64,000 bases of DNA from Apostichopus japonicus. Taxonomy: Eukaryota; Echinodermata; Holothuroidea; Aspidochirotida; Stichopodidae. Every line of letters begins with the position of its first letter. The stretch's first letter is position 1. The notes beneath the pieces are model-generated. The model saw only the letters and a program-made list of their open reading frames with translations, searched no databases and had not been told where the DNA came from. The translations under genes were made by a program, and so were the position numbers. Where the stretch lies: positions 17,051,303 to 17,115,302 of the forward strand of contig NC_092581.1 in the NCBI RefSeq assembly GCF_037975245.1, in the 5' to 3' direction. Below are positions 1 to 64,000 of the stretch, piece by piece.

Positions 1-149
1 AAATGAGCTCCACCAATAGGAGAAATATCAATTACTCATATCCCACCAGTACAGTTCCATTCAATTACTTTTATAACACAGAACTGAAGAAAGATGTAAA
101 CCTCCATTTTGTTTGAGAGGCTTAAATGTAACAATCAAATCATACAAAT

Positions 150-303
150 ACGCTGGGGGGGGGGCTTGACCATTTCCTGGGAGGGCGTCTTGTTACTATC
201 TAAGCGGAGCGCCACCATAGTAGGCGCGCAGCGTACCATTTTGTTTTTTTTTTTTAGCTACAAAGGCCTCCTAGATTGTTGGAAATGACACTTCCCAGGC
301 CTC
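150..303 (-). mobile_element. Fragment of a hAT-like element with the shared hairpin module
   Basis: A poly-G stretch at 155-164 is followed by CTATCTAAGCGGAGCGCCAC, then GGCGCGCAGCGTAC, and the fragment ends in GGAAATGACACTTCCCAGGCCT. The same blocks, in the same order and orientation, occur at 33649-33749; inverted copies lie near 19248, 60150 and 60490. No terminal repeats or target duplication were found, so it is a remnant. Confidence 0.5.
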
Positions 304-595
304 TAAGCTGCTCTAAAGTTTTCTCAACATCCTTTATTTTGAGATCCCATGTCTTGGTATGGTCATCAAATAGTTTAGTGAAATAGAAAGAAAAAAACAG
401 TCTGGTAAGTTACTTTGAAATATCATGACATATCTTCTGTGAGTTTGACACCGGCATTGACAAATCTGCAAATTGCGCGTGGAAAATAAGGAAAGATTGA
501 CTGGGCTTTCAGCCAAGTAACATACTGAAATGACCGAACTATATGTCACACTGATATCAAAGATTGCGTCTGAAATATTATTAGGGTACTAGGCT

Positions 596-926
596 CATAG
601 GCGTAGGAGGCAGGGGGCTGGGTGCTGCAGCCCCAACCAAATATTTTTTTTTGAAAATTCGGGCAATATGGTGAGAATTGTTCGGGCACCTACTGAAAGA
701 AAAATAACTTGCAAAGTGTTTTAGAATGGTTAAACTTATATTATCATTATTGTAACGACTTCCCCAAAAATTATGACTAATATGGAAGGGTAATAACATG
801 GCAAATGATTTGTTGTAATTGGCATGCGATGTAATAACCGATGCATGCCTATATGATATGTACATTAACATGTTGAACGCGCGCGAAGCCCACAAAAAAG
901 TTTGGTTATATTTTCGGGCAATACAT
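596..926 (-). mobile_element. Truncated copy of the CATAGGCGTAGG MITE
   Basis: It begins with CATAGGCGTAGGAGG, the same end as the complete inverted copy at 40069-40455, and shares the internal blocks TTCGGGCACCTACTGAAAG, CGATGCATGCCTA and TTTGGTTATATTTTCGGGCAA. The far end is missing: similarity stops near 926 without a second terminal repeat. Non-coding. Confidence 0.7.
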
Positions 927-1414
927 CCAAACAAATCCCGGTGCTTTTGAGGTGTTTCTAACAGATACCAAGCTCATTAGAAGTGTTCTTAATTAATTGA
1001 GCAATTTTGTGGGCTTTGTTGGTTTTGATTACAGGAGGTGGTATTTACTCTCACCTTCCAATGTAAACATATCTAGGTATATATATATCTATACATATAA
1101 CATGTGCATCATAAAACATCTATATCACGGCTGCAGTTACAGTCATCAAGAATTACATTGTTAAAGACTGGTATTACATAGTGTATATTACAGGGGTAAT
1201 ATCATTGTTAGGTACTATTTTTGTGACACATGATATATCATAGAGATACGTGAATTGACCTAGAAAGCGCCGGTCTGGATTGAGGATTACTCTAAACGTG
1301 TCACCAACCGTGAGATTCTCTGCCATTCGATGAAACTTGCGTGGAAACATCTGAAGGCTTTGTGACATATCTTTGGAATTTTCTTGACCCTTTTCTAACC
1401 TCTTCTTTTACTAG

Positions 1415-3893
1415 GACCACTGCATGCTTGCCACCAACTGGTGGATCCTTGGCCATTCAAGAAAGCCTGCATGAAGGACGTCTGCCTGACCCTTCCAAGC
1501 CAAGAGTTGGTGTGTCACATGATCGCTGAATACGTCGACAGGTGTCTAGAGGCCGGAGGAGAACCAGGCACATGGAGAACAGAATTCTTTTGTCGTAAGT
1601 TAACAATACATTACTCTGTCGTATCACATTAACGTTTCCTACTAATCTTTGATTAACTGTTACAACCATTCGACTGTCAATCTGCTATCTTTTCTAACAC
1701 ATGTCGATACTATCACATGATTGCTGAATATGTTGACAGGTGTCTAGAGGCTGGAGGAGGGCCAGTGCATGGAGAACAGAATTCTTCTGTCGTAAGTTAA
1801 CGCTTCTAGGTTCTGCCACATTCACATTTCCTTTACTGTTACAACCATTTAACCTGTTAATGTGCTGATCTCTTCTCACAGCAATGCAGTGTCCGCTGGG
1901 ACAGAGGTACACTATGTGTATGTCTGGTTGTGAGGATTCGTGTGGCAACCTAAATGCAAAGGCTTCCTGTCCTAACAGGTGCTATGAAGGTTGTGAATGT
2001 ACAGATCCAGATCACGTCAAGGAAGGAGATCAGTGTATCCATCGCAAATCCTGCGGCTGCTCAGAGAGTGGAATGTACTATCCGGTGAGTTGGAATAAAT
2101 CCCGGTTCAACTTTTTTAACCAATTATTATTTGAAAGAACAATTATATACAAAATTTTGTGTTTCAAAATAAATCCAAGAGAGATCGTTTACAATCGTAA
2201 GGATTCTTGTTTACTGATTTTTGAAGTGTTCTTCATTTTTGCCAGGTGGAATATGCATTTGCCAGGGATGGTTGCACCGGTCATTGTGAATGTCTGCCCG
2301 GTGGAGAGTTATGTTGCATGCCTCTAGCTTGTGGGCAGAATGCCCAATGTCAGATCAGGGACGGTGAGAGCAGCTGTTACTGCGATCCAGGCTATGGTGG
2401 TAATGGACTCATCTGTCAAAGTAAGCATTAACAATTTATAGTCTACAAACAGACGACCAGCTAATTCACAGTTCCAAACAGACCACAATCTAGTTGTATT
2501 CTTATTGTTAAACTGGACCCTAGCCTCACAGTCCAGTACTGCACCATTTCAAATTGGCCTGTATCCATCTCATATAGGTACTGCACCATCCCAAACCTAC
2601 TCGCTCCCCCCCCCACCCCCCGCCCACCTCCTCGTACTGCACCAATCCAAACCTATGACATTCTTATTGAACAATCCCAAACCTCTAACATCGATACTGT
2701 ATCCCTCCAAACTGCCCCTCCCCCCCCCCCACTGGTTTTAATATTGCCAAACTGACCCATTCTCCATACATAAGGTCTGTGCTCATATGACTCCCCTCTT
2801 TTTTTCAGCCATCGAACATCCACTGCACGCATTGGTATCTGCTGGTCAAACCGTCTATATGGACTGCGGTGACCTCTACATTCAGGTCCAGAGTGCTGTG
2901 TTTGGAGGTCTACAGAGCACCGGTGTGTGCACTGCCCTCCAATACCCAGACCAGGAATGCCCCGAAAGTGTCGATGCCGAAAATCAACTGCTGCCATTAT
3001 GCGAAGGAAAACATTACTGTTCTGTAAGTGTTAATTCTGTTGATATATGTAACACTGCCCGCGCCTGTGAGTGTTCATGGTTGAAATATTGTCATGTGGG
3101 GTTGTCTTGTGGGGTTGTCTTGTGGGGTTGTCATGTGGGGTCGTCTTTATCTGGAGTCATACAAATTTGGCCATCAGTAGCTCCTTAAAAGTTAGATGTA
3201 TCATCCTCTAATAAATTCAGGTGAGTGGGGAGACACTAGTGTTCATCATTAGTGTCTCCATCCTGTATAATACACATGTCGTCTACCAATTACATTTCTA
3301 GCGGCATGTTTTAAAATTGATGTTATATTTAGCAGTAGCCATCTCTTTATGATTAACTTATGAAGTGTGTTAGTATAGCACCAACATTACCTCCCTTCCT
3401 CTGATTGATGTCCATTGGCTTCCTGAAGTGTCAGTCATTTTACTGTCAAACAAACGTACTGAATATATTTCTGTTACAGGTTCCCGCCATTCCACGACGT
3501 TTCGGAGACATCTGCATCCACAAGTACAAATACCTGCAAGTCCAATTCGCATGCCAGTGGCGTCCTGCAGAACGTGAAATATACGGTGACATCACCGTGA
3601 CGACCTGCCAGAATGAATACTTGGAGCTGAATTGCAGACACCAATTTGTGGATATCCTGTCGTCCAACTTCGGTCGAACAGCAGGTGCCGAAGTCTGTCC
3701 ACACACCAAGGTCAGGGACCAGGACTGCCGAGCTGTTAAAGCACCAATGTTGATCAAGCTTAAGTGCCAGGGTAAACACCAATGTGAGATGAAAGCTAAC
3801 GTTGAGGAGTTTGGAGGAGAGGATCCATGTCCCAAGACCTTTAAGTACTTGGAAGTAAGGTACCGGTGCACTCAAACTCCCGTCCTGCATTAA
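1415..3893 (+). CDS. Secreted C8-TIL-EGF-SUEL lectin multidomain protein, 3' part of gene
   Basis: Five exons join in compatible phase: 1415-1594, 1882-2084, 2246-2420, 2809-3023 and 3480-3893 (stop TAA 3891-3893). All introns are GT-AG. Exon 1 encodes a C8 domain (CHQLVDPWPFKKAC, then FC at its end), the module that follows VWD domains in zonadhesin, FCGBP and SCO-spondin-type proteins. Exon 2 is a cysteine-rich TIL domain (CPLGQRYTMCMSGC, ending SCGCSESGMYYP). Exon 3 carries a short Cys-rich segment and an EGF-like motif (CGQNAQC...CYCDPGYGGNGLIC). Exons 4 and 5 encode two SUEL/galactose-binding lectin domains; the first is split by an intron, and the second ends with DPCPKTFKYLEVRYRC. The product is probably extracellular, binding carbohydrate through the SUEL domains. 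The start codon, signal peptide and VWD domains must lie upstream of the window. No membrane segment follows the last lectin domain. AATAAA motifs follow near 3995 and 4183. The exact family name is uncertain. Confidence 0.85.
1704..1797 (+). pseudogene. Decayed tandem copy of the 3' half of the C8 exon
   Basis: This intronic stretch repeats about 90 bases of the C8 exon (bases 1512-1604), including the HMIAEYVDRCLEAGG codons and the GTAAGTTAA donor. It has lost one base after the GGAGGAGG stretch, so the frame shifts and the WRTEFFC end is destroyed. The following intron sequence (GTTACAACCATT near 1658 and again near 1839) is also duplicated. No acceptor or first half of the exon is present, so it is probably spliced out with the intron. 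Confidence 0.75.
3091..3142 (+). repeat. 13-bp minisatellite, 4 units
   Basis: Four consecutive units of GTCWTGTGGGGTY in the intron that splits the first SUEL domain. Confidence 0.85.
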
Positions 3894-4847
3894 ACGTACA
3901 AAATTTAAAAGAATGCTTTACCCACTAAGGTAAAAGAAAGATGAAACTTAAAATCTTATTATTTTTTGTTTAATGTAAAAAATTTACTTAAAAATAATAA
4001 ACCCTACTTCCTGTATTTGGAAATATATTTAAGAGTTACTCTCAAAAGGAATCTTTATCACTTGGATAATGGAGAAATTTAAAAATCACTATTATTTACT
4101 CTAAGAATTGCTTTCATGAATATTTGTTTGTCCACAAATGATATTTGGTATAAAGGTTGCACTGGCTCTTAGCCTTACATTAATAAACGTAACAATCATA
4201 CAGTTTTTGCTTTTATCATTTAAGCGATAAATTATTTCAGAATAGAATAGATCACACTTAATATTTCATTTGTTCTCTTTTGTTCAAATATTTGAAGATT
4301 TCTTTTCCAATTCTAAAAGTATTTATTTGGTTACTCAAAAATCATGATAGGAAGAAACTGAATGTAGAGCACCATGGTAAAGTGACACCTATTCTCATTA
4401 CAGAAACATTCTAAACAAACATTTATAATGGCAGCATAACTCTGTCGTAAAATTCATTACCTTACCCTGTAATCCTGTCCAGCAAAATGTTTGTTTCCTC
4501 TGCAAAGATATTTTAGTGTCATGTACCTGGTGTTTACTTTACTGGTCATGCTACTAAAATTAACACACAGAGTACCATCCAACTGGTGACCAAAGCCTTT
4601 CCACCGCTCACCGGTATTCCTTTGGTCAAACCGTAACAACGGTTAAAAGGACTGTTTTTCCAATTAAATATTAATATTATTAAAATATCTTTTCAGTACT
4701 TTTAAGGGAACAAAAAACTGCTGATAATTAACCACCCACTTACTAATATTCGTTTAGACACAAAACAGTTAAAGGTTTTTTTTCAGAAGGTCCATGGTAA
4801 TCGTTATTCCCTTCTATCTCAAGACAACATCTAAAGGTCATCTATAG

Positions 4848-5097
4848 CTCTGGTATTCAAATTTCAAAGTGGAGGTCACGACACGTGTTAGGGTCACCAA
4901 AATATTTTGAAGGTCGCCAAGAAATGTGGAAAATCTTGAACATAAATTATTTTCAAAATTGCAAATTATAACACCATTTTGCAACTATGCCGGCACCCTT
5001 AATCATATATAGATTTCTTAAGGGGGAGGGGCGACAGTGTCCGCCGCTGGGGGTCTCAAAGATATTGTCACCAAGCAAAATAGTTTGAATACCAGCG
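4848..5097. mobile_element. 250-bp hAT-like MITE
   Basis: The ends are CTCTGGTATTCAAATT on the left and, read inverted from the right, CGCTGGTATTCAAACT. The flanks ATCTATAG and ATCTGTTG match at 6 of 8 positions, as expected for an old 8-bp hAT target duplication. The CNCTGGTATTCAAA end resembles known hAT termini. No coding capacity. Confidence 0.6.
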
Positions 5098-6205
5098 ATC
5101 TGTTGTAGTAGTTCATATCTTGCATCCTATTCACAATGAGCAATCGTTAACCTATCATTCGGCGGGCCAATTGCTTCCTATTTGACAATACCTACTTATT
5201 TTAATTATTTACCTCATTGATCATTGTAGATGACCTTGTCAACCACCTGCAAGTTACAGTATCTTATCCAAGAGTAGAAAAATCTATCGTGACCGCCAAT
5301 CCCACCACTGCCCTCTTTCTATATCCTTTCGACCTACAAACACTGCACAATTGAAACAGTCGTTGTTGTTCCAATCACATCTTGAGATAAACAACAAGAG
5401 TTTAGCCGAGCAAAGTTTTCTATTACCCTGTGTGCAGTGGATGGTATTTCATTATGGCTGATAACTAACATGAAATATTGCATTAAATTATTTACCAGCA
5501 CTGTGAAACAGACAGAATGCCAGCAACATTACATTACCTGAGTATGCTCTCACCACTGATAATGGACGTGATAGAAATATGTTAATATCATACTCTGATA
5601 TCAAGCTACTGCAAATGTCAAGATAACAGACAAGACAGACAAATAAAAAATCTAGTCTCAATTGGGTCTATCTTGGGCTCTTATCTGGATAAGTCAAGTA
5701 CTCTAATCATGTGATACTTGGATATTGTTTAGTTGTTTACCGTAACTAATAAATGCCAAAAGTTTATAGGATAACAGGATATTGTCATGTAACAAGTTGA
5801 AATGGTAACTGTTGATAACGCGATATGAAGTGTCATGGCAACTCAAAACTACAACAATTCTAGCCCTCCGAAGAGCTGGTGTCCCAGTCTAACTATCGGT
5901 AAAACTAGTGCATAAGTGAGGTAGTGTCTTAGTCACAAACATAGAGCATAGAGCAATCATAGAGCATTCAAGCTCATAATGCCCTGATCCCATCTTGCTG
6001 AGGAAATGGCAATTTCCTTGTAGAAAAAGGCTATTTTGATATTCAATAAATATTTTACTCTTCCATCCCCATTCCCACCCCCTCCCCCATCCCAAAAAAA
6101 ACCTTAGTCGAATTAGTCTCAGCGACAAATGTTTTTGAACAGGTCTTAAATAACTAACAATAAACAGTTCATGGAGTTGCAAAGTTTGTTATATACTGCT
6201 CCAAA

Positions 6206-6557
6206 CAAGGGCGTAGGAACCGGGGGCTGGGAGCCAGCCCCCCCTCCCCAGTGAAAAATATGGGGGCGGAAGTATCATTCCGCCCCCCGCTTCGCAAGTC
6301 AGAAAACCCCTTTTTCATTTCCAAATGAGAAAAAAAATCTCATTTGGAGCACCAAATTGCATCTAAGGCCAGGTGAAAATGCAAAATTATTTACAAAATG
6401 GAGTGGGTGTTGAAGTGTGCTATATTGCACCAAATTGCATCTCAGGCAACCTGGAAATGCAAAACAATTTCACCCCCTCCCCCTTAGACCCCTCCCTCAG
6501 GCCAGCCATCAAACTTCAGCCCCCCCCCCCACTCAAAAGTAGCTTCCTACGCCACTG
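6206..6557. mobile_element. 352-bp hAT-like MITE (GGCGTAGGAA family)
   Basis: The terminal repeats are CAAGGGCGTAGGAACC on the left and, inverted from the right, CAGTGGCGTAGGAAGC. The flanking target duplication is GCTCCAAA/GCTCCAAC (7 of 8). The interior is nearly identical to the inverted copy at 51298-51657 (GCACCAAATTGCATCT, AGTATCATTCCGCCCC). Non-autonomous. Confidence 0.8.
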
Positions 6558-7150
6558 GCTCCAACTATATACGGAATGCCTGAACAATTATTGAGCCCTA
6601 AATATCGCCAAGCTACCATATTTATTACATGGTTGTTATGTATTGCTATTATAACTAGTAAAGAAACAAAGTAATTTCTTCAGCACCGTATTTAGTAAAT
6701 ATCTCCCTCAACCACTCCTGATAAAAAAAAAAATTTGGCTCTAACATTGGGCGGCAAGCAAACTATAAGTAAATAATTTGGCACGTGTATTGCGAATGTA
6801 TGTCTTATCTTCTAGCGTGTTTTCTAACGCACTGCTTTTTCAGTAGTTATTGCGATAACTAAATATACGCGTCTCACAGGTCCCCCCCCCCACCCCGTCT
6901 TCAAAGAAATCCTGGAATCCGTCACCGACATCCAGCCAGTGGAAGCAAACGATTTGTCTTGAATCCCTGACAGTGACTAAAAGCCGTGCCTTGTATTCTC
7001 ACACTTCGCTCCTGTAAAGTTGGACCCTATGGTAGTTTCGAGCATCCAATTATCTTACGTCACTCTGGTCGTGACTAAATATTCCTGGAATCTTTCTCCT
7101 CTAAAAGTTAAAGATATATATAGTAGCAGGATGTCAGATTTGCCCTAAAA

Positions 7151-10100
7151 TTACACGCAGTCGCTATTATTCTGTTCATGTATCCTCAGGTCGGCTTCCA
7201 GATACACGTGGTCTCTCAGTTTCAGCGGACTTGCTGCGTAACTAGGGAAATGGTCGTTACTAAGTTCCATTAGATCCCATTTCTCAGTTTGCGTAAGATT
7301 TTCCACTAATATCTTCTTGTAAAACTGTTTAGCGATCAGGTTGTCATGGTGGACATAGAACATCATGGAATGACATCCGTCAGCAAAGGCAAGCTGGAAA
7401 TTAAAATAGATTAAACATAATTATTATAATTATGATATTAAAATATCATAGAAATTAAAATAGATTAAACATGTTGATTATTCCAGTGTGACTTCGAATG
7501 TTTGTCGATGGTGGTCACAAATTTTGTAATACGTACGCCATGAACTTGAAGTTAATCGCCTATGCAAAATACCTCGATTGATTGATTCGTTGATTCTTGT
7601 ATTTATCATCATTGCTTAATGCTTCGATATCGCAGAGAACTATTAACTATTGAATGGTGTTAAGTCAGTAGGATTATTACTACACGAGAGCAGACAGACT
7701 GCTTGTGAAACATAGGACCAGGCGCGGAAAATAGGCCGTGCGAGGTGTATACTTCCCTCCCTCCCCCACCCCGTCTTTTCCTTCCTCGTACTGAACTTTA
7801 ACCTTGCATTTATGTATAATTTAAAGTCTAAATATGCCTCAGAATGCACTATTTTAGCGTCTACAATTTTATTTTACTTACCACTAGACTAAACTTTCTC
7901 TTTTTGTGCCAAATCATGGACAGGCGACCTCAACTTAAATTATCTATTGAATCTACCGTGATGAATAAACATCTTTCTGTGAACGAAACGCCAGGTCCTC
8001 TTTTTAACTACAGATGTGTTTACAATCAGTTCGGTAGCTAACGTTTGCGAACAGCTGTTATATCATGAATATTCATGAAGCTTCACAATGCATGTATATA
8101 CAAATAAACCTCCGTTATCACACGTACCAGCATAACTTGCTGGCAAAGGAGCCGAAATTATATGTTGCTCGTGAATCACAAACAGTTGCACCTTGCGCTT
8201 CACTTGGGGTATATATTTATATGATTTGACCTCGTGTCAAAGGTCACTGTGTGTCTCCAGGCTATCACTGACTACCGTCAATAAACTACTTAACATGATC
8301 TTTTTTTTTATGAGATTAAGCTTAGAAAAATACGTGATCAATGTTGATCTCTGAAGATCTGACACATTCGTTAAAATCAACGCTATTGAGACATGAGCCT
8401 TCTGAAAAGAAAGAGTTGAGAGCCCTTTCTTAACATAGTACTTTTCGACGATAACTGTTATATAGGTTAGTTGGTTAAAATTATAAGCCACCTCCACCCA
8501 CTCTCTTTCAGCAGAATACCCACTGTGACAAAATAAATCACATGTATATTACCTTAGCAGTGAGGTGGAACAGAGCCGCGCCGAGACCTTTACCTGTATG
8601 AAAGAGAGGGGGAATTACGAGTAATCATACACTGTAGTATTTATTACTACAGCACAAAAAAAGGGGGAAAAAACAGTTCGAATGAGCTTGTCATTTGTCA
8701 AAACAAAAATATACAAATGTCCATATAAGTTAATATCGGATGCATATCTAGTACATCTGTAATAAAACACACCATTTTTGTTAACAAACTAAAGACTGGA
8801 AAATCTCATACATAATCAAGTATACTGTATATACTCATGATAAACACGTCACTGAAGTTCACCGTGGACTACCTTGAACGTAGTGTCAATGTAGGACAAT
8901 GTTCACGTTTCCGAATTCCGATATCTATCCAATGTAAATAAAAGAGTCAAGCTTAGTATATTACATTATTCAATGTATTTTTATAACCTTCCTGGTCGGG
9001 TCAATAGCCATTCCATAAAGGATGTAAGATATCCTGTGTTGGGAGCAAAAATGTTGATGTTTCTGGTTTTTTTTTGTTTTTTTTCCTTTTATGCGTTTAG
9101 TTTACCACACAATATCACCATGACAGAGACCACGTGACCACTTGCTGTTACGAAAGTGAAAACTTTGTCGTAGTTTTGCCTGGGTGATTGTGTATTCCAT
9201 TATTCCATATTGGTGGTAAAATGCCCCATAAAAGTATGCATACTGTACCAACCCGTTATGTGGTTTGTTCTTCCTGTTCCCACGATACAACACACTGATT
9301 TCTCACACATCACTGTTTCCATTGGTAACCATCACTATGACTATACTGGTTCATACTGGCTCAGCGATTTCGGTTTTTTTTATTTTCTTGCACAGAAATT
9401 CACAGGTATGGCATTAGCCTTACAAGAAGTGCTCCAACGTCTTGTCAAATTATTCCCGCCCTTTTTTTGTCATATTATTTTCCTAGTCATTGTCTTCTTT
9501 CCAACAATTTCTAGTTAATTAAATGCAGTTCAATAAAATATCAAAACACAATAAGAAGAAATGCTAATCTAAGAATATCGAGGGAAATATTTCGCAAAGT
9601 ATTTTTCATTGAAATGCAGTCTGCGTGGAAATAAAGTCTAACTGTGCTAATAAGGCGATGAATTCAAATGCATAACACTAAATCATACATTAGACCAGTT
9701 TCGTGAAAATGATGAAATAATCAGTATCGGCCGATTGTCACAGAAATTAATCGGTAATCGGTAAAACCGATTATCATATAATCGGTCGAACACTATCAAA
9801 TAGCAAAATTGTGTTATTAAAGGCACTTTAGATTAAGGATTACGAAAGGAACCACGCATATTTCCTTTCTTTCATGTCGAGGGTTTATGGAAAGCCAACC
9901 TATCATAAATGATATTCTTAATATGGTAGCAGCGTCCGCTGTTATAATTGCAACTAAGTACTGTTATAACCAGTGCTGTCAGAGTGTATAAAGGCGGTGA
10001 CATTTCAAGCAATGAGGCTTAGTAATGGGGAGGTTCGGGGTTCGATTCCCGGTCGGATAATAGTAAGGTGGGACTTGCATCCCAATAGCAATATACGGTT

Positions 10101-13100
10101 TTTCCATCTCAAATGATTTTCTAAAGTTGAACATGCATGATTCCAAATTTGAGTTTAAGAAAATGTTGAAACGGAAGCCACCCGACCCTAATCCATAAGC
10201 CCTTGCGGGTATCTCCCACAATTGTGGTCGTTTAAGCGTCGTAAAAATAGCTGCTGGTTATTATTATATTATAAATAATTATAAAGTGCAGTCCGAAATT
10301 GCCACAATATCTACTAGCTATATTAAAAATGATACATTTAAAAAACAATTGCAGTCTGTATACCTCTGTGGCTCTCGCATACGTAGAAATCTTCTAGAAA
10401 CACCATACGACCCTTCCACGAGTCGTAGCCATAGAAATAGAAAATAAAGCCTGCCAAGGTACCACCTGGTGACGTCGAGTCATCAATTGTATCCTTTCCC
10501 GTTTTCATTTCGACAACTGTAGCTTTAAAGTGAGGGCTAGGTCCAAATCCGTCACGCACTAGTGCTGGAAGAAAAGAGAACAAAATTGTTAACTGATTCA
10601 TTGATGACCTGAAAGTCAACAGGCTCAATGACTCCTTCTCATGTTTCGCTTAAGAATACTTTATTTTATTTGTACCAATGCAGAAAACTTTGACCATTGC
10701 TGATTCAAAGTGAGACCTATACATATCAATGTTGATCCATGCTTAATTTCGTTCTGATTTTTCGTATTCAGATCCCCTGATAGTTATCAGACGATCATCT
10801 CTCCATGGGGTAAACTTATGCATTGATCCAGACGCATTTACACTTACACTTACACATTTACACAGAGTCGTACTCTGATCCTCCCTCCGCTTTTCACCGG
10901 AAGTTGGTACAAAATCGGATTGGAAATGTGTCATACGCAGCCGCGGATCACGTATTACGTACTATACTCCAACACTTTCGTTGTCATGGTGTATATAGCC
11001 CTAGGGAGACAATAATACGCTATGTACGGCCCACAGTCACTCACTCTACCTAGGAAATAGCACATGCATGATACAGGACTGGAATTTCACGCGAGAAATG
11101 CATGTGACGTAACCCGGGTCACTGTTGATGCGGAGTGTTTACACTACATCCGTTATTTCGACGTCAGGATCAGATCCTAAGGTCGGGATCTGATCCGGAT
11201 CTAGTGTAAAAGCACCCTATTATAGCCCCGGCATTGACTGGTCATGTGACACTATTATCTACTACCGTGACTGGTCATGTGACAATATCATCCCCTGCAT
11301 TGACTGGTCATGTGACAACGTAAAAGTCTGTATACTCTGTTGTTTATTCAACAGCCGACACCAGACAACAATGGCTCCCCTTCGATTCATACAAATAATC
11401 ATTAGAGTCTAACAACCAGCAAAATTTTTGTTTTGATCACGAAGGCTATCAAATATTTGCTGGTATTCTTAAATGACGGCCTTTTGTGAAATAATTTTAT
11501 TGTTGTTACTGGGCCGTTTTATAACGTATGCAAATGGTCAATGTTTACACCATATATGTATGGCAATCTAAATTCCCTTTAACCAATTTATATGCGAAGT
11601 TCGAGGACCCGTGACCAGGGTTGTTAGCCATGAAGGGGCAGGGGACACGCCGCCCCCACTTTCTGAAGGGTGGGGACAATATCAAATATCCCCCCCCCCC
11701 ATGTTTAGTGACTGGGTCGTGTAGGCCTATCAGGCTCATAATGGATCGTGCATCTCATTAAGGAAGCTCAGAAATTGTGCAACATGAGATAAGTAGTTAT
11801 TGTTTCATTCTTATCTGCTCAACCCAGGTGGCAATCAAAACTACGGATTTCATTTACAGCTTAAATTAAATGAGGAACCGCGCCCATACACCGATCATGA
11901 TATCTGAAAACCCGCAACATTCGCTTTCCAGTAAATTAGTTTTCATGTTTTATAGTTTGTTGTATGATCACGGACAAGCAATATGACGCAACATGTAAAT
12001 TAGATTGTGCATTCAGTTTGGTTAGCAATGCCACTCATGATAGTTTTTAAGTGTGTTTGAGATAATTGTATATTTCATAGGAGTTTTGAGAAGCATACAT
12101 ACCTGTATGGGTAGTGAAAGCCATAACATTCGCTTTCCAGTATATATATTGTTTTCATATGTTTATAGTTTGCTGTATTATCACGTACAAGAAATATGAC
12201 GCAACAAGTAAATTAGATTGTGCATTCAGGCATTCAGTTTGGTTAGCAATGCCACTCATGGTAGTTTTTATGTGAATTTGAGATAATTATATATTTAATA
12301 GGAGTTTGAGAGACGCATATATATATATATGGCGCTAAGCTTGGGCGCTAAGCTGCTATAGTTATGTTGTTATAACCATGTTGCACATATCGCAAACTTT
12401 GGGTTAGTAGTTATGTATACATATTATTCACAAAATATTTCATTTGTGATTAGTTAACTGATGACAAGTACAGGGCAGTAGCCTGTGGTGGGGGGGGGGT
12501 GGCAGATACCCCCATGAGAATTCCATTTCCTAAATGAAAGCATGCCTAAGATAATGTGAACGCCTGGACAGTATTCCCAATATTCAGTTAGTTTTAGCGA
12601 AATGTTCATCATTTCTTCTGATTTCATTTTGTCAGTAGTATGCAACCCTAAGATGCTATAGGTAAGCATTGTAGGAATGTCGTTAAAGAAGAACGCAAGG
12701 TTTAATTTAACCGCTCATCACGAATAATGCGCGATCGCGGATTCGATGCCCGTGCGTTGGTTTTGGTTTTCACGAGTTTGGTTAGATTTACAATAAACGT
12801 AGAGAGCTCCTACGATTAAACCTGCGTGAACAGTGTAGTAGTCTTATGTAAAACTACGGTTCACAAATATATTTACGTCTATATGTTTAATATAGGCCTA
12901 TCAGTTTCATATCGTTAGCCCCTATATCAGCGCCCCAATGTTTTCTTACTAAGAATACTGCAGCACAGTCCCATTCACGGCCCACCCACTCTGACCATTT
13001 ACCCCCCCCCCCTCACCCCCTCTCCCGGTAGGTCACTTTTTGGTATCATGTAAAACAAATAATGATAGCACAAACCTACAATTCATTTACACCTAAATTC

Positions 13101-16100
13101 CCCATTTGGCTTCCCCTCAGCGCCTGTATAGGCTACGGCTACCGTCAGAATGCACTAGCCTGCTTTTACATCTTCAATTAACTGTGTAAAACAATGAATA
13201 AAGCAGAGCTTTTAAAGTGATTTCATCGGGTTTTTGATTTCTAATTTACCTGTCTTGTTTCTTTGAAGTGAAAATTTCTGAAACATGAGATTTCAAAATA
13301 AAGAATATTTAGATGCAACTTTACAAGGCCTGGGAAGTGCCATTTCCGCCAATCTGTGACGCACATGGTAAACGCACTAAAAGAGATATATATTTATTTT
13401 CCGATAAGGTGAATGTGCCCAGTGCTGTACCCAGTGTGCCTAGTGAATGTACCCAACAGTGCTTTATGTTACCATGTGTGTGCATGTTGTAGACATCTGT
13501 ATAACAAAGTGATTTTATTCTTGTATATGCAAAGATTAAAAATGTTTCCGTTTTTTATTTAAGTTTCAATAATCATGATAAAGGACCCGTGTTAAATAGA
13601 AAAGCCTTTCTTAATGTAAGTCTGATAACTTGATGTGACTTTTGTTAAAATATATTTATGACTGACATATCAATGCAGGAAACAGACAGATACAAACTTT
13701 AGGATTTCTCAATGTGATTCCGCCCCTGGACCCCGGGGGGCCTTAAGGCGGGCCACTGGACGCCCATCCCCCCCCCCCACCCGATAAAGGCCTTGCACCA
13801 ATGTGCTCCTTCAGTTTTATCCAAGTTCTGTTATTTATGTCCCCCTATCCCCCCCCCCTCCCCAACTTCTCAATTGAGATTGACGCCCCTGCCTGTGACA
13901 CTTCGTTTCAGAATACATTACTGTAAGCATGGACGTGCGTGATTCCTGGCGTGATTTCATAAACAGCAAATTATGCTAGAGATTCGTGGTTGAAGCAATA
14001 TTCACAATTTCTTTTAAATTTTATGGCAGAAAATTCCGTAGTCAGTTGCATAAGCGTCACTTAGGGGGCGGAAAATTATGTCTGGCCCAGGACCCTCCAA
14101 AAGAAGGTACGTGTTTATTTATGTCTTTGTGTATATATTTATGTAATTTCGATATAGCAACGTTATCTATTGCTAGCCTATTTCCAACGTTACGAAGGCT
14201 GAACAAGCGTTGTGGATCTTTACTCACACCATTATAGGAGCTCTCTGAATTTTGTTAAAAACAGTTTAATGAAGTTTGATGAAATTCGAAATACTCTATA
14301 AGGTATATCCGACCAGTTGACAAACTTAAAAACAAAATGTGTAAAAGTAAGTTGGCCTGACGTTTCGATCCTAGCAGGATCTTCTTCAAAGGCTAAATGA
14401 CAAGTAACAGTAACAGAAGGGACAAAAACATGCACAGAATACAGACAGGTTAATGAGCATGGTGAACACAAAGAGATAGATGTAAGGGGATTAGTAGACA
14501 AGGGATGGAGAGAAGAAAGAAAGAAACCAACAGGGGAAGAGGAGAGGTGGGAGATAAACAGTGGAGGGACAAAGAGAGGATTAAGGGAAGGGGTTAGGGA
14601 ATACACTGGAGAAGGACAAAGACAGAAAGGTGTGGAGAAAAAAGGGTGGAAGAGAGCTATGAGAAGAGGAGTGATATGGGGGGGGGGCAAGGGGAGAAGG
14701 AGGGGGAAGAAATGTCCTTCCTAAATGTTGAGGTTGAATGGTGCGAAGGCGTTGCATCCACAGCCTCTCAACTTAAAAATACTTCTTTAACAGAGACACA
14801 AACCCAACCGTCATGTAAATAGTTGTATCTAACAGCCTGAGATCTTTGTGGAGAACAACTCCTCCGCCAAACTGCTAATAAACCTTGCTCCATTTTGGGA
14901 GATGTCACTTTGTAAGTCGGTGATGTAGATTTTGCTACTATATAAGATCTGAAACCGCCCCTAATTTTGTTCTTTGTTTTTCTTTCATATTTCCAAGGTA
15001 AAATGTTAAAAGTTTTGATTCTGAACCCTCTGCCAACATTAAGTCATGTGATTGATTTCAATTATCTTAGATTCAGCACTCCCATCCCCATTACAGAAAA
15101 TAAAACACTGGAATGGGATAGCGAAAAACATATTACCAATGAATCACATGTGGCTTTATGATGTCATATTTTATAGACTTGATCAAAGTCTTCAGCCATG
15201 TGTCTATAAAGTCTGATACATCCCGACCTCCTTTTGAGCTATCACGAATATATTTTGTTTTTGGAAAAGCAGATTATTTACAGATAAAACATCTATGGTG
15301 CTATTACCTCGGTATATTAAATATTATTGCAAGGTTTAATATGAGTCACGTTTTACTTCCGCCATACATGCAGAGAAAACAACGAAGCAGCATATAGCGT
15401 GAGAAAGTGACTTAGATCAGCTAATTTCTGAGTGCGGTGTCCTCGCCATGTTTATCAATATATAAGATAACAATTGATCACACTGAGCCATCCGATTAGA
15501 ATTTTCGACCTAGTGAAAGTTAATTAGTCTAGCGATTAATGAACTTCATTGATCGATAGCTAACATTTCATACAGTCTCGTGTATAGCAGACAATAATTA
15601 ATGACAATTAAGCAACAGCACAACTGTAAAAATTTCGTAAAATTGTCTACTAAACTCAAACATGGTCGTATGACTTCATATATCGAGACAGTAGAACAAT
15701 GCATCACTATCCTACATGTCCACCTACTTCCTACATATATGAAAGTCACCAAAATGACACGTGTTTTTTTTTCATAACAGGCTATCAAAAAATTAGTACA
15801 CCTGATATTGCCTTCGTCTGTGGACTAAACGTATAACCGTTTCACTGCATGCCCGCCAATATGGAACGCGAAAAGGGCAACCATATTTCGTTGTCTAAAC
15901 TATGTTTGTTGCTGTCTAAACTAAAGTTCTTGCTGCTATTTTACCATGTTGCTGTTGTTCGTTGATGTCTAAACTTACGTTGATGTCTAACGTCACGTTG
16001 ATGACTAAACGCGCCCTAATGTCTATAGTCTCACGTTCATTTCTAAACTTACGGTTGGTGTCTAAATTCACGTTGCTGTCTAAAACTTTCGTTGCTATCT

Positions 16101-19100
16101 TAACTCACGTTGATGTCTAAACTCCCGATGATGTCTAAACTCATGTTGATGTATAAACTCACGTTGATGTCTACACTTTCGTTGCTATCTAAAGTTCCGT
16201 TGTGAACACATTGTGAACGAACATCATTCTTTCTTTTCAAAAAAATTATAACAATCAACCGCAAGTTGCTTCCGTGCAGTGCTAACAACATATCTATTAC
16301 AGAGATTTTCATGCTAAATGCAGCCAATGATGTTTTCTCAAATTTCCCGAGATTTGTTTGGTTAATAGTCCCTTACCCATTGTATGCAAACATGCTTGCA
16401 TCTTCAGTGCTCTATGAACGCAAAGTATGATGGTTTAACTACGTAACGCGAAATGGGGGGGGGGGGGGGGGTAATCGTTAATGTCCTGCCGGATTTGTAG
16501 CAACAGCCATGTAAATATCCTTAACAACCTGATTTGTCGAACAAAATCACGTTGTTAACGATATTTACATGATAGGTGATACAACTCCGAGGACGTTATT
16601 TACATTTATATTGTTAATGTCATATTTGAATAATTGTTTTATCACAGAGAGTTGAGACAATCTATGAATTTTGCGGGAAGCTACCACAACATCTCTGAGA
16701 CTGAAAAGGACTTTAAATCTCACAGTATGTTATGTTCTCTCTCTTTTGAGAGTTGATAATGTAAAATGTGAATTTATACCACAGTTATTTCTTCGTTGCA
16801 AACTTGCGTAAATTTTTGCGGTCCCTTTGTGCTTCAAGTCATGATTCTGGTGCAACACTAATTCGTGTGCATAAACTACTGCAGTCATACATCGTCAAAA
16901 GTAGTCATTGAAGTTTCGACATTGCGTAAAAATGTTATTTAAATACTGTAACTTTCGTGGAGTTGGTTGTTTCCAAATACTGAAAAGCATCCAGGGTAAA
17001 TGTTGGATCAAGTTGCTCTATGGTTGGATGTAGTCTGCGCTTCGTGAGTAACAAGAGGGGCACAATATTGAAGTACGTAGGCAATATGACTCACAGAACT
17101 AGTTTACTAAACCCGCCAAGCAAGTTCATTCGTAACACCAATCCAGTTCGGAGTTTCGATTTGCGAAAGGGCTTGTGTTGTAAATGGAATATACACAAAC
17201 CTCGCTCAGCATTGTTAAGAATTTTAGACCAAAAAACCCGCAAACATGTTATGCAAGAAACGAATCATCCAAGATGCACTCGAGTTTTGACTAAGGCTAT
17301 GTGTTGTAGGTAAGGTGATATGATCTTTTCTCCACAAATTTTCAGGATATGCGCATGTGCAGTTGAAACTCCGAAGTTTGAACAGGCCTAATACAAATTG
17401 CGTGGAATTTAGCGAGATATGCACACTACATTTGCGGGGATATTTGAAGAGTTGGGGTTGCTGGTGAAATCGCTGCAGGTCAAAGCATCGAGGTACTATA
17501 TACGGAGTTGGAGAGGAGGAAAGAGTGACAGGGCAGGCGAAATGAAGGTCGGACGGCCGCCCTTGTAAAACAGCGAAGCTAGGGCACTGGATGGCATCCG
17601 CCATATATATATTGTGTAGAGCATTCACAAAGTACAGGCAGTGATAAGATCGCATCTTCTCAACTATATACACTAGTAAAAGTATAGGTCATATAATAAA
17701 CGCAATTGGTGTTCGATCGGGACGAAAACATTTGTCTTTAGTAATATTACTGTCATTCGTTTTACTTGATTGCCGACATTCACAACATATCCAGACATCA
17801 TTTAATGGTTCAATAAATCAATTTTAAGTACAGTATTTTATGCTGGCATTTTGTCTCGACACTCGTTTTACTTGATTACCGACATTCCCAGATTATCTCT
17901 ACACATTGTTGGAGGGGCTCAATGAAATCAGTTTAAAAGTGCAGTATTTTTATGCTGGTACTTTGTCTAGACACTCGACGTTGTACTTGATTTCCGACAT
18001 TCACAGCGTACATGCATAGCCTATAACATTTTAAAAGTTGTTTACCGTGCAGCCTCCTATTCGTATGAGTTGTACTAACGCACATGTTATCTGATAGGCT
18101 GGCTGTGGGAGATACGGTAGCTTATAAAAGAAGGTTTCCACAAGTTTGCGTTTGGTGACTCCAAATGGACTTGGACCTCCAAGACCCCTATTGTTTTTGG
18201 TGCAGGTGTGTATAGCCACGTACAGTAGACTGACCTGTGTTTATCATGCCGTAGTGTTAATGTATCAAAATGGTGGTTCGGGCCATTTCTATAGTAACAG
18301 CTAGTTCTGCTTATACTAACACCTTTCTAGTGTACTGAAGTCATCGAAACCTCAATGCATTTTGCATTCTGGTTTGCATTGCGCGGTTAAACAATTTTGA
18401 ACAGCGCCGATAGCAACAACCTAAGTTTAGACAACGACGTATGTTTGGACAACGAAAGTTAAGACATCAACGTGAGTTTGAGCAACAACATGGTAAAACA
18501 GCAGCAACAACTTTAGTTTAGACAACAACAAACTTAGTTTAGACAACGAAATATGTTTTCCCTTTTCGCGTTCCATACGCCAACACCATATTCATTGCGA
18601 CTTGGCTAACATTAACCTTGACCTCTAGATAAGATCAAGGTCTCGAAATGGCTTTTGTTTTTCTGTTCTGTTTGCCTTATCTTTTCCTTCTCCCTTTTTC
18701 TTATTAATTTTATATGAAGGGTTAATAAATGTTATCCCCTTCACAAATATCCACAGTTGGCACGGAAAACATACGTAGTCAACCCACATCTTGCAGGTAT
18801 GTAGTATATAGACAGTATTCCAGAAAGCGTTATGAGTATGATACAGGTCGAGGAAAACGTATATGGACCCTGCCAAGGAAAAACATGTTTCCGTTTTCAA
18901 AATGTTCCAGCTTCTGTCAAAATGAATTCTCATTTCTGCACTTGTTATTTTTATGTTGTTAATTCGTTTTTGTTGTTTTTTTTTCTCGTTGCGTATGATG
19001 TAAGGCCTGTAAAATGGGCCTGAAAGAAATTATTGACTAGTACAAGTCGACCCGACTTTCAGCACGTTGTTAAAATAAATGTATGGATGAAATATATATA

Positions 19101-22100
19101 GATAGATATATATAGATCAGGCGCGTAGCCAAGGGGGGGCGAAGGGGGCAGCCGCCCCCCCCCCTTGAGCATATTTTTTAATTTTTTCTAATGTTTTTTT
19201 GATATTGCTAGTATTTTCAAAAGAGAAAATGCTAAGATGCAACTTACAAGGCCTGGGAAGTGCCATTTCCAGCGATCTGGGAGGCATTTTCAGCCAAAAT
19301 TTTCTTGTACGCTTCGCGCCAACGATGGCGCTACGCTTAGATAGTTTGCAGAGCCGTATATAGAGAGAGTTTGGCCAACCATGTAACCGATTTGGATTGG
19401 TCGAGAGGGACAACGCCCACACAGGGTGTAAAATAGGTCCACTTGAAAACTTTATAGCAGGCGACACGCATACTCACAGTGTATAGACTATCGTTTGTGT
19501 ACACGAAAAGAGTACGAAATTATGAAAGAAATGGTGCCGGGGATGCTGCAATCGGTCAGAACATGGATATTGTTGTCTGATTTTCCGACTGACCATGAAA
19601 GAAGAGGAATTTTTTGGAAGTAGAAAGAACAAGATGGAGATCTAATGAAAAAAGTCTGTGTAGCCTAGGCCCATGGCCATAGTGTAATACGAGTAATGTA
19701 CAAGCAATGCGAGAATTTTACGTTCAGACTGGTTTTTAAATTTGTAATTACATTCATGGCTATTCTCTCTCGTTTTACGGTCCAAAAATTCTATTTCATT
19801 ATGCCAGCTCTCCAAATCATATGCATGGCAGATTCAGTCGCACATATAGCTATCCTAATTCCTAGTTATTGTATGCCTAGAGGCTATGCCTAGCCTAAAA
19901 AGTATAACTTTTAGTTTAGGGTGGGCTAGGCATAACGTAAAGCCCTAAGTTAAGCCCGAAGCATAAGTTAAGCCTGGGCTTAGTTAGACCTGGACCATTC
20001 TTGCTATTACTACAACTGTTATACTGTAGCACATTACATAATATGGCACAGTATAAGGCCAAATTATACTAGGCCTAAGGAAAACAAATAGCCTAGGCCT
20101 AAACTAGTTAGGCTAGTTCTATACTAATTGGCAACTTGTGGGTTGTGTACACATACAGGCCTAATTATATACACCCTTTTAGTATGCCATAAACAAGTGC
20201 CCAAATGGTTAAATGATCTTGGTTTGTGTTAATTATCAGCATTGGCCTAGCTTTTTTGGCTAACATGAATTCAGCCTAATTTTTTCTTCTTCAAAAGTAT
20301 AGCCTAGGCCTTAGTTTAATTTGGATGCAGTCAACTGTCATTTATCAAAGTAGCAGGGGCCAAGGCTACATTTCAAAGATCACTAGGCCAAGGCTAATTA
20401 TGGTACTGGTAGCCTAGCCTTAGTTATGCTTATTGCAAAGACTACCCTACACTCTTGTCTTGGTCACTGAATTACCTTAAGAGCCCTGTTGATAAAGAAA
20501 TGTTCAAAATATTGCGTAGGCCTAGCTTGGGCACTGCACGGTTTCGTTTGACTGTTTTAAAGCAAGACTTGAACTGATTTGAAAATTCAGTGTTAACTGG
20601 TATTTCATTAAAAAGCAAAACTGTCTGTGCATTCCAACGGAGTGCAAATTAAGAGGAGGGGGGGGGGGCATGCAGTATGATACACCTTTCAAGTTTTAAC
20701 ACATTATAAATGCACTTATGCCAGAAACTCATTGCATCACTGTCAGTAACTCCTTATTCCCCTAATTGACACCCACATTGACGATTGAAGTTAAAAAAAA
20801 TCTTTCAAAATTATCTTTAGACAGTAAATTACAACTCCCTGAATTTCAGGACTTTTTTTACAAATCAAAGGTGACATGTGCTCTGTAGAAAAACTCCTAA
20901 CATAAAAAGCCACAGTTTGCAGACTGTGATAAAGACGAACCTGGTGAGTGACTATTAGACTGAAATCCAGTTCCTGCAACCACAGCAATAAAGTCTTTGT
21001 TTTAATCAATGCACTTGTGTGTTTGAAACTTTCAAATGGACACTCAATGGCAGTTGGTTAAGATATAAGGTTTTACCTTCATCATGGAGAGTTGGAGGGA
21101 ATCTGCCTCATCATCTGAATAATGGACTCAAGGATAGCATCAAATCATGATTGGATAATAATTTGAGCAAGTAAATATCTGGCAATTTGAATGTTTGTAT
21201 TATTTTTTTACATATTATTTAAGCTGTTTAGCTCACACATAAGCAAATGATCAAGTGACAACAACCAATGCAGTATATTTAAAGGCATTGAAGACTCGCC
21301 CTAAACCGCATGCCACGCTCTGAAAAAGTTTACTTTCCGTTGCTTGCAAGTGAAGTTTTTTTTCGTGTCGTTACAAAATGCAGACAGTGAGATGTCCACG
21401 CTGATATGTACATTGTGTTGTGGGTATTGACCGTGATGTTTGTATTGACTGTACACTAATGTCTATTTACAGATGGTAGCAAGCTGTGTGTGTATTTTCT
21501 GGGATCAATGGTGGTGTCTAACACTTCTGTTACACCGCATTCGAAACTAGGTCAGATAACGGGCATGAGACGTTTCTTTGTGCGGGAGTCTTCACACCCT
21601 TTAAGGAGAAGTATTTATATCCCATTAATAGAGAAAGAATTATGTTTCAATTGGTAGCATGCAACTTTAAATTTTGCAAACATTAGATACAATCAAACAA
21701 ATGACAAGGTTCATTTACAAGGTAATCTACTGCCCTATATTTCACATTAATCTGTAACATCAGAAGGTCACAGCTTTCAATAATTATACAAACAAAATCC
21801 CTTGATGGGTGCTTGGTTAGATTCCTGCAATTTTCAAATTTTCAATGTAATAAGTTCTGAATGTGGCAATGTGGAGAAGCTTTGGGATAATCTGTGGATA
21901 AGACTGCCAGACTATCAACAAGATTCCACATCCATGCAACTCCAACGGCTTCCTGCACCTCCTTGCAGATGTACCACATGTCCAAAAAAAAGTCAGCATT
22001 GGTTAATGTAATTAAAATCTGGCTTCCTCCTGAGCTGGCAAATACACATGAATTGTCAAGTGCAGAGGTCAGTGTGGAACCACTGAAAGATCTTCTCAGC

Positions 22101-24754
22101 TTTCAAGAAAACAAAGACTTGAAGCCAAATTAACAGAGGCCACACTTACACCATCCCATTCTCATAAGATGAAGGTATCACACGCACTTAATTTTGCTTC
22201 TGCGATGCAGTGCCTGGTAGACTGTGCGGGTCACCCAATGGATGTTTTAACAACTGCCTGGTATATAGAGCTCTGCAACAGATAATTCATCCTGATGTCG
22301 AGTTGTCATCCTGTCATGGCCTTGAGCAAATTGAACCCAGTTCAACACAAAGCAGCTATTGAATGCTTGTCAGACAAACCTAGGTACTGTCAAATCCACA
22401 TCACCATCATTGCTGGTTCCAGCTAAGCCGACAATAATAAAAGAGTACAATGAGGGTTGTTTAATTCACCCAACAGAGCTTGCATTCCAGTACCTTTGGG
22501 CAGCTGAAAAGATATTCAGAAATTGTTATATGAGTGTGTTTGTATGCATGCATATGTGTGATTTTCTTGCTTTACAGAACAGCTCCATTTTGATAAGCTA
22601 TGTAACGTGGAAACCTGCCAATCATATGTTTGAAATAGGACAGGCTGAAACGATTCTTAAATGAAAAGCTTAACGACTTCTTGCATTTTGATACATCACT
22701 GTTCAGGTTAGGCCAGTAAGGGCAGTATGAAGAATAAGTAACATTATTATCATTATGGCCATTTGCTGTCTGCATAATAACAAACTGAATGATGTCATCA
22801 GCCCTGTGCTCAGTTGACAGAACTGACAAGTACAGTAGGCATACTATGTCAGTGTGATCCATGAAGCCTTATTAAGGACATGACCATATAGTTTATATGT
22901 TAATGGAAAATACATAAGCTACAACATACACCAGTATTCAGTTGTTGCAGGGTTTTTTTTTCTCGACAGACCCATTCAATCTACTGCACCTACTATAGCC
23001 TAGTACTACATTCCTGAGAAATTAACACCACAATATCAGTCTTAGGTTTGCCCACAGACTCCCAACTATTGCTAACTCCTACACTCAAGTATATAGTTTA
23101 GTTTAGTAGAAAAAGGGACCAGGAGGGACACTCAAGTCCCCATTAAGGACCCTAAGGCTATATGAGAGGAATTAAACCGAGGACACAAAATGTCATACCC
23201 AATTACAATGCTTAATTTACTCATCCAAAGCATTCTTAAACCCATTCACACTACTTGCAGTTCAACCTTCTCAGTCAAACCATTCCATCCATTCACAATC
23301 CTTGTATTAGACTTTAGAGAAAAAGTTAAGCCGAATATTAATCCTACTTTGTAACTTCTGGAGTTTAAGACAATGACCTCTGGTACAACTACTTTTGGCA
23401 ACCCTGAAAAGATCAGTGAAGCATAAATTGTAATTTTATGTGTAGGCCTACTCTATTTAATTGAAGGATCTATTAATGTAGGCCTGATGCTATAGTGTGC
23501 GTCTGTAATCTAGCCTAGCCAGGACTGTGATGTGTGCTTTTCGTTTGTATGACTAAAGTAAGACTAGTAGTATGAGGCGTAAAATAAACAAGTGTAATGA
23601 CAGGTTTTCAGCTAGTTTTCTATGCATTTCAGGTGTGAAGATAAACGTAAATGTCATTAACTAACGCATACTCTTATTCATTACCTGATATCCATTTTGT
23701 TCCTCGTATGCCTGTCAAATTCTGACATTCTGAGTCGCTTCGTTTGTTCACAACGAGCACAGTGTGCAAAGCTGATATACTATTGTGTGTGATGTTTTTC
23801 GTGTTTCGCGCAACTGGTAACGACATCTGGACCTATTTTGATGCCCATGGTTTGCGTGTGACGTCACAAATCGCCAGTTGGCCGAACTCTATCTATATAC
23901 GGCTCTGATAGTTTGCAATGCCGAATCTACAGTTTCGCCCCTCCCTTGGTAAATTCCTGGCTACGCGCCTGATACAGATGTATATTTATATATATGTTTA
24001 TTTACATTATGTCAATTCGTGCTATGTAATAAGGTTATTTTTTTTTATTATCATACTGCTAGTCCGTAATTACCGATTGCATGGAGTGGTACACAAATGA
24101 GCCAAGATATAAGTTTGCCAAACACAATGGAACTTGTAACGTCATCATAAAATACAGACATGCACCCTGCCCCATTTCTGTATTAAGACTAGATTAGCTG
24201 CATATTGCACCTACACTTAATAACTAATGACTATGTCCTACACAGTAAATTTAAAACAAACTATGTTGTTTCCCTTCCTTCGTTGACCAGACTATTTGAT
24301 GTCCTTATATAGTAGCCTGGAGAAACATGATAAACCTCATAAACTTGATGTATAGTTCCCTTCAGTCAATGTAATGTGATCTACCACGGTACATATATGT
24401 CCCTTTGTATACAATCCCATACATTTGAAGGCAGGCCTACATAATGTTTCACACGCTGATGTGATTGCTTAGTATGTAACGCAAATCGATACACAATACC
24501 GTACGAATATGGGTCAATGTGTTGAGTGTGTGAAGTAACCCGACAATAGCTCTGTGCACGCACTTACGTAACATACTCGTACAATAGGCACACTGTATTT
24601 GTTTTTGCTCTCGTGTATTGTATTGTATATACTTACTCTCTTCGGTGATGTTCACGTATTCGCCCTTCTTTTCGTGGTTTGCCAATTCCTTTATTAATCT
24701 CAGTATTTCAGCGCAGTCTTCCTGCTTTCCAATACGTATAATGTATCTGTCCAT
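7151..24754 (-). CDS. Diamine (spermidine/spermine) N1-acetyltransferase-like protein
   Basis: A GNAT-family acetyltransferase of the SSAT/SAT1-SAT2 type, which transfers acetyl from acetyl-CoA to polyamines in the cytosol. Four exons join in agreeing phase: 24637-24754, 10364-10564, 8553-8593 and 7151-7393, giving 200 codons (human SSAT has 171). Exon 1 begins MDRYIIRIGKQEDCAEILRL, parallel to SSAT's N-terminus; an ATG five codons upstream (24769) is an alternative start. Exon 2 carries the DGFG block and FYFYGYDSWKGRMVFLEDFYV, matching SSAT's [20 protein letters not shown]. The acetyl-CoA loop RxxGxG is R106-G-K-G-L-G111, split across the exon 2/3 junction. Tyr145 (KQFYKK) sits where human SSAT has its catalytic Tyr140. 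The C-terminal tail after about residue 150 is diverged and longer than usual. Intron 1 is about 14 kb. Whether it prefers spermidine, spermine or thialysine cannot be told. Confidence 0.85.
9990..10283 (+). mobile_element. tRNA-derived SINE, copy 1
   Basis: The head carries a Pol III B-box match, GGTTCGATTCCCGG (10038-10051). The body includes GGAAGCCACCCGAC and CCATAAGCCCTTGCGGGT, and the tail ends AAGCGTCGTAAAAATAGC followed by TTATTAT repeats. A diverged inverted copy lies at 46187-46475 with the same order of blocks. The A box is not clear. It sits in intron 2 of the SSAT-like gene. Confidence 0.65.
11227..11320 (+). repeat. Three spaced copies of a TGACTGGTCATGTGACA unit
   Basis: Three copies of TGACTGGTCATGTGACA at spacings of roughly 36-45 bases. 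GTCATGTGAC contains a partial E-box-like palindrome. In intron 1 of the SSAT-like gene. Confidence 0.7.
11914..12315 (+). repeat. Tandem duplication of an approximately 200-bp segment
   Basis: Two adjacent copies (about 11914-12107 and 12127-12315) share AACATTCGCTTTCCAGTA, AATATGACGCAACA, GGTTAGCAATGCCACTCATG and ATAGGAGTTTTGAGA. The second has small insertions, including a doubled GCATTCAG. Non-coding. Confidence 0.8.
14340..14700 (-). repeat. Purine-rich tract with a GAAACGTCAGG-type repeat motif
   Basis: Near 14355-14395 lies the inverse of GAAGATCCTGCTAGGATCG followed by AAACGTCAGGCC, a self-complementary motif (GATCCTGCTAGGATC) that I recall as recurrent in repeats of marine animals. 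It is followed by about 300 bases of G/A-rich low-complexity DNA. The 152-codon minus-strand open frame across it is proline/serine/leucine-rich and is a composition artefact. Confidence 0.45.
15861..18576. mobile_element. 2.7-kb DNA element with tandem-repeat-bearing inverted ends
   Basis: Both ends read ATGGAACGCGAAAAGGG inwards, followed on each side by blocks of a repeat of the form GTTGNTGTCTAAACT (15888-16200 on the left, 18410-18560 inverted on the right). Flanks CCGCCAAT and ACGCCAAC agree at 6 of 8 positions, a possible decayed target duplication. The interior holds an approximately 120-bp tandem repeat (17753-18006) and two overlapping open frames of 97 and 149 codons that I cannot relate to any transposase. 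It lies in intron 1 of the SSAT-like gene. Confidence 0.6.
17753..18006 (+). repeat. Approximately 120-bp tandem repeat inside the 2.7-kb element
   Basis: Two full units and a partial third share CGTTTTACTTGATT(G/A)CCGACATTC, then a CAGTATTTT(T)ATGCTGG block and TTTGTCT(C/A)GACACTCG. Confidence 0.75.
19118..23971. mobile_element. 4.85-kb hAT-like element, no recognisable transposase
   Basis: The ends are CAGGCGCGTAGCCAAGG on the left and, inverted from the right, CAGGCGCGTAGCCAGGAA. The flanks ATATAGAT and ATACAGAT match at 7 of 8 positions. A second inner inverted pair (AGAGCCGTATATAGAGAGAG near 19352, and its counterpart near 23885) extends the ends. The left part carries the shared hairpin module (19248-19345). 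A TTAA-flanked MITE is nested at 21283-21600. About 19870-20540 is unusually rich in GGCCTA motifs. Short open frames near 21.8-22.6 kb are not recognised; they could be remains of captured or transposase sequence. Confidence 0.65.
21283..21600 (+). mobile_element. TTAA-flanked MITE, copy A
   Basis: TTAA sits on both sides (21279-21282 and 21601-21604). The ends are AGGCATTGAAGACTCGCC and, inverted, AGGGTGTGAAGACTCCCGC. The interior includes TGCAGACAGT, GGGTATTGACCGT and GGTGGTGTCTAACACTTCTG. TTAA target sites are typical of piggyBac and Kolobok elements; the superfamily is not decided. Confidence 0.8.
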
Positions 24755-24818
24755 GGCTCTAACGTACATAAGTGTCTTTCATGTAGATAGACCTATCCCG
24801 TACAGTCTTACACGCGTT

Positions 24819-24826
24819 CTTATATA
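24819..24826 (-). promoter_or_regulatory. TATA box of the SSAT-like gene
   Basis: On the minus strand TATATAAG lies 65 bases before the ATG at 24754 (50 before the one at 24769). Initiation about 30 bases downstream would give a short 5' leader. An in-frame TGA upstream of 24769 bounds the reading frame. Position and motif fit a core promoter; no transcript evidence is available. Confidence 0.5.
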
Positions 24827-27078
24827 AGTACTGTAGATGTTGCCACGGTTTCAAGTTACGTTAGTTGATATTATTGAGCCGACTGCAACAGTGATGACTA
24901 CGACACAAAGGATTCCAGAGGTACACTACAAGGCGAGAGAACTTCAGTACCGCAAATGTGCAAAATACATATACCCGAAAAACTACGGTACCGTTGGTTA
25001 CCGAGAGAATTTCCTGAATGAATAAGACTCGCGTGCAATAAGCAACAACCAGCAGCCACAGAGGTTGATCAAAGCGTAGAAGCACAATCAAACCACACGA
25101 GTGTCTCCATTGTTATGGGGCGCAAGGTGAACGCAGCACATTGATGAAACGTGCTCGGGTGATGTTTGGAAATCCCTCCTCTTCTGGACAAGCTGCAAGC
25201 ACTGAACATAACTGATTACGTAACATATAATTAGAGCAAGGTATTTCCGCGGATATTGTTTTCCCTATTTAAACAGCCCCCTCTATTTGTGGTTGTGATA
25301 AAAAATAAATTAAAAAAAAACACGGTCATTTTATTGGTGGCTTCGTAAGCTTACTCGCAAGCATGAAACTATATATATATTATATTTATATTATATATTA
25401 TATATATATTTCTGCATATGTTAAAATTTTGAAATTATTTATGGGGATGCTAGTGGTGGCCAGTTATAGAGGAAAGGTGGAAAATTTCCCTATTTTTGTC
25501 ATTTATTGTGGTGGTTATGCCAATCTAACTTGTCTACTAAATATACACCCTTCCCCCTACACCCCTCTCTAGGACAGGGACGGTATCCCCTGCACGAGGT
25601 GACAACTATTCTAGGTACGCTTTTGAGTATTTAACTAATATCATTTCATATCCATAGCGAGTGAAACCTTAAAGGTTGTTAACAATGGATGGATGCGATT
25701 TAACTTTCTTTCGCCCGAATTGTGGTAGTTCTTTGCTAAATCCGTTTGTCCATCATCATATCGGCTCATATTAGGGATACAAGCTCAACCATCATTACTG
25801 GCCCTTATGACATACAAATAACTGTCACGAACAACCTTCCAAAACAGCTAAGAGAAAATGTAAGCCCAAGTTAGGACATATCACATATTCAATGTTTCTT
25901 CATAGTTTTAAATATGACATCATGGAGCCGCATGGGTTTCATCTTATATATGTCTGTATTTGTTACAATGTTTATATTCTATAATCTGATATTGGAGATG
26001 GCTTTTGCAGATCTAAAATAAAGAACCTCGTTACATAACATAATAATGGCAATGTTTCAGAGTGAAGTTTGTCTGGAGAAAGTAAATAGAAAGGAAACAG
26101 TCAGGTCCTAGCGGCACTTTGACATCACGGATTAACAAAATGACAGCTCTATCTCAGACGCAACTTTTTTGTTGACATTTCCCAAACAGAATTGTTTTCT
26201 TTGGGGGAAGGTAGGGGGGGGGGGGTTGATGCTGATCTTCAACGGATCATATACGCCAACGATAATGGTTGAAGTTTTGTCTCCTTTAACAAAAAGTGAC
26301 TCACTCAATCGTCATTATTTATAAGAGCAAAGCTTTTATCTTTAATGATATCTGATGAATTTGTGTCTTATCTCGCTTATTGTTTTTTTTTTCTTTTTCA
26401 TCATCTTCTTCTTAACTTTTCATGTTTCTTTGACAACATGTTCTATTTTTATTTTCAAAGTGTCAACTTTTGTTGAGCCCTGGTGCTATAAGATTAATGG
26501 TAACTATTAAGATCGCTGTAGGATTTTATTTTTTAATTTATAACAGCAGATAAAAATTAAGTACCACATATTAAACTGCTTTTGTTCCAAGGGCATGCAT
26601 GTTTGTATGCTTCCATTAATTACCAAAGTTATGAGAACCATAACTGAAAACCTGCCATGAAAATTACAATCCTTCATATTATACACCGCACCTCAGAAAG
26701 CCATACGGCCCTGGCACCAATTAACGCTAAGGGGACCAAGAATACCTTCAATCAAGGCAGACACTGTCAGGTACAATATAACATTTGCTCGATTCATTCT
26801 TTTCTTTTTCAAACAGTGGCGAGTGCCAAAAATAAGGGGGGGGGTAGCCAGTCGCGGGAAAACGTTCGGTCGAGGGTTCCCCATCCCCCTTCTTTGAAAT
26901 GCTCTTCATTATTTTTAATCAGTTGCATGGCCGTCCATATATCTGTCATATTAAACCAAATTTTAGTATAATTATTATTTAACTATACGATGACATTGGA
27001 TCGAGCTAATTAAGACATCTATTTTTATAACAAGTGAACTTAAACTTCGTGTGTAGGCCTAGTAATTAATTATTTTAT

Positions 27079-27205
27079 GATGATTTTATCATTTTGGTCG
27101 GCCAGACATTTATAACCAGTATTTCGACAAGACATGATTCTGTGATGATTTGATAATTTTGGTCGGCCAAACATTTATAATCAGTATTTGAACGAGACAT
27201 GACTT
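27079..27205 (+). repeat. Two-copy tandem duplication
   Basis: Two units share ATTTTGGTCGGCCA(G/A)ACATTTATAA, CAGTATTT and (C/G)A(A/G)ACATGA. Confidence 0.8.
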
Positions 27206-28303
27206 AAGTCGGTGAACTCCCAAGGTGAACTCTTTAATGCAGTGATTCGAGTTAACGAATGGGGCCAGGGAAATCACTAGTAATTAATTATTTGACTAGC
27301 TACCTGCAGTTTGTTTATAACGTTAATATTATCTTTAATCTTTTTTTTCAAATTTTCAAATGTTGGAATTATGGAGCAACGATTTTCCTTGAACTGTCAT
27401 TTACAGCTGCATGTGGTTTGCTTTGATCTTCAATTTCTAGTAAAATAAAAACAAAACCTAGGTCTTTCGGTTATTTCATTGTGAATACTATAGCTGGATT
27501 GATCACACAGTATAGTTACAACCCGGCAAACACAAAGCTCCAGGGGCCTTAATTTTAGAACCAATGAGTTGGAACAGATCAATTGTGTTGTCTTGTAGCT
27601 ATCCAACTAAGTCAACAGTTGTTATTAGCATGTAAACGTTATGTCTGTACCCTCCCTACACAGTAGACTGGTTAATCCGTAATGTACATAGGGCCTACGT
27701 GCACGCAGCATGCTGTTACTGCCGCCAGTTGAGAGTTGGTGATACCGTGGAGGTACGAAGATCCCTAAATTGTCCAGGGCGATAAATCTGTAGAGCAATA
27801 AATATATCATTTGTATCACGGGATGGCTTCAATCACAAATTTAGATTCGAGTAAGTTCAGTGTTAGCCCGCTTCACTCTAATGTTAGAATCAATTTCAGT
27901 GAACGTGTTTTTCACTCTCAGAAGAGAATGAAATACACATACTTGCCGCGAACTTGTTATGACCATTGACATTATATACTATCGTGCTAGTCAAACCGCA
28001 TGACATAAGCATGCCCCACATATTGAAAAAACAGATGCATTACTTACATTAACAGATCTATATATGGTATACTATATACATGCTGTAACAAACTATACAC
28101 TAGAATCAACTCACAACATGGTGCACCCCACCGTAACGAACCCACTCTAATAGGGAGTGCCTGACGCACACGCACACACTGATATGATACAGTGTCTGCG
28201 GTTGTCTGATAAAGAAACAATTTTCGGCATAAAATATAGTAGGCCTACTTACTTATTCACTAATTTTGATAAAATAATCTGTTAGTTCTGATCCATTGCT
28301 TAC

Positions 28304-28657
28304 AGGCATTGAAGACTCGCCCCAAAACGCATGCGGTCATCTGAAAAAGTTAACTTTCTGTTGCTTGCAAGTGACGTTTGTTCGTGTCGCTACAAAATGC
28401 AGACAGTAATGACACGTGATACCTTGTTATCTTTTATCTAGACCTGAGATGTCCATCGCTGCTATGTACACTGTGTTGTGGGTATTGACCGTAGCTGTAT
28501 GCACTGACTGTACACTAGCGTCTAATTACCGACGGTAGCAAGTTGTGTGTGTATTTTCTGGGATCTATGGTGGTGTCTAACACTTCTGTTGCACCTCATT
28601 CGAAACTATCAGATTACCGGCATTAGACGTTTCTTTTTGCACGAGTCTTCACACCCT
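28304..28657 (+). mobile_element. TTAA-type MITE, copy B (degraded edges)
   Basis: Same family as 21283-21600: AGGCATTGAAGACTCGCC start, CAGACAGTAATGACACGTGAT, GGTGGTGTCTAACACTTCTG, and an end near CGAGTCTTCACACCCT. The flanking TTAA is not intact on either side. Confidence 0.75.
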
Positions 28658-31589
28658 TTCATAACCTTGAGAGGCCGATCAAGCACACAGCCGAACCACT
28701 ATACCACTTCCTCTAATTATTTCCAGTCTGCTGCCATCTTACATTAGGAATGAGATTAGTGACATGACGCAGAGAGAATAAAACCCAAATAATACAGTGT
28801 CGTATTGAAGAAACGGCTGAATGTAAAAATTGTGCACAAAACGTAAATTTTTGTCTTCTCGAAAAAATGAGTTAATTTAGAGTCGATAAAAGTCTTTGCG
28901 ATGGAGTTGTATTTCTTCTCATATCATATATACTAGACAAAACATAAACAAAAGCAACTTACGTGGTTTCTCAAACCTCCAATACTCTTCATAAAACTTG
29001 AAATGTTTCTCTTCGGAACAACACCGAACAAACCATCGATAAACTTAGACTGGTCTCCAAACATTTCTCAACATGAGTGGGACGGAAGAGCCTCTTCCTC
29101 ATTGGTGAGAAATACATATATTAGTGGTTAATATAATGCGAATCGTCACTATCGAAAATATTCTGTTATTGTATAGGGGAACAGTCTATATTTGGGACGA
29201 ATATTTCCAGTATCACCCCGCCACCCCCCCCCATCTTCCCTCCCCCTCGGGGTAAGAATCTTCAAACTGATCAATAAAGTAGCAGCTTTCATTTCCCCCA
29301 CCCAACCAATCCGTAACCCCTTTTACGGTATACTGTTAGTAGCGGCTTATGCAATATTATATCATCCAGACTATAGTATAGGCAGTAATTGTATGCTACG
29401 AAAAGTAGAAGATAGCTAATTAGATCTCGTGCATCTCAACAACATTTTACTGACACGGGGTAATGAGGTGGGGGGAACGGGTTCACCATCTGTTCCCTCT
29501 TGTCATAAACCTTCGAGGAATAAGCTCATGGCAAAATTTCATATCACCCCGCAGAGATGGCGGCACTCAATATAATTTATTTACTTTGTGTAGCATTTAA
29601 ATCTGCAACAGAAAACGTTAAGTTTTGCTGCTTTAGCATAGTTAAAAACATTGATAGAACATAAAGTTATCATTTTTTGTCCAGTACAGTACACATACGG
29701 CATAAGTACCCAAAGCTATAGTTTACGGTCTGCAAAATTGCAACCATCAAGTTCTTCTATTTTCTCTTTTGTTTTATAGGTATCAACATAGACTTTGCTC
29801 AGTCGTTTTAATCATCTGCGAAAGTTCAAAAGTTTCTCTTTAAAGTTTCGAACATGAAAAAGAAATTCACGAACGCAATGTTATAAGAAAGCTTTTAACT
29901 TAATCAAAATAAACGTAGAACCTTGTGACAAATAAAACTGAACAAAAATTCCTGAGTTCTTCGTCCTAAAAAATAACTTGTTTATCCAAATAGTAACCCG
30001 AAAACTGAACTAAGTTATAGTTCAGAGCACTCAACACTCCAGCTATGGCAACAAGACTATCGCAAGATAACATGTCACGTGGTAATTTACGTAGGTGCTT
30101 CTGCAGAATCGTTCCGCAAGTCAACGTCACCAAGTTATATCCTAATATCGTATTATCAAAAAAGAATGTGAAAATGCTTTCAACCATAAATAACTTCTGT
30201 ATATAATTGTTTGAACAAAATCCAATATAAACACTAGCATTTTCACACAATCAGAGAACTTCTTCCACTTTCATTCCCCACTTTCGAGTGTTGTGTACGC
30301 GGCGTCATTTAAATATCTCCCTGGCAACGGTGTCTTCTGACAGAACTCCACCAAGCATCGTTTCAATATGATCCTCAGAACCATAAGAAATCTTTCATTG
30401 TGTCATGTGTATCGACACCCGGATCTAAAATTGATAGACAAAAAAACAAAAAAAAAACATATGTAAGATTGACGGCTTCATTCTGGTCACGTGGTTATCA
30501 AGTGATAATGGTCAGTTGCATTACAATTGGTAGGGATGGACAGGCTGAATAGGCCAACACTGAGAACAATGCATTGTTGAATGTAAGGTTACAATATAAA
30601 GGTGGTATACTGAAGATGTGATTTGCATCTGTGTAGACACACCCCATGGCCTTACCCACCCCCACCCTCCCCCCCCCCCGCTCCTACCCCACCACGGGTT
30701 CCCACATTCCATTCCATACGCGTCTTCTACAGATAAATGAATCGTTGATAGTTTCTTGTTCCAAACAGCTTGTTTTACCGGTGGATGAACCAATCACACG
30801 TATAATATTAATATCAGTGTCCCCTATTTTACAGAAGTGAGGTCAAGGCTCACTCTTTACGTACAGTAATTCCATCATTACGGATAGGTTACCTAAACCA
30901 ACCGAATGAGAAACGTTCAACTTGTCAAAGTGAAGAGTAGTCAATGTTGTTTTTATTTTCTTGCAAAAACAGTAAAGGAATTTCGTCGTCACGTAGATTT
31001 GATAAGTAATTAGCCGATAGCTAGTTATTAGCGTTAATAAGCATTTCAACAGCAAGACTGTATGGCAGATCTATCCAGATCCGAAAGTAGGTTTAGGTCA
31101 AGCTGTACGGAGGTTGTATACTGTTAGTCGTAATTCTAATCGAGATGTATTGCAGTAATACGATTACAAATTCAGAACATTTTGTAAAACAGCCTTAACA
31201 TTAAGAGGAAAGAGTTTATTTATTTTCATTTTTTTTTAAATATTTTTAAAATGTTTAATTATTGTATGTGTTAGTAGCACATGTGTGCTCGTTAATGATG
31301 AGTTGTGCGCATACGCGCTAGGCTGGAGAGTGTTGCTTAGCCACCACCTCCCCTACCCAAAACAAAATTGTCTGCCAAACCCCCTACCCCCCGCGCCAAA
31401 GAAAGCATTCTTAGATTGGTTCTGCATCCCCCTCTTCAAAAGTTCTCGGGCTCCTAAAAGAATAAAGAAGTCTGGCTATAGGCCCGGCCTTTCTAGAATA
31501 AGATATATCTATAATATATCTATTATAGCGTCCCCTGCACTATATAATATCTCTGTCATATATTAATCATAACGATTTATTATAATTGC

Positions 31590-34500
31590 CTACAACTTAC
31601 TGGAGTCTGCGATACTGTAAGCTTGGAGATCTGTGGAGTAATACTGCGGGTGAGTGTGTATTCCGTTGTACCCTTGAGAATTCCAGGTATCTGTCACGGA
31701 CGGTTTTGGAAGCTCCATTTGACCCGGTATTGCAGGTAAGATAGTGGGTCTAACCGTCGGTTGAATCAGGAGAGAGCTATATCTCGGGTTGAATGCACTC
31801 CCCGAGGCATAGCCGTAACTGAGTTCATGAATGCCGTAACTAGATTTGTGATGTGCGAAAGCGCTTTGGTGGTGCGCAGCGAACGTGTAGTGCCAAGGAT
31901 CGTTATGTAAACCAGACACCCTCTGCCGATAAGCGGAATACGACTCCGCCGCAAAGAGAGAGTCAGAGGTCCTGTACGGTGTTATGGTGTTGTTGGCGTT
32001 TTGGTAGTAACAACTCCCGTTGCTGCTGTTGAGGTAGTGCAAGTTAGTACCGTCTATGGGCACAAGTGAGGTCGCTCTTAGTTCCTGCCAATAGTTACTG
32101 TTCCAGAATGACGGCGGAAAATTTCGGCGGCACATCAACGTTGACGTGGAATTATCTGATGTAATAAAAATATATTAAAAAATACAGATAATGAAGCAAA
32201 GGAATTGGACACAATGTCAAGTGATGTTAGGGCAGGGGTAAGGGGGGGGATAACACGAAACGATCATTGAAATGAAAGTTAACGGCGCATTACGAGCCCG
32301 ACATGGTGAACCATGAATAACAGTCACCGCGAGAATTCATGCGTCCTAAACATTATAGATCAGGCGGCGTTTTTCTTTACCAACATGTGATGTCATGTGA
32401 CTTTTGTGATTAGTTTCAGAACGTTTTGCTGGGGAGAACAATGACCTAAACCGCCTCCGTGTGTTCTCCCGACTGGGGTTAAGTGTATATCAAGTTTAAA
32501 GGTAATAAGTCATCTCGTCGTTAATGACGTCATGATGTCTGCACGTCGTCAGACTTCCACACGGTATATGTTGTTTATACGTCAGCGAAGTAAACGTTCT
32601 CTCATCACATACGAACTAGAATTGTACAAGTGTGGCCTATGTGTTCAAATATATGAAAATGCACTACTACATCCGTGATGTGGATTAAATTAGATCTCTA
32701 ACTGAATGAGACTGACGCGACAGTTCAGAGACGGTTGAGACCATACTTTGAGCAAATCGGGTGGAGCTATACTATTAAAGCGACACTTGATATAAAGCTG
32801 TACGGCCTGACCATGATGTCCATCGGTTCAGCAAGAATGTTCACAACTTGCCCCAACTCAACCTCCATTATGAAGGGTCATCGTTCATTTATATTTCTTT
32901 AATCGTGTTAACGTTATTCTTCACTTTCAATACAGTGTCATGTGGTTTAATAACAATATGTTGGAGATCTGTTTAATGACCACTGATATGAACGAGATCA
33001 CAAGACAATGAAACGAAAACACTCTACAGGGATCATATTTTATTTGAGTCAACACTTATTGACTGACTGCATGACCTCATTAAATCTGTTATCTCTTAAC
33101 CAACTATATAATCCTTGCGTTTTGATTGCTCAAGTCCGGTTCATTGGTTTGTGCTGAGATGTCGTCATAGCCCTGATGGACTGGCTAAGAATGCTTTTAC
33201 AGCCGATACATAGGAGACATTGCAGAAAATAACACATCACTCTACTCTCTCCTTCTCCTCCTCTTCCTCCTCCAAATAATGAACCTCTCCTCCGGTTGCC
33301 TTAACAAAGCAAAAACAAAACAAAATTCTGACCGGAAGGAGACATCAGGGTTTAATGGTTATTGCCGGTAAGAATGACGTAGTCTGAAACTAACCAAAAG
33401 AGTCTGATGCTGTTTTTTTTTTTTTTTTTTTTTCTATCTCTTTTTCTCGGATATTCGTTTGGCTTCGGTAATTATTTTTATTTGGTAGAGATGGCATTTG
33501 TAATACTAGATGAGAATTTTGATCGTACGTTAGTTTATACGTTTTTTGTACACTAATTTCATTAACATCAGAGGAGGGGAAGTCAGTGGCGGAGCTAGGG
33601 GTATTGGCCAGGGGGTGGGGCGAGAATGGTCTGTAGGGGCGCTTTCGACACTATCTAAGCGGAGCGCCACCACTGGTTGGCGCGTAGCGTACAGGCAATT
33701 TTTGAGTAAAGATACTCCCTAGATCTCCGGAAATGACCCTTTCCGGGCCGCGAATATTTTTTTCCCAAACTGAACTGACACTGAAATTATTTCCTCGATT
33801 CTGATTGGCTGATCAAAACCGGAATGGTAGTCGGCGTTTATGAATGAATGTATGTGACACTGTTAGTGTTGATCATACCAATCCTCATGGGCCGCATCAT
33901 GTCAAAAATACGTGTGTACGCCATATACAGGCTAAGTTAAAGTATGTAGGCCTAAGTGTGCCTACATGTAGATACAATGTGAGGCTTCCAGTTATCAAGA
34001 GCTACTGCAAGGGCGGTAGTATGGAAAGCCGTTTTAACATTTAATAAGGAATTTCAGATATCTCGAAATAATTTCAGATATCTCAAATTAAATTACAGAT
34101 ATCTCCAATTTATTTAAGATATCTACAAATAATTGCAGATATCTTAAAATCAATTTCAGATATCTCGAAATACCAGGGAATTTCAGATATCTGAAATTGA
34201 ATTCGAGATATCTCGAATTCAATTTCAGATATCTCGAATTCAATTTCGGATATCTCGAATTCAATTTCAGATATCTGAAATAGAATTTTGGATATCTCGA
34301 ATTCAATTTCAGATATCTCGAATTCAATTTCAGATATCTGAAATAAAATTTCAGATATCTCGAATTCATTTTCAGATATCTCGAATTCAATTTCAGATAT
34401 CTCGAATTCAATTTCAGATATCTGAAATAGAATTTTAGATATCTCGAATTCAATTTCAGATATCTCGAATTCAATTACAGATATCTGAAATTTCCCGATT

Positions 34501-37500
34501 AAATGTTAAAATGGCTTTCCATACGTGCCATTTTAACATTTAATCGGAAATTTATGCATATGCATTTCAGATATCTCGAATTCAATTGCAGATATCTCGA
34601 ATTCAATTTCAGATATCTCGAATTCGAATTGCAGATATCTTGAATTCAATTTCAGATATCTCGAATTCAATTTCAGATATCTCGAATTAAATTTAAGATA
34701 TCTGAAATAGAATTTCAGATATCTCGAATTCAATTTCGGATATCTCGAATTCAATTTCAGATATCTCGAATTGAATTTCAGATATCTGAATTAGAATTTC
34801 AGATATCTCGAAATCTATTTTAGATATCTCGAATTCAATTTCAGATATCTCGAATTCAATTTCAGATATCTCGAATTCAATTTCAGATATCTGAATTAGA
34901 ATTTCAGATATCTCGAAATCTATTTAAGATATCTCGAATTCAATTTCAGATATCTGAAATAAGAAACAATTTCAGATATCTAAAATTCCCGATTAAATGT
35001 TAAAATGGCTTTCCATACGGTAGGGCCTATATTAGTGAATTTGAGATCTCGTACGAACTAGTACGAATACGTATATACGGTTAATGCAGGCCTACTATGT
35101 CACCATGTATAAGAACTTCTAATTGTGCAGGTAAACATATGTGGTTACGTACGTATAGGTTATAATGCTATATACAACTAGTTAACAAGTCAAAAGACAC
35201 AGACATATCGTCAAATGCCATGTTTGTGTACACTCACTGGCTGACACACACTCGCTCGCGCGTCTTCATGGCCACTACATATTCGAATAGGCCTATCATG
35301 ATTCATTGACTGAATACATTTTGAATTTATGATTATAAAACTAAAAGTATCGCAACCAAACACCACGGTACATATGTACATCGGCTACATGTATACAATT
35401 ACAAATGCACTGTGTGTTATAGTGTTGTATACTATACACAGTACAATAGGCTACATTACATGTATGTGTTGCGTAGAGCGGAGTCAAGCGAGTAAACAAA
35501 CGAACGAGGACTGCCTATAATGGGCGCAGTAGTTGGGAATAGTTGCTTCACTCTATACTTTCGTTCAAATATACCTACTAAAAGTTCTGGAAAGTTGCTA
35601 ATGTTAATATCTTGAATTTGATTGTGTTGATCATACTGATATCGACAGATTATGGAGGATCCATGTTGAAAACTAAAGTATATCACGTGCTCGCTGATAA
35701 CCAATCAGAATCGAGGAAATAATTTCAGTGTCAGTTCAGTTTGGGAAAAAAATATTCGCTTCCGGGCCTGGCTAATTTGCAGATAAACGAAGAATAAATA
35801 GGTGTCATCGCCAAATTACACCAACAAAATGTGACAAATGTCAATAAGTAGATGAGAGCGCAATAAAAAAGACAATAATCTAGAATAAGTATAAAGTGGT
35901 AAAGAGCTGAAAAGGGCGACAGCAGCCCATTTTACTCCGTCAGCCCATTTTACTGACTGTATGGACGCTCCGCCACTGGGGGAAGTCCCTTGCCTCCTAG
36001 TATAAGACATATATTATCAATTATCAATGATCAAAGGTCCTAATCAAGAAAAGCACATTGTATTACAATGTATCCATACACATGTAATCAGAAAACTCCA
36101 CGTGCATCTTACAATATAGTTAAAGCTTCGATTTAACAGTCCGACCCCTGTAACTCTCGAAGCAGGTGTAATTAAAAAAAGCCGTATGGGATAGCTGGTT
36201 GTAGGTCTGTGAAACACACTGTCTTGATGTAATAATAAACCATAGCAAAGCTTACCTTCAAAAACCTCTTGAATGTACATGATACAAACTGGACAAAACA
36301 CCTGGTCACGAATTGTCGACGGCTTATTTATAGCGTTTGCAACTCACCGTGAGAAGGGAATCGGAACTACGCACGCGTCAATCATAAATCATGGAACGCC
36401 AAAGATGACATAGAACAATGTGCCAAGCTAAATAAATGGGGCACAATACATTCATGGAATATAGGATCGAAAAGGGTGAACAACTCGAGAGGTCGTTTAC
36501 AACAGGCTGAAAAAAAACGATGGGGCTTTGAAATGGGGGACAGTTGGAGAAATTGCATATTTGAGCCATGAAAACATGAGGGCGCCAGTTAGTGCCCAGC
36601 TTGATGAAATGTGAGTTATTGGGATATAATTACTTGGCTACCCAAAGGTTACACGCTATTACCGGACCAATCTTCTCAAGCTTATTAATTACCGATGTCG
36701 TGTGTATCTTTGAACTTTGTTGTTATAAGCAGTTACGCCAAAACACATCAAACAAAGTATAACTCATGAGAGGAAGAACAAGGCTTAGTAAATCCATAAA
36801 ACGAAACGTATCAAAGGGGGGGGGGGGGGAGGGACGTTAACAATAGTTTCGGCTGGTTAGCCGTAGATGAGGAATTGCGTTATTTGTATGAAGACAGGTA
36901 ACAGAGGGGTGAATAAAATTGGTGAACCGACTCATCGAAATGCAAATTAATCATAGCCTTAATCAAGGACCTAACTCCAGTACTGCCTGCATTCATGAAC
37001 CTTATGCAACATGAACGTGATACAACATGAACTTGATACAACATGAAGTTGATTCCATCTATTAATTGAGCTTATTTTGAATCCCTTCTATCATATTTAT
37101 CGAAATAATTATTTACAAACAATGTCTATAGTTGGGTTGCGTTGCTCTGTATCAAACTCAACGATGTCCCGGTTATTACAGCACCGGGTGAAACCCTAAC
37201 AACACGTTTTCCCATAATATGTGCTCTGTTTCACGGCCAAACTCCAAACCGGCAAATCACGCGCCAACGGTTAACGGTTGAGCTACAAAGTTGCAGCACA
37301 AACGGCAGCAGGGATCATGTAGAGTTGTGGGTGGAGTTCCTTTAACAACTACAGGGAAAGCAATGAAATCCCCGATATCCATGCTATATCTAGTAGATGA
37401 CATTGTAGAAGTTAAGGCTCGCATGAATGAATTATGCTGAGTCTATAACTTTCTCTGCATACACTCACTATGCCAGCACCGTTGTATGAGCCACAATAGA

Positions 37501-40500
37501 TTTAAAGTCATTTAGTATACATTATGTGTATTAATGTATCAATAAATCAAGCGCACTTTTATGAATATGATGTATAACCCCCTCCCGCCCCCCCCCACAT
37601 CCCCAGAGTTCTTCTCCATCTGTACCTAACTATCGGCTGTTATATAGCATCATACTATTTATCCATATATTCATTTCCCCCTCAACCGCCCACTAATACA
37701 CTTATCTAATCTTGGCATAGGCTAATCAGAAGCACCCTAGTGGGTTCATCTCCATCCCCCCCCCCCAGTCTCAAACTAAGATCAACGATCACTCATACCG
37801 GGGAGCACGCAGCGCTTAATTTTACCGCCAGGGTGTCCCTGTTGCTTTTTACTCAACAATCCTGCTGTTTGAAGAAAGAAGTTTGGCAGGTTCATTACGC
37901 AAGTGTCCTCATAGCCAGAGCAATCTGATTCATTAGCATCTGTAACTAAGTGGTCCTGCTTCTTCTGTGACAGCGATCCTCAGACCCAATTAACACATGC
38001 CCAAAGATATGTAGGGGCCATCTTAATAATCATCTATTATATCACGTCATTATTAAGTTTAGTTTTTTTTATAGTTTTCTCTGTTTATGTGGACAATAAA
38101 GTTGCTTGCATTCTCCACGTAAGAACATATCACAAGATTTAACTGTAACTAACTTTTATAATTTCGATGTTTTTTATGTATATTATTCATATAGGCCTAC
38201 CGTATCAATGAAATGTTGAATTTCTCTTGAAATCCCTTCTTTATATATATATTGTAAACTCATATATTGTACATGTCAACTGATACGTACGTGACGTAAA
38301 AATACGTTGACGTAACACGTATACGTATAAGATCTGAATTATGCGTACCGGTTCGGACATATACGTTGCTGTTCTTAACTGATGTGTGACAAGGGAATGA
38401 AAACACATGACGTCATGAGATTAGGAACATTTTTCGGGCGAATGAACTTTTCAAGCCCCGAAGAGGGTAAATTATTTTTCAATTTTCGACTGGAAAAATC
38501 AAGTTTTTAACTGGCAGAATGGTTGATATGTTCTAGAGAACATGCTTATATGGATCCCAAACAGATTGGACGTTGAAATTTTCGTGTCATGGCTTCTTTA
38601 AGTTGGTGAATAAATACCCCCCTCCGCCCCCCCTCCCCTACTCGGGCGTAAACTGTCCGACACGCATCACACAATATAAATATGAGTCATTAACTTCAAC
38701 AGTAAATTGTTAAATATTATTATGAAATGAGGTATTGTTTTAGTTGTCGATTTTTTTTGTGTTCTACAGAAGTTATTTTTCAAAGTGACTCATTTTCATA
38801 TCGCTCATGATAAACTCTTTCTGCTTACTAGAAACATATGCCGGTTTGCCCGGATTCGGTTTATTTAGAACCATATGAATGAGAGCGTATAGTGTTTAGC
38901 TTAGGCATTTTATCGTGGCAGTTTTTATTTTGAGATGTTCTGGGAACTTCTGGCGAGTATTTAGGATATTATGTAGGCTGGGTTAAAAAATCACTTTTAC
39001 TGCAACGTTATCCTTTGACCTAGTGTCGACCCTTGTAACACTTCTTAAAATGAGATAACTATATTTAATGACGATATTTTCTGTCAATGCTTGAGACCTC
39101 CGGGGTTTAATACCTGAGCACTAAAATATAACGCAGGCTCACTAAACACATTCTAAATCCATCCTGTGTCACCGCGATTAGTTGTTCCATGCGGTTAGTT
39201 CTTACGCCGAGAACAAGAAACTTTGGCACTAAAATGTTTATTGGTTGGCTTTCGTCCATTTTGTGACATTTGATGACGCAATAAATCATTTTTAATAATC
39301 TACATCTTCAATTTGAACTGTTCTTACTTTGAAGAATAGACTCTGCTCTTTTGAGAATCCAGAAAAACCGTTTCTAAAAACCTCAATCTTGAACAAGGAA
39401 GAAATGGTTTGAAGTTGACCATTAATTAGCCTCGGTGTTTGTTTACAGTTTTTTTTATATTCAGCAGCATTTGATATGATCGCATCAAAATCATGAATAT
39501 ATGATTTTTTAGGACACACCTTCTCAGACTATTGCCATTAGCGTACAACATGGAGCCGCAAAATGCTAAAATATGTGGAAAAAGTTACATGAGCTAGGGC
39601 AAATTGCTCCTCCATATACACATGCTTGTGCATTTGACTAATACGTTTTATATTTAATGTAGTGCCTCATTCGAACATGAAACATTCCTGTATGGGAGAT
39701 TTTAGAGAATCCTGAGAGGGCAGTATTTGCTGATCTCGCTTTTAGTTGAGGCAGTTTCCATGCATCACGTTCTGTTCTGCAGAATCATCCATTCTGTCCT
39801 GCAGATTCTCCAAGATGCGTGAGGGTATTTGACGAAGTCCGATATGAAAATGAAATGGGAATTATTGTCTTACTCTATCGTTGCTAATTGAAAGTGTCCA
39901 GCTATAAGTCGGAGTACACCCTTAGTTGAACAGGGGGAGGCGGAGCCACTTTCCTACTCACATGTAATGACTATCATTTTATATGTTATCAATGTAACGT
40001 ATATGTGAAATTGTTGCAGATAAGAATATAAGATATACGCATTGCACGATAATATTAACCGCCATAGTCATAGGCGTAGGAGCCCAATTTGATTGGGGGG
40101 GGGGGGGGGGCTGTAACGACTTGCCCGAAAAATATAACCAAAATTTTTCGCGCGCTCAACATCATACTGTGCATATCATTTAGGCATGCATCGGTTATTA
40201 CATCGCATGCCAATAACATACAATCATTTGCCGTGTTATTAATATTACCCTTCCATATTGGTTAGAATAATTGGGAAATCGTTACAATCATAATGATAAT
40301 AATATCAGTTTAACCATTAAAAAACACATTGAAATTATTTTTCTTTCAGTAGGTGCCTGAAAAATTCTCAGCATAATTATTGCCCGAATTTTCACAAAAA
40401 TTTTGGGTTGGGGGCTGCATCCTCCCAGCCCCCTCCCCCGCCTCCTACGCCTATGGCCATAGTACACCTCGGTTTAAAGGTTACGCTAGTCGCAGTGCGT

Positions 40501-43500
40501 TACCGACAGTATCGATTTATACCCAGCCGTTTATGAGCTGTCATCGGTAGTCTTGATTCTTGTTAGAAGACAATTCCATGCATACCCCTTTAGATTCAGT
40601 GGGCCCATGTAGCATGCTGTTCTAAGCACGCTAACCTTTGGAAGAACGAGATTCTGTCACTTCTAAGAACCGTAAACAATGGATGAGACTTCATGTACCC
40701 AGTCACTACACGTAACACGATAATTAGAACTACGTAATTATTTGACTCAATTAAGGATATTTAATTATTTATATTCTAATGTTTATTTACTAATTGTGTA
40801 ATGTCAGAGTACTATATCGAGAAAAAAAAAATGGGTTGCAAACATATGTAAATGTAATGTAAATAAATCACTTAATAATGCGCCATATATCCAGTGCCGA
40901 AGGCTTGTTCAAAAGCGCAGTCGAGAACTCAAAGATGAAAATATCAAGGAAACTGAAATGTCTTCAGCTGGGATTTGAAACATTTAAATGAGATGGCTTT
41001 CCTGAGGTTAAGTGGGATATTGTTCCACGATATAGAGGCAGTGATTACGAAAAACATTTGGAGTTAAATTATTGTTTGATCCATCTTTTTCATGGATGTT
41101 TTTTTGTTGTTATAGTTTTGAAGGGGAAAAATGAAATTGTAAATGGTATGTTATAGTATCCCTTAGATCATCACATACAAACGCGACCCTGAAGTAAGAC
41201 ATTGAAAGAATAATGCAAATCAAAATGGCGCTGAATTATATACGTTTCATCTCGGAACGGTATGTCATGCTAATAAATCGACTGTTTATTATAAGCTGTC
41301 GATAAACCAAGCGTTTGCTTTTCATCCACTCTCTTGTTTACGCGCTATTTGTTTTTGATTGTTACGTCTTTGGTAACATCACAAAACCAAACAAATGGAG
41401 AACCGTTATTATATTCGAAGGATATGATCATTTCCAATGAATTTATAAGTTAACTTATCACACTCTTTATTACGGGGGACGGGTGGGAGTGGTAGAGATG
41501 GGTCATGGAAGGATCGTAATCACATCACATTCAATGAATATCAAACCGGTAATATCGTCTAGTTTGAAAGTTAGTTTTGGTTATTGGAGATGAGTATATA
41601 TACAACAGTATGTAGCTTACCAGAGTCTTTCTGTACAATCTTGCTAGCTTCACTCGAATGTTCTAATAACTTGATACGCTTCCTATTCCAGTCGTCTGCT
41701 GTTCCCTTTTGTGTTTTTGTTGTGTGCTCGCCATGACATACACCATTGCGTGAGAAGCTAGATGGTTGATCCAGGGCTTTCTTAAAGTGTTCATCGACTA
41801 CCGTGTTCACGTCACCGGTATAGAAGGTAAATATGACACACCGAGCATTGACATATTCTGCTTCTGGCACCACTTCATCCACGCCGCCATTTTGTTCTGT
41901 TTCATCAACACCAGCTTTCACTGGCTCACTCCCAATGTTTGTTCTTGGCTGCAATTGCGTATATCTATTCGCTTCTAATTTAAAGAACTGATGTTCCTGT
42001 GACGTCAGAGCATGTGTTGACGCGTAATGGATACCTGTATTTGCTGCCCCCGATATGTGGTTCTGAGTCGAGACAGCAGGACTGTGGTATGGCTGCAGCG
42101 GTAATGTGTGCGCACCGACGAAATCTACTGGGCCAGCTACTGGGTAGGACTCCAGCAATGCATCTTGCATTTTGTAGTGCCCAAATCTCTGTAACGAGAA
42201 AGATAAATATTGTTACAGCGAACATTATTTATTTTTTACCAAAACGTCTCCCGGCAGAAGAGAATGTGAAGAGAGGACTGGGCGAAGGGGGATGGGAGAG
42301 TAATGGTAGGGCATGAGCATGGAGGGGATGTTTTGTAGATATATAGAGGTGAGAGCTCTTTCCCTTGTTTCATGCTCATCTCAAATACTCGTGAACAATG
42401 TAGGCAATGATAGTGAATTACACACACAGCATGAACGCTGCCCTCTTCCCCTCCCTCGTATACTACCCAACACAGTCCTACTTTAAACATCTGAAGAAAA
42501 TACTGAACAAAGGGAAGAAAGGCCTATGTTGATGCTATAAAGCTTCCAGGAATCTGTACTCTGTACCAACCAATAGTTCTGGAACAAAGACGTAATGAGA
42601 TGACACGAAAGGCTTGAGGTGGCCCCCTCCATGCCTCCCGACGCTCGCATACCAAGTGAAGAAATATGAAGATAAAACGTTCGATTTGGGGGGCTAGATG
42701 GGGAAAGTAAGAGATTCATTGCATAGTATAAGTATAATATATGGGAGCGGGGTGCGGGGGGAAAATGACTGGCATAACAACATTTTAATTATGCGTGCAC
42801 TTTAACGCGTGTACATGTCGTTCTGGTAATTAACGCGTAATAATGGACCGTTCAAAGGTAAAACGTGGCAAAATATAAGCATATTTAATCCTTTCAAGAT
42901 GATATTAATCATTGAGGATGCGGACTGGTTCCACATTTCAAACATCTCGTGGGTATATTGGTTCAATTCCTTTGAGTTTACGCCGCATCTGCTTACATTA
43001 TGATCGGCCTTATACTATTTGATTTTACATCAGCGGAGACAAGACTATACACATCATTAATTGCGTAACAGCTTAACGTTTATCAACGGTAATAGTAATA
43101 CATCTCTTACACGATCCACTAAGATATATCATAATTATAAATAATTATATCTTATTCACTGATAGCTTGACATGAGTTAATGGAAGTGAAAGGCCTTTGT
43201 CTGAAAATAAAGTATGTATGTAATACGTTTGGTCATTTATCGAGCTAAACATTCCTGTTTCCAATACGTTTGGTCACCGTCTCATATGAGGGACTGGGGC
43301 ATGAAGTCCGCGCCCCTTGGCATATGAACTAATGTGTTCCCCGCCTCTTACTTGCCAAAACTGTAAATATAGCTGTGCTTTTCCAATACTTTACTTTCAA
43401 CGATTATAGAGGTGCAGTACCGCATAGATGGTGCTGTCCGTATGAATTATAGCACCATAGCTAAAATCAAAACAAACCACATCTTCTGGTCGCCATTGAA

Positions 43501-44473
43501 CGATGACAACGTAAATGTTTACCCATTCCTCTGTTTCTTTCGTTCTTTGATTTTCGTTTTTTTTATAATTGAGCAATAATACATTTTCCCGATGGTTAGG
43601 TAAAGGTACTAGGGCCATGCTAGCAGTCGGACATACTGGGTAACTCTCCATTTTATAATTTATAACATAGCAGCATAGAACTGATATCATGCATCCAATG
43701 CATTGCTTAATATTTTGCTATAGTATACATTAGAAGATATGTTCGTTATGGTTCTTATACAGGATGACCTACGCAGTACAGTGCTTGACTGAGCAAATAT
43801 ATGACATGTAAAATATTTCAAATGTTAATTGAAAAAAAAAACTTAAATATATTGAATACAAATTTCTACACATCGGTGTACCAGGTCACTACGGAAAACA
43901 TACCCGAAATCGTAGGAAATGTATCAACTTATCACACAACTCCATAGTCACAAAAATGCTTCGAAAACATTTCATTACACTTTTGATAAACAGAGAAGAA
44001 GAGACTGCAAAAAATTCAGGACCAAACCTGTGACATATAATAAAATTGTTTCCTTTACAGCCGGCATTGAAGTGAAGTAACACTCACTGCCTGAATCTCA
44101 AAGTCCCTCACTCCCGACCCGCCACTCCCTCCCATTCATTCGAACAGAACGTATAAAGGTACCGTAACTGGTTTTCAGTTGAAGCAAATTAATCGTATCA
44201 TAATGTTTGAACTTTCCTTAAATTTAAATTTCTAGGGAATGCGTTGTCCGTATGCCACATCCAACCTTTTTCAAGCTTGTTATTTCTATTATTATTATTA
44301 TTGTTGGTTTTTTCTTGATGTCCATCCATGTATCCATTCTCTTTCTTTCTTGTCCGTAAATTTGACTAATGGAAAAGAAACAAGTTTAATATTGGTTTGT
44401 TTTCATGCTGTAGTAAAATTTGTACTTACCGCTTAGTTTAGCAAGATGAAAGAATGATCCATTAAAGATATAA

Positions 44474-44513
<40 letters not shown>

Positions 44514-47386
44514 GTACTGTCAGTATTACTACATGCTCAGTCTGCTGGTTGGTGTGAGGTTCCTGCAAAGCAGTTAGTGAGTTATGACAGGCATGCGGGG
44601 GCCTCTAAGTGACCACAGAGATTGCAATTGGATTGATTGGGAGATCACTCAAGACTTTCATTCCTTGTTATTCTTTGGGGACATCAGATTAAAAAAAGAC
44701 AAAAGCACAGGTGCAGCATACAGACTATACTGCAGGAGCGAATAACGAACGAATAATGACATCATCAAGATGATTGAGCAGTTACCAGAGATATGTGCTA
44801 GATTGTTGGGGAAAGGGGGTAAGGTAGAGGGGAAAGGGGGAAAGGTAGAGGGAATAGGGGGAACGGGGTAAGGTAGGGGGAACGGGGGAACGAGGTTAGG
44901 TAGAGGGAAAGGTAGAGGGGAAAGTGGTAAGGTAGAGGGAAAGGGAAAGGGGAAACGGGGTAAGGTAGAGGGGAAAGTGGTAAGGTAGAGGGGAAATGGG
45001 AAAGGTACAGGGGACGGGGACGGTAAGGTAGAGGGGGAGGTAGAGGGGAAGGAGATAACTTAGAGGGGAAGGGATAAGGTAGAGGGCAATGGGAAAGGGA
45101 TAAGGTAGAGGGGAAGGGGAAGGGATAAGGTAGAGGGGAGGTAAAGGGGAGAGGGGTAAGGGGTAAGGTAGAAGGGAAAGGGGGTAAGGAAGAGGGGTAA
45201 GGGATAAGGAAGAGGAGGAACGAGTTCGTTAACATTACTCTAAATGTGAAACTTGGAATGGGGTAACTAATATTGATTCATCAGACAGTTATAATGCGAA
45301 ATTAAGCAGTAAATGATTTTAATTAGCACAAATTTGATTCTGAATTAAAAGAAGAGTCGCATTGGACGTATTCTGCATGTCATCGTGATTGCGTTTGGTA
45401 ACTGTAGGTAACTGTCCTGGAAGCAATATTTCATTCTGTTCATAACTGGAGTATGGTATTTACACAAGGTTTCTAAATAGGGTCGATATGATGGGGTACA
45501 ATAAGATCAGGTAACATAACCGGCACCTTTAAGTGTGGTCATTCCATTAATGCTGATAACACAACATGTCGGCACAGCACGAAAGATCACATTTTTAGGA
45601 AGAATACCGTTCATGGTGGAGTGTTGGCATGCAAGAGTCAATTTACAGATAGACGTGCCAAACGAGTGGTTGGTAACGCAAGTCATAAGCAAATTTATAA
45701 AGCCTATATATGCTAGAGGAATCATGAGAAAAAATGTTTGGCATGGCACAATTTACTAGGGAACTCCACAGATACCGGTATGGGACGTAAATATATTGAT
45801 GATTTAGATATATGTAAAGGATAACTCTTAGATTAATAAAACTATACAGGTTAATATAGGTCTATAGATATAACTTTGACATGTCAATATGCCCGCCAGT
45901 GATCATAAATCATACAATATTATATTCGCAGTAATAAAAGTGTTACCGACAGAATAACACCAATAAACGGGACCTGGCTATCAAATATTCCTTGATACTC
46001 AACGGCAACTTCGCATGTTTCCTTACATTAGCTTGTTTTGTTTCTTTGAAAAATATTACGGTGGTCATGAACATGCTACAAGCTGCCAGTTGTTGTACTG
46101 CGGTCTTTACGACAACCCCACATTCACGGCCCGCATACTCTCCAAGGAATGGGTTGCAAAATTACTAAGTAAAAAAGATTGACGCTTCATATAATAATAA
46201 TAACAATAATAATAATCAGCAGTTACTTTTTTTACGACGCTTAAGCGACCAGAAATGTGGGAGCAACCCGCAAGGGCTTATGGGTTACAACTTACACGTC
46301 GGGTGGCTTCCAATTCAATATTATAACTCAAACTTGGAATTTTTTCAATTTAGAAAGTCATTTCAGATGGGAATACCGTAGATTGCTCTTGAATGAAAAA
46401 CCCACCTTACTATGACCCGGACGGGTATCGAACGCGGAACCTGCCTATTGACTGTATCGCCCCACCACCTTCACATAACCCCTCCCACCCCCCTCCCCCA
46501 CCCACCCCGAGGTTCCAGAAAAGAAAGTTTGTGGCAAGTTTACTTTCCAGGGTCTTTGTTCAGGTGTTGATAGGGTAAATGTCACAGTCATAGACACAAG
46601 ACCACACATGGCGTTCATAGACGTATCTATATAAATATAATCAAACCTATAGTTGTAGGCTAATGATACAGCCAACTTTGACAAATTCAATTGTAAAAAG
46701 CGGTAAATAACGGATTTAATTGTGGCGTAAGGGGTGACAGTTATTCCCCGCATAAAATGATAATTTGACAAGAGTTGATATGATGCCAGAGTATACTATA
46801 CCGTGGGCTGGCTATGGCGTTTGTTCTCTCCCTCAATCCTCTCTAATATTTTACTATAGGCTATGTGCCCCTCACGGCACAATAATATGACATAAACAGG
46901 AACGTAAATATAAGATGAGTTCCATCATCGTAACAATAAATACAATGTCGTCTGAAACACCGTCGGAGAGTTACGATTGGTAATTTTAACATTAAAAAAA
47001 TTGTCTTAGAAAACATTTTACATGGCCTCCTGTTTGACAACTGTGTGCGAGTATCGATTACAATAATGGCTTCGGTATATGCTCTACAAGTATCAATATA
47101 TCCAACCAATCGTCTTAACAGCTTAGGGTTCTTACAATAATAAATAAACCAATTATAAATAAAGTTATTTGAATCTATGTGTGTTGTGATATATATTAGC
47201 AAGAGCGGCAAACCGAATTAACCAGCTACACGTGTGTGCACTGTTTTTACTTCCTATTTCATACCGATAGGTTAACTGTTTAAGAAACACAACTTGTTAT
47301 CTAGTAGTAGGCTGGCGCGTATTTGCGGTTACTTCAATGTATAGGGCCGGGTCCGAGTATATAGGAGGTCCATGATGTACATATAT

Positions 47387-47463
<77 letters not shown>

Positions 47464-48419
47464 GCATAAAAAGTACATGCAAACATAACTTTGCTCAAAC
47501 CAAGGTACATAGTGGTAATATGGAGCTTTTCTTACATTTCCTCATGTACTGATGTTTGGCAGTAACATTGGTATGTATACCGATACTTGTATCCCACCCA
47601 CCCCTCCATTCCCCATCCCACAGAACACCCCCACCCCTTCGGGAAATCGTGAATTCGTCAATACAATGTACCCGTCATCTCTGAACTAAGTTGCCGATTA
47701 TCTTTTGGTGAAAGCCTATAATGTCCCTAAGTATCGAGTTAGCTGGTATACTACGGCATACAAGAGATAATGCGATTAATCATGGCAATATTGTCCTGGC
47801 CCCTGCATCCGTCGAATTGTTCCATTTTCGTTATACATAGCCATGATATCGATTATCATCATATATATTCCATATGTTTACACTAATGCATCTGACAGTC
47901 GTTTTTACCATATAACATAATCCCATCTCATCCAAATGTACGCACGTAAAGGTTTATTATTACGCCGTTATTTATATAGCGCATAATCCACACGTTCTAT
48001 GCGCTTTGACAACAAGGTTTATGTGAATTACTCACATTTCTCACCCCAAAAGTAGTTAATCCGCTTAAGATCCTTGCAAGTTATAATGACGCTATTTGCC
48101 GAATGAACCCCCGAAACATTCCATATGAAATTACTGTTGGTATAAGTGAACCAAATGCTTATTTTTTTTCCGGACACTTGTTGTTTGAAATTAAATAAGT
48201 TATTAAATATATTAATGCAGAATGTGACATCTTAAAGTTCTCACGTATTTGTTTTGTAAGATATGTTACAAATTCAAGCAGGTACTGTTTACGAGTAACC
48301 TAATTTGAAATCTTTCTCAGAATATTGCTTACCTTTGATGCTCTGGACTGGTATAGAGAAAATGGTGACCGATAGGTGAGGGGAGATCCCCCCTGGTACA
48401 TCACCTCCATACACGTCAT
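31590..48419 (-). CDS. vgll2: Vestigial-like family member 2, TEAD transcription cofactor
   Basis: Three coding exons join in matching phase: 48333-48419 (29 codons), 41621-42188 and 31590-32155, giving 406 codons (human VGLL2 has 317). The N-terminus MTCMEVMYQ parallels vertebrate MSCLDVMYQ. Exon 2 continues RFGHYKMQDA and contains the TONDU motif at about residues 139-172 (EAEYVNARCVIFTFYTGD, VVDEHFKKALDQPSSF), which binds TEAD/Scalloped. Exon 3 has the VGLL2 blocks RRNFPPSFWNS, DPWHYTFAAHH and FNPRYSSLLI. The family acts in the nucleus as a cofactor in muscle and appendage or ectoderm development; the role here is inference. The exon 1 acceptor TTTCAG before 48436 implies a 5' untranslated intron. 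Introns 1 and 2 are 6.1 and 9.5 kb and full of mobile DNA. A potential donor (GTAAGT, 31595-31600) overlaps the last codons, so an extra 3' exon is possible. Confidence 0.92.
33750..35759. mobile_element. 2,010-bp MULE-like element with 59-bp perfect TIRs
   Basis: The first 59 bases (GCGAATATTTTTTTCCC... to ...TCTGATTGG) recur perfectly inverted at the right end. The flanks are an exact 9-bp duplication, TTCCGGGCC (33741-33749 and 35760-35768), of the host MITE, whose intact copy at about 60150 has this site once. Long TIRs with a 9-bp duplication fit Mutator/MULE; Merlin-type 8-9 bp is an alternative. There is no transposase; the interior is mostly the 21-bp array. Confidence 0.85.
34030..35012. 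repeat. 21-bp palindrome-rich repeat array in two blocks
   Basis: The unit is TTTCAGATATCTCGAATTCAA, containing the palindromes AGATATCT and GAATTC. Units run in both orientations and flip at ATTTCAGATATCTGAAAT, a perfect palindrome. The array has two blocks (about 34044-34494 and 34563-34987), each bounded by inverted copies of a TTTTAACATTTAAT sequence with TGGAAAGCC further out. The 128- and 73-codon minus frames (heptad LKLNSRY) exist only because 21 is a multiple of three. Confidence 0.9.
40069..40455. mobile_element. 387-bp hAT-like MITE (CATAGGCGTAGG family), complete copy
   Basis: The ends are CATAGGCGTAGGAG and the inverse of the same sequence. An exact 8-bp target duplication GCCATAGT lies at 40061-40068 and 40456-40463. 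Internal similarity to 596-926 in inverse orientation. In vgll2 intron 2. Confidence 0.88.
44471..44512. repeat. (TA)n microsatellite
   Basis: Nearly pure TA dinucleotides with one GTA interruption. Confidence 0.9.
44805..45226. repeat. G/A-rich minisatellite tract
   Basis: About 420 bases built from variants of GGTAGAGGGGAAAGGGG, with strong strand asymmetry and almost no C on the plus strand. The 145-codon minus frame across it is Pro/Ser/Leu/Phe low complexity and not a gene. In vgll2 intron 1. Confidence 0.85.
46187..46475 (-). mobile_element. tRNA-derived SINE, copy 2 (inverted)
   Basis: Read on the minus strand it has GGTTCCGCGTTCGATACCCG (B-box-like), GAAGCCACCCGAC, CCATAAGCCCTTGCGGGT, AAGCGTCGTAAAAAAAGT and an ATTATT tail, in the same order as 9990-10283 but diverged. 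In vgll2 intron 1. Confidence 0.65.
47391..47461. repeat. (TA)n microsatellite, about 70 bases
   Basis: An uninterrupted TA run that can extrude a cruciform; the length is likely polymorphic. Confidence 0.95.
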
Positions 48420-50817
48420 GCTAAACTTTCTGAATCCTGAAACGATTGATCAAATAAGTTAATAAATTAATCATAGTTTGAACAGTTAGCCATTACTTTC
48501 AAATATGTTGTTTTTTTAAGTCGCAGAACGGTTTAGTCTATCCATTTTAATCATAGCGATAAAACTATGTAATCCTCAAGTAAAATAACAGCGGGGAAAA
48601 AAGTCAAAATCCGTATTATGATTCGGAGATGTTTATCGGCCCAAACAGACCAAAGCTAATATTCCTGCACTCATAAATCAAACACAAGTTCTAGTTTTCG
48701 TTTTCAACAAATAATACCAACGAGAAGGAACAATATTCCAGTCAATAATGGTATGTTAAAAATAGATATTACTTTAGTCAAATTAATAGTAAATATTTTG
48801 ATACTTCCAAGTCCAATGAGAAGACTCCAAGATGGCAATCAATTTTATAGTTGAACAATTTATGCAAACTATAACGATGTCTTGTATCAACTGTTTTGCC
48901 AGTAGCAACACGAAATAATTAACATTGATATACCGCGAATTGTATAGTTGAGTATACCGTAATTTAATAACATGCAAGAAATATTCCCATGGCATGTAGT
49001 CCTCTCAAGTTTTCACTACCTTTACGGTATATAATAACTCTTCATAACGTTTCCCAAAAGTTCTATCCTATCGTAATGAACCGTTAGTATCGAATGTGGG
49101 TTATTGTCAAAAAGGCGGCCCCGTGAAATAATCGCAACACGACCATCGACGACACGTCTTCATTGACGACGTGAAATAGCCAAGTTCGTATAATCCCAAG
49201 GTCAGAGCGGCAAACTCTTCTCTGAATCTCGCAGCCAGAGAGAATGAGCGGCACAGTTAGTTCATTACAAACCATTGTGCTATCTAACAATGGGCAATAC
49301 ATTTGTATATCTTGATAGTGTACCAATATTAACTATTAAATTGCCTGACTAAATTAGAGGACGTTAATTTGCTAGGAATATGCAAGTGCTATGTGCGATG
49401 ATGCATTACGGCTTTATAATACCTTTATTATTGTAAGGGGTTTAGGTAGAGAAGCTGAAGGATTCCATCTCGCGAGATCGAGCTTTGACTGAAATGTCCC
49501 TGTCATTAATTCTCATCTCGTCCCCACCCACACCCCACCCTCCTCCCCCCCCCCTCTCTCTCTCTCTCTCTACATCTCCCCGAGATTCGCATATATCGTG
49601 TACGTATATCTAAGAATCTACGCGACCACGGATGACTTTATTAAAAACTTAAAACCCTATGCACAGATGTTTCCCTATTAGGTAATTCACACATTGATAG
49701 TAGCAGACAAATTTGCTATAAAATGTTCCAAGATTATTTCAATCATTGAGTAAAAATACTTCTATGATTCAGTTATGGTCCCCGTGATATGTATATTCCG
49801 GCGATGCATAGGACAGTTATGGAAACTGCTGAACGGGTTTCATTGGTCACACTCTCTGTGTAGAAGTTCGTAAGCCACGCCCACATAGGTGAAAGTTAGT
49901 AGAGTTGGTTAGCCGACCGTCAATCATAAGAAACACCAATATAACACCTAAGTGCGAATGAAGCTCTAGCATGCTCTAGTCAACATGTGATCTCTTATCT
50001 CCAAGGTAAACCTTTGCTATTTGAATTCTTTAAAGTCCTCGTGTGCAAATTCCAATGCAATGTCTTCCAGGGAAAACGTTTTTCATCCCTTAGCTTCGAG
50101 GTGTTGATGATCGGGTCATGATGGACGGAGGAGAGGCAGTATGTGGGGTAAACTGAGGAGTTACAAGTTACAAATCCATTGATGTATGTATAATGGTAGT
50201 GACGAAGGCTTAAGCGGGGTTGTGATAACTCCGATAGTCTTTGGATAAGGTAATGTATGTATTATTCAAAGAATATAGCTTTCATTTAATTAGAATAAAG
50301 GTTCATTTTAGCGCTCAAATGATTTTAACTTTGAGGGCTTCCCGTGAAAAAGTTTCCATTTTAAAAGGTCAACAGCTCTCAAGTGATGAAACTTCCTGTA
50401 TCGTATCACAAACAGAACATTATCTCCTTTGATTCCAGATTTTGTGACTGGCGCCCCTCATTATTGTCAGTCCGAGACTCCCCTCCAACCTCCCCACCCC
50501 CTCCCATATCCTTTCACAATTTGCAGTCATCTTGAGTGCAGTGTAAGGACTGTAGTAGCCAGACTGAAATGTATAGTCTTGTCTGTGTGACTACATAGAC
50601 GGTTGTCTGGTTTTCGCATCTGACTGGTGCGCTTCAGACCCTACGTGGTCTCTGTTTCACTGCAGGCTTAAGTTGGAGTTTGCCTAACACGGAGATCAAA
50701 GATTTAAGAGTGTCTCACATATTAAACGCAGGTGTCTAAAACATTCGTGTATAGCTTCTAGTTTACCATTGTTTTCACATTTTCAGGATAACATGTGGTC
50801 GAATATAGAGTTTAAAT

Positions 50818-51705
50818 TAAGGTGACCAGACGTCCCCGATTTTCGGGGACAGTCCCCGATTACAGTGTGCTGTCCCCGATGAACAAGTGTCCCCGAAAAT
50901 GTCCCCGATTCGTCAAAATGTTCAGGAATTTCGAAAATATCCCACATTATTAGTAAAATAATTGTAAAAACAAATTTAGTCAAGTGAGCAGTCGCAGAAC
51001 GGAACAGGTGGGCCAGTGTAAAGTGGAAACACAGTTAAAAAATATGCTAGATCGATCTAGCCTAGCACTCTTTCGACCGTATAATTGGCAACTACGGCGA
51101 CACGACACTTATAGTGTGAGTATGAGCAACTCACAAGGACTTAAAGAACCACGTAAAGTTAGTGAATTTCATCTAAAAAAAGCTACATTTTTGAAAATAA
51201 AATTGATTTAAATAGTGCTACTAAGTATAACCATTTTACATCTAAGCACCTTAGGCACCCCTCCCCTTAGACCCCTCCCCCATATCAGTCACGCAATCAG
51301 TGGCGTAGGAAGGTACTTTTGAGTGGGGGGGGCTGAAGACTGATGGCCGGCCTGGGGGAGGGGTCTAAGGGAGGGGGTGTCCCCCTCCCCTTTGGAATTT
51401 TTTGCATTTCCAGGTGGCCTCAGATACAATTTGGTGCAATATAGCACACTTCAACACCCACTCCATTTTGTAAACTTAATTTCGTATTTTCACCTGGCCT
51501 TAGATGCAATTTGGTGCTCCAAATGAGATTTTTTTTCTCATTTGGAAATGAAAAAGGGGTTTTCTGACTTGCGGAGCGGGGGGGCGGAATGATACTTCCG
51601 CCCCTCCACATTTTTCACTGGGGGGGGGCTGGCGCCCCCCCGGTTCCTACGCCCTTGCACGCAATAAATGTCCCCGATTCCAGTCAGGAAAATATGGTCA
51701 CCTTA
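50818..51705. mobile_element. hAT-like element with TAAGGTGACC ends, interrupted by a MITE
   Basis: The ends are TAAGGTGACCAGACG and, inverted, TAAGGTGACCATATTTTCC. An exact 8-bp target duplication GTTTAAAT lies at 50810-50817 and 51706-51713. The left end repeats GTCCCCGAT several times. A 360-bp MITE is nested at 51298-51657, leaving about 520 bp of original sequence. The 75-codon plus frame at 50984 is not recognised. Confidence 0.85.
51298..51657. mobile_element. 360-bp hAT-like MITE (GGCGTAGGAA family), nested
   Basis: The ends are CAGTGGCGTAGGAAGG and, inverted, CAAGGGCGTAGGAACC. An exact target duplication CACGCAAT lies at 51290-51297 and 51658-51665. It is an inverted, near-identical copy of 6206-6557. 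Confidence 0.88.
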
Positions 51706-52319
51706 GTTTAAATAACTGTAGAAGACTGACTGCCGACATAGCCGATGACGTCATCCAGTGTTCTTGTATATACAATTTATTCGGGGGGGGGGGTGGGTCA
51801 GAAATTTAAGAATTTTCATAAATCTGACAGCAAAAGTCTTTAAAGTCGACTCCCATGAGGTTCAATGTGTACTCATAAAGAAAAATTGGCCGTACTAAAC
51901 AGCATATGCCACTATGTCAATAACCCGGCCGCTCCAGCCTACAAATGGCGCATGGTTGCCTTTGATACAAGTCCTGCTATGAAATATTCCAAAAGTCAAC
52001 TATCAAAGTATCAGAATTTGTCTAAAGGTCTCTTGTTTATAGAAAAGGGACAATTTCGATTTCAGTATTCTATCTAGAATAGACAGAAAATTGTTAAACA
52101 GATCAAGGAGCAACAAATTAATACACGGAGACCCAGAGAATAACGGATTGGATCGGATTGGGATCTTAACCCCCAAATCTCTATCATCCAAATTTCTCCA
52201 AACATTAATTTGAAGTGCGGTTAAGATCGAACAATGTAACAGTTTGAGCGGTCCTATATAACAGCCTAGCCTACACTATCTAAATATGTGATACGTCTAA
52301 GTATATAATTGCTACTTAC

Positions 52320-52660
52320 CGTTTGATATTGTCAAGACAAATGATATTGCTGGTTCCGGTCGCTTTCATGTAACAGTTATATTTCTTGTCCGTGGGTTTT
52401 GATCACGCTAAATCCAGCGGAACTTGTGAGGCGGTAACATCAAAAGAGAAGCGTCAGGTGCGTCAAAGTGATGGAGATTACTTCTAATAAAATTCACCGA
52501 CAGAGATGGTAAACCGTGAGAAAGTTGACGCAGGCAAGGTATTAGGTGGAAATCCTGTAGATCTGGATTCGACGGGAAAGTGTGCACCTCAGTATATACA
52601 TACGATGTGGTACATGCGGACGAGAGAGAAGGGGTGGAGTCAGGGGTATACAACTTTAGT
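52320..52660 (-). other. Possible 5' non-coding exon of vgll2
   Basis: On the minus strand AAACG is followed by the donor GTAAGT at 52319-52314, and the acceptor at 48437 precedes the vgll2 start by 17 bases. Joined, a short upstream frame starting near 52371 would end at a TAG just before the vgll2 ATG, so the spliced leader would be non-coding or carry an upstream ORF. The 5' edge and promoter are not defined. An 81-codon open frame (52408-52653) within it is not recognised. Confidence 0.35.
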
Positions 52661-52891
52661 CCCCGGGGTCAAATAGGGGGCCTGTTGAAGCATGGGATAA
52701 AGAATAGTGTGTTCTCATTTTCACAGAAAATACCTGAGGAAATATGACAAAGTGAGGGTCTCGTCGCCTATGTGCACATATACTAGTATTATCCTGTTGT
52801 TGTTACGATCTTCTTTTTTATAGATTTCTTTTCACAGGTTTTGTTCCTTTCCTTTCCTCCATTTCAATGTGCTTCTAAGTCTCAGTGGAGA

Positions 52892-53018
52892 AGTCTTGAA
52901 CTTCGGTAAACCAATGTCCCTAATCGACGTATGTGATGTGCACATTTTTGCCATATAGTCTTGAAACTGCGGTAAACCAATGTCCATATACTGATGTGTG
53001 TGGTGTTCACATTTTTGC
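52892..53018 (+). repeat. Two-copy tandem duplication, 65-bp unit
   Basis: Two units share AGTCTTGAA, GGTAAACCAATGTCC and CACATTTTTGC. Confidence 0.8.
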
Positions 53019-53243
53019 AGTTAACTTATTATCGTTGTTTTCTGTTTCGATGTTGACGAGGATGAAATTAACTACCGATGAGTAAAAAACAAGGAGGAAT
53101 GAAGGTGATTTAAGGCATATTATAGTAATTCTTTGATGAAATAGGAATATTCTGGAACCAGAGCTGTCACATGGGTTAGCTGTACTATGTACTATACTAA
53201 AGTTTCACCTCTTCTAGCTTAACATCTAAACAAGCGTGGTGGG

Positions 53244-53481
53244 CAGTGACGTACATATGATTTCAAAGAAGGGGGAGGGGCCTAATTCCTTAATTAGGTA
53301 TGAGCATGCCCCCTTATGGATCCAAATGTTTCGAATATGGGGTGTGGGAGAATATTCCAATTTTAGAAGTCTAATGGTACATGCTGAGACATATTTAGAG
53401 TATTAATTCGCTCCATAATTTTGAAAAACTGGCGATGGAGGTTTGGGTCATTCCCCATCCGCCCCTTTGTGCACGCCACAG
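53244..53481. mobile_element. 238-bp hAT-like MITE
   Basis: The ends are CAGTGACGTACATATG and, inverted, CTGTGGCGTGCACAAAG. An exact 8-bp target duplication GTGGTGGG lies at 53236-53243 and 53482-53489. Non-coding. Confidence 0.75.
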
Positions 53482-54171
53482 GTGGTGGGTAACTTCGTGA
53501 GTATTATGATAGTCCAAGCCATCAGTAATCATATGGTGGGTAGGGCATATTGGTTGATAACTTCTATCTATGCTCTAGCAACATATATTGACAAATTTAG
53601 TCACTAGAGCAACTGATGAAGGTGTTAAAATGAGAGTGTATCATGGGTGGACCAGGCTTGGAAATAGTACAGAACTTAGAAAAAATTCATCAAAATCTTA
53701 AAAATTAATTTCATTATAATACAAATCAATGAACATATTTCATCTAAGTCAGATATAAAATAGATTCAAGTGATTGAACCAGAAACATAAAAGAAAATTG
53801 ATATTATTTCTGAATTTATCAGGTAGATTTCTAACTTCTTTTGCTACTTTGAAGACTTCGTTTTCCCTCGACCCCCCCCTCCCCCCTTATATACCACCAC
53901 CTTCCCATACTAACTCCCAACCCTACCACAAACCTGCCCTAGTCAATGTCATACATGCAGAAAATATTACATTGTGTACTTATGATTAATACATGAATGG
54001 AAATGTATATACATGAATGAACATACAATCCTACCCCCCACCCCCCCTCTTTCCTCTATAAGACAATCTCAACCCCCCTCCTTCTAGCCCACTCAATACC
54101 CCCACCCCAACTACCTTGATGCCTCTAACACATATTATGACTGATATAATGGCAGAGTTGCTTTCTTTTCT

Positions 54172-54672
54172 TTGGTGTGTCCTTTGATGTTGGTGATGTC
54201 CATTCCATGTGTCCAGTCTTCCATAGGTGTGTCCTTTGTGTTTGTGATGTCCATTACATGTGTCCAGTCTTCCACTGGTGTGTCCTTTGCTGTTTGTGAT
54301 GTCCATTCCATGTGTCCAGTCTTCCACTGGTGTGTCCTTTGCTGTTGGCGATGTCCATTCCATGTGTCCAGTCTTCCATAGGTGTTTCCTTTGCTGTTTG
54401 TGATGTCCATGCCATGTGTCCAGTCTTCCATTGGTGTGTCCTTTGCTGTTGGTGATGTCCATTCCATGTGTCCAGTCTTCCACTGGTGTGTCCTTTGCTG
54501 TTGGCGATGTCCATTCCATGTGTCCAGTCTTCCATTGGTGTGTCCTTTGCTGTTAGTGATGTCCATTCCATGTGTCCAGTCTTCCATATGTGTGTCCTTT
54601 GCTGTTTGTGCTGTCCATTCCATGTGTCCAGTCTTCCATTGGTGTGTCCTTTGCTGTCCATTCCATGTGTCC
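54172..54672. repeat. 52-bp minisatellite, about 10 units
   Basis: The unit runs ATGTCCATTCCATGTGTCCA, then GTCTTCCANNGGTGTGTCC, then TTTGCTGTTNGTG. Because 52 is one more than a multiple of three, all three minus-strand frames read through the array with the same cyclic peptide (WTHGMDITNSKGHT...). Such overlapping frames are a repeat artefact. The last unit is shortened. Confidence 0.92.
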
Positions 54673-54914
54673 ATAATTTGTAGCTGGATTTATTTCCCTG
54701 GTATAAATACACTAACTACACAGCACAGTACTATTCACTACTGCTGTCTGTGTGACCAGACTGGCAGGAAATATGCTAGATTCCTTCTGAATCAGTTTGT
54801 AGGAAAGGCTGATCAACCAGTTCAGATATGGAATGTTAACATCTTGCCATGACAGTCCTGAAAATATAAGAAAGGAGAACAACGAGCATCAGAAGCGACT
54901 GACAGAAATAGCTT

Positions 54915-55280
54915 GTAAAACAGACAGACAGACAGATAGAATGACATAAATATCACTAGTAACATGGACAGACAGATAGACTGACAGAAATATCTTGTAA
55001 CAGAGACATACAGACAGACCGACAGTAATATCACTTGTAATACAGAGAGATATACTGACAGCAATATCACTTTTAACATGGACAGACAGATGGACTGACA
55101 GAAATATCTTGTAATAGAGACAGACAGACTGACAGTGATGTCCCTATTAACACAGACAAACGGACAGTAATATCACTTGTAGTACAGACAAATATAATGA
55201 CAACAATATCACTTGTAACATGGACAGACAGATAGACTGACAGAAATATCTTGTAACAGAGACAGACAGACTGACATCAC
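54915..55280. repeat. GACAGACAGA-rich degenerate minisatellite
   Basis: Irregular units combine GGACAGACAGATAGACTGACA, GAAATATCTTGTAACAGAG and ATATCACTTGTAA. Non-coding. Confidence 0.8.
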
Positions 55281-57112
55281 GACTCTAACTGGTTACAATT
55301 ACAGAAAGGCAAACGGCATGCATTTGTAACATTGACAGAAAAAAGCTGACGACACGCTCTCTTGCAACTCCTACAGACGGAATGCTCTTGTCTTCTAAAA
55401 TTTGATTTGTTCAGCAAGACAAAACTGATGGCACTAGCATAAGCCTTAAATGTGACTAATTACAAATGAATGTGTTAAATCAACAGGCATTCATTTACAA
55501 ACAACACTGTTCACTAAACAATTTAAGTATTATAATTAATTGCATTCATGAGTAAGTTCATCAACAAAGTCATTTAGTACTAAAGGCGTCCATTAAGAAA
55601 GAAATGTCATGACAAAAGGCATTCATTAACGAAGACATTGGGTTTTCAAGGCTTTCAACAGCATTGATATTCTGGAGTCACACTTCACTGTGTATCCTAG
55701 AAATGTAAGCAACGAGCAGCTCACAGTTTGACCCTTGAAATGACTAAAAGCCTTTATAGATATGATGACAATCCTTGTCAAGCCATTAGGCTCACCCAGT
55801 AGCCTTGAGCATAATCAAATCTAATATCATCATCATCATCATTATCGACCACAGCAATTAATATTGAATACCTGAGATTAGTGTAAACATCACGAAGCAT
55901 AGATGCAAATCACACCAGAGACAGCAAACAACTGGTTTGTGGGTTCAACTCTGCTGCTGCAGCAGTAGATGATGAGAGAGGCAGGGGGGTGGGGAGATGG
56001 GAGGGGAGTGGGGAAGATAAGAGGGGGTGAAGTGACCGACAGATTCTCAACAGACCCCTCCAACCTTAACTAACAAAATCATATCAAAACAAGTATCCAT
56101 GTGATACTATATATACCAGTAGGTCCCGAAGACAGAGGGCCCACTGAACCTCCCCACGCCAGGGGTCCCTGAGGGAGAAGTAGCCCCAAGCCAAATAGAG
56201 ACAGGTCTATTAGTCTGGTTGGTTTCTCTTTCAACTATAGAGAATGCTAAGCTCATGGCTATGTTTGGCTTTCATAGTTTGATTGATGGGTTCAATAATT
56301 ATTCTGTTCATAATAAAATGCATTCAATCGTTTCCAATTTATCAAAGAGCAGGGAGGGGAGGAAAAGGGGGGGAGTGCTTGTAGCTTAAACTTGAACTAA
56401 GTCCATGAGTTCATGAATGTTGTATCATGGAGCTATAAACAGATTAGCTCAGAAACAATTATTTGTCATTTAAGATGGTCGGGCAGCTCCCTGGTTGAGC
56501 AACCAGCGAGATGTTATCTTCGTCTCCTGCTGGGATAAGTGGCAGCAGGCTTCCTCTTGAGCAGGAGAATTTGATACAGAAGAGATAAAGCATCTTCATG
56601 ACCCTGACAGAGACGAAGATTATTTGTTGTCAAGGTTACCGGTGGTGAAAACTAGTACAGTTCATGAGTTCAGGAAGGTTGATCTTTTGTGTGTGGAGGT
56701 GATACTTACTTTGAAAACTATACATAACATTTTAAGATTTTTATAGTCAGGGTTGTAGTAAAGTTACTGAAAGTTTTTGTGGCAATAAAAACAAGCAACT
56801 TTACTTAGAGTCTGAAGTCCCGTGTTTTGGCGTACTGCATCAGTTTCTGAGGCAACATGTCTCTGAAATATTTTTTTTTTTTTCATTCTCTTCAATATCA
56901 ACAACCCATAACAATGCACATTTTTAACTTGACCTAGTCTCATATGAAATTAAGCAGGAAAATCTGCAAAATCAAACTTTGGGAGTTCCCAATCTGTTCT
57001 TTGGGTGTGAGAAAGTACTATTTGACAAAGTCTGTGGCTGGCAAATATTTAGGAATAGAACAGAGTAGCATTCAGCACTGTGTCATAAAGCCCGGCGCTG
57101 CGGGAGCCTTAA
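55281..57112. other. Intergenic stretch, nothing recognised
   Basis: Contains a purine/G-rich patch near 55970-56030 and a poly-T run near 56870. No supported open frame or splice-linked exons were seen. Confidence 0.4.
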
Positions 57113-57479
57113 AGGGTGTGAAGACTCGCGCAAAAAAAAACGTCTAATGCCAGTAATCTGATCTAGTTTAAAATGAGTTGTTACAGAAGTGTTAGACACC
57201 ACCATCGATCCCAGCAAAATACACACACAGCTTGCTACCGTCGGAAATTAGACACTAGTTGTACAGCCAGTACATACAGCTGCGGTCAATACCCACAGCA
57301 CAGTGTACAAACAATACAGCGATGGACATCTCAGGTCCTACTTAAGATAACAAGGTATCACGTTTCATTACTGTACTGTCTGCATTTTGTAGGGACACAA
57401 ACAAAACGTCACTTGCAAGCAACAGAAAGTTAACTTTTTCAGATTGCCGTACGCCGTTTGGGGCGAGTCTTCAATGCCT
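57113..57479 (-). mobile_element. TTAA-flanked MITE, copy C (inverted)
   Basis: TTAA lies at 57109-57112 and 57480-57483. The ends are AGGGTGTGAAGACTCGCGC and, inverted, AGGCATTGAAGACTCGCCC. The interior matches the copies at 21283 and 28304 in reverse. It lies about 150 bases beyond the HTATSF1-like stop codon, so it may fall near the 3' UTR. Confidence 0.85.
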
Positions 57480-57633
57480 TTAATTCCTCAGACATAAACT
57501 CAGATTAAAATATGGTTAATTTGACAACACCTTAGTCATAGAGACAATTTAAATGCTTACAAATGTAAATAAACAGGCTGGAGACAAGATTCTTTTATAC
57601 CTGAATACGTCATTCCTCTCCATCACGTAGTAG

Positions 57634-60600
57634 TTACCGCTCCATGGTCTTTATCGTCTCATCTTCCATCTGTTCTCTATTGACTCCCGCCTCTTCTGGT
57701 TTTTTATCCTCATTGACTCCTGCCTCTTCCGGTTTTACATCCTCATTGACTCCTGCCTCTTCCCGTTTCTTATCCTCATTGACTCCTGCCTCTTCCGGTT
57801 TTTTATCCTCATTCGTTCCAGTTTCTGTTCCGGCTCCCGCCTCTCCTCCACCTTTGCCATCCTTCTTATCTTCATCCGTTAGGAATTTCTCCCACTGGGC
57901 TAACCTCGCCTCTCTTTCTCTGTCCGTTTCCTCGATCTTGTAATCAGTCTTACCGTCCCAAAGCTCTGCGGTCAGCTGGCGTTTGGCAAACCATCTAAAA
58001 ATGATCAAAAATATTATCTCTGATCGAGAAAGTCTCACAAATTTTAGAATATGAACAAATAATGATAATAACAATATTTTTCGATTGGGTTTACTGATTG
58101 ATTGATTTTAAGATTTCAAATATTTACAATTGTTTTCTCTGTAGTGTTATGTTTTTCTTCTGATGAATTTTGAGCTTTAAGTAAGATATCTTGACGGCAA
58201 AGAGTATTTATTATTATGACTCTCACTCACAGATACAAAAAAGACAGCCAGTTTACAATACAGTCCTCATGTCCTTAAAAATGAAGCTTTAATTTAACAC
58301 CAGTTCTGAGGCTGTCCATCAATCCCTTACTACAAAATGTAGGAATGAAAAAGTAGGACTGATGTAGACAAGAGATACCATTTTCCATGCCTATTCTGCT
58401 TAAACATAATATGAAATCTAAACTGTGAAAATATACTTATATTTTTATGTCATGCAGCTCAATTGCTACAAACTTTCCTGATAGTATTGATGTTCATATT
58501 CACACAAGTTGATATGCACACTTCCACAGTCATGGACTATCTGTTGAAACCATGCAGAACAAAGCAAAAGCAAAACAGGATGAAAAAAGGGAATGTTTTG
58601 AAGAAAAAATTAGGCTCGCTGGACAGCCTGAAATTTTGTAACCCAACCCCCCCCCCCATGTCATTACGTAGGTTTGTTGTATAAATACTACTTGTGTACA
58701 TCGCTAGGCCAGTCATGTTTAGGTCATGTGACAAACGTGAGGCCGGCAGGACACATAATGTGACTGTCACACCTCAACTTGATCATAGCGTTTGAACAGA
58801 ATAACCCAGTTAAAACATCAGTTCTAGATGAACCAATTCTCTGAACAGATTTCACTAGGATTGTGGCAACGGGTAACAGAGTTGTCTGATTCTAAGTCCT
58901 ATAGCTATTAAATTATAATTCTGCTCAATACCTTCCATTCATGGCCGCTACACATTTGTCAGCATCATCTGCGTCTTTAAACCTCACAGAGGTGACTCCT
59001 TCAGGATGATTCTAGCAAACAAACAAGAATCTTTCATTAACATAAGGATAATACATATTCATGAGGTCACACCTTCAGGATGATTCTAGCAAACAAACAA
59101 GAATCCTTCATTAACATAAGGATGAAACATATTCATGAGGTCACACCTTCAGGATGATTCTAGCACACAAACAAGAATCCTTCATTAACATAAGGATGAA
59201 ACATATTCATGAGGTCACACCTTCAGGATGATTCTAGCAAACAAACAAGAATCCTTCATTAACATAAGGATAATACGGTCACACCTCAGGATGATTCTAG
59301 CAAACAGACAAGAATCCTTCATTAACATAAGGATAATACATATTCATGAGGTCACACCTCAGGATGATTCTAGCAAACAGACAAGAATCCTTCATTAACA
59401 TAAGGATAATACATATTCAAGAGGTCACATCTACTGGATGATTCTAGCAAATAAACAAGAATCCTTCATTAACATAAGGATAATACATATTCATGAATGG
59501 CTTTTTCAGGATGATTCTTGCAAATGAACAAAGATCAGTGGCGGCGGAACCGGGGGGGCTTGGGGGGGCTCAGCCCCCCCAATGAAAAAGTTGAGGGGGC
59601 AAATGCATGATAAGCCCCCCCAATATTTACCAAGGCTCCGAAACGTGCATCTGCCCATTTTTCAATGCATACTTGTCGATCTGTCCGATGCACACGTATA
59701 CTATATAGGTGTAATAATTTTAGTAATTGCTGGGGGACCCTGGTCCCTGGCCCGTCCCCTGGCTATAGACCACATTGTCACCCCAACCGCGTCTTCACGT
59801 CCCGTGAAAAGTGGAAGCAGTGAGTGTGAGTACCGGTAAGCGTAACACAACTTCGTCCTAGGCCAATGACTTGCCTCATTTCAGCCAGTTCTCCAACATC
59901 CCCTTACTTAGTGGCGGAGCGTCCATATATACAGTCAGGGGGCGGATCCACCCCCCCACCCCTCCTGATGGACTCAAATGGACTGCTGGCGCCCTTTTCA
60001 GCTTTTCACTACTTTTAACTTATTCGCGATTATTGACTATTTTATTGCGCTCTCATATACCTATTGACATTTGTCATATTCTGTTGGTGTATAATTTTCC
60101 GACAAAATGGCGACGACACCTATTTATTCTCCGTTTATCTGCAAATTAGCAAGGCCCGGAAAGGGTCATTTCCTGCAATCTAGGGAGTAACTTTACTCAA
60201 AAAAATTCTGTACGCTCCGCGCCAACCTGTTGTGGCGCTCCGCTTAGATAGTGTCGAAAGCGCCACTACAGACCATTCTTGCCCCCCCCCGACCAATACC
60301 CCTAGCTCCGCCACTGCCCTTACTACACTCAAAAACGTCTTTGCGAGTACACTACGAGTAATAGCTACTCTCTTAAATCACCATCGAATATACAAATTAC
60401 AATGTTTTTACAGACTTTTACGTGCAATCTGAGAAATTGCAGGCTTGAGAGCCATATTTTAGGGCTAGGTATTCGCAGCATAAAACACTCGGGAAGTGCC
60501 GTTTCCGGCCATCTGGGGGTTTGAAAAAACCCAAAATTTTATTGTACGCTCCGCGCCAACCGATGGTGGCGCTCCGCTTAGATAGTCTCCACACATTAGC

Positions 60601-61149
60601 CCCCCCAATAATTTTTCCGTTCCGCCGCGCCTGACAAAGATGCCACCATTAACATAAGGAAAATATATAATCTATTATGAAAATAAATGCCTACAGCTCA
60701 ACATCACCTTATCATATTGATAAGATCACTGATAAATCAATCAATCAACTTCATGTAATCAGAAATAAATATGAGCTAATCAACTCAAACCCCTCAGTCT
60801 ATCCCATGCAATATGATATTTTGCATATTTATTTTTGATCAGTACCTACTTTTCATATTACTCTGTATATATCAGCTCATTTCACACAAACATAATAACA
60901 CTCAACATGATCATACATATTCATGAGGTCACACCTTCAGGATGATTCTAGCACATTTCTCTTTCAATGTACTCTTGACATTTACACTTCTCTACGGTGT
61001 TATCGTCAATTACGTTATCATCAATTAAGTAATTCATTAATTCCTGGCTTGAAGCTTACATCAAATATTAGAACTTTGTTGACTTCACCAAACTTTGAAC
61101 ATTCAGCTTTGAGGTCATCCCTGATGTCATTGATAAGCATAGCATCTTC
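57634..61149 (-). CDS. htatsf1: HTATSF1 / Tat-SF1 (CUS2) splicing factor, 3' exons
   Basis: Three exons join in phase: 61060-61149, 58932-59011 and 57634-57994, encoding the last 175 or so residues. The order is EDAMLINDIRDDLKAECSKFG, VNKVLIFD, NHPEGVTSVRFKDADDADKC, MNGRWFAKRQLTAELWDG and TDYKIEETDREREARLAQWE, closely matching human HTATSF1's second RRM. This is a U2AF-homology motif (UHM): the RWF tripeptide at the exon 2/3 junction is the RXF that binds ULM tryptophans, as in SF3B1. The protein acts in the nucleus in U2 snRNP and prespliceosome assembly. The C-terminal tail is short and acidic, with four 11-residue repeats (NEDKKPEEAGV); human HTATSF1 has a much longer acidic tail. The first RRM and start codon lie past the window's right end. 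The first exon's phase is taken from the homology. Confidence 0.9.
57682..57813 (-). repeat. Coding 33-bp minisatellite in the htatsf1 tail
   Basis: Four exact-length 33-bp units encode EDKKPEEAGVN-type repeats. The variants (R for P, V for K) come from single-base changes. Because the unit is a multiple of three, gains or losses keep the frame. Confidence 0.9.
59012..59527 (-). repeat. Approximately 60-76-bp minisatellite copying the htatsf1 splice acceptor
   Basis: About seven units, in minus-strand sense, carry TTGTTTGCTAG then AATCATCCTGAAGG, the acceptor and first bases of the exon at 59011. They are followed by TGTGACCTCATGAATATG and CTTATGTTAATGAAGGATTC. Some units lack the CATGAATATG part. 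Another partial unit is separated by the transposon and lies at about 60916-60955. Confidence 0.88.
59536..60633. mobile_element. hAT-like element inserted in the acceptor minisatellite
   Basis: The ends are CAGTGGCGGCGGAACCGG and, inverted, CAGGCGCGGCGGAACGG. An exact 8-bp target duplication ACAAAGAT lies at 59528-59535 and 60634-60641. It carries the shared hairpin module near its right end (60488-60590) and a nested MITE at 59909-60316. The interior short frames (85 and 92 codons) span element boundaries and are not genes. Confidence 0.88.
59909..60316 (-). mobile_element. 408-bp hAT-like MITE, nested, uninterrupted copy
   Basis: The ends are TAGTGGCGGAGCGTCC and, inverted, CAGTGGCGGAGCTAGGGG. 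An exact 8-bp duplication CCCTTACT lies at 59901-59908 and 60317-60324. It is the intact counterpart of the split copy at 33584-35978 and shows the empty TTCCGGGCC site (as GGCCCGGAA near 60154). Confidence 0.9.
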
Positions 61150-64000
61150 CTAAGAAGAGAGAAATAGGAAATGCACAAATAATAAAAAAATAATCATACA
61201 ATTTAAATAATATTAATGATAACACAAACGAGGTGAAACAAGTTACAAAGAACCATAACAGGATCTTCTTAAGAAGAAGGTTCATAGACCAAACAAACAG
61301 ACTAAGTGAATAAATCAATTAAAAGAAAATGACAATTAACTTCTATTCCTATATCCAATGTTATCCATACATCTGTCTATGTATTTGTATAATATTTTTG
61401 TTGTGGTCTAAAGATATTCATTCTGCTAGGATTGAAACATCACTCCATCTCACTTTATAAGTTTAAATATTAATCTATCAAATCTGTTTGTAAAAGCAGT
61501 CTGTAAACAGTTCTTACATTCTTTACAATTCTTGTTACATATTGGTGAAATAATGCTGCAGAAAGTAATAAAAGTAACAAGAAGCTAAACGAGTTAAGAT
61601 TAAAGATTAGGACACTCAGACAAGTTCTGTGCAGTGGAAACTTTACCATTCAAGATGTTATACGGAAAGGAAGGAAAATATATCACCTCTAATCACCAAC
61701 TGTCTATAAATACTGCACCAAATAAAAGGCAAAAAAAGGTTAACCTTTTAATGTTTATTTTTCATTGGGTTTTATATCGATACAGTTTCTCAAACTCAAA
61801 ATATTACGTCCAAGGAAACATATTTTTATGGTTTTCATCCAAATCTATTTATTTTCCTGAGAGTATCGCTCTATATTCTTCGGGTGGTTCGTACTTTCAG
61901 CTCTTCAATCGACGGAGAACATGATTCGTAAACCCGACGAGTCTGTCTCTCTGAAAGACCGGCCATAGTTTGTTTTCAAGAGGATTAAATGATCCCTTCC
62001 TAATTCTTCCTGAAAGGACTGGGATTTGCGACATACGCTTCAAACCGTGCCATCCACGTAACAGAAATTCCTCTCTAATACTTAACAAGGACATAACTAT
62101 GTTATTCGGAAGAATTCTTGAAGTTAGCTGTCATTACACCATGATCTTCAAAGCAATTGTCATCATGTGATGACTGCATGACATAAACAGACCAAGAATC
62201 CTCCTCGCAGTGTCTTGCAGATGACATGAGCTCATGGCGAGAAAATTAATCCACTAACTGCTCCAATATGTTTGCAGTTACTCTTGTGTTAATTTAACTT
62301 ATTGACGTTACCATGGTTACCAACATAAATCACTTCAGTTTATTATAAAGCTAAAACAGGAGCAATTGTGTCCTTCACCCCGGAAGCAGCAGTAAGAAAG
62401 AGTCGGGAGAGGGGTGAGGGCTAACGATATGTTTCTCCTTTGTCACCTCTCTCACCCTTCCCCAATAATGGGGAAGATAAAGTGAAATGAATATGATAAG
62501 AATAATTTCCATTAAGTAAGATGAAGTTAACAATACAATGTGGATGTGTTTTTGTATGGTTAATACAGTGCAATGTACTGTCCCCAGAGGCACCCCTGTG
62601 TTATTTTCATAGTAAACAAATAGTTTCCTCCTTTGCTTGCTTTTGTAGACCTATAAAGTGTTAATACGTCCATTTGCCCATATTCTCTGTAAGCACTTAA
62701 AGCTGCTCTTTTTAATTGAGCATAATGAATCCTCACCACTGTTTCCACATAGTGTGGTAATTTAAAAAATAATGAACCTTCAATGACAAATCAAGGATGG
62801 TCAGTTATTGTAACAGCTCTTTGCACCCACACCTACATAAAATAATCCCTAGCTAGGTAATAGTCCAAACATGACACTCAGTCAGTACTTATCTAACCCA
62901 TCAACACCCCCTTCCTTGCAGAGGGGACTTGGAGGCAAACAAATTTGATCAGCAATGATAAAACATGTCACCATGGCAACTGGTCATACTCAGTCATGAT
63001 GCCTGCATCTCTAATAGGGAATGTCTGCAGCATATCGGTGCCAGCTCATTATTCGAACTCTATTGATGTTGAAATATCTCAGTCACAGAAAAGACAACAG
63101 CCGGCATATCTGTCAGTCACATTTTTACCGGTTAAATCCACAAATAAATCCGGTTACTGACAGACGAAGAGATCTGTTGGTATGAGACTAGATTAGATAG
63201 GATAGGAGTTGTTTTCCTAACAGGCATTCCAAGTATGCCTAATGTATCCTTGCACTTACTTATCAAGATTCCTTAGCAGATGAGCTGAAAATTGGTTTAT
63301 TTGATAAGAGGTAAGGACAACTAGTTACCAACTCAAAATTTATAATATACAGAAATAAATAAAAGCTTTTTATTAGAAATAAATATGAAAATTGTGGCCA
63401 GAAACTCCAATAGTTGCTATGAAAGTTCACAAATGTTAACAATCAAAATTTCTATGTATCTCTCATATTTGTTTTCCTCTTAAGGCAAACTAGACAATAA
63501 AACTTTACACAATCAATGTTATGATTTTATATAGCAATATTGCCAGATGGTAAATTCATTTCATGGTTCCAGAATCACCATTGCTCTCTTAAAGAATCAT
63601 ATAATGTACCTTCTTTCTACACATGTGTTTATTCTTACATTTCAAGGTTACTACATTTCCTGCAGTTTGGTCTATCCAGAGCTTTGATAAATGAATTGTT
63701 AAAGTCCTTTAATTAATTAAAATTTCAACTCAATAATTAGTCTTTTGATCCCTAGTTGCTTCCATTTTTTTTTTTTTGTTCCTGGCATGGCTCTCTATTC
63801 CAAATAATTAGTCAAGGTACAGTTGTATAATGTAAGCCTCACATGAAGAACCAGAATGCAAAAATGCATTGTGGTTTCGATAATGTAACATGAGCAGTTT
63901 TCATCATGAATCTGACATAATGTATAGTGAAGGTGTACAATGTAAACTTGATCTTAGTAATACAGTAAAAGCAGTGTGATGTGACAAACAATTGTGATAC
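61150..64000. other. Presumed htatsf1 intron, no exon recognised
   Basis: The first RRM exons of the gene were searched for on the minus strand and not found, so they probably lie beyond 64000. Open frames at 61634-62170 and 62945-63160 have no family resemblance. Nothing else is seen except A/T-rich DNA and a poly-T run near 63765. Confidence 0.45.

Follow-up and report, generated by a model that had tools for sequence, protein, structure and literature searches.

A 21-bp minisatellite array forms the interior of a separate small, probably MITE-like element and of its dimers in Apostichopus japonicus

Results

The 21-bp array at positions 34050-34955 of the window (the whole stretch of 64,000 nucleotides that was analysed) is the interior of a separate small element with its own 6-bp target duplication, and not of the ~2-kb element to which the earlier note had assigned it. 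We put at about 0.87 the probability that this inner element is a non-autonomous, MITE-like DNA element of the cut-and-paste type whose interior consists wholly of 21-bp minisatellite. It is a non-coding dimer of two minisatellite modules and occupies 998 bp (34020-35017, forward strand) between two copies of CGGTAG (34014-34019 and 35018-35023).

The inverted ends are 26 bp long and have the form TATGGAAAGCC-N-TTTTAACATTTAAT. On the left, a G-type end (TATGGAAAGCCGTTTTAACATTTAAT, 34020-34045, forward) is followed by the module 1 array (34046-34497, forward), in which the units at the left edge are diverged and 20 to 21 bp long, and by a full internal end of A type (34498-34523, reverse strand). 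The dimer junction comes next (34524-34541, forward): it is made up of CGT and a truncated A-type end (GCCATTTTAACATTT...), the fourth end of the element, which starts at 34527 and lacks TATGGAAA. The module 2 array (34542-34991, forward) then leads to the right end, also of A type (34992-35017, reverse). Thus the array and the inverted TTTTAACATTTAAT / TGGAAAGCC brackets noticed earlier do exist, except that the left end of the second block is short of its outermost 8 bases. An open frame of 131 amino acids runs across the array, 21 bp being seven codons, and has no Pfam match.

The element sits at the centre of a three-level nesting. Its host is a ~2-kb MITE (33750-35759) with inverted ends GCGAATATTTTTTTCCC and a 9-bp duplication, TTCCGGGCC, and this middle element lies in turn within an outermost, hAT-like element (33584-35978) with ends CAGTGGCGGAGC / GCTCCGCCACTG and the 8-bp duplication GGGGAAGT on both sides. 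We call the outermost element hAT-like from its end motif and 8-bp duplication; the duplication was seen in the window only, the flanks at locus L022 being unmatched, and the right end was not found at L021. We fetched 11 other loci of the middle element, the next ranks after the window among 42 matches, with a query that stopped short of the insertion point. The 9-bp duplication is exact in 9 of 9 copies (both ends were found at 8 of the 11 loci). At all 11 loci the inner insertion is absent and a single CGGTAG is kept, from which we conclude that the inner element is a separate insertion and not part of the middle element's interior.

TRF gave 42.7 copies of the 21-bp unit with a score of 1010, and the exact 21-mer occurs 10 times forward and never in reverse. 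There are 41 GATATC cores (first, 34057; last, 34975), and we sorted the 40 linkers between them. Thirty-three have the normal 15 bases (the other 7, of different lengths, were left unclassed): 26 are forward, and 6 belong to a palindromic variant of the unit, 4 substitutions away from the main linker. The 1 linker that is truly reversed lies after the core at 34186 and before that at 34207 (34186-34212, forward). The repeated flips of direction that had been proposed for the window therefore come down to 1 of 33 normal linkers, and the palindrome mostly represents a variant form of the unit. The expected propensity to form hairpins was borne out, since the single-strand DNA folds at -255.2 kcal/mol, far beyond the -110.9 kcal/mol (sd 6.7) of 20 shuffles.

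These data bear on the idea that the array belongs natively to the ~2-kb transposon and changes its direction at palindromes. The array does lie between the inverted ends of that transposon, and palindromic units are frequent (five copies of TTTCAGATATCTGAAA in the window). Against this stand the 11 empty sites, the scarcity of reversed linkers and the many places among the sampled loci at which the array element occurs without the middle-element host; we regard the idea as almost certainly wrong.

The same ends were then counted throughout the genome. At no more than one mismatch there are 615, compared with 0 in a backward control, and the first 201 bp of the element are matched perfectly at 21 places, the window included. 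In 13 of 20 loci picked regardless of similarity, identity to the window over ~175 bp is 97% or more. Copies are thus present in hundreds and are near-identical, the main differences lying in whole 21-bp units and in module number, and the element has apparently been active recently, to judge from this similarity. The span between outer ends ranges from 336 to 1213 bp in 54 sampled loci (the two-element loci L019 and L020 were left out). The family hence has the features of a MITE: it is short, with terminal inverted repeats, a target duplication of fixed length, no coding capacity and many near-identical copies.

An exact 6-bp duplication flanks the element at 46 of 56 sampled loci, as against 1.1 of 56 expected from mispaired flanks (62 matches in 3080 pairs). 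Its consensus is CGNNCG, an unusual, CG-rich target: in the 46 exact cases, C stands at position 1 in 34 and at position 5 in 38, and G at position 2 in 42 and at position 6 in 35. No exact duplication was found at the remaining ten loci, L001, L002, L008, L010, L014, L048, L049, L067, L068 and L073. At L010, L014, L048 and L068 one apparent end sits at a dimer junction, and at L049 the duplication is off by one base.

Linkers classed over 54 loci comprise 978 forward, 240 palindromic-variant and 71 reversed ones (7 ambiguous linkers and 354 of other length, unclassed, were set aside). Inversions do happen within the family, and runs of at least two reversed linkers are found in 6 of the 54 loci (L001, L003, L004, L013, L073 and L074). 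Such runs, together with the long self-folding, the internal tandem repeats and the modular variation in size, would suit a foldback-type transposon in which the array makes up two inverted arms, and foldback elements with tandem repeats have been described (PMC4079207). Most of the array nevertheless points one way, the G end being its start and the A end its finish, as the 978 forward against 71 reversed linkers show, and the inverted part is confined to the outer ~26 to 35 bp. The duplication is 6 bp long, compared with the 8 to 10 bp given for the foldback element Tetris. We consider a foldback structure very improbable, and membership in the Foldback or Mutator-Rehavkus groups was rejected: their 8- to 11-bp duplications, as reported (PMC4079207, PMC6446971), differ from the 6 bp seen here, and an array that is mostly one-directional differs from repeats carried in long inverted arms.

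As the earlier note had suggested, the 21-mer was also sought outside the element. It has 1363 exact matches in the genome, and the 100 that were listed, in 16 clusters spread over C1 and part of C2, are each no farther than 1 kb from an element end. Six successive units with at most 3 mismatches were found at 18 overlapping places forming 8 stretches, and the longest near-perfect run is 189 bp, or nine units. No long satellite array of the unit was found in the assembly, nor long arrays outside transposons of the kind that define a classical satellite. Since long satellites get lost from assemblies, and withheld stretches read as N, the element might have captured a piece of an older satellite that is missing from this one. 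We think this improbable in view of the nine-unit maximum and of the proximity of all 100 listed units (of 1363) to an end. The units at the array edges are diverged and the inner ones alike, as expected from growth of the array inside the element. The proposal that transposition disperses satellite DNA accordingly stands in part: a DNA transposon does spread a minisatellite, and no long array was found as a seeded product.

We then examined the two blocks of the window, which had been likened to two smaller fold-back units. They are one dimer with a recurring junction: the exact junction is found at 95 places in the genome (control 0), confirming that the block ends recur together, and it is held by 31 of the 56 sampled loci. 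In 18 of these 31, the dimer length is 977 bp or departs from it by a multiple of 21; in 13 the step fails.

At four places, two ends lie exactly 6 bp apart, with the spacers CGCGCG, CGGGCA, CGTACG and AGCCCG. Three copies of CGGGCA surround an inverted pair at L020, and three of AGCCCG a direct pair at L078; three identical duplications are seen in only these two of the four. At L077 the outer sequence is GGTACG and the inner one CGTACG, and at L076 no outer left end was found. The best explanation of the dimer is insertion of one element into the target duplication of another copy, followed by a small deletion. Alternatively, unequal exchange, gene conversion or template switching between copies could have produced the exact junction by recombination. 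Repeats and palindromes favour such events, modules at one locus have sequence types in common, and the direct tandem pair at L078 could also be made by unequal exchange. Moreover, the left end of module 2 is of A type, whereas a G type would be expected there in a plain tandem of G-to-A elements. Four end pairs exactly 6 bp apart with a target-like spacer, one of them (L020) inverted and with three identical duplications, are instead what insertion predicts, and we therefore hold an origin by exchange to be possible but the less favoured course.

A transposase-bearing relative was not found by searches with end patterns and the reading of 16 loci, which more diverged ends would escape. The pattern CGNNNNTATGGAAAGCCNV matched 9 places (control 2), all of which were fetched (L032 to L040). 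Four of them (L032, L034, L035 and L037) are diverged family copies, and at L033, L036, L038, L039 and L040 no opposite end with the same duplication was found. A scan for long frames detected a reverse transcriptase at L035, a SCAN domain at L038 and, at L040, weak matches to hAT-type transposases (DUF4371, Dimer_Tnp_hAT). The hAT frame of L040 lies inside a candidate, but neither an inverted partner end nor a CGTTGT duplication was found in the 5.4 kb, and we put its position down to chance proximity. The pattern ...AATNNH matched 22 places (control 0), whose sequences look like single-base variants of the family. With CGNNCGTATGGAAAH the count was at chance level (23 places versus 26 in the control), and the two fetched, L084 and L085, are a short degenerate relative. 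CGNNCGTATGGAAAGD occurs at 7 places versus 2 in the control. Of the five fetched, three are family copies (L079, L082 and L083) and one, L080, is unrelated, while the long frames of L081 were dismissed as a simple-repeat artefact; the other two places are no more than about 0.5 kb away from dimer junctions.

Target duplications are 8 bp in hAT, TA in Tc1/mariner, TTAA in piggyBac and 5 bp in Transib elements. The 6-bp CGNNCG duplication and the TATGG...CCATA ends of the inner element fit none of these groups. Duplications of 6 bp are found in Dada and hAT6-type elements.

Discussion

We propose that a transposase encoded elsewhere recognises the ends of the element, with the array units perhaps serving as extra binding sites. 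Insertion would remake the preferred CGNNCG target on both sides, so that a second copy could sometimes land in the duplication. One tandem pair may then have lost ~11 bp, comprising the outermost 8 bases of the second element and part of the spacer, by a deletion at a GC/GCC microhomology that removed one internal end. The dimer would thereafter have spread as a single unit, while array length shifted by slippage or unequal exchange. A more far-reaching proposal is that CGNNCG and TATGG...CCATA would be the footprint of an undescribed transposase group that prefers its own fresh duplication. The element would then ratchet itself into multimers, transposition itself would build satellite-like arrays, and the 21-bp unit would be an iterated transposase-binding site. 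In its entirety we offer this as speculation that is probably not correct.

The combination had been thought undescribed, but Tetris, Rehavkus, BrickBuilt and arrays carried by oyster Helentrons are precedents. The BrickBuilt MITE of Porphyromonas gingivalis (PMC4596501) likewise has small inverted ends and is non-coding and filled by an array of ~20-nt units (23 nt); it is bacterial, with 19 copies, and its abstract does not mention multimers with a common junction. Tetris of Drosophila virilis (PMC4079207) resembles our element in being non-autonomous, with internal tandem repeats, modular sizes and no known transposase. It differs in its 220-bp repeats, placed in long inverted arms, and its 8 to 10 bp duplications. 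Tetris has been proposed as a seed of satellite DNA, and its repeats were amplified into satellite arrays (PMC4079207), whereas the present array keeps mostly to one direction and long arrays were not found. Rehavkus and Mutator-related transposons also carry a minisatellite or satellite unit, but with a 9-bp duplication and a transposase gene (PMC6446971, PMC10218199), where we found 6 bp and no such gene.

Non-autonomous Helentrons of the Pacific oyster (PMC7492417) similarly disperse short satellite-like arrays on mobile elements; they are rolling-circle elements, unlike the inner element with its inverted ends and target duplication. SaTar elements of guayule and rice (PMC5907723) form non-nested multimers of small non-autonomous elements by targeting, as here, yet they are Mutator-like, target microsatellites and involve unrelated elements, whereas a single family here joins itself at its own CGNNCG duplication. 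In Galileo, of the P superfamily, tandem repeats also expand and contract between copies and have been proposed as secondary binding sites of the transposase (PMC3573991). Galileo differs in having 7-bp duplications, ~210-bp repeats in long inverted arms and a known transposase (PMC3573991). A literature search found no mention of the 21-bp unit or of a 6-bp CGNNCG duplication, which does not prove their absence from print. Transposons with internal minisatellites are already described; what is new is the CGNNCG signature together with traceable multimer growth.

The family presents a readable series of a mobile element building and spreading tandem-repeat DNA. It includes single modules, direct or inverted pairs of copies spaced by exactly one target duplication, a frozen dimer that multiplied, and unit-by-unit changes in length among otherwise nearly identical copies. 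With such a series, the proposed connection of transposons to satellites can be tested within a single genome. A transposase group that we could not place may be reached through the CGNNCG duplication. Should the mechanism prove ordinary, the family would still be a well-documented further case of minisatellite-bearing MITEs.

The array element is an insertion in the middle MITE

Three transposons are nested at 33584-35978, with duplications of 8, 9 and 6 bp from outer to inner. The outermost element (33584-35978), which we take to be hAT-like solely from its end motifs, is flanked on each side by the 8-bp GGGGAAGT, a duplication found in the window only (the flanks are mismatched at locus L022 and the right end was not located at L021). 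Both of these loci share the arrangement of hAT-like element and MITE, without the array element. The middle MITE (33750-35759) is flanked on each side by TTCCGGGCC. Inside it, the array element (34020-35017) has inverted ends TATGGAAAGCC-N-TTTTAACATTTAAT with CGGTAG on each side, and its 21-bp array (34050-34955) contains 41 GATATC cores. A 131-aa frame within the array (34113-34505, minus strand) has no Pfam match; it stays open because 21 bp make 7 codons, and is probably meaningless.

The earlier note had taken the array for the native interior of the roughly 2-kb middle element. The left part of that element, used as query, returned 42 matches, of which 11 loci were fetched (the 10 ranked directly below the window and L031); the query stopped at 34017, and the search itself does not distinguish filled from empty sites. 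All 11 loci showed joined flanks with a single CGGTAG. The array element is therefore an insertion, and the array is not native to its host. In 8 of the 11, the middle element could be traced to its two ends (the right end was not located in L021, L022 and L028), and there an exact 9-bp GC-rich duplication flanked 9 of 9 copies, one locus, L024, carrying two. These two copies (L024:1122-3159) lie head to head, with their own duplications GGCCCGGGC and GCCCGGGCG.

A family with a CGNNCG target duplication

The 26-bp end of the array element, which occurs in G-type and A-type variants, matched 615 genome sites at ≤1 mismatch (backward control, 0). Allowing for internal ends at 95 dimer junctions, (615-95)/2 gives very roughly 260 elements. 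We sampled 56 loci: the window, 20 picked by visible end pairs (mostly on contigs C1 to C5), 32 drawn from the best G-end matches and 3 picked for long unit runs; L019 and L020, with two elements apiece, were each counted once, by outer ends. An exact 6-bp duplication was present in 46 of the 56, against 62 matches in 3080 mispaired-flank controls, and its consensus in the sampled loci is CGNNCG. This duplication is unlike those described for hAT, Tc1/mariner, piggyBac, Transib and Mutator.

No transposase-bearing relative was found in genome searches with the end patterns and inspection of loci with matches. A frame at L040:2166-3614, close to a TATGGAAAGCC site that occurs there by chance, weakly matches hAT-type transposases, and a long simple-repeat tract (L081, 9-1818) is open in two frames of ~570 to 600 codons, which is a repeat artefact. 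Three array elements spaced ~5.3 kb apart (G000 C1:12112220, 12117512 and 12122778) look like a tandem duplication of surrounding DNA. Two near-identical places on C17 (L084 and L085, positions 56-150) carry a short degenerate relative (TATGGAAAACC...) with ~3 diverged units, which may be left over from an earlier form.

The 21-bp unit is dispersed and mostly of one orientation

The exact 21-mer matched 1363 genome sites (679 + 684; control, 0). The earlier note had considered that the unit might be common outside the element; the 100 listed of these 1363 matches fall in 16 clusters, all ≤1 kb from a listed end, which speaks against it. Runs of six units at ≤3 mismatches occurred at 18 overlapping positions, which make up 8 stretches of up to 189 bp. 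The unit thus looks like a minisatellite scattered through the genome; no long satellite array of it was seen, with assembly gaps as a caveat. The window holds other tandem arrays, at 54172-54657 (52-bp unit, 9.4 copies) and 58989-59531 (74-bp unit, 7.5 copies), as well as frames with a TIL domain (1869-2324, +), a SUEL lectin domain (3405-3890, +) and a Vestigial/Tondu motif (41574-42212, -), domains indicative of an animal genome.

Repeated flips in direction, as first proposed for the array, were not borne out in the window: its 33 linkers of normal length (15 bases between neighbouring cores) comprise 26 forward, 6 of a palindromic variant and 1 reversed. Across 54 loci (the sample minus L019 and L020) we classed 978 linkers as forward, 240 as the palindromic variant and 71 as reversed; 7 were ambiguous, and the 354 that deviated from normal length were left unclassed. 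Since the longest reversed run was one linker in 46 of the 54 (none in 2, at least two in 6), the single reversed unit beside the 27-bp spacer is ancestral to most copies. Longer inversions are occasional.

Dimer history and length change

The array element is a dimer, and its junction GGCTTTCCATACGTGCCATTTTAACATTTAAT (34524-34541) has 95 exact matches in the genome and is carried by 31 of the 56 loci sampled; the block ends thus recur together elsewhere, as the earlier note's view of two bracketed blocks expected. The junction would derive from element-CGTGC(C/G)-element, with ~11 bp lost at GC or GCC microhomology. This insertion-then-loss reading is favoured by 4 genome places where a spacer of exactly 6 bp, resembling the target, separates two ends, and by triple duplications: CGGGCA around an inverted pair of elements in L020 and AGCCCG around a direct pair in L078. 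L077 is less clean (GGTACG outer, CGTACG inner), and in L076 the left outer end was not found. Module 2 starts with an A-type end, not G-type, which counts against a simple insertion followed by deletion; some end exchange must therefore be added to the insertion reading. L009 consists of one module, of the module-2 type, and carries a G-type terminus.

The element's first 201 bp are perfectly matched at at least 21 places, window included (40 of 522 candidates scored). Thirteen of 20 position-chosen loci are ≥97% identical to the window over ~175 bp; L001, L006, L007, L009, L011, L019 and L020 fall below, the last two opening with the other end type, so that their identity is not like for like. 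Compared with the reference dimer L050, 19 of 28 others carry 6 to 25 substitutions and 9 carry 39 to 137. In 18 of 31 dimers, the length was 977 bp or departed from it by a multiple of 21. Array edge units are diverged and inner units alike, as expected from unequal exchange within the element.

Relation to known elements

Satellites linked to MITEs have been listed in review (PMC6947457). BrickBuilt is a minisatellite inside a MITE (PMC4596501), Tetris a foldback element that seeds a satellite (PMC4079207), and Rehavkus carries a minisatellite (PMC6446971, PMC10218199); tandem repeats of Galileo may serve as secondary transposase-binding sites and give rise to changes in length (PMC3573991), SaTar forms non-nested multimers by targeting (PMC5907723), and cod inversion breakpoints have tandem MITE insertions (PMC12368964). 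The kind of element is therefore already known. What this family adds of its own is the CGNNCG duplication signature and a traceable dimer history; the array element belongs to an ordinary class, and its history is unusually legible.
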